Shown: positions 1 through 34,368, counted from the first letter of the stretch. The stretch is DNA of 34,368 bases from Chloroflexota bacterium (GCA_022562155.1 JADFPV010000028.1:1-34368), one strand, 5' to 3'. Notes: generated by a model from the letters alone, not told the origin. Translations and numbers: made by a program.

Positions 1-2117
1 GGGCCGCGTGGCTGGCGTTCCACTTCGTCGAGGCGGCAACGCTGGCGCCCCGACACGCCGAAAAGGCGGTGCGCTACTCGACGCTGGCCGGTGAGCAGGC
101 GGCGGCCCAGTCCGGCTACGGCGATGCGGCCCGCCACTACCGCGCGGCGCTCTCGATTCGCGAAGGGGACGAGATCGACGACGAGATGGCAGACCTGCTC
201 TTCCGTCTCTCTCTCGCCGCATCCGAGACGCTGCAGACCAGCGAAGCCTGGCGGAGCGCTCGCCAAGCGTTCGATTACTATGCGAACGCAGGCGATGTGG
301 CCAAGGCCGTCGATGTCGCCTATTTTGCGGGCACCAATATGCGGTTCGTTCGTCCCAGCCAGACCCAGCTCGTGGAGCGAGCGTTGGACATCGCAGAAGA
401 AAACTCGGAAGACTTCGGCAGACTCACCGTCGCCCTGGGCTATTCGGCAGGCATGCTCGGTGATGAGCAGCGGGCACAAGAGGCCTTCGCTCGCGCCGAC
501 GATGTGGCGCAGCGGCTGGGGCTGAAGCGATTGGAGCTCGACGGGCTCCTGTCCGGTATGCAGGTTTCCACATTTCAGATGCACACAGATGCAGCCGCGG
601 CGATGGCAGAGCGTGCCGTTGCTCTGGCACGGGAGCTGGACCTACCGCGGGGCCAGCACGCTGCGCACTTCTACGCGGCCGTATCCCTGCGTTGGGCTGG
701 CGATGAGGAGGCCGCCCGGCGTCATGCGGATGCTTGCCGTGAGCTTGCGGAACGTCTTCGAGACCTGTCCGCGATCGCTGGCGCAACGCATGTGCAGGCA
801 GCATCAGCGATTGAGGGAGGCGACTGGGAATCCGCACGGACCTTCTTGACTCGAGGCCTCGAAATCGCGCCGCGCGATATCCGGCTGCTTAGCAACGCTG
901 CGCTGATCGCCTCTGTTGAAGGCGATGACTCGTCCGCGTCGGACTACGTCGACCGGATGCTGGAGACGATGCACGCTACACCCCCAGGGCCCAGCCTCGC
1001 GTACGCTTTCCCTGCCTTGTACTTACCGCGGATTGCGCTGATCACGGGCCAGCCGCTGGATAGCGATGTCGTAGACCACGCCGCTCGCGCCGTGCTAGAG
1101 TCACCCGTCGCCGGCACGCCGCGGATCAAGGCCCACGTAAGACTTGGCCTGGCGATACAGGCGGTGCTCGCGAACGACCAGGCCGCGGCGGAAGAAGCGC
1201 TGCGGGATCTGGAAGACGCGGGCACGGGCGTTCGAGATGCGCTGACTCATATCGATCAAACCCGCGGCCTGCTCCTGGATATCTTAGGCCGCGCTGATGA
1301 GGCGGTGGCTGCCTGCGACTCGGCGCTGGACTTCCTGAAGGACGGCTACGACCCGATTCGCGCGGAGGTGCTCTACGACAGCGCTCGCATCCGCCTGAAG
1401 CGCGCCGCGCCGTCCGACTATGAGCAAGCGTTGGCTCTGAACAACCAGGCGCTGGATCTGGCTCAGAAGCTGGGGATGAAGCCGCTCATCGAACGAATCA
1501 TCGCGACGAAGCTGAAGCTCCAGGGCATCACTAGCGGCGATATCAAGACATCGATCGATGTCGTTGCGGCGACGGTGCTGGCCGACCGGCCGGACGTGAG
1601 CAGCCATGCCGCCCCGGACGGCACGGTGACGATCATGTTCACGGACATCGTCGGCTCCACGCCGCTGAACGAGCGGCTGGGCGACAAGCGCTGGATGGAG
1701 CTGCTGAAGGAGCACAACGTTATCATCCGCGAACAGATCAGCGCGCACGACGGCTACGAGGTGAAGACCGAGGGCGACGGCTTTATGCTCGCGTTCGCGT
1801 CAGCCCGCAAGGCCGTCGACTGCGCTATCGCCATCCAGCGGGCCTTCGCGGAGCGGAACGAGACAGCGGAGGAGAAGATCGAGGTGCGTGCCGGCCTCCA
1901 CACCGGCGAGGTGATCCAGGACGCCGGCGACTTCTACGGCAAACACGTCACCCTGGCGGCGCGCATCGCGGCGCAGGCCAACGGCGGCCAGATTTTGGCG
2001 TCAGCGCTGCTCAAGGAGCTGACAGACAGCGGCGGCGACATCGAGTTCGACAGCGGCAAGGAGCTAGAGCTCAAAGGCCTGACCGGCACTCAGCGCGTGT
2101 TCGCCATAAGCTGGTAG
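1..2117 (+). CDS. C-terminal part of a large TPR/LuxR-type regulator with class III adenylate/guanylate cyclase domain (5' truncated by window)
   Basis: Frame stays open upstream of the listed start (AAWLAFHFVEAATLAPRHAEKAVRYS). TPR-like helices are followed by GTVTIMFTDIVGSTPLNERLG, EVKTEGDGFMLAF, GLHTGEVI and FYGKHVTLAARIA. Confidence 0.85.
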   Translation, partial: AAWLAFHFVEAATLAPRHAEKAVRYSTLAGEQAAAQSGYGDAARHYRAALSIREGDEIDDEMADLLFRLSLAASETLQTSEAWRSARQAFDYYANAGDVAKAVDVAYFAGTNMRFVRPSQTQLVERALDIAEENSEDFGRLTVALGYSAGMLGDEQRAQEAFARADDVAQRLGLKRLELDGLLSGMQVSTFQMHTDAAAAMAERAVALARELDLPRGQHAAHFYAAVSLRWAGDEEAARRHADACRELAERLRDLSAIAGATHVQAASAIEGGDWESARTFLTRGLEIAPRDIRLLSNAALIASVEGDDSSASDYVDRMLETMHATPPGPSLAYAFPALYLPRIALITGQPLDSDVVDHAARAVLESPVAGTPRIKAHVRLGLAIQAVLANDQAAAEEALRDLEDAGTGVRDALTHIDQTRGLLLDILGRADEAVAACDSALDFLKDGYDPIRAEVLYDSARIRLKRAAPSDYEQALALNNQALDLAQKLGMKPLIERIIATKLKLQGITSGDIKTSIDVVAATVLADRPDVSSHAAPDGTVTIMFTDIVGSTPLNERLGDKRWMELLKEHNVIIREQISAHDGYEVKTEGDGFMLAFASARKAVDCAIAIQRAFAERNETAEEKIEVRAGLHTGEVIQDAGDFYGKHVTLAARIAAQANGGQILASALLKELTDSGGDIEFDSGKELELKGLTGTQRVFAISW

Positions 2118-2131
2118 GCCCGGCCGCCGGC

Positions 2132-3517
2132 CTATGCGGCATCGCTCTCCGCAGTCTCGATATCGCCGAAGTAGAGATTGCAGGCAACGTCGATCGACTG
2201 GCGATCGAAGACGGGCGGCCGGCCCTGGAAGTCGGCCTCGTCGATTATCGTCGTAATAATGTCGCGTGGGTAGCACCCTCGGGGCTCGGGCATGCCAGGC
2301 GCAAAGACCTTGTCCACAAAGTACTTCGCCGCAAACTCGGACCATTCTATGTCTGTACGCTCGCAGGACCTCCGCGTAATTTCGAGCATGGCGTCGCGGT
2401 CGGGGCCCGGGATTTCAATCTTGTACGCAATGCGTCGAAGGTACGCCTCGTCCAACAGTTCCCGAACGGTCAGGTTTGTGGAGAAGACCAACGTGACGTC
2501 GAGAGGCAGTCGGACGATCTCGCTGGAGCCGAGAGCGAAGGAGTCGAATCCCTGCTCCATCATCATCACCCAGCGGTTGAGGATCTCTTTCGGTGAAACT
2601 TTCTGCCGTCCCAAGTCGTCGATTACGAGAACGCCGCCCTGCGCGACGATTGACAACGGAGCATTATGAACGCCCTGGGTCGCATCATACGTCATGTCCA
2701 GCGCTTCGGCTCCCATTTCTCCACCCACCATGACGTTTGGACGATCTATTGGCAACCAGCGTCGATCGTGCCGGAAGGCTTCTCCGGCCCAGATATCCGC
2801 TTCGTGGCTCTTGTTCTCTGCGTCTTCCGGTTCATTGTCAACTTTCGATATGTGCACGTCCGGATCGAACACGCGGATGAGTTGGCCGTGGCCGAAGAGA
2901 GCATACGGGATGACAACTGTGCCAATGATGACTTCGGATATTGACGTCACCAGGTCCGTCTTACCGTTGCCGGACGGGCCATAGACCATGAGAGCACGAC
3001 GCGAGAAGAAGGCTTGGCCCAGCACTTCGATGAGGCGCTCGGGCAATACCAAGTGCTCCAGCGCCTGTCGAATCTTCTCCAACGGAGGACGCTGGAAGCG
3101 ATGGATCTGCTCTTCAACGATCTTGTTGTAGGCCGCGATGGGAACCGGCGCGACGCCGACGTACCGGGATCGTTCCAGAGCGTCGCGTGCAGCGTTCTTT
3201 CCTCTGTCGGTCAAACGGTATTGGAACTGGGCGGCGGTACCCTGCGCCGACTTAGTCTCGACCTCACACAGTCCTTCGTGGCTGAGTCCTGAGATGAGCT
3301 CAGCGACAACCGCGACGTGCAGCCCCGTGCCGTTCGCCAACATCCCAGGAGTGGCACTGTCGTACGCCCAGACGGTCTTGAGGAGGAGTTCTCGCAGAAA
3401 TGCTTCTGGAATGCCAGTTTCCGTTATGGTCTTTGGCGCTAACGGCACATACGACCAGGGATCGTCAGGTGCGTCTGGTTCTGCTTGGTTCACCACGCTT
3501 CTTCTCCGTAACACCAA
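2132..3517 (-). CDS. AAA ATPase with N-terminal winged-helix-like region
   Basis: Walker A GPSGNGKTD, Walker B GGVLVIDDLGRQ, sensor-like VFSTNL, arginine-rich EAYLRRIAYKIEIPGPD. TTG or nearby GTG start. Confidence 0.75.
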   Translation of the reverse strand: MVLRRRSVVNQAEPDAPDDPWSYVPLAPKTITETGIPEAFLRELLLKTVWAYDSATPGMLANGTGLHVAVVAELISGLSHEGLCEVETKSAQGTAAQFQYRLTDRGKNAARDALERSRYVGVAPVPIAAYNKIVEEQIHRFQRPPLEKIRQALEHLVLPERLIEVLGQAFFSRRALMVYGPSGNGKTDLVTSISEVIIGTVVIPYALFGHGQLIRVFDPDVHISKVDNEPEDAENKSHEADIWAGEAFRHDRRWLPIDRPNVMVGGEMGAEALDMTYDATQGVHNAPLSIVAQGGVLVIDDLGRQKVSPKEILNRWVMMMEQGFDSFALGSSEIVRLPLDVTLVFSTNLTVRELLDEAYLRRIAYKIEIPGPDRDAMLEITRRSCERTDIEWSEFAAKYFVDKVFAPGMPEPRGCYPRDIITTIIDEADFQGRPPVFDRQSIDVACNLYFGDIETAESDAA

Positions 3518-3666
3518 GGCCGATGCGGGCTACTCTGAATGTAACCTCCACGGCCCATGCTCAGTGTGTTCCAGGCCTCTTGTTTCATTCTCGGCTGAAT
3601 GATGGGCCGCTTGACCCTGCCGACTTGGCCCGAACCTGTCGATACTCAATTTGAAGGATTAGGAAT

Positions 3667-5496
3667 ATGGCGACACATCCCATCTCTGAACTCGCCAGGC
3701 TCGCGCTCGGTGCCACCCAGGACGGCATGGACAAATCCGTCCTTGTCCGGGCGATGGAGTTGATCCAGGTGCAGACCGGTTCAATTTCGGCAATGGTCTT
3801 TTATGCCGACCACGATGGGAACGTGGTGACATCGGGCGTCGGGGACGATCCGATGCGCTTGGATAAAGAGGCGATCTCATACTTGCAGCGACGCCTAGTG
3901 CAACTCCGTGTGCCGCTCGCGTTCAACGTTGAACATGGCAAGGGAACGTTCATCACGCGCGCGACCGCCAAGCAGAGGCGAGATTACATTGCTTGGCGTA
4001 TCCCCGTTCCCGATAGCTTTACTGAAATGATGATCCTTCGTGGCGTGTGGCCACCTGACGCGGTTGAACAGCTACTCGATGTAGTCGAGTCGGCGATGCC
4101 TGCCTTGATGATGATCCTTGAGCTGGTCGCAGGCGGCGGACGTCGCCAGCGGTTAGAACTTCAATTGGAAACCATCGAGAATGCAGTCGAGATGCTCAGT
4201 CCGACCACCGAATTGATCGGCTCTCTCAGCGCCGCATATTCGGCGAACAGACCCATCTCCGAAAGCCAGAACGAGGCGATACGGCGGCTGGCACAGGAAG
4301 TGGCAGGCACGTTGAGCGAGTTGCGCGCGAGCGGCGAGGTTATCTCATCCCATCTGCGACTTCAGGAGTACACGAGCCGCCTGGAGCGTGCTGTCGAGAT
4401 CGAACGCCAGAACGCCCTCACCGATTCCTTGACGGGCCTGTCTAATCATGGAGGTGGTCTCCAGGCGTTGGATCTAGCGGCTGACCAAGCGCGGAGCACC
4501 AACACGCCGCTGTCTGTACTGGTAGGAGACATTGACAACTTCAAACTTTTCAACGACACATACGGCCACGTGGCAGGAGACGATGTACTGAAAGTCACGG
4601 CGAACCATTGCCTGGCGGTTGTTGGGGATGGCGGAATCGTGGCCAGATACGGCGGCGACGAGTTTTTGATCATTCTGCCCGGCAAGGATAAGCGCCAGGC
4701 GAACAGCCTGAAAAATGAGATCCTGACGGGGCTGGGAAACGTCGCGTTTCGCTCCGAATCCCAGGATAGCGTTCCGATCGGCATGTCTCTTGGCGTGGCT
4801 TCCTATCCTGAGGATGGGACATCACCATCGAAGCTGTTAGCCGCGGCCGATTCGTCAATGTATGAAGCCAAGCGGCACCATGACTCGGAAGGACGGAGAG
4901 TCAAGGAGCGTAGCGAAAGTACGTTCGGCGTCCTCGATAGCCTTGTGCTCGCGGTTGACACCAAGGACCGCTACACGAAAGATCACTGCGACATCGTTGC
5001 GGAGTACGCTGTGAAACTTGCCCAGCGCCTACGCCTCTCGGACGAATCAGTACGAGCGTTGCGAGTCGCAGGGCTCTTACACGATATCGGGAAGATCGCG
5101 GTGCCAGATGAGATCCTCAAGAAACCGGCGCCACTGACTGAAGAAGAAAAAGCCATCATGCAGCGCCACGTGAGGATCGGGGAAGTGCTGATCCGCGAAG
5201 TACCCCAGTTCAAGGACGTGCTTCAAGCTGTGTCCTGCCATCACGAGCGCTACGACGGAACGGGCTACCCTCGAAGTCTTGCTGGCGAGCAGATCCCGTT
5301 GCTGGGTCGCATTATTACAGTTGCTGACGCATTCTCTGCTATGTCGTTGGACCGCCCCTACCGCAAGGCTTTGTCCTCTGATGCTGTCGTTACCGAGTTG
5401 TTGGACGGCGCTGGCACCCAGTTCGATCCTGACCTCGTTAGGTCGTTCGTGGACATGCTGCTCGAAGAGCAAGTTCAGAGGCGTGACGCGGCCTAA
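3667..5496 (+). CDS. GGDEF + HD-GYP two-domain cyclic-di-GMP enzyme with N-terminal sensory region
   Basis: ARYGGDEFLIILPG; LLHDIGKIAVPDEIL; HHERYDGTGYP; DRPYRKAL. Confidence 0.92.
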   Translation: MATHPISELARLALGATQDGMDKSVLVRAMELIQVQTGSISAMVFYADHDGNVVTSGVGDDPMRLDKEAISYLQRRLVQLRVPLAFNVEHGKGTFITRATAKQRRDYIAWRIPVPDSFTEMMILRGVWPPDAVEQLLDVVESAMPALMMILELVAGGGRRQRLELQLETIENAVEMLSPTTELIGSLSAAYSANRPISESQNEAIRRLAQEVAGTLSELRASGEVISSHLRLQEYTSRLERAVEIERQNALTDSLTGLSNHGGGLQALDLAADQARSTNTPLSVLVGDIDNFKLFNDTYGHVAGDDVLKVTANHCLAVVGDGGIVARYGGDEFLIILPGKDKRQANSLKNEILTGLGNVAFRSESQDSVPIGMSLGVASYPEDGTSPSKLLAAADSSMYEAKRHHDSEGRRVKERSESTFGVLDSLVLAVDTKDRYTKDHCDIVAEYAVKLAQRLRLSDESVRALRVAGLLHDIGKIAVPDEILKKPAPLTEEEKAIMQRHVRIGEVLIREVPQFKDVLQAVSCHHERYDGTGYPRSLAGEQIPLLGRIITVADAFSAMSLDRPYRKALSSDAVVTELLDGAGTQFDPDLVRSFVDMLLEEQVQRRDAA

Positions 5497-5561
5497 GACA
5501 ATCCCAGCACAACTACGCTTCGATCTCCAACGCGACAGCTCAGCGCGTTTCGCCGCGCATG

Positions 5562-6650
5562 CTAGGCCTTGGCGATACTGATCTCCTTCACGGGGATCCG
5601 GCCCGTCGTCGCGATCTCGTCGACAAGCTCCGCGGTTCGGAGCGCCGTCTGCTTGGCCGTGAAGATGTCGATCGCGGATTCGGCCAGCATGAACTGGATC
5701 GCCTGGTGCTCGGACAGCGTCTTGCCGAACGTCTTACGCTCCTAGACGTACTCCAGGCTGCGGTCCAGCGCCCACTCCGACATCCCGACGCAACCGCCGG
5801 CGATCATCAAGCGGCCTTCCGAGATTCCGAGCATGCCAATCTGGAAGCCCTGGTCCAGCTCGCCCAGCAGCCGGTCGCTCGACACGCGAACGTCGTCCAG
5901 TGTGATCATGCCACAGTCGCTGGCAACGTGGCCCATGATCGGCAGGACGGTATCCGCTGAATAGCCGGGTGATACCGCGTCGACCAAGAAGCAGCTGATG
6001 CCTCCCTTGTGCTCTGCGGCCAGCTCCGGATTCGTCACGGCGAAAATGGCCGCGTGGTCCGCGTACGGCGCGTTCGTGATCCACTGCTTCGTGCCGTTGA
6101 TGACCCATTCGTCTCCATCGCGGACGGCCTTCGTCTGGAGGCCCCAGACATCCGAGCCCGCGTTCGGCTCGGTCAGGCCGAAGCAGACTGTCTTCTCGCC
6201 GGCAAGCAGACCAGGCAGCACGTCGTTGCGCACCGCGTCCGTGACGCCCATGAACATGCGCGATGGGCCATCGATGAAGCTGGCCACCACGGGCGACCCA
6301 AGAAACGCGTTCGACCAGCCGATGAAGAGACGCCCCGGACCGTACTTCCGGTAGAGCGCCTCCAGAATGAGCACGTTCGCCAGAGCAGGCAGTCCGCCTC
6401 CTCCGATCTCTTCCGGAGCGAACATCGCATAGAATCCGGCGGCCGCCGACTTTTTCCTCACACTCAACCTCGCCTCAGCGACCTCATCAACCAGCCGCCC
6501 GTCATCGCGGAACAGCTTGCGTTCGTCGGCGAGCACGTCGCGAAACTTCTCCTCAAGTGGCAGCACCTCGCTGTCCACAAACTGAAGGAGGCCATCGAGC
6601 GTGGCTTTGGCCAAGTCATGAACCTCTTCGCGGGTAGCTGTTTCTGTCAT
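5562..6650 (-). pseudogene. Acyl-CoA dehydrogenase, disrupted by in-frame TAG and C-terminally truncated
   Basis: Main ORF ends ...ALDRSLEYV* (TAG at 5744-5742). The same frame continues ERKTFGKTLSEHQAIQFMLAESAIDIFTAKQTALRTAELVDEIATTGRIPVKEISIAKA* to a second TAG at 5564-5562. Probable ATG at 6650 with GGAGG upstream. Confidence 0.85.
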
Positions 6651-6961
6651 CGCGTCCTCCTTGGAGCAACGTAGAGTCTCCACTCGATCGTACGGCGACG
6701 ACAAGGCCGCCGGCAGTGCCAAACGCCTCATGAGACCATGCCCAACGGCCCATCGGGCTGGAAGGCGGCGATGTCGCTCCGATTGCGGAGGGACATCGAG
6801 TTCGAACTATGCATTGTCTAAGGCTAAACTCAGATCAGGATAATCGGAGGCCCCCGGCCCTCAACATGCCTCCTTGGTACCCACAGCGCTGCGCCCGAGA
6901 TATACTCGCGGTAGCGAGCGTGACATCTGGACCGGAGTTCGCACTGGCTGACGAATCGCTA

Positions 6962-8386
6962 ATGTCCCTACCGGCCTACGTATTGGCCGAACGGATCCGC
7001 AGCCGATCCGTCTCACCAGTCGAGGCTGTCGATGAAGCGCTCTCACGGATCGACCGCCTCAATCCCGGCTACAACGCCTACCTGACCGTCTGCCACGACG
7101 AAGCGCGTGTGGCGGCTGAAGCCGCCCAACAGGCCGTCATGAGCGGCGCCGACATCGGCCCTCTCCATGGCGTGCCGGTCTCGATTAAGGACCTGCTCTA
7201 CACGAAAGGCATTCGATCGACCGGCGGCTCGCTCGCCTACAACGAGTTCACGCCGGAGTTCGACGCTCCTCTCGTCGCCCGTCTGCGGAAGGCCGGAGCG
7301 ATCATACTCGGCAAGACCAACACCCCAGAGTTCGGCGTCATCCCCACGACGGAGAACCGGCTGGGCGATCCGTGCCGGAACCCCTGGGACCCGGCTCGCA
7401 CCACCGGTGGATCGAGCGGCGGAGCGGCGGCATCAGCAGCGTTAGGGCTGGGGTCGATGCACGTAGGCTCGGACGGCGGCGGTTCGATCCGAATACCGGC
7501 GTCGCTATGCGGCGTCTTCGGCATTAAGCCAACGCTGGGCCGCGTCCCGCCCTACACCAAGGAGTGGGGCGGTTACGGCGGCTGGCCGACGTTGTCCCAA
7601 GCCGGCCCGCTCGCACGGAACGTCAAGGACGCCGGCCTCATGCTGGACGTCATCGCCGGCCCCGAGCCTGGCGATCCCTTCGCGATACCTGCCGCCGAGG
7701 AGTCGTTTATTCCCGACGGTGTCGACAGCCTCAGCCTGAAGGTCGCGTGGTCAGCGGACCTGGGCTGGGCCGCCGTCGACCCAGAGGTCAGAGACATCTG
7801 CGCAAAGGCCGCCCTCAGCTTCCAGGACTTGGGCTGCGAGGTCGATGAGGTCCACCCTGAGGTCGAAGGCTCTACCATCGTCCAGACGTTCGGGCCGCTG
7901 GCCGGCGGCGCCGACGCCGCCGCCCATGACGGCCTACTGGAAGCACACGGCGATCAGCTCACAGACTACGCCAAACGGTTCCTGGAGTTCGGCGCAAAGG
8001 TAACCGCGAGCCAGTACGTGCTGGCAGAGCAGCGACGCGTCGGCATCTGGCAGGCATTCGACGAGTTCCTCTCGCGCTACGATCTACTGCTGACGCCCAC
8101 ACTCGCGACGGCTGCCTTCCCGCTCGGCGAGCCGCCCTCGACAATCGACGGCAAAGAAGCCAGAGCGAACTCTTGGTCGCCGTTTACGGCGATCTTCAAC
8201 CTGACCGGGCAGCCGGCGGCTTCTGTGCCGTGCGGCTGGACCGCAGCCGGACTCCCCGTCGGGCTGCACGTCATCGCGCGGGCGTTTCGCGAACGCACCA
8301 TTCTGCGGGCCGCACAGGCCTACAGCCAGGCACACCCTTGGGATCATCGCTGGCCACCGGATGCAGACGAAGACACGAACGCGTAA
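6962..8386 (+). CDS. Amidase (amidase signature family); ORF open from 6809, likely start MSLPAYVLAERI at 6962
   Basis: VSIKDLLYTKG, TTGGSSGGAAASAALGLG, GSDGGGSIRIPASLCGVFGIKPT (Lys-cisSer-Ser triad). Confidence 0.88.
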   Translation: MSLPAYVLAERIRSRSVSPVEAVDEALSRIDRLNPGYNAYLTVCHDEARVAAEAAQQAVMSGADIGPLHGVPVSIKDLLYTKGIRSTGGSLAYNEFTPEFDAPLVARLRKAGAIILGKTNTPEFGVIPTTENRLGDPCRNPWDPARTTGGSSGGAAASAALGLGSMHVGSDGGGSIRIPASLCGVFGIKPTLGRVPPYTKEWGGYGGWPTLSQAGPLARNVKDAGLMLDVIAGPEPGDPFAIPAAEESFIPDGVDSLSLKVAWSADLGWAAVDPEVRDICAKAALSFQDLGCEVDEVHPEVEGSTIVQTFGPLAGGADAAAHDGLLEAHGDQLTDYAKRFLEFGAKVTASQYVLAEQRRVGIWQAFDEFLSRYDLLLTPTLATAAFPLGEPPSTIDGKEARANSWSPFTAIFNLTGQPAASVPCGWTAAGLPVGLHVIARAFRERTILRAAQAYSQAHPWDHRWPPDADEDTNA

Positions 8387-9095
8387 GAGAAGCAAGAAAG
8401 CCGCTCCGGTCGCGCGCAATATCGGGACGCTCAACGAGGGTCCCCTCCACGCCTCCCTGAAGCAGTCCTATCTCAAGCCCGGCGATCTCGTGGAGGTCGA
8501 GACCGACGGCTACGTCATCGACATCCTGCGCGACGGCCTCATCATCGAAGTGCAGACGGCAAACTTCTCGTCGATCGCGAGAAAGATGCGCGACCTCGTC
8601 GAGCGGCATCGCGTTCGCCTGGTGTATCCGGTCGCACAAGCGCGGTGGATCGTCAAGCTCTCGAAACATGGCGAGCTGGAGAGCCGCAGGAAGTCGCCAA
8701 AGAAGGCAGGCTTTGAGGAGGTGTTCACGGAGTTGGTGAGCTTCCCAGAGCTGATCGCCCATCCCAACTTCGAGATCGAAGTGCTGCTGACCCATGAAGA
8801 GGAACTGCGGCGCTTCGATAGCCGCCGCCGATGGCGACGTAAGGGCTGGGTGACCGTCGAACGGCGCCTGCTCGACATCACAGACAGCCTACTCATTAAA
8901 ACACCGGACGATCTAATGGACCTCATCCCGACCGGCCTTCCCGATCCGTTTCAGACCTCAGACCTCGCGCGTTCGCTCAAGCGAACACGCATCGTCGCGC
9001 AGAAGGTCGCCTACTGTCTCAGGAACTGCGGCAGCATCCGGCAGGTGGGCAAGGATGGCAACGCCGTGGTCTACTCCCGGACTGGAACCACGTAG
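8361..9095 (+). CDS. Conserved-looking hypothetical; putative PD-(D/E)xK nuclease-like fold plus C-terminal wHTH-like region
   Basis: Overlaps the amidase 3' end by 26 bp. LHASLKQSYLKPGDLVEVETDGYVIDILRDGLIIEVQTANFSSIARKM resembles an E...D...ExQ restriction-nuclease-like core. Confidence 0.55.
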   Translation: MQTKTRTRKRSKKAAPVARNIGTLNEGPLHASLKQSYLKPGDLVEVETDGYVIDILRDGLIIEVQTANFSSIARKMRDLVERHRVRLVYPVAQARWIVKLSKHGELESRRKSPKKAGFEEVFTELVSFPELIAHPNFEIEVLLTHEEELRRFDSRRRWRRKGWVTVERRLLDITDSLLIKTPDDLMDLIPTGLPDPFQTSDLARSLKRTRIVAQKVAYCLRNCGSIRQVGKDGNAVVYSRTGTT

Positions 9096-9125
9096 AAACG
9101 TGCCTGACCTAAAGACACGGAGACT

Positions 9126-9141
9126 GTTTTGCAGAATCGCC
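9126..9141 (-). repeat. 16-bp motif GGCGATTCTGCAAAAC shared with 32909-32924
   Basis: Exact 16/16 match, reverse orientation here. Confidence 0.7.
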
Positions 9142-9272
9142 ATCTTTCTCACACCTTATGTTGAGTTATGAATCTAAAATCGGCATTTCAGTTGCCATAA
9201 GAAAATCTTTATGGAAACCACGCACCCCGGCCATCAAGGATGCCCCGCGCGGGCGACCGAGAGACCCTCTCA

Positions 9273-9328
9273 TCCTGGTCAGGAGATCGTAAGCGGGAGG
9301 CGGGCTAGCTAGAAGGGGGATGTGGCGC
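9273..9328 (-). repeat. 56-bp dispersed repeat, copy A
   Basis: Reverse complement GCGCCACATCCCCCTTCTAGCTAGCCCGCCTCCCGCTTACGATCTCCTGACCAGGA aligns without gaps to 27093-27148 and 32795-32850. Confidence 0.85.
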
Positions 9329-9374
9329 AGAGGGAGAGCGGTTAGTCCATCTGCTGCCTTCTTGATAAGGCCTC

Positions 9375-9405
9375 TTGACAAATTACGCTATTCTGCTAGA
9401 ATAGC
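9375..9405 (+). promoter_or_regulatory. Sigma70-like promoter with overlapping dyad operator
   Basis: TTGACA (9375) - 16 nt - TAGAAT (9397). Perfect inverted repeat GCTATTCT-GCT-AGAATAGC at 9387-9405 overlaps the -10. Confidence 0.55.
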
Positions 9406-9613
9406 CCTGTCTCGAAAGAGCTGGTGGCCAGTGGCGGGCCCGGCGGTGGTGTGAATGATGAGGCGGTGGGCTCACCACTAGCCGCACATTGGGGAGGTGC
9501 GGCGTTCAACAGCATAGATCCCTTTTGACCCTAGGTATCTGTACGCACATGGCGCAGACAGCGGCGTTCGTCGTCGCCCGCGCCGCCACGCCCGAAACAA
9601 GAGGAGGCCGACC

Positions 9614-12268
9614 ATGACGACCGAACGCACCATCATCGCGATCCTGGTGGCATTCATCCTGGGGGTGCTGTTCACGGCGACGCCGGTGGGAGGGAGCGTG
9701 CTGGATCCAATCCAGAGCGTCCTGCGGCCCTCCGCCTCGCCCGGCCCAGCGCCCGTGAACCTGATGAACTTTCAGGGGGAGCTGACCGACCCCAGCACCG
9801 GCGACCCCGTGGCTGACGGCACCTACTCGATCAGGTTCAGCGTCTGGGACGCCGACGCGGCGGGCAGCGAGGAGTGGAACGAGACACAGCCTGCCGTGAG
9901 CGTGAGCGGCGGACTCTTCAGCGTGCTCCTCGGCTCGGTCACGCCGCTCACCGCGGACGTCTTCGGCGAGTCGCCCCGCTACCTGGAGATCGAGATCGAC
10001 CCGGCGGGCGCGGCCGAGGTGCTGTCACCGCGCCAGCAGTTCGCCACCGTGCCCTACGCCTTCCACGCCGTCAACGCCTGGGCGCTGGACGGCAACAGCG
10101 GCACCGGCGCCGGTACGAACTTCCTGGGCACGACCGACAATGCGGATCTTGCCATCAGGACGAACGGGATCGAGAGAATGCACTTCGACACCAATGGCAA
10201 TGTTGGCATCGGGACATCGAGCCCGGGTTCTGCCTTAGAAATACGAGACGACACTGCGCCCCAGTTGAGCGTAGGTCATGAAACATTTCCTCAGTATGCT
10301 GTCGAGATACACCACAGTGGAATAATCAACGCCCAAAACGGTGCAAACGGAAACCTAACACTCAAAAACGACGGAGTGACGGCAATAACAATAAGCAATG
10401 CTGCGAACGTGGGCATCGGCACGACGAGCCCCACCAGACCACTAACTGTGGTGAGACCAGACGGCGCTGACAGTGGGGACTTTATGGCGAGTTTTACGAA
10501 CAACGATACCACGTCGGACCAAGGGCATGGGCTCCTAATCCAGGCTGGAAACGATTCCGCAGACATCCCGCTTATGGTCAAGGATTTGGCGGGATTAACA
10601 CTTCTCCGCGTAATCGGAAACGGCAACGTCGGCATCGGGACGACGAGCCCGACCGAGAAGCTGCACGTGGTGGGGAACGTGATAGTGAGTGGTCTCATTA
10701 CCGGTGACCTGGTGTGCACAGAGTGCGTAGGGACCACGGAGCTGAAAAACGGAAACGTGGAGACCGTTGACTTGGCGAACAACTCGATCACCACGCTCAA
10801 GATCGTAGACGGAGCGGTGGATACCCCCGACCTGGCAACCAACGCCGTCACCGCCGCCAAGGTGGCGTTCAACTACGCAGGCAGCACCAGCGAAGGCGGC
10901 GCGGCCACCGATCTGTCGTGTGCGAACTGTGTGTCGGCGGGGGAGGTGGCGTTCAACTACGCCGGCAGCGCCAGCGAAAACGGGCCTGCAAGCGATCTGG
11001 TGTGTGTGGCCTGCGTAGACAGCTCAGAGATTGTGGGCGCCCTTGCAGGGTGGCTGCTAGGCGGGAACGCCGGCACCACGCCCGGCACCGACTTCGTGGG
11101 CACCACGGACAATGTGGCGCTGGAGCTGCGCGTAAACGGTGCCCGCGCCATGCGCCTGGAACCCAACGGCACCAGCCCAAACCTGATCGGTGGTTTCGGC
11201 GGAAACAGCGTCACGGCGGGCAAGGTGGGCGCCACCATCGGCGGCGGCGGAGCGAGTGGTTTCGAGAACCAGGTCACGGGCAACTTCAGCACTGTCGGCG
11301 GAGGGCGCAATAACACTGCCAGCGCCCAAAGCTCCGCGACGGTCGGCGGTGGCAGCAGCAACACCGCCAGTGGCAACGGCGCCACCGTGGGCGGTGGCAG
11401 CAGCAACACCGTCGGCGGCCAGACCGCCACTATCGGCGGAGGTTTTTCGAACGAAGCCAGCTCCATCTTCGCGACTGTCGGTGGCGGGGGGGCCAACACA
11501 GCCAGCGCCTTCGGTGCCACGATTGCCGGTGGTATCGAAAGCACGAGTAGCGGTGCATTTGCCGCTGTTCCGGGTGGTTCGCTCAACGCAGCCGCCGGGG
11601 ACTACAGCCTCGCGGCCGGCCGCCGCGCCAAGGTTGCAGCGGCCCACGACGGTACCTTTCTCTTTGCTGACTCGAGCGGCTTCGACTTCAACTCGGCGGC
11701 GGCCAACGAGTTCGCCGTGCGCTCCATCGGCGGCGCCCGCGTCGTTACGGCTGTCGATGGCGGCACGGGCGCGCCCACGGCGGGCGTGAAGCTTGACCCC
11801 GGCGACACCGCCTGGGAGGTCCTGAGCGATCGGGAATCGAAGGAGAACTTCGTTGTCCTGAACGCTCGCGCCATTTTGGAGCGGCTAAGCGGCGTTCCCA
11901 TCACCGAGTGGAACTACAAGGCTCAGGACGCCTCCAACCGTCACATCGGCCCCACGGCGCAGGACTTCTACGCCGCCTTCGGCCTCTCCGACGACGAACG
12001 CTACATCAGCCCAATCGACACGGACGGCGTGGCCCTGGCCGCCATCCAGGGGCTGTACGAGCTGGCGCAGGAGCAGCAGGCCCAGATCGCGGTGCTGCAA
12101 GAGGGACTGGGAGAGGAACCGGAGGGCAGCACTGCTGCTCCTGTGGCTGCGAGCCCCACATCCTCCGGCCTGTCCACAATCTGGGTCGGCCTCGGCGCCG
12201 GGCTGTTCCTGGCCGCCCTCGTGCTTGGGCGGTTGGGAGCGGTTGCTCTGCGACGGAGCCGGGCATAG
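9614..12268 (+). CDS. Large secreted/surface fibre: tail-fibre-like N-terminus, YadA-like head repeats, C-terminal peptidase S74 (intramolecular chaperone) domain and terminal TM segment
   Basis: Signal/TM TIIAILVAFILGVLF; GNVGIGTTSP repeats; ATVGGGSSNTASGNGATVGGGSSNT repeats; LSDRESKENFVVLNARAILERLSGVPITEWNYK...HIGPTAQDFYAAFGL; C-terminal IWVGLGAGLFLAALVLGRLGAVALRRSRA. Confidence 0.88.
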   Translation: MTTERTIIAILVAFILGVLFTATPVGGSVLDPIQSVLRPSASPGPAPVNLMNFQGELTDPSTGDPVADGTYSIRFSVWDADAAGSEEWNETQPAVSVSGGLFSVLLGSVTPLTADVFGESPRYLEIEIDPAGAAEVLSPRQQFATVPYAFHAVNAWALDGNSGTGAGTNFLGTTDNADLAIRTNGIERMHFDTNGNVGIGTSSPGSALEIRDDTAPQLSVGHETFPQYAVEIHHSGIINAQNGANGNLTLKNDGVTAITISNAANVGIGTTSPTRPLTVVRPDGADSGDFMASFTNNDTTSDQGHGLLIQAGNDSADIPLMVKDLAGLTLLRVIGNGNVGIGTTSPTEKLHVVGNVIVSGLITGDLVCTECVGTTELKNGNVETVDLANNSITTLKIVDGAVDTPDLATNAVTAAKVAFNYAGSTSEGGAATDLSCANCVSAGEVAFNYAGSASENGPASDLVCVACVDSSEIVGALAGWLLGGNAGTTPGTDFVGTTDNVALELRVNGARAMRLEPNGTSPNLIGGFGGNSVTAGKVGATIGGGGASGFENQVTGNFSTVGGGRNNTASAQSSATVGGGSSNTASGNGATVGGGSSNTVGGQTATIGGGFSNEASSIFATVGGGGANTASAFGATIAGGIESTSSGAFAAVPGGSLNAAAGDYSLAAGRRAKVAAAHDGTFLFADSSGFDFNSAAANEFAVRSIGGARVVTAVDGGTGAPTAGVKLDPGDTAWEVLSDRESKENFVVLNARAILERLSGVPITEWNYKAQDASNRHIGPTAQDFYAAFGLSDDERYISPIDTDGVALAAIQGLYELAQEQQAQIAVLQEGLGEEPEGSTAAPVAASPTSSGLSTIWVGLGAGLFLAALVLGRLGAVALRRSRA

Positions 12269-12316
12269 GAGCGTCTGGATGACTGTGAACGCAAACAAGG
12301 CGGGAGGAGGGCAGCC

Positions 12317-12919
12317 ATGAGCAGACGAAGCATCCTGGCCCTCGTCGCGGGTACGGCAGCCCTCGTGCTGGCGCTGGGCGCGGGCGTGGTGCTCACCGCG
12401 CCCGACACCGCCATCCCCTGGTCCGTCTTCGGCGCCAGCGGCAACTCGTCCTCGTCGACGAACTACGAGTTGGGTTCGACATCTGGCCAGTCGTCCCCCA
12501 TCGGGGCGTCTGGCAGCACGAACTACAGCCTCAACGCGGGTTTCTGGACGGGCGCAGCTCCGGGCGGCAAGCTCCCTGACCCCGGCGACACGGACGGCGA
12601 CGGCTGCAGCGATCAGCGCGAGAACGGATCGGATGAGAAGTTGGGCGGGCTGCGCGATTACAAGAACCCGAACGACTTCTACGATGTGCTGGGCGGGGGC
12701 GGCGGGCCGCCGGACCAGATCATCGACCTGACGAACGACATCTTCGAGGTGATACAGCACTACGCGCCTACTGGGACGGAGCCGCCGTACGATGTCAACT
12801 TCGACCGCGGGCCGTCGGCTGGGCCGAACCCCTGGAACATGACGGCGCCGGACGGGGTGATCGACCTGACGAACGACATCCTGGGTGTGATTCTTCAGTA
12901 CTTGCACGACTGCCGGTAG
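12317..12919 (+). CDS. Secreted protein with two dockerin-like calcium-binding repeats
   Basis: Signal peptide; SSTNYELGSTSGQ...STNYSLNAGFWTG; PDQIIDLTNDIFEVIQHY and PDGVIDLTNDILGVILQYLHDC repeats. Confidence 0.7.
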   Translation: MSRRSILALVAGTAALVLALGAGVVLTAPDTAIPWSVFGASGNSSSSTNYELGSTSGQSSPIGASGSTNYSLNAGFWTGAAPGGKLPDPGDTDGDGCSDQRENGSDEKLGGLRDYKNPNDFYDVLGGGGGPPDQIIDLTNDIFEVIQHYAPTGTEPPYDVNFDRGPSAGPNPWNMTAPDGVIDLTNDILGVILQYLHDCR

Positions 12920-12943
12920 AGGGCTGCGCTTGCTAGCTACCAA

Positions 12944-12969
12944 GGAGGCCCCTCTCACGAGGGGCCTCC
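12944..12969. terminator. Bidirectional hairpin terminator between convergent genes (no U-tract)
   Basis: GGAGGCCCCTC-TCAC-GAGGGGCCTCC, perfect 11-bp stem. Confidence 0.65.
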
Positions 12970-12990
12970 TGCTGCCTCCGTAGAACCCTA

Positions 12991-13980
12991 CTAACGCACC
13001 CTAAGGGCCGGCAGCACATCGCTGCCATAGAACTCGATCAGCCGTCTCTGGTCAGGCTGCACCGAGTGGATCGCGACGTGCGTCGCGCCCGCTTTGAACA
13101 GTCGGTTAACCTGCTCGACATGTTCTGCCGGATCGACGCTGATGAGCCACGGCGCGACTACATCATCGAGCGTCACGTTCTGCTCGGCGGTGCGCTGGAT
13201 GGCGCGCGGGTCGTCCATATCCACCACGAGGGGAAATGCGGGCGCGAACCGCCAGAGCGGAGCGGCTGCGTAGGCCTCTTCTTCGCTCCCGACGAACACA
13301 TACTGCTCTACAAGGATTTCCATTGCTGACGCGCCGGCGTCTCTAGCGGCGACCCCCTCTCGAAACGCCCGCACCACGTCGGGCGCTTCGAGCAGCGTCT
13401 CCGAGTTCGTGATCCATCCGTTTCCGGCCTCGCCGGCCAGCGCGGCCGATCGCGGGCCGGATGCCGCGATGTAGATCGGGATCGGAGTCGATGGCTTGTC
13501 GTAGATCTTGGCGTTGGTGATGGAGAACCCGCTGCCCTCATGTGTGACGCGTTCCTCTTCCCACAGCTTTCGGATCAGCTCGACCGCCTCGCGGAGCAGC
13601 GCGAGCCGTTCGGAGTACGGGCCCCAGCCGCCGCCGGCCGGCAGCTCGTTCACGGCCTCTCCCGTACCCACGCCCAGAAACACGCGGCCTGGGTAGAGCA
13701 CGCCTAACGTCGCAAACGCCTGGGCGACGAGCGCCGGGCGATTTCGATAGATCGGGCACGTCACCGCCGTCCCCAACAGCACTCGGGACGTCCGTTGGCC
13801 CGCGGCGGCCAGGGTCAGCCAGGCGTTGCCCGCGTGGCCCTGGTTCTCCTGCCAGGGATGGAAGTGATCGCTGGCCCAAACGCTGTCGAATCCCGCCTCC
13901 TCGGCGGCAACGGCCCCTCCGACGAGGTCCGCCGGCGAGAACTGCTCGTGCGATAGAAAGTAACCGATCTTCCGATTCAT
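12991..13980 (-). CDS. LLM-class F420-dependent oxidoreductase (glucose-6-phosphate dehydrogenase-like group)
   Basis: IGYFLSHEQFSPADLV...GFDSVWASDHFHPWQENQGHAGNAW...GVGTGEAVNE...YIAASGPRSAALAGEAGNGWI. Confidence 0.85.
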   Translation of the reverse strand: MNRKIGYFLSHEQFSPADLVGGAVAAEEAGFDSVWASDHFHPWQENQGHAGNAWLTLAAAGQRTSRVLLGTAVTCPIYRNRPALVAQAFATLGVLYPGRVFLGVGTGEAVNELPAGGGWGPYSERLALLREAVELIRKLWEEERVTHEGSGFSITNAKIYDKPSTPIPIYIAASGPRSAALAGEAGNGWITNSETLLEAPDVVRAFREGVAARDAGASAMEILVEQYVFVGSEEEAYAAAPLWRFAPAFPLVVDMDDPRAIQRTAEQNVTLDDVVAPWLISVDPAEHVEQVNRLFKAGATHVAIHSVQPDQRRLIEFYGSDVLPALRVR

Positions 13981-14087
13981 CTGTCCTATCCGCGTCGCGT
14001 GGCTCCCTAGAACCCAGGGCGCTCCTAATCTACCATGGTGAGCGAAGGCGAGCCGAGACCATGCGAGCGGAGAGGAGCCGAGGCCAC

Positions 14088-15098
14088 ATGACAGACGAGG
14101 TTCGCGTCGGCGTGATTGGCGCCGGTTCGCTCGGGATGCGCCACTGCCGCACGCTCGCGCAGCTCACACCGGCAGCGCATCTCGTCGCCGTTGCCGACGT
14201 GAACGAGCGTGCCGCCCGGGACGCCGCCTCCCTCAGTCCGGGCGCGAAGGCGACGAGCGACTACCGGTCGCTGCTGGATGATCCCTCCATCCAGGCGATC
14301 GTCATCGTTACGCCGAACGACACGCATGCGCGGATCGTGGCCGAGGCGGCTGAGGCGAAAAAGGACATCTTCTGCGAGAAGCCCCTAGGCCTGGAACTAA
14401 GCACTGTTGACGCGGCGCTGGCTGCGGTCGCCAGGCACGGCGTCAAACTCCAGCTCGGCTTCCAGCGGCGCTTCGACCGAGCCTACCGCGAGGTCCAGCG
14501 CGCCATCGCCGCCGGAGAAGTCGGCGAAATAGAGCTGGTCGTCGGCACGGCCCGTGACCCGGCGCCACCGCCCGCCTCGTATCTGGAGCGCAGCGGAAGC
14601 ATCTTCGCTGACCTGGCAATCCACGACTTCGACAGCGTGCGCTTTCTCACCGGCTTGGAGGTCGACGAGGTATTTGCCTGGGGCGCCGGTGCCCTCTCCG
14701 ATGGGAGCGAGGAGGTGGCGCTCGATACCGCCGTCACATCGTTGCGCCTGGAAAACGGCGCGCTGGCCACTGTTACTAGCAGTAGAAGGTCAGACTACGG
14801 ATACGATGTGAGGGTCGAACTGTCTGGCTCGAAGGGCATGCTCGCGTTAGGTGACGCACGACGCTCTCCAATTAAGTCCTATACCGGCGCGGGCGTGTCC
14901 CACGACTTCGTCGGTTCTTATTGGGAGTTATTCGAAGAGGCCTACGTCGCTGAGCTCCAGCACTTCGTCGAATGTGTAGCAAACGATGAAGAGCCGCAGG
15001 TTACCGGCGCTGACGGACGCCGGGCTCTTGAGATAGCTCTCGCAGCCGAGCGATCGGTCAACGAGGGACGCTCCGTGTCGCTCGTTAGAGACTCATAG
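14088..15098 (+). CDS. Gfo/Idh/MocA family oxidoreductase
   Basis: VGVIGAGSLGMRHCRTLA; DIFCEKPLGLE; QLGFQRRFDRAYRE; LAIHDFDSVRFL. ORF open from 14061. Confidence 0.88.
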   Translation: MTDEVRVGVIGAGSLGMRHCRTLAQLTPAAHLVAVADVNERAARDAASLSPGAKATSDYRSLLDDPSIQAIVIVTPNDTHARIVAEAAEAKKDIFCEKPLGLELSTVDAALAAVARHGVKLQLGFQRRFDRAYREVQRAIAAGEVGEIELVVGTARDPAPPPASYLERSGSIFADLAIHDFDSVRFLTGLEVDEVFAWGAGALSDGSEEVALDTAVTSLRLENGALATVTSSRRSDYGYDVRVELSGSKGMLALGDARRSPIKSYTGAGVSHDFVGSYWELFEEAYVAELQHFVECVANDEEPQVTGADGRRALEIALAAERSVNEGRSVSLVRDS

Positions 15099-15121
15099 GC
15101 CTGGGCAGGCCAAAGGATGCC

Positions 15122-15162
15122 GCAGAAGCGAAGCTTCTGAAAAGCTGAACCGTAGGTTCAGC
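15122..15162. repeat. Double-hairpin repeat, copy a
   Basis: CAGAAGC-GAA-GCTTCTG then GCTGAACC-GTA-GGTTCAGC. Confidence 0.7.
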
Positions 15163-17143
15163 CCGATACACCTTCTATGAAACGAGTGTGCGCGTCTTCC
15201 AATGCCTTCGGCATACTCGGGAACTGGGCCAGGTACTCGTTGCGGCGGGGGATTTCACTTTGCCATAGCTCCGCGTCGTAGGTGAGCAGCTTCGCGAGCG
15301 TCTCGTCCTTAATGGACAGCCCGTCACGATTCAGCGCCTTCGGCGTCGGGATGACACCTGCCGGCGTGACGGTCACCAGTCCGTCAGCCTCAGCCTTAGC
15401 AAGCTCGCCGGCTTCACGCTTCGTCGGCTGTTCGATCGCCCAGGCGAGGGCCCGCAGGTTCTCGGTGTAGCCGGGCCACATGAAGCGCCCATCATCGTCC
15501 TTCGCGAACCAGTTGACGTGGAAGAAGCCCGGCGCATTGTCGCCGGCTCGTTCCATCAGTGACAGCCAGTCTTGGAAGAACAGCTGCTCAGGGTACGAGT
15601 AGAACCCCATCATGGCCATCGGGTCGGCGCGAAAGACGACCGGCGCATCGATAGCCGCCGTTGTCTCGACGCCCATGACCGAGCCGTCGTAGACGCCCGT
15701 TTGCACGTCGGGCAGCTGGCGGATCAGTGGCTCGCGCGGGCTGCTCACCCGCCCACCGAAGATCACACCGCTGATCGGCACACCCTTGGCCACGTCCCAC
15801 TCCGGGGAGATGTTTGGGATACTCGTCAACGGCACCGTGAAGCGGCTGTTCTTCTGAGCCCACGGATGCGCCTTGCTCTTCTGCTCATCAGCAAGGCGAT
15901 CGCTGATGCGCTTGCCTTGCCAGTCGATCCAGCCGGTGACGTCCTCTGGGTAGTCGGGCGTCATCCCCTCCCACCAGATTTCGTTGGTCTCCTCATGCAG
16001 AGCGACGTTCGTGAAAATCGTGCCGCTACCCGCCTGGATGGCCGTCATCGCAGCAGGGTTCGTTGCACTGTTAGTCCCAGGAACGACGCCGAAGACACCG
16101 AATTCGGGGTTCATCCCGTAGACGCGGCCGTCGTCGCCGACGTACAGCCAGACGATGTCATCGCCCAGGAAGTGAACCTTGTACTTGTCTCGCAGCGCCT
16201 CCGGCGCTTCGGTCATCACCAGGTTCGTCTTGCCCGATGCGCTGGGAAATCCGACGATCAGATACTTGATTTCTCCGGTTTCTAAGTTTTCGATCCCCAT
16301 CAGCCCCATCTGGTCAACCAGCCAGCCATTCTCGTGCGCATCGAAGGAAGCCAGGCGCAGACCGTGCGCAATCTTCGCCAGCAGCGCGTTGCCTCCGTAG
16401 GCCGACCCGAAATGGAGGATCTCCCGATCGCGCGCAAGCGTCGCGAAGTAGCGATCATCGTCGGCGCTCGTCGGCGTCGGCTTCGGTGAACGCTGCAGGT
16501 TGTCCAGGTCTCCAGCCACGTGGGTACCGCGGACGAAGTCAGCGCTATCGCCAAGCGCGTCCCACGCGACCTTACCGACGCGGGCCATGCGGATCATGCT
16601 CAGTGCCACGTAGCGGCTGTCCGTCAATTCAATTCCAATGCCCCACTTCGCGAGGGGCGAGTCTACCGAGTTCGCCATCACATACGGGATGACGTACATC
16701 GTCTTACCGGCGGATGCTCCCTTCATCTGCGCGGCGACTTCGGCGCGCAGCTCAGAGGCGGGTCGCCAGTTGTTGAACCGGCCCGTGTCGGCCTCGTCGT
16801 CCGTTCCGACGTATGTCCGCTCCTCGGTCCGGGCCGTGTCCTTCGGATGCGACCGCGCGTAGTACGTGCCGTTCCCGAGATCGATCAGCTCGCCCGCCGC
16901 GACCGCCTCCTTGAGGAGCCGGTCATCATCGGCGGCATCGACTAGCTCGACGGCATCTACCCCGGTCCAGGCGGCGCGTTCTGCAACCCACGCTTTCACG
17001 GTCGCGTTGGGAATGGGCAAGCCATCGACGAGGTTGCTCGCATGAGCGACCGCGTCGGCCCCGCCCCGCATCTCGGGAAGAGCGCCCTCTACTTCTGAGT
17101 CAGTCGTTCGGTCTTGCTCTTCGTTTTGAAACATAACGTTCAC
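15158..17143 (-). CDS. pckG: Phosphoenolpyruvate carboxykinase (GTP)
   Basis: GTP-PEPCK motifs: GKTMYVIPYVMA, IVGFPSASGKTNLVMTEAPEAL, LGDDIVWL, GMNPEFGVFGVVPGTN, FHVNWFAKDDDGRFMWPGYTENLRAL. Confidence 0.93.
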   Translation of the reverse strand: MNVMFQNEEQDRTTDSEVEGALPEMRGGADAVAHASNLVDGLPIPNATVKAWVAERAAWTGVDAVELVDAADDDRLLKEAVAAGELIDLGNGTYYARSHPKDTARTEERTYVGTDDEADTGRFNNWRPASELRAEVAAQMKGASAGKTMYVIPYVMANSVDSPLAKWGIGIELTDSRYVALSMIRMARVGKVAWDALGDSADFVRGTHVAGDLDNLQRSPKPTPTSADDDRYFATLARDREILHFGSAYGGNALLAKIAHGLRLASFDAHENGWLVDQMGLMGIENLETGEIKYLIVGFPSASGKTNLVMTEAPEALRDKYKVHFLGDDIVWLYVGDDGRVYGMNPEFGVFGVVPGTNSATNPAAMTAIQAGSGTIFTNVALHEETNEIWWEGMTPDYPEDVTGWIDWQGKRISDRLADEQKSKAHPWAQKNSRFTVPLTSIPNISPEWDVAKGVPISGVIFGGRVSSPREPLIRQLPDVQTGVYDGSVMGVETTAAIDAPVVFRADPMAMMGFYSYPEQLFFQDWLSLMERAGDNAPGFFHVNWFAKDDDGRFMWPGYTENLRALAWAIEQPTKREAGELAKAEADGLVTVTPAGVIPTPKALNRDGLSIKDETLAKLLTYDAELWQSEIPRRNEYLAQFPSMPKALEDAHTRFIEGVSG

Positions 17144-17308
17144 CCCCCGCTAGCCACCTTCCAGCCCGAAAACTCTAACAAGCCACGGCTAACGGGCAAG
17201 GGCCAAGCAGATGGAGACTCGCCGCCGCCCACCGGTAGCCAACGTTACTGAGGTGCTGTAGGCTACGGGCGACGGAACAGCGCATCGAACCAACCAGAGG
17301 AGTTAGCC

Positions 17309-17650
17309 TTGGTTCAGGAGCTGCCCGAAGGCACCGTTACGGTTCTCTTCACCGACGTCGTCGGCTCGACGGAACTGACGAATCGGCTCGGTGACGAGCG
17401 CGCCCGCGAGGTGCTCGGCGCCTGCGACGACCTTGTGCGCGGCCAGATCGAACGACATCGCGGCCGCGAAGTGAAGGGCACGGGCGACGGCCTCATGGTG
17501 GCGTTCACCTCGGCGAGGGGGGCCATCGCCTGCGCCGTCGATATCCAGCGAGCGATGGCAGAGCGCGCCCGCAGCGAACCAGATCGGGCCGTGGGCGTGA
17601 AGATCGGCATGCCCAAGCACATCGAGATGGCTAAAACGATGCTGGACTAG
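17309..17650 (+). CDS. Truncated stand-alone class III nucleotide cyclase homology domain
   Basis: GTVTVLFTDVVGSTELTNRLGDERAR...EVKGTGDGLMVAF, ending VKIGMPKHIEMAKTMLD* before the catalytic second half. TTG start with upstream AGAGGAG. Confidence 0.7.
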   Translation: MVQELPEGTVTVLFTDVVGSTELTNRLGDERAREVLGACDDLVRGQIERHRGREVKGTGDGLMVAFTSARGAIACAVDIQRAMAERARSEPDRAVGVKIGMPKHIEMAKTMLD

Positions 17651-17698
17651 CAGGAGCGCGTAGGGGCGTTGCTCGCCGCGCCCCTTGTGTCTCCCTCC

Positions 17699-18439
17699 CT
17701 ACGTAGCCAACCGCTGGATCGAGAACCCCACGCCCGAAAGCGCCGTCGCCATCAGCAGCGCGATGACGATCCGACGGAAGATCGCCGCATCGATTCTCGA
17801 TGCCAGCCAGTTCCCGGACGTGTTGCCGATGAGAACCGCCGGCAGCCCGACGAGCGCCAGCAGCACCGCATCGCGCGTAACGACTCCTGCGATGAAAAAG
17901 ATCACCACTGTGACAATGCTGCCGGCCAGGAGGTACAGCGCCATCACGCCGCGGAACTCGTCGCGCTCGTGGCCCCGTCCCACCAGATAGCTGACGATCG
18001 GCGGGCCGGACATGCTCGTGCTCGTCGCAAGCACACCGGAGAGCGCGCCGACGCCAAGCTCGGTCCGCAGACCGCGCGCCGTGATGCGCATCCCCGCCGC
18101 CAGCGCGCCGGCCATCGTCACCGCGGCCAGCCCCACGACGAGACGCAGGCCATCCTCCGGCACACGCAGCAGCACCAGCAAGCCGACCGGCATCCCGAGC
18201 CAGCTCCCCACCATCAGCGTGCCGACAGTCCGCCAATGGACATCGGACCAGACGCGGAACGCCAGCAGCACCTCCGACGCCAGCGCCAGCAGCGAGACGA
18301 CCACAACCGTGTCCTTCACGTCGAGCACCAGCACCAGGAACGGCACCGAGATCAGCGCGAACCCGAACGCCGTCACCCCCTGCGCCAGGCTTGCTAGCAG
18401 CGCAACGCCGATCACCACAGACGCGGTCTCAACAGCCAT
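17699..18439 (-). CDS. TSUP (TauE/SafE) family permease
   Basis: Eight or so TM helices; AQGVTAFGFALISVPFLV; SGVLATSTSMSGPPIVSYLV. Confidence 0.82.
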   Translation of the reverse strand: MAVETASVVIGVALLASLAQGVTAFGFALISVPFLVLVLDVKDTVVVVSLLALASEVLLAFRVWSDVHWRTVGTLMVGSWLGMPVGLLVLLRVPEDGLRLVVGLAAVTMAGALAAGMRITARGLRTELGVGALSGVLATSTSMSGPPIVSYLVGRGHERDEFRGVMALYLLAGSIVTVVIFFIAGVVTRDAVLLALVGLPAVLIGNTSGNWLASRIDAAIFRRIVIALLMATALSGVGFSIQRLAT

Positions 18440-18491
18440 GCACGTGAGTATGGAGGAACGTAAGGAGATGGGCTATGGGGCCGTTCAGCGT

Positions 18492-18530
18492 GCAGTTGCG
18501 CAGCAACTGCCAAGCCCGTCGCAGACGGGC
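18492..18530. repeat. Double-hairpin repeat, copy b
   Basis: GCAGTTGC-GCA-GCAACTGC, CAA, GCCCGTC-GCA-GACGGGC. Confidence 0.8.
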
Positions 18531-18640
18531 CGTCAGCCGCCCGTCGAAGATGGGCCGGGATCCCCACAGGGGAACAAAACCTGCCCGCCTTTCGTCTGAA
18601 TATAGAACGGGTACAATGCAACCGCGTCCACAAGCACAAG

Positions 18641-18886
18641 ATGGAGGCCCTCATGGAGTGGGATTTAATCGTATGGATACTACTGGTCGTGTTCGGCGCC
18701 GCCTCGATTGTCGGCGGCATCGTCACCTATCGAGGCAGCAAGAGCACCGGTGGTCGGGCGGCCGGCGCGGCCTTAGCTGCCGCCGGGATCGCCATGTGGG
18801 CCATCGTTCTCGTCACAGTGCCCGTGTCTAGCTCGAGCGGCGACACGCCCTCCCCGATTATCGCGGGTGAGGTACTCGCCGACTAG
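18641..18886 (+). CDS. Small two-TM membrane protein
   Basis: Two hydrophobic segments in MEALMEWDLIVWILLVVFGAASIVGGIV...AAGIAMWAIVLVTVPV. Confidence 0.5.
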   Translation: MEALMEWDLIVWILLVVFGAASIVGGIVTYRGSKSTGGRAAGAALAAAGIAMWAIVLVTVPVSSSSGDTPSPIIAGEVLAD

Positions 18887-18889
18887 ACA

Positions 18890-19300
18890 CTACTCGCCCA
18901 ACCTCACCGCAGGTCCACCGTACACACTACTCTTCTGTTGCCACTGAAAGAGTTCAATTACGTTACCAGAGGGGTCTTCGCAGAGAATCTGCTTGCGCCC
19001 CTGCTGATTCACAATTTCGTTCTTGAAGTGGACGCCGTCGTCCTTGAGCTTCGAGACATAGGATTCCAGATCGTCGACAACCAGGACAAATCTGGACCAG
19101 CCTCCCGGACTGGGTATAGCGCCATCAGACATCGGCCTCGCCGCCGACGCGTTTGGCCCCGCAAGCCATAGCGTCAAATCGTCACGTACCACCATCGCAA
19201 ACGCAGTGCCGTACTGCTGTTCGACTTCAAAGCCAAGCTTTGAGACATAGAAGGCAACCGCCTCTGACACGTCATCCACGATGTATCTAACTTGTGCCAT
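18890..19300 (-). CDS. VOC (glyoxalase/bleomycin-resistance) family protein
   Basis: VRYIVDDVSEAVAFYVSKLGFEV...FVLVVDDLESYVSKLKDDGV...ILCEDPSGNVIELFQW. Confidence 0.85.
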   Translation of the reverse strand: MAQVRYIVDDVSEAVAFYVSKLGFEVEQQYGTAFAMVVRDDLTLWLAGPNASAARPMSDGAIPSPGGWSRFVLVVDDLESYVSKLKDDGVHFKNEIVNQQGRKQILCEDPSGNVIELFQWQQKSSVYGGPAVRLGE

Positions 19301-19359
19301 GTTTCGCTCCTTTAGTGCGCGTATCCGAGATCTAGCATCCCCATAGCCTGGCCTTCCCG

Positions 19360-19884
19360 CTACGTATTCCGGCGACGACGCAGCTCGGCAATCGCGTCCT
19401 GGCTAGAGGTCGAAGCCATCGCGGGAAGCGTACCAATCGGGAACCAGCGGACCTCGTCGATCAAGTCTGCGGGCCGCGGCTCGCCAGCCCGCAAACTACA
19501 CAGATAGACGAGCGTGACGATGGCCATTCCCCGAAACACACCTTCATAGGCGCCAAGCAGTTCTCCCACCTCAACCTCGATGTCCATCTCGCGACGGCAT
19601 TCCCGTCGCAGCGCGGGTTCGATCATGTCCGTAGCGTTGAGGAAGTTGCCCGGTAGGTCCCACCCACTCCCGTCCGACTGCCTGCCAAGCAGCACCTCGG
19701 AGTCGCGCCCGCTTCCTCGCGTTATCAGGGCATCGACGCAGGGCTTGCGATTCTGCCACACGACGAATCCGCAGCTGTCGCAAGTGGGGTGCTCGAGGCG
19801 AGCATCCCCGGCGGGGCGAAGCGCTAGCTTGCCGGCACATCGAGGGCAGTAGCGAAGCTCAGCTACTTGTGGATCGTTACTCAC
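19360..19884 (-). CDS. NUDIX-family protein with N-terminal zinc ribbon; divergent Nudix box
   Basis: CPRCAGKL...CDSCGFVVWQNRKP; WDLPGNFLNATDMIEPALRRECRREMDIEVEVGELLGAYEGVF. Confidence 0.8.
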   Translation of the reverse strand: MSNDPQVAELRYCPRCAGKLALRPAGDARLEHPTCDSCGFVVWQNRKPCVDALITRGSGRDSEVLLGRQSDGSGWDLPGNFLNATDMIEPALRRECRREMDIEVEVGELLGAYEGVFRGMAIVTLVYLCSLRAGEPRPADLIDEVRWFPIGTLPAMASTSSQDAIAELRRRRNT

Positions 19885-20008
19885 GGCTGGCTCACCAGGC
19901 TAAACGTAGCACAGCCCTAGCCAGCGGATTCGCCCTGATCGCGGTCCACGCCATGTAGGGGCGGCGCTTGCCCCGCCCTCGCCAGCACACGCGGCCAGCG
20001 GCAGGCCA

Positions 20009-20046
20009 GCAGATTCGCGGAATCTGCCAAGCCGTGGTAGACGGGC
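20009..20046. repeat. Double-hairpin repeat, copy c (second hairpin imperfect)
   Basis: GCAGATTC-GCG-GAATCTGC, CAA, GCCGTGGTAGACGGGC. Confidence 0.7.
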
Positions 20047-20048
20047 CG

Positions 20049-20705
20049 TTACTGGAAGACCGGATCGACCCACACCAGCAGCACGCCGCCGCCCTGGGGA
20101 GCGTCTGCCAGCGCCACGCCGACCGCGTCGCCCTCGGCGAGCGACGCCAGTTCGACGCCGTAGCCGGTGCCGGGCACTGGCTGTGCCTCGATCGTCCCGC
20201 CGTCGTCCGTCGTGAAGGTGACAGAGTTCGTCGACGCCTCCTGGAAGCGCATGAGTATCTGTACGTTGGGCGCCCAGACCACCACATCGCCGCCTAGGTC
20301 GGTGCGCACCTCATAGACCGCGTCGCCCAGCGCGAGTTCAATCCGATATCCCTCGACGAGCGCCTCCGTGCAGGCCTGCCCGGCGCGCCCGACCTCCAGG
20401 CAGCCGTTAGACCACGTCACCGCCTCGACCGACGTCACCGTGATCGCCGCAGCATCGCCAACAGGCCCGAGCCACGTCGCGAGCGCATCGATCGCAGCGT
20501 TGGTTGCCGCTCCGAGACCGGGCGTTGGAGTCGACGCCGCAGCCAGAGGCGTTGGCGTGTCGCCCGCAACCCCCGTCGCGATAGGCGGCGAAGTCTCCGT
20601 CGGTGTCAGTACACCCGGCCCATCGTCACCGTTGCCGCCACAGGCTGCTACGAGAAGGCCAACGCCCAGCATCAATACAACGGCCGTATTAAGTCTCATG
20701 GGCAT
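20049..20705 (-). CDS. Secreted lipoprotein of unknown function
   Basis: Lipobox LLVAACGG, Thr/Pro-rich linker, folded C-terminal region. Confidence 0.7.
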   Translation of the reverse strand: MPMRLNTAVVLMLGVGLLVAACGGNGDDGPGVLTPTETSPPIATGVAGDTPTPLAAASTPTPGLGAATNAAIDALATWLGPVGDAAAITVTSVEAVTWSNGCLEVGRAGQACTEALVEGYRIELALGDAVYEVRTDLGGDVVVWAPNVQILMRFQEASTNSVTFTTDDGGTIEAQPVPGTGYGVELASLAEGDAVGVALADAPQGGGVLLVWVDPVFQ

Positions 20706-20746
20706 CTTCTCCCCTTGCTAATTGGCTACTGGGCCGACAGTTGCCC

Positions 20747-20790
20747 GCAGTCGCCGTAGGCGACCTGCCAAGCTCAGCGAAAGGAGCCGT
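20747..20790. repeat. Double-hairpin repeat, copy d (degenerate)
   Basis: GCAGTCGCC-GTA-GGCGACcTGC, CAA, GCTCAGCGAAAGGAGCC, then CCGTGGTCGGA flank shared with copy f. Confidence 0.6.
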
Positions 20791-20848
20791 GGTCGGAGTT
20801 TAGCAGGCCGGCCGGCCCTCGTTCGCTGCGCTCAAGCGCTCAGCCCTA

Positions 20849-21280
20849 CTACGTAGCAAACTGGCCCCAGGTCACCGTCCGTTCGACGGATATCTTGATC
20901 ACAGGCCGGCCTTCCAGAGGCAGCTCCTCGTACTGCTCATACTTTTCCTCGAGTAGGCCGATTGCCCGCTGATACTCAGCTCCTTGTTTGATCAGTTCCG
21001 CGCTTCCCCGGAGTTGGATGTAGCCCAAACGTTGCCAGTCTTCGTCGTAGTGATCGACAAGCACCTGCACATGGGGGTTGGCTTCGATGCTGCGCACACG
21101 TCGCAGCCGCTCAGGCGGCACCGATTTCGGTTTCGAATCGATGGGCGTGTACAGAATCCCCTGGTCATACACAAACACGATCGGCACGATGTGGGGCCGC
21201 CCTTGCTCGTCGACCGTCCCCAGCCGAGCGACCCGCTGCTCGCTCAAGAACCGTCTCGTCGACAAGGCTAGTTCTGCCAT
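20849..21280 (-). CDS. Pyridoxamine-5'-phosphate oxidase-fold, probably F420-dependent (PPOX class)
   Basis: MAELALSTRRFLSEQRVARLGTVDEQGRPHIVPIVFVYDQGILYTPIDSKPKS...VTWGQF. Confidence 0.82.
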   Translation of the reverse strand: MAELALSTRRFLSEQRVARLGTVDEQGRPHIVPIVFVYDQGILYTPIDSKPKSVPPERLRRVRSIEANPHVQVLVDHYDEDWQRLGYIQLRGSAELIKQGAEYQRAIGLLEEKYEQYEELPLEGRPVIKISVERTVTWGQFAT

Positions 21281-21331
21281 ATGACCCAGGTTAGACCATC
21301 TGGCAACTTCACCGCAGCCGGGCCGCGGCCA

Positions 21332-21370
21332 GCAGTTGCGGAGCAACTGCCAAGCCCGCCGAAGGCGGGC
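21332..21370. repeat. Double-hairpin repeat, copy f
   Basis: GCAGTTGC-GGA-GCAACTGC, CAA, GCCCGCC-GAA-GGCGGGC. Confidence 0.8.
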
Positions 21371-21394
21371 CGTGGTCGGAATGTACACCTTCAG

Positions 21395-21550
21395 CTAGCG
21401 AACAAACAAGAGCAGCGCGATCCCTCCCGCAAGCGCCACACATGCGAACGCCAAAAACACCACGGCATCATCGGGCGGATAGTGGACGCTTGCGGCGAGA
21501 AGGAAGAACAGAGACACCACGAATAGGACAATTGCGAACGCAACGATCAT
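21395..21550 (-). CDS. Small two-TM membrane protein
   Basis: MIVAFAIVLFVVSLFFLLAASVHYPPDDAVVFLAFACVALAGGIALLLFVR. Confidence 0.45.
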   Translation of the reverse strand: MIVAFAIVLFVVSLFFLLAASVHYPPDDAVVFLAFACVALAGGIALLLFVR

Positions 21551-21578
21551 GCTCGCCACCTCCTCCGTGGTCCGGCCA

Positions 21579-21636
21579 GCAGTTGCGCAGCAACTGCAAA
21601 GCTGAGCCAAGCTCAGCCGCTGACCCGCAGGTCAGC
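21579..21636. repeat. Triple-hairpin repeat, copy g
   Basis: GCAGTTGC-GCA-GCAACTGC, AAA, GCTGAGC-CAA-GCTCAGC, C, GCTGACC-CGCA-GGTCAGC. Confidence 0.8.
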
Positions 21637-21683
21637 CGGAGTCTAGCACGCTGTGCTTACGGGAGTGGCCCTGCCAGGTTTTG

Positions 21684-22637
21684 CTAGCTTGGGTCGACGC
21701 CCCTGGTTACTTTGTAGTTTGTCGGGGTCATTTTCCAGCCGTCTTTTTTCAGCTCTGAGGCTAGGTCGACAATGCTCCTGGGGTAGTTGGCTGCTCTAGG
21801 TGCTGCGTACTCAACTTCCGTGTCGACCTCAAGGTTGATGTCGCCCCAGAATTGCAGTTCGTACTCTTTGCCGAACTCCAAAGCCTTCTTCCACTCGTGC
21901 GCACTGAGGTAAAAGACCGTTTCGCTGCCTCTGTGACCCTTGACCTCGATTCGGCGCACCGGTTTCGTTGAGGTGTCTTCAATGTCGTAACCAAACGCAT
22001 CGGAGATTCTGGACACCCACGCGATTGCGCTCGGATTCGCAGTGAGGCTCCGCTCTAAGCTGTAGCTGTAAAGCTCTGCGCGCTCTCCTATCGTCTTGCG
22101 CTCGACAAGATAGTCTTGGGGGCTCGCTTCCTCCGGCAGCAGTGCCTTGATGCTCGCTAGTTCCTCAACGAGGAAGGCGGGAACCAAGATCTCAGGGGCT
22201 ACCTCTACCTCGGTCCACCATTCGAGTATGCCCACCAGCTGAGGCGCTTCTCGTCGGCCATATGCCTTCGAAACGATAAGCTCCTGATTGTTGTTAATCG
22301 AGCCACTCTCGAGTAGTCTGCGCGCCTGGTGATGGAAATAGCCACCGCGTATGAGCGTTAGGCCCATGGGCTTCATGTCCCCTTTGGCGCAAGATCCTGC
22401 CAGGTTCCTGCCAGCCTTCGTAAGGGCGACAGACTGGCCCTTGATGTCAGCCAGCTGAGTTTCGACAAGTAGGCTGACAACCTCAACGATCTCGTCGAGC
22501 GACCCCCCGGCTTTTCTACGAATCGATCTCCTTGCTTCAGGCTCCTGCCAACGCTCGGACTTCTGAGCGAGCACAACGAGCGCAGTTGCCGCCTTTCTGA
22601 GTCGGGCTCTCGTAAGCCACTCCGCTTCGAATGGCAT
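21684..22637 (-). CDS. DUF3883-type, putative PD-(D/E)xK nuclease with N-terminal wHTH-like region
   Basis: DAFGYDIEDTSTKPVRRIEVKGHRGSETVFYLSAHEWKKALEFGKEYELQFWG; EVKG core, DUF3883-like. Confidence 0.75.
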   Translation of the reverse strand: MPFEAEWLTRARLRKAATALVVLAQKSERWQEPEARRSIRRKAGGSLDEIVEVVSLLVETQLADIKGQSVALTKAGRNLAGSCAKGDMKPMGLTLIRGGYFHHQARRLLESGSINNNQELIVSKAYGRREAPQLVGILEWWTEVEVAPEILVPAFLVEELASIKALLPEEASPQDYLVERKTIGERAELYSYSLERSLTANPSAIAWVSRISDAFGYDIEDTSTKPVRRIEVKGHRGSETVFYLSAHEWKKALEFGKEYELQFWGDINLEVDTEVEYAAPRAANYPRSIVDLASELKKDGWKMTPTNYKVTRGVDPS

Positions 22638-22642
22638 CCGGT

Positions 22643-24595
22643 CTAAGGGTCCTCGCCTAATAGGAACCGCAACAATGTCTTCAAGTCTTCTTCATCTCCT
22701 TCGGCTGCCACTAGTGGGTCCTCAGGCTGTCCCACCGGCTGGAGTTCGGCACCCTCTAGCAGGTCCAACATCCGCGCCTCTTTTTGTTGGAGCGACATGT
22801 CGACCAGTTCATCGATCGTGGGTCGGCCATCATGCTCAGCAATGAGAATGTGTATCTCAACCTGGGCATCCGGCGGAAGGCCCAGGCGATGTACCCGATC
22901 GATCGATTGAAGAAAGAGGGCTGCGTCGTAAGTTCTATCTAGATATATGGCCGTATGGCATGTCGTGTGAAGCGAGATCGACTCAGAGCATGATGCTGGA
23001 TTCGCAACGAGGACTGCTGCTCCAGGTAAAGTCAAGAAGCGCTCTATCAAGGTCTCCCGAGTGTCAGTAAGGGCGGCTTCGAACTTGCTGGTCTCTTTGT
23101 CATCGCTAGGGTCATCACCGACCTTTACTCGACCGTCTATCTGAAAACAGGGAACACCCAGTTCAGAGCGGACCAGCTTCGTGAACTGGTCGAGGTTCGT
23201 TAGGAAGTTGCTCCACACCACGACCTTGCGGTTGTCCTCGACTTTCGACCTGACCAGCTCCAGGCCAGCCTGGGACTTAGAAGGAACTTCGTCCCGGCCG
23301 AAAGTAGCTAGGCGTTCCATCAAAGTGCGACTCTCTGATGTAAATTCCGGAACCCCGTAGTGCTGGTCGTTATGGTTGAGCAGGTCCGGGTTCGTTGCAG
23401 CCTGAATTAGTCGAATTAGACGGCCTCGTCGCAATGCCTCCAACTTCTCTCGATACGCTGACGCGCCCTCAACCTTCTTGCGAAAGTTGCTCTCTATCAG
23501 CTCATAGATTTCCGCCTCGGTTCCCTGGAGCTGGACGGGATGACGGAACGTCTCATAAGGTTGGAGGCCTAGTGCTTCTTTCGGCGTACGCGAAACGAAT
23601 GGAAGCACGTCGCCAAGGAGTGAATCAAAGTCTCGGGAAACGCGGACAGCGAAGTCATCCGGCGGGCCGGTGAGTTCCCGGTCAGGCCAAAGGATGTTCA
23701 ACTGGCTGTACAAATCGCGGCCACCTTGGGGCATCGGCGTCCCTGACAAGATCATTCTTACCCTGGCCGAACGAGCTATCTCCATTAGTGCCGGTGCCCA
23801 GAATCCTCCTCTGAATCGCTTCACTCGATGGGATTCGTCGACCACCAGCATGACCCTAAGCCGCTGACACATTTCGATTAGTTCAGCTCGGTCCGTGGCC
23901 GCGGTCGCATAACCAAGGAGTATCAGATCCCCAGCCTTGGTCTCGGAATACGCTCGTGTGCGGTGGTCACGGTCGCCACGAATACGTCGAACGCGCAGCT
24001 TGTCTCGTAGGGCTGCCGCCGCTTCCTTCTCCCACGGGCGAAAGGAGGACAGTGGTCCAACAACAACTATCGCATCGATGGTGTCTGATGCGAGGTGAAC
24101 TGCTGCGACGGATAGAGCTGTAGCCGTTTTGCCAGAACCAGGGACAGAAAAGTTCGCCGCGTTTACCACTGTGAGTGCGTGGGCCAAGCCAGAGAGCTGA
24201 TACTCCTTGAGTTCTCGTTCAGCTTCATTCCACCCAAAGTCACGCAGTTGGCTGCTGACGTCTTCAGGATTGATTGTCTGATTTCCCTCGCGGAGGGCGA
24301 CTGCCCGCTCCCTGGATCGTGTGAAGCTCTTTCGGCGCTCTAGTGCTCGTCCTACTAGTTCATTGACCCGCTCGTCGTTATGTGCCTTCCACCCCTGGCG
24401 CTCAAGGAACGTGCTTATCTGAACTACGATCTGTGACGTGCTCCGCCCCCGCCGCGGGCAGATCCACCCATCTTCAGTTTGGACGCCACCAAGAATCGTC
24501 CGGAAGAACATCCTGGCTCGGCGGTTCTGAAGAAGGTCTGGCGCTATTACGACAACGTTATCGCCGTCGACCCTTAGTTCAACATCTGGATCCAT
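22643..24595 (-). CDS. SNF2-type superfamily 2 helicase/translocase
   Basis: LKEYQLSGLAHAL, ANFSVPGSGKTATAL (motif I), VVDESHRVKRF (motif II), ILSGTPMPQG (motif III), SIDRVHRLGLPPDAQVEIHIL (motif VI). Confidence 0.88.
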   Translation of the reverse strand: MDPDVELRVDGDNVVVIAPDLLQNRRARMFFRTILGGVQTEDGWICPRRGRSTSQIVVQISTFLERQGWKAHNDERVNELVGRALERRKSFTRSRERAVALREGNQTINPEDVSSQLRDFGWNEAERELKEYQLSGLAHALTVVNAANFSVPGSGKTATALSVAAVHLASDTIDAIVVVGPLSSFRPWEKEAAAALRDKLRVRRIRGDRDHRTRAYSETKAGDLILLGYATAATDRAELIEMCQRLRVMLVVDESHRVKRFRGGFWAPALMEIARSARVRMILSGTPMPQGGRDLYSQLNILWPDRELTGPPDDFAVRVSRDFDSLLGDVLPFVSRTPKEALGLQPYETFRHPVQLQGTEAEIYELIESNFRKKVEGASAYREKLEALRRGRLIRLIQAATNPDLLNHNDQHYGVPEFTSESRTLMERLATFGRDEVPSKSQAGLELVRSKVEDNRKVVVWSNFLTNLDQFTKLVRSELGVPCFQIDGRVKVGDDPSDDKETSKFEAALTDTRETLIERFLTLPGAAVLVANPASCSESISLHTTCHTAIYLDRTYDAALFLQSIDRVHRLGLPPDAQVEIHILIAEHDGRPTIDELVDMSLQQKEARMLDLLEGAELQPVGQPEDPLVAAEGDEEDLKTLLRFLLGEDP

Positions 24596-24608
24596 GTCAC
24601 TTGAGGCG

Positions 24609-25915
24609 TTACGCCAGATGCTCTTTAGCGGCCTCGGCCCATTCCACCACCTCGCGTACGGCGTTCTTTACTTCGGTAGCATGGGGTCCTATCAGAGCTT
24701 CTTGTAGCTCAGCTACTTGAACTGTAGCCAGCCGACTTCGCGCCCCCCTTATCGCGTCGCGGACGTCCAAATCCGGCGCTCGGAACGCGTCGATGGCGTT
24801 CTTGATCTCTTTCCTCACCTTCTCCGACGGATAGTGCTCCAGTGACGGGCCGGGCGGTTCTTCGTCTTCCTCATCCTCTTCTGAGATCGCTACTGAAAGG
24901 TCGGGGTTCTGAAGCTCAGGTGGCAGATCGTCTTCTTGCTCAGCCTCGATGTCCACGATCTTCTTGGCCAGCTCCTCATAGGCTTCCCGGTCTTCCAAGA
25001 AGATCTTGCGTAACATTCGAATGTCGCCGTGAGGATTGCCTGCCTGAATAGCTGCGAAGGCAAGCTGCAGCATGTCGGCCGCATCATCCGGGTAGTCTCC
25101 TTGGACCTTCGCCATCAATCTTCCTACATCGCGGAAGCGCTCTACTTGACGCAGCAATAGGTGATACTGTCCAGGCTTACCCAGGTCGTCCAGATAAGCA
25201 TCTATATACCGGATGGCGCGCAGTTGAACTACCGCGTAGGCCTTGTCGCCTCCTGCAGCGAGTTGTAAAGCACCGGCGACTTCCTCGAGGCTATCATCAT
25301 CAGCCCATTCGATCTCTTCTACGTTTGCCGCGTCCCTTAGGGCAAGCAACAGGTTGATGTCCGTGTATCGGACTTTGAGATTCTCTGTTAGTTGCTCGCG
25401 CTGTTCCATTCTGAACAGGTCGTCTTCATCTATATCATCTGGCTCGAGGATAATTGCCTCAATCCACTCAAGTCCGTCATATCCACCTTCGATCTGGAGG
25501 CGCTTAATCAGAGCCAGACGTCGGTTTCCGTTCCGTACGGTTCCGTCGGGTCGAATCCAGAAAGGGGTCTCCTGCCTACGCCGCAACCAATCGTCCTTCA
25601 AAGCCTCCGTGTCCTTCGAAGGCCGCCCTACGACGCGATTCCCCTCGAGATCTAGACCGGTGTCTAGAAGGATTGCGATCACTGATGCCTCGTCATCAGG
25701 GTTGTTCTCTGGGTCGAGTGAGCGTTCAAGCTTCGACTCCACGAGGACCTTGTCCGCCGCAAATCTGCGATTGTCTACGTTTAGGAGAAGGGCTTCAACC
25801 GGAACCCTGTAAACCGGCTCCTCCCGCCATTGGCCCTTGGCCCAGAGCCGAAACGTACGGCCGGTCTCTTCCTTCTTCTCGGTTAGTAGGCTTGTTCGTT
25901 CAGCTGCGTCCATTC
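24609..25915 (-). CDS. ParB/sulfiredoxin-fold N-terminal domain protein with long acidic C-terminal region
   Basis: YRVPVEALLLNVDNRRF...FWIRPDGTVRNGNRRLALIKRLQ...LEWIEAIILEPDDIDEDDLFRMEQREQLTENLKVRYTDIN. GAGGAG SD before ATG at 25915. Confidence 0.75.
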
Positions 25916-26001
25916 GGAACTCCTCAATCTGGGGTATGACGTGAGCGCCTGATCCAAGCGGCCGCCCGACCGCGCCCCTTCGAGAGCGCCTATCAGCAGA
26001 G

Positions 26002-26036
26002 CATAACGCCATGCGGGACTAATGGACAACGTTATG
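26002..26036. promoter_or_regulatory. Dyad CATAACG-N21-CGTTATG in the divergent intergenic region
   Basis: Perfect 7-bp inverted arms. Confidence 0.4.
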
Positions 26037-26114
26037 TGTTCAAGTATTAATGCTGGGCTTGCATGCGGATCAGGAGAGACTTACCATGGCGCTAATGAGC
26101 AAAGGCATAAGCCC

Positions 26115-26143
26115 TTGACGAGATTGGAGATTCCCCTTACGAT
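26115..26143 (+). promoter_or_regulatory. Sigma70-like promoter for the methyltransferase
   Basis: TTGACG - 17 nt - TACGAT. Confidence 0.5.
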
Positions 26144-26194
26144 GACCTCGAACATGAGCCACACTCACACCACAGGTTCCGGGCGCCAGGAGCC

Positions 26195-27061
26195 ATGAAA
26201 GAGAAGAGACGCAACGGCTCCAAAGCCATTGCGCCCTTCAAAAACAAGATACTGCAAGGGGACTGCTTGGACATTCTGGCGGGACTGCCCAGGGAGAGTG
26301 TCAACCTCATTGTGACGTCGCCTCCTTATGCAGACAACCGAAAGAGCAGCTATGAAGGCGTTCCGATTGACGGCTACGTTGACTGGTTCCTTGAGCGGTC
26401 AGCACAGTTCCAAAGGGTCCTCCGTTCCGATGGGTCATTCATCCTCAATGTTAAGGAGCGAACAGTAAAAGGAGAGAAGGGGACGTACATCTTGGAGCTC
26501 GTTCTGGCGCTGAAAGACCAAGGCTGGCGATGGACCGAAGAATACATATGGCACAAAAAGAATAGTTATCCAGGCAAGTGGCCCAACAGGTTCCGAGATG
26601 CGTGGGAAAGATGCCTCCACTTCACGAAGCAAAAGAGTTTCAAGATGTTTCAAGAATCAGTCATGGTCCCAACTGGTGACTGGGCTAAAGGCCGACTGAG
26701 TAGGCTAAGCCAAGTGGATAGACTACGGGCGGAGTCCAGCGCGCAAAACGGGTTCGCCAAGAACGTATCGAATTGGGTTGGTCGAGACGCCGCATATCCA
26801 ACAAACGTTCTTCACCTCGCCACTGAATGCAAGAACCGTCAGCACAGTGCGCCCTTCCCGGTCTCGTTGCCTGCGTGGTTCATTAAGCTGTTCACAGAAG
26901 ACGGCGACATTGTCCTTGATCCTTTTATTGGTGCTGGGACAACCGCCGTGGCATGCCATCAGCTTGATCGGCAATTCATCGGTATTGACTCTAATCCTTC
27001 GTATGTCGCGCTTGCCCGGTCGGCGGTGGCCAACCTCAAGAGACACCCCGTTCAGCGGTAG
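26195..27061 (+). CDS. Site-specific DNA methyltransferase (TSPPY, N4-cytosine/N6-adenine type)
   Basis: ILQGDCLDILAGLPRESVNLIVTSPPYADNR (motif IV) and DIVLDPFIGAGTTAVACHQLDRQFIGIDSNPSYV (motif I). Confidence 0.9.
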   Translation: MKEKRRNGSKAIAPFKNKILQGDCLDILAGLPRESVNLIVTSPPYADNRKSSYEGVPIDGYVDWFLERSAQFQRVLRSDGSFILNVKERTVKGEKGTYILELVLALKDQGWRWTEEYIWHKKNSYPGKWPNRFRDAWERCLHFTKQKSFKMFQESVMVPTGDWAKGRLSRLSQVDRLRAESSAQNGFAKNVSNWVGRDAAYPTNVLHLATECKNRQHSAPFPVSLPAWFIKLFTEDGDIVLDPFIGAGTTAVACHQLDRQFIGIDSNPSYVALARSAVANLKRHPVQR

Positions 27062-27092
27062 ATCTTCGGATGTCGGCCACGGCGGCTCCCCC

Positions 27093-27148
27093 ATGCCACA
27101 TCCCCCTCTGAGCTAACCCGCCTCCCGCGTACGATCTCCTGATCAGGA
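27093..27148 (+). repeat. 56-bp dispersed repeat, copy B
   Basis: ATGCCACATCCCCCTCTGAGCTAACCCGCCTCCCGCGTACGATCTCCTGATCAGGA. Confidence 0.85.
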
Positions 27149-27163
27149 AGTAGCAGGAAGATC

Positions 27164-27601
27164 GTGATGCCGGAGACACCAGCGACCAGCGACAAGGGAC
27201 CAGCGTCCAGCCAACCAGCGTCCAGCAGTCCAGCATCAAGCATCCAGCGTCCAGCCTCCAAACGAGGCGGCCGGCGTCCCGGCGCGGGCGCGCCCAAAGG
27301 CAACATGAACGCCCTGAAATCGGGGCGCTACTCAACCCGCGTCCGCGCCCTCCGAGGCGCCATGGGGGCCATCCCCCGCACTGCCGGCCTCCTCGTCCAG
27401 CTCACCGGCCGCGACCGGCGCAAAATGGAACTCCTCGCCTATGGCCTGCAGTTCTACGCGGAAATCCTGTTCCATATGGCGCGCGGAGGTTCACTCGAAG
27501 ACCTCAACAACATCCGCGTCCGCAACCGCGTCATCTCCGCCATCCCTGTCAGAGACACCAAGCAGATGGTCAGCACAATCCAGGACGCCTTCAATGCCTA
27601 A
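27164..27601 (+). CDS. Small basic protein with RRPGAGAPKGNMNALKSGRYS motif; unknown function
   Basis: Complete ORF. N-terminus encoded by CCAGC-rich minisatellite. PKGNxNALKxGxYS motif. Confidence 0.6.
   Translation: MMPETPATSDKGPASSQPASSSPASSIQRPASKRGGRRPGAGAPKGNMNALKSGRYSTRVRALRGAMGAIPRTAGLLVQLTGRDRRKMELLAYGLQFYAEILFHMARGGSLEDLNNIRVRNRVISAIPVRDTKQMVSTIQDAFNA
27179..27258 (+). repeat. CCAGCGTCCAGC-type minisatellite inside the CDS
   Basis: Three exact CCAGCGTCCAGC copies (27200, 27215, 27244) plus partial units. Confidence 0.7.
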
Positions 27602-27630
27602 CACATCGAACGTCGAACCTCCGAAGCCTT

Positions 27631-27665
27631 GCAGTCGTCGCAACGACTGCCAAGCTCAGCTCCGT
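27631..27665. repeat. Double-hairpin repeat, copy h (first hairpin clear)
   Basis: GCAGTCGT-CGCA-ACGACTGC, CAA, GCTCAGC... Confidence 0.65.
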
Positions 27666-27676
27666 CCTGAGGTCCC

Positions 27677-27824
27677 CCCTGAGCACGTCGAAGGGCCTGT
27701 CGCCTGCCCTGAGCGGAGCCGAAGGGAAGGGCGAAGCTCAGCCGTGTTCGATGCCTAGCGCCACCACCGTACACCTCCCCTCTCCCTGTATGGGAGAGGC
27801 ATGTCCTGAGCGAATTCGAAAGGG
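27677..27824. repeat. Cluster of CCTGAGC-nnn-TCGAAGG-type intergenic repeats
   Basis: CCCTGAGCACGTCGAAGGG (27677), CCCTGAGCGGAGCCGAAGGG (27707), TCCTGAGCGAATTCGAAAGGG (27804). Confidence 0.7.
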
Positions 27825-27966
27825 GCCGGGGGAGAGGGCCAGAACAATTCTGTATCCAGACCAGAATTCAATCATCGAATTCGACGCAACCCGAGCCTGC
27901 CGGCCCGTCTTTCCCGCGAAGTCATTCAAACAATCAGCTAGAATACCGGCGCAGAAGGAGGTCACC

Positions 27967-29286
27967 ATGAAACTGCCGGCCAGAGGACTCACCCGCGACG
28001 AGATCGACCAGCAGCTCCAGCAGGAAGCCACCAAGGACGTCGACTGGAAGGGCGGCAAGCTCTGGACCCTCGTCTACTACGCCGGCGATGACGTCGCCGA
28101 AGTCCTCGGTGAGACGTTCAAGTCCTACCTCTACACCAACGGCCTCGGCCCCACCGCCTTCAAGAGCCTCAAGCGATTCGAGTCCGAGGTCATCGCCATG
28201 ACCGCCAACCTCCTCGGCGATGACAATGCCATCGGCAACATGACCACCGGCGGCACCGAGAGCATCCTCATGGCGACCAAGGCCGCCCGCGACTGGGCCC
28301 GCGACCAAGTCCCGCACATCACCGAGCCCGAACTCATCGTGCCCGTCACCGCCCACCCCGCCTTCGACAAGGCCGCCCACTACCTGGGTGTCACGCTCAA
28401 GCGCGTCCCCATCCGCGACGACCTCCGCGTCGACCTCGATCAGCTCGAAGCCGCGATCACGCCGAACACCATCATGCTCGTCGGCTCCGCCCCAAACTAC
28501 CCCTACGGCACCATCGACGACATCCCCAAGATCGCCGGCATGGCGCTCGCTCGCGGCATCCTCTGCCACGTCGACTCCTGCCTTGGCGGTTTCTTCCTGC
28601 CCTTCATGCGGAAGCTGGGCGAACCGGTGCCTCGGTTCGACTTCACCGTCCCCGGCGTCACCTCCATCTCCGCCGACCTGCACAAGTACGGCTACTCCGT
28701 CCGTGGCACCTCCACCATCATGTACCGCGACGGGGACCTGCGCCGGTATCAGTTCTTCAGCCGCGCCGACTGGCCGGGCGGCCTCTACGGCTCCCCGACC
28801 ATGACCGGCAGCCGCCCCGGCGCCGCCATCGCCGCCTCTTGGGCATTGATGCAGTATCTCGGCGAGGAAGGCTACCTCGACCGCGTCAAGTCGACCATGG
28901 ACACCACTCGAAAGCTCATCGAAGGGATCAACGACATCCCCGGCCTCACCGTCCGCGGCGAGCCCGACATGGCCGTGTTCGCCTTCGGCTCGGACGACTT
29001 CGACTGCTATGCGCTCTCCAGCGCCATGCGCAAACGCTCGTGGGACATCGAACGCCTCCAGCGGCCCAAGAACCTCCACCTCGTCGTCACCCCGAACCAC
29101 GAGAGCGTCGCCGACCAGTTCCTCACCGACCTCCGTGAGGCCTCCGACGAAGTACGGGACCAGCCGGCCACCGAGAGCGGCGAGCCGGCCATCTATGGCG
29201 CGCTGGAGTCAATCGAAGACACATCCAATGTGAACGACCTCATCCTAAACTTCATCGACTCTCTCACCCGCATCGAGTCCGAGTAA
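27967..29286 (+). CDS. Group II PLP-dependent decarboxylase/lyase (sphingosine-1-phosphate lyase/glutamate decarboxylase-like)
   Basis: NMTTGGTESILMATKAAR; HVDSCLGGFFLPF; SISADLHKYGYSVRGTSTIMYRD (PLP lysine). GGAGG before ATG at 27967. Confidence 0.85.
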   Translation: MKLPARGLTRDEIDQQLQQEATKDVDWKGGKLWTLVYYAGDDVAEVLGETFKSYLYTNGLGPTAFKSLKRFESEVIAMTANLLGDDNAIGNMTTGGTESILMATKAARDWARDQVPHITEPELIVPVTAHPAFDKAAHYLGVTLKRVPIRDDLRVDLDQLEAAITPNTIMLVGSAPNYPYGTIDDIPKIAGMALARGILCHVDSCLGGFFLPFMRKLGEPVPRFDFTVPGVTSISADLHKYGYSVRGTSTIMYRDGDLRRYQFFSRADWPGGLYGSPTMTGSRPGAAIAASWALMQYLGEEGYLDRVKSTMDTTRKLIEGINDIPGLTVRGEPDMAVFAFGSDDFDCYALSSAMRKRSWDIERLQRPKNLHLVVTPNHESVADQFLTDLREASDEVRDQPATESGEPAIYGALESIEDTSNVNDLILNFIDSLTRIESE

Positions 29287-29430
29287 GCGCGGCCAAGTTG
29301 GTCTTGGTCTCCGCTCAGCCGCTCCGCCCAGAGGCTCTTCAATCATTCAATATGCGTCTCGTATACTCCGGTTGGTATAGGTGGTCTTTGCTGTAAGTAT
29401 AGGTCTTGATGCCAATCCTGCTTGCGTTAT

Positions 29431-29943
29431 CTATGTCCAGAACTCGGTTCTCTCGGTGTAACTTGCGACGTCGACGATTCGGCGCATCCCCCCAGCCTTA
29501 TCGAACGTTGCAAGGATGAGATTGTACTCCACGGCTGTACTAGCTATCCACAGATCATTCTCCTGAATTCCCAGCTCCTTGCCGGTGGTAGAGTCGACTA
29601 GGTCCTCCACATACTTTTCCTTCAGCCTGCCTCGACGCCCTCTTGTCGCGTAGCGTTGGAACAGGCCAGCACGGATTCGACCAAACGTCTGGGCGGTGTG
29701 CTTTTCGATGGGAAGAATGACGTATTCATCCATTGCGGCCCTATATAGCCTGTGACGTTCAGCGTCAATGGCAGGCGACACACCAAGACCGTACTCGCCT
29801 TCTCCTATTGAGACTGATGAAACATAGATGAGAGCAGCGCTGCTGGCCAACCGGCTCCTCACAGACTCGTGTATCGGAGACTGGGCGTCCCACACGGCGC
29901 TGGCAATATTGGTGTCCAGAAGGTAGCCGTCAGAAGGCGGCAC
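29431..29943 (-). CDS. PIN-domain ribonuclease (VapC-like toxin)
   Basis: YLLDTNIASAVW; GIQENDLWIASTAVEYNLILATFDKAGGM. Confidence 0.8.
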   Translation of the reverse strand: MPPSDGYLLDTNIASAVWDAQSPIHESVRSRLASSAALIYVSSVSIGEGEYGLGVSPAIDAERHRLYRAAMDEYVILPIEKHTAQTFGRIRAGLFQRYATRGRRGRLKEKYVEDLVDSTTGKELGIQENDLWIASTAVEYNLILATFDKAGGMRRIVDVASYTERTEFWT

Positions 29944-29951
29944 AGATGCCT

Positions 29952-32480
29952 CTAGTCAATCTCTGCCAGAGCTTCAGAGATGGCAGCGTCATCAACGATC
30001 GGTAGGCGTTGGAGGGTCGATGTCGCGGTTGCTCGACTCAACTCATCGGAGATGTAGCGGAATAGCGGTAGTGATGGCTTGAATTCCTGTGGAAAGTACT
30101 CGGTGAAGTCCACTGGCCCCGGGCGCGACTGACCCATGAAGAAGTCGAGAATGCGGCGCTCAACACGTGGTGAGAAGTCATACGCCCTTAGTACTTCTGC
30201 ATCGATCTGCAAAAGCAGATCTCTGCCCATTTCCATTGAAGTGATTGATGGGGCTCGAGCACCGCGCCACGCCACATATCGCCGGACGAGCGATGACACG
30301 GCCTGTGACTGCCTGGCGCTCATATTAGGTATGGGAAGTTCTTTCAGCGTTGAGATTCTAATGTCTCGTTGAGCCTCTTCCGTCGCAATGAAGGCGTTTG
30401 CAACGGGACCGTTGAGTATCGCGGCAAGAACTTCTATCGGTAACTCACTGTTTGGCCAAATGGCGTGGAAGTTCTGGTAACAAACGAGACCTTCTGAATC
30501 CGATGCGGCGGTGATTCTCCAATGTCCTCTGCTCCGTCTCCTAGCGTTGACGATAACCTTCGGATCGTCCCAGGGCCACTTGTATGCACCCGTCCGCTGG
30601 AACTCCGGGGAGACGTTGAGATACTCGGTGGCTGACACTCTATAGGGCTCAAGACTGTCTTCGACCGTGTGTAAGCCGCGAGCAAAATTCGACCGGGGCC
30701 GATCTGCGATTAGTTGTTCTGGATTGGTCCTCAGCGGGATTGAGAATTCGATGCCTCGATGGATCTCAGCCAGCTCACCCAGTCGAGGCATTCTTGTTGT
30801 GCCCTTCCATACATCCTGAAGCTGGCTGATCCAAATCTGGTCGTTGTCCAGTTCGGAGTAAACGGAATCGGCTTGAACCTCGCGTTGATACGAGGGGCGA
30901 TGCCACAAATAGAAGTCCTGAAGACCGTCGTCGTAGACCTCAGCTGCGGCCAGCCGAGATGTTGGCTTCCCAAGATCGTAAGCCAGGAGCAACGCCACGT
31001 CAGCCTCAGAATGCCGGAAGACGCTGTCAGGTAGAGCTACAACCTCCAACGACCCGTAAGTCTCTCTAAGCCGAGCCCTGCTTTCCTTGTAACCGAGCCC
31101 CGTCAGTGCAACTCTGGGAAGCACCAGGCCCATCATCGCCGGTGGTGACTGTAGGAGTCGTCGCAACAACTCGGCTGGCTTGTGTGCAGACGCGACAGGG
31201 GCGCTTCGCCGTTCTTCTTGGCTGAAGTCTTCGAAAGGCGGGTTGCTAAGAACGATGCTCGACCTGCGCAGCTGCTGATCGAATGTCGGCGACGAAAAGG
31301 CATCGCCGCGATCGAGCCGCCATCCATCGGGGTTCGGGTAGTCGGCCAGCATGAGTGAGAGCATGCCCACTTCCCTCGCAAAGTCATCGAGCTCAAGCCC
31401 AGCGAGCATCTGGACGAAGTAAGCATGCCTCTCATCGGACGTCATGGTAGGCGCCAGTAGATCGCGTAACCGCCTCATTGCAGCTACTAGGAAGACCGCG
31501 TGACCGGAGAAGGGTTCGAATACTTGTCGCTTGTCCTCGGGCAGGCTTTCAATCGGAAGGTGACTGACGATGTACTCGGCAATTTCTGGGGGAGTCCCAT
31601 GGATCCCAAGTGATTGCCTTGCCTCTGTGCTTACCAAGGTGTTCTCATACACAAAGGCTAGAGCGTCCACAGAAAGGTTCTGAAAATGGAAGCTATCCCG
31701 GATCTTGGCCCAGACTAACTCCTGCACATGCCGGTCATCGAGTACGTGCTCACGTTCTGCCTGATGAAAGTAGAAGTTCTCAACTGACCTAATGGCCTCT
31801 TCGGGGTCATCGTCGAGCCAGGTTCCCGGATGCTTGCGATCTGCGAGGATCTTCGCCGCCAACAGTCTGAAGAGAAGCCGGAAGAGCGCAGCGTAGGTCT
31901 TTGCGTCAACGGCTTGAGATCCTCCCAGCGTATTGACGGCCAAGGAGACCGTCTGGCGAAGGAGTCCATCAAGTTTCGTTCGTACCTCTCGCTCAAGCAG
32001 CGGGAGGAGACCTAAGTCGAAGAAGTCAAGCTGGGCGGTGTCGTCCGCGTTGCGTGCTGTCTTCGCGCTAAGCATGCGTCCTGGGAGCCAATCCTGACGG
32101 TGGCTCTTGAAGAGCGCTGGAATGGCTCGCATTGGAACTTGGTCAAGCAGTACAGGGGCCCCGTGACTCGTCATTTTCCAGCGGAATAAGTGTTGTTCCC
32201 GGACCTCAAAGATTTGCGGTGCGCCCAGTGACCTGTATCGCGCTACAAGAGGTTCACCCCTGGTCCCGTTGGCTGCGACAACCCCAAAGCACGCGTTTCG
32301 ATACGAAGGTGGTTCTTGCGCGAAAGCAGCCAACGGTATGGAATCTACTTCGCGGTCGCCCTGGACAATCTGAGCGAAAGAGTAGTCCTCCTGAAGCAGC
32401 TCATCCACATAGCCGATCCGTCTTAGCTCTTGCTTCAACAGATCGAACCGCTCGGTACGCGGGTCAGTCACGGGCGTCAC
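29952..32480 (-). CDS. Large N6-adenine DNA methylase (NPPF), type I/IIG-like, with C-terminal putative target-recognition region
   Basis: RQVFEPFSGHAVFLVAAMRRLRDLL (divergent motif I), SSIVLSNPPFEDFSQEERR (motif IV), C-terminal PRLGELAEIHRGIEFSIP...LKELPIPNMS. Confidence 0.8.
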   Translation of the reverse strand: MTPVTDPRTERFDLLKQELRRIGYVDELLQEDYSFAQIVQGDREVDSIPLAAFAQEPPSYRNACFGVVAANGTRGEPLVARYRSLGAPQIFEVREQHLFRWKMTSHGAPVLLDQVPMRAIPALFKSHRQDWLPGRMLSAKTARNADDTAQLDFFDLGLLPLLEREVRTKLDGLLRQTVSLAVNTLGGSQAVDAKTYAALFRLLFRLLAAKILADRKHPGTWLDDDPEEAIRSVENFYFHQAEREHVLDDRHVQELVWAKIRDSFHFQNLSVDALAFVYENTLVSTEARQSLGIHGTPPEIAEYIVSHLPIESLPEDKRQVFEPFSGHAVFLVAAMRRLRDLLAPTMTSDERHAYFVQMLAGLELDDFAREVGMLSLMLADYPNPDGWRLDRGDAFSSPTFDQQLRRSSIVLSNPPFEDFSQEERRSAPVASAHKPAELLRRLLQSPPAMMGLVLPRVALTGLGYKESRARLRETYGSLEVVALPDSVFRHSEADVALLLAYDLGKPTSRLAAAEVYDDGLQDFYLWHRPSYQREVQADSVYSELDNDQIWISQLQDVWKGTTRMPRLGELAEIHRGIEFSIPLRTNPEQLIADRPRSNFARGLHTVEDSLEPYRVSATEYLNVSPEFQRTGAYKWPWDDPKVIVNARRRSRGHWRITAASDSEGLVCYQNFHAIWPNSELPIEVLAAILNGPVANAFIATEEAQRDIRISTLKELPIPNMSARQSQAVSSLVRRYVAWRGARAPSITSMEMGRDLLLQIDAEVLRAYDFSPRVERRILDFFMGQSRPGPVDFTEYFPQEFKPSLPLFRYISDELSRATATSTLQRLPIVDDAAISEALAEID

Positions 32481-32682
32481 TCCTCGGCGGCTGTCGCCTC
32501 ACCTGTTTGCAGTACCTCTCGACCTCGCGTTGAGCTGCGTCGGAAAGGATCATACCTCCTATGTCGCTTAGACTTCGGTTCCAATACGGGCTGTTCCTTG
32601 ATGACCTGAGCTTGTGAAGCAGGGCATCCAAGTCTGGCTGCGAGCCGGCTGGGTATGAAATGGTCTTCCGCTTACGTGCCAT
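32464..32682 (-). CDS. 72-aa protein, possible ribbon-helix-helix-like regulator/antitoxin
   Basis: Overlaps the methylase start by 17 bp. KTISYPAGSQPDLDALLHKLRSSR...SLSDIGGMILSDAAQREVERY fits strand-helix-helix. Confidence 0.4.
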   Translation of the reverse strand: MARKRKTISYPAGSQPDLDALLHKLRSSRNSPYWNRSLSDIGGMILSDAAQREVERYCKQVRRQPPRSDARD

Positions 32683-32794
32683 TGCTATGAATATTGTATC
32701 GAACGCTGCCTCATTGTGCCGCAGACTGCAGCAGTGTGATGCGCAAATTCAATCTCGTCACTCGTCCTCCAGTCTGGCGACCAACGTAGCGGAA

Positions 32795-32850
32795 GTGCCA
32801 AATCCCCCTCTGCGCTAACCCGCCTCCCGCGTACGATCTTGTGATCGAGG
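32795..32850 (+). repeat. 56-bp dispersed repeat, copy C
   Basis: GTGCCAAATCCCCCTCTGCGCTAACCCGCCTCCCGCGTACGATCTTGTGATCGAGG. Confidence 0.85.
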
Positions 32851-32908
32851 TGTTGTTGTGCGCCCGGCTCTCGCGGCGCTAACTACTAAGGCGCATACAC
32901 CGAAAAGG

Positions 32909-32924
32909 GGCGATTCTGCAAAAC
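32909..32924 (+). repeat. 16-bp motif GGCGATTCTGCAAAAC
   Basis: Exact match to the reverse complement of 9126-9141. Confidence 0.7.
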
Positions 32925-32954
32925 GAACTTCTCGTACACAGGAAGGCGGAAACC

Positions 32955-33530
32955 ATGGCGAACAACGGCAACACGGCAACCGAGCAAGGCAAAGGCGGCG
33001 GTCCGAAGACCGAGGCCAGCAAGGCCATAGCCGCCAGAAACTCGGCCAGCCACGGCATCACCTCTCCCAACCCGGTGATCCCTGGCATGGAGACCGAGCA
33101 GGACTGGCAGGCCCACCTGGACGGCGTCCGCCAGAGCCTCGACCCGCGGGGCCACCTGGAGTCCGAACTGGCTGACCGCATCGCCCTCTGCCTCTGGCAG
33201 CTCAAGAGGGTGACGAGGCACACCGTCGCCCTCACGGCAAACTCCATTGCAGACGTCGAGATCGACTACGTCCATGGCGTCATGATCACCCACGGCATCC
33301 AGGCCGTCCTCGATGCCGCCGAAGGCAAGCGCCACGACCTGCCCGTCCCAACGCAGGAAGAGCTCGCCCAGACTCGTGAAGTCCGGCTCATGCCCAGCTC
33401 GCGCGAACTCGACAAGATCATGCGCTACGAAAGCCACCTGCACCGGCTGATCGTCCAGACCCTCCGCGACCTCGAAGCCCTCCAGGCGAGGCGCCTCGGC
33501 CGCCCGGTGCATCTCTACAGGAGCTTGTAG
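32955..33530 (+). CDS. Small protein with GGPKTEASKAIAARNSASHGITS N-terminus; unknown function
   Basis: Complete ORF with GGAAGG upstream. PKT...N-A/S-x-x-HGxxS motif. Confidence 0.65.
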   Translation: MANNGNTATEQGKGGGPKTEASKAIAARNSASHGITSPNPVIPGMETEQDWQAHLDGVRQSLDPRGHLESELADRIALCLWQLKRVTRHTVALTANSIADVEIDYVHGVMITHGIQAVLDAAEGKRHDLPVPTQEELAQTREVRLMPSSRELDKIMRYESHLHRLIVQTLRDLEALQARRLGRPVHLYRSL

Positions 33531-33668
33531 TGTGAGAAGCCTCATACTCAACTTTTTGGACGGCTTAGCCCGGCTGGATAAGTAAGCTTAGTATCTGCTA
33601 AGATAAGGCCTAAAACTCCGCACCCCTAGTTAAATGCTAGGCCCGTGCGAGACGGACGGAGGAAGACG

Positions 33669-34368
33669 ATGGTGCAAGCCAAAGAACCGAAGAAGGCCAA
33701 GAAGCAGCGCGACTGGGCGACGGACTATGACATCTTCGCCAAGCAGTACATCAAGGACCCCTTCCCGATTTGGGACAAGCTGCGTGATGAGTGCCCGGTG
33801 GCCCATACGGAGCGCTGGGGCGGCTCCTGGATGCCGACGCGATACGAAGACCTGTTCAACATCGCCCGCGACATCGAGCACTTCTCCTCGCGCGAAGTGC
33901 TGGTCGCCCCCGGCGGCCCGCCTCCGGATGAGGGCGAGGAGGAGTGGGACGACGACTATCCGGAAGCCCTCCGCGACTATGCGCCGGAGGCCCCACCCAT
34001 CACCTCCGACCCGCCGGTCCACACCTGGGCGCGCAAACTCCTCCTACAGCCGTTCTCCGCCAAGTCCGTCGCCAAGTATGAGCAGTTGACAATAGACAAC
34101 TGCAACGAGCTCATTGATGGCTTCATCGACAAGGGCCGCTGCGATGGCGCCGTCGATTATGCCCAGCAGATTCCCTCCTACGTGATCGCCAACATGTTAG
34201 GCATCCCGGATGAGATGCATCCTCAGTTCACCAGCTGGGTGCAGAACTTCCTGGAGTTGGGCCTCACAAACACCGACCTGCAGGCCGAGGCGGGCCAAGC
34301 GATCTACAAGTTCCTCTGGGAGGCAATCGAAGAGCACAAGGAGAATCCCAAGGACGACTTGATCACCT
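33669..34368 (+). CDS. Cytochrome P450, N-terminal part (runs off window; absent from the supplied ORF track)
   Basis: Open frame from ATG 33669: DPFPIWDKLRDECPVAHTERWGGSWMPTRYEDLFNIARDIEHFSSRE...ITSDPPVHTWARKLLLQPFSAKSVAKYE...YVIANMLGIPDE...KDDLIT. Confidence 0.88.
   Translation, partial: MVQAKEPKKAKKQRDWATDYDIFAKQYIKDPFPIWDKLRDECPVAHTERWGGSWMPTRYEDLFNIARDIEHFSSREVLVAPGGPPPDEGEEEWDDDYPEALRDYAPEAPPITSDPPVHTWARKLLLQPFSAKSVAKYEQLTIDNCNELIDGFIDKGRCDGAVDYAQQIPSYVIANMLGIPDEMHPQFTSWVQNFLELGLTNTDLQAEAGQAIYKFLWEAIEEHKENPKDDLIT

Follow-up and report, generated by a model that had tools for sequence, protein, structure and literature searches.

What is a short double hairpin doing at place after place in one contig, with stems that change sequence and yet stay paired? 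The window, by which we mean the whole 34,368-nucleotide stretch analysed here (contig C123 of a Chloroflexota draft genome of 2.77 Mb in 134 contigs, G000), prompted a sequence-only reading that described at least seven intergenic copies of such a structure between 15122 and 27665 and proposed that they form a dispersed family with compensatory stem changes. That observation is real. The structure looks like a DNA element of about 50 bases, made of two hairpins in a row and present in one Chloroflexota genus at about fifty to more than 100 copies per genome; it resembles repetitive extragenic palindromes (REPs) and appears to be a separate type.

Copies in the window

All seven copies were found where they had been placed, all on the + strand. 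Five are clear or nearly so, and the two at 20747 and 27631 are degraded and weak. They are listed below with two associated hairpin parts; E values are from a covariance model (CM) search.

15123..15162 (+), copy A: CAGAAGC-GAA-GCTTCTG, linker AAAA, GCTGAACC-GTA-GGTTCAGC; own-genome CM E 1.2e-12
18492..18530 (+), copy B: GCAGTTGC-GCA-GCAACTGC, CAA, GCCCGTC-GCA-GACGGGC; CM E 1.4e-16
20009..20046 (+), copy C: GCAGATTC-GCG-GAATCTGC, CAA, second hairpin imperfect; CM E 4.2e-13
20747..20787 (+), copy D, degraded: hairpin 1 GCAGTCGCCGTAGGCGACCTGC bulged, CAA, hairpin 2 poor; CM E 4.2e-4
21332..21370 (+), copy E: GCAGTTGC-GGA-GCAACTGC, CAA, GCCCGCC-GAA-GGCGGGC; CM E 5.3e-18
21579..21617 (+), copy F: GCAGTTGC-GCA-GCAACTGC, AAA, GCTGAGC-CAA-GCTCAGC; CM E 3.9e-17
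21619..21636 (+), third hairpin beside copy F: GCTGACC-CGCA-GGTCAGC, an extra module of the second-hairpin type; from a hairpin scan
27631..27660 (+), copy G, interrupted: GCAGTCGT-CGCA-ACGACTGC, CAA, GCTCAGC; CM E 0.02
27736..27742 (+), GCTCAGC, then CGTG: perhaps the far arm of copy G in a displaced position, judging from sequence only

The stem sequences quoted in the earlier reading are correct. The plan that it gave for all copies holds as a general layout and is less strict than was stated: copy A (15123) has AAAA as its linker, copy F (21579) has AAA, and hairpin 2 of copy C (20009) is not perfectly paired. Copy A sits at the 3' end of a PEPCK gene (15158-17143, minus strand). Copy B lies upstream of a TauE/SafE gene, and its orthologous copy in a congener (G002) has five compensated pair positions. 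The second hairpin of copy G is apparently split by about 75 bp holding another repeat, of the type CCTGAGC..GTCGAAGG (window 27661-27735).

Other features of the window deserve a record of their own. A repeat of about 50 bp (TGCCACATCCCCCTCTGAGCTAACCCGCCTCCCGCGTACGATCT...) occurs at 9273-9326 (-), 27095-27148 (+), and 32797-32844 (+) with 81-92% identity, and letters resembling it also adjoin a double-hairpin copy at another locus (L180). In addition, 21684-27061 and 29431-32480 encode an SNF2-like helicase, a probable DNA methyltransferase, and an N6-methylase/TaqI_C-type protein, likely a restriction-modification or defence island.

Anatomy of the element

The consensus reads RGCCA-[8-bp stem, GNA loop]-CAA-[7-8-bp stem, GNA loop]-CGT. 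Hairpin 1 is commonly GCAGTTGC or GCAGAAGC (8 bp) and hairpin 2 commonly GCTGACC or GCTGAACC. RGCCA forms the 5' border, and GCCA or CCAA precedes each of the two hairpins; at the 3' border, hairpin 2 is followed by C (99%), then G and T, with C at +7 (70%). In both hairpins GNA is the usual loop sequence, read on the same strand. DNA triloops of the form C-GNA-G have special stability. Folding energies calculated as DNA do not differ between the two strands.

Adjacent hairpins of this kind are more frequent than chance would provide, since 631 kb of stretches around copies hold 70 CAA-linked adjacent perfect hairpin pairs, against 11 pairs in a Markov-shuffled control with all linker lengths from 0 to 6 taken together. 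Linker lengths of 4-6 were considered as extra peaks and rejected, being sub-frames of the same copies.

The unit also varies. There is a solo second-hairpin variant and a nested one, in which a hairpin 2-like module lies within hairpin 1, in some copies preceded by CAA. Tandem copies stand 52 bp apart in L253, and at L235:4925-5000 a double hairpin appears to sit within the loop of a GTAG palindrome.

Distribution in the genus and the class

A covariance model (R2) built from 11 copies bore out a dispersed structural family on the genome scale. It gave 116 matches at E<=10 in the window's own genome (best E 1.4e-18), and at E<=0.001 it gave 78 there, 47 in the congener G001, and about 94 in G002; the own-genome totals are approximate because only part of the first-look candidates was scored. 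No family copy was found in 80 kb of other G002 contigs.

Outside the genus the signal nearly disappears. Three other genera of the same family (G003-G005) had no R2 match at E<=1e-3, and two of the remaining genomes compared had weak single matches. A survey of 295 genomes of the class at E<=1e-5 returned only the three congeners and single contigs in two further genomes, G172 and G284. The G172 contig is probably a misbinned contig of a congener, as 1.1 kb of it shows about 90% identity to G000; the G284 contig matched none of the sequences compared. An exact 16-mer scan of GTDB genomes yielded, among the matches listed, mostly unrelated sequence (Vibrio repeats, assorted genes), and the flanks mark only L066 and L067 (SZUA-185) among those matches as the element. 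The near-absence of R2 matches outside the three congeners shows that the double hairpin is essentially restricted to its genus.

Covariation and what keeps the stems paired

Pairing was assessed in an alignment of 150 copies from the three genomes. Because that alignment was made to fit the structure, and its copies came from a model in which pairing raises the score, all counts from it lean towards pairing, including the 98.1% of stem pair cells with standard pairs. Two-sided changes occur at 13 of the 15 pairs, and 317 cells have them against 72.9 in shuffles. The covariation score is 0.432, compared with at most 0.066 for slid partners; sliding thus removes the signal.

Orthologous sites were matched through reciprocal best genes and in a few cases through DNA flanks; 15 comparisons gave 49 compensated, 12 broken, and 163 unchanged paired positions. 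These comparisons are not all independent (three come from one gene resembling that of ribosomal protein L19, and one G001 copy was used twice), and structure-aware detection favours paired copies, so that decayed copies are under-counted and retained ones are over-represented among the orthologous pairs. Some of the ortholog changes may also reflect one copy having replaced another at its site. Compensatory stem change, as first read from the window, extends to the whole genome and to orthologous sites in congeners.

The further step taken in that reading, that structure is under selection or is the substrate of transposition, is not forced by the data. Pairing is indeed kept, but template switching on DNA generates perfect hairpins and restores them with no help from selection (PMC8794818, PMC3820800), and it can maintain them and invert their spacers (PMC8794818, PMC3820800, PMC8604942). 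Covariation is therefore no proof of selection when taken alone. Six of 72 first hairpins have a TTC loop, the exact reverse complement of GAA, which is consistent with template switching, and it is probable that perfect pairing is kept partly by template-switch repair.

How far can this mechanism be taken? On a purely mutational account, an ancestral double hairpin was duplicated together with neighbouring sequence and stayed paired only through template-switch repair, with no transposition at all. The inverted loops and the known mechanism speak for it, as do the 107-bp tandem units of L223, which hold the hairpin and the 3' end of a neighbouring dockerin-like gene. Copies nevertheless lie beside many unrelated genes, with little similarity beyond borders of -5 to +7, so plain segmental duplication is insufficient, and we consider the account rather improbable.

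DNA or RNA

A second alternative is a role in host gene expression as RNA, with the hairpins acting as bidirectional 3'-end, stability, or processing structures under selection in transcripts. Placement offers it some support. A simple home-made gene caller put 129 of the 134 copies with classifiable context between genes, and convergent gene pairs enclose copies at about 2.4 times the density, a figure drawn from stretches around copies and so biased to copy-rich regions. Several copies directly follow stop codons; at L223:2371-2526, L176, L177, and L254, for instance, they stand just behind or near the stop of multi-copy genes with dockerin-like C-terminal repeats. Some positions are conserved across the three genomes.

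The stems themselves tell against such a role. G-U accounts for about 1% of all pairs, and G·U and A·C mismatches have similar frequencies: the 150-copy alignment has 22 G-T and 16 A-C among about 2170 pairs, and G000 copies counted separately have 13 and 16. Orientation relative to the nearest gene is not consistent, and 29 of the 129 intergenic copies lie between divergent genes. The sequence-only reading had allowed that the copies might be independent terminators sharing no linker; instead, the linker is common to the copies and no T-tract was found after them. No double hairpin is among the terminator-like matches, which do not exceed shuffles, and Rfam covariance models had no match in the window at gathering score. 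Together, the near equality of G·U and A·C, the intergenic placement, the inconsistent orientation, and the lack of T-tracts, terminator-like matches, and Rfam matches favour a double hairpin that acts as DNA, not RNA. We therefore hold the RNA role to be unlikely.

The resident RAYT and its own palindromes

Could the element be a REP proper, the single-strand substrate of a resident RAYT (TnpA-REP), the partner that the earlier reading had suggested looking for? In size, copy number, and intergenic placement it is like REPs, and Pfam Y1_Tnp finds a match in every genome of the genus (one in G000, one in G001, four in G002). The G000 protein also matches REP_Tyr_transpos (NF047646) at 70 bits, below the 80-bit cut-off. 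However, Y1_Tnp matches occur as well in most related genera that are without the element, and the element has no GTAG tag.

The RAYT and Y1 loci bear tagged palindromes of a different sequence. In G000 the RAYT-like gene (L175:1105-1779) has a GTAG REP palindrome, GTAGGGGCGGTTCGCGAACCGCCC, within its coding sequence, where it encodes RDARRGGSRTALTD. The Y1 loci L281 and L282 (G001 and G002) have inverted GTAG palindromes, and L302 has a similar tagged pair; all are unlike the double hairpin. Another palindrome family, GTAGGGGCG..CGCCC, is also dispersed in the genus (window 17660, 19955, and many loci); its stems vary and stay complementary, and it matches the palindrome within the G000 RAYT gene. 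Searching five Y1 loci (L175, L281, L282, L292, L302) with R2 at E<=1 revealed no double hairpin within about 1.5 kb. Since L175, L281, L282, and L302 bear palindromes of the GTAG kind and none of the five loci holds a double hairpin, the RAYT of the genus belongs with another, GTAG-tagged repeat family. A RAYT partnership is thus not supported, and that the double hairpin is a REP proper seems to us very doubtful.

Turnover and the proposed explanation

Copies come and go between species. At the 3' end of the PEPCK gene the window has the full element, G002 a single hairpin, and G001 no hairpin; near the place related to copy E, G002 has only the solo second-hairpin module; and at other comparable sites the element is in one species only. 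These presences and absences were seen only against diverged flanks, with no exact empty site with clean borders among them. On the other hand, the element stands 37 nt before the gene resembling that of ribosomal protein L19 in all three genomes, and conservation of position at several genes (L19-like, TauE, and others) could equally reflect a host function.

On balance, we think it probable that the double hairpin is a non-autonomous, REP-like interspersed palindromic DNA element, about 50 bp long, that is restricted to a single genus and has spread within it. Single-stranded copies, for example at the replication fork, would fold into two short hairpins. Spread may depend on a nuclease or transposase that is specific for single strands and acts in trans, or on template switching at the fork; the element's mobility is inferred from genus restriction and from presence and absence at sites. 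Against this reading, the search for a mobilising enzyme in these incomplete draft genomes found none, and no multi-copy transposase cluster adjoins copies; the largest cluster of proteins encoded beside them includes some with dockerin-like C-terminal repeats. Pairing would be kept by template-switch repair of imperfect arms together with selection for copies still able to spread. Any host role, such as the 3'-end or supercoiling effects proposed for REPs, would be secondary.

A bolder proposal would make the element a near-minimal two-ended single-strand transposon. Hairpin 1 would be its left end and hairpin 2 its right end, each with a 5' GCCA(A) guide motif, and a putative HUH or other single-stranded DNA enzyme of the genus would mobilise it in trans, the stems drifting yet staying perfect through frequent copying. 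We regard this proposal as unlikely.

Whatever the mechanism, three genomes with some 200 copies between them, and with many orthologous sites, offer natural material for asking whether hairpin pairing is maintained through selection, through a transposition cycle, or through template-switch repair. It is also worth remembering that strong covariation with hardly any G-U can arise from DNA and is not proof of a functional RNA. Should a mobiliser be found, REP-like systems would be extended beyond the GTAG/RAYT type.

Comparison with known systems

The preferred reading, a REP-like DNA element of one genus, is best judged against systems already described. GTAG-tagged repeats and other REPs are short intergenic palindromes in high copy, lineage-specific, with variable stems that keep their complementarity and frequent dimers and clusters (PMC3733652, PMC2817692). 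The double hairpin resembles them in all of this, and it has what REPs are recognised by: palindromes of 20-50 nt, high copy, and mostly intergenic placement. It differs in having RGCCA, not GTAG or a variant, directly 5', and in its distance from the RAYTs of the genus, which go with the GTAG family. Its unit is two unequal hairpins joined head-to-tail by CAA, whereas in most genomes GTAG repeats are described as lacking a head-to-tail arrangement or having it less often than expected (PMC3733652).

REPINs and BIMEs likewise have two palindromes per unit and lie between genes (PMC3116915), but theirs are inverted REPs, while here two different hairpins share one orientation and stand 3 nt apart. 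In IS200/IS605 elements and the MITEs derived from them, both ends form a hairpin preceded on its 5' side by a short motif, as in REPs, and the GCCA(A) before each of our hairpins is comparable. Unlike those MITEs, the double hairpin has no cargo between its hairpins, and no resident transposase with matching ends was found in the incomplete draft genomes. The double-hairpin elements of fungal and algal mitochondria (Paquin et al. 2000, as cited in PMC5910586) are organellar, and we liken them to ours by architecture, not by sequence; as that citation presents them, they too are tandem hairpins, dispersed and thought to be mobile.
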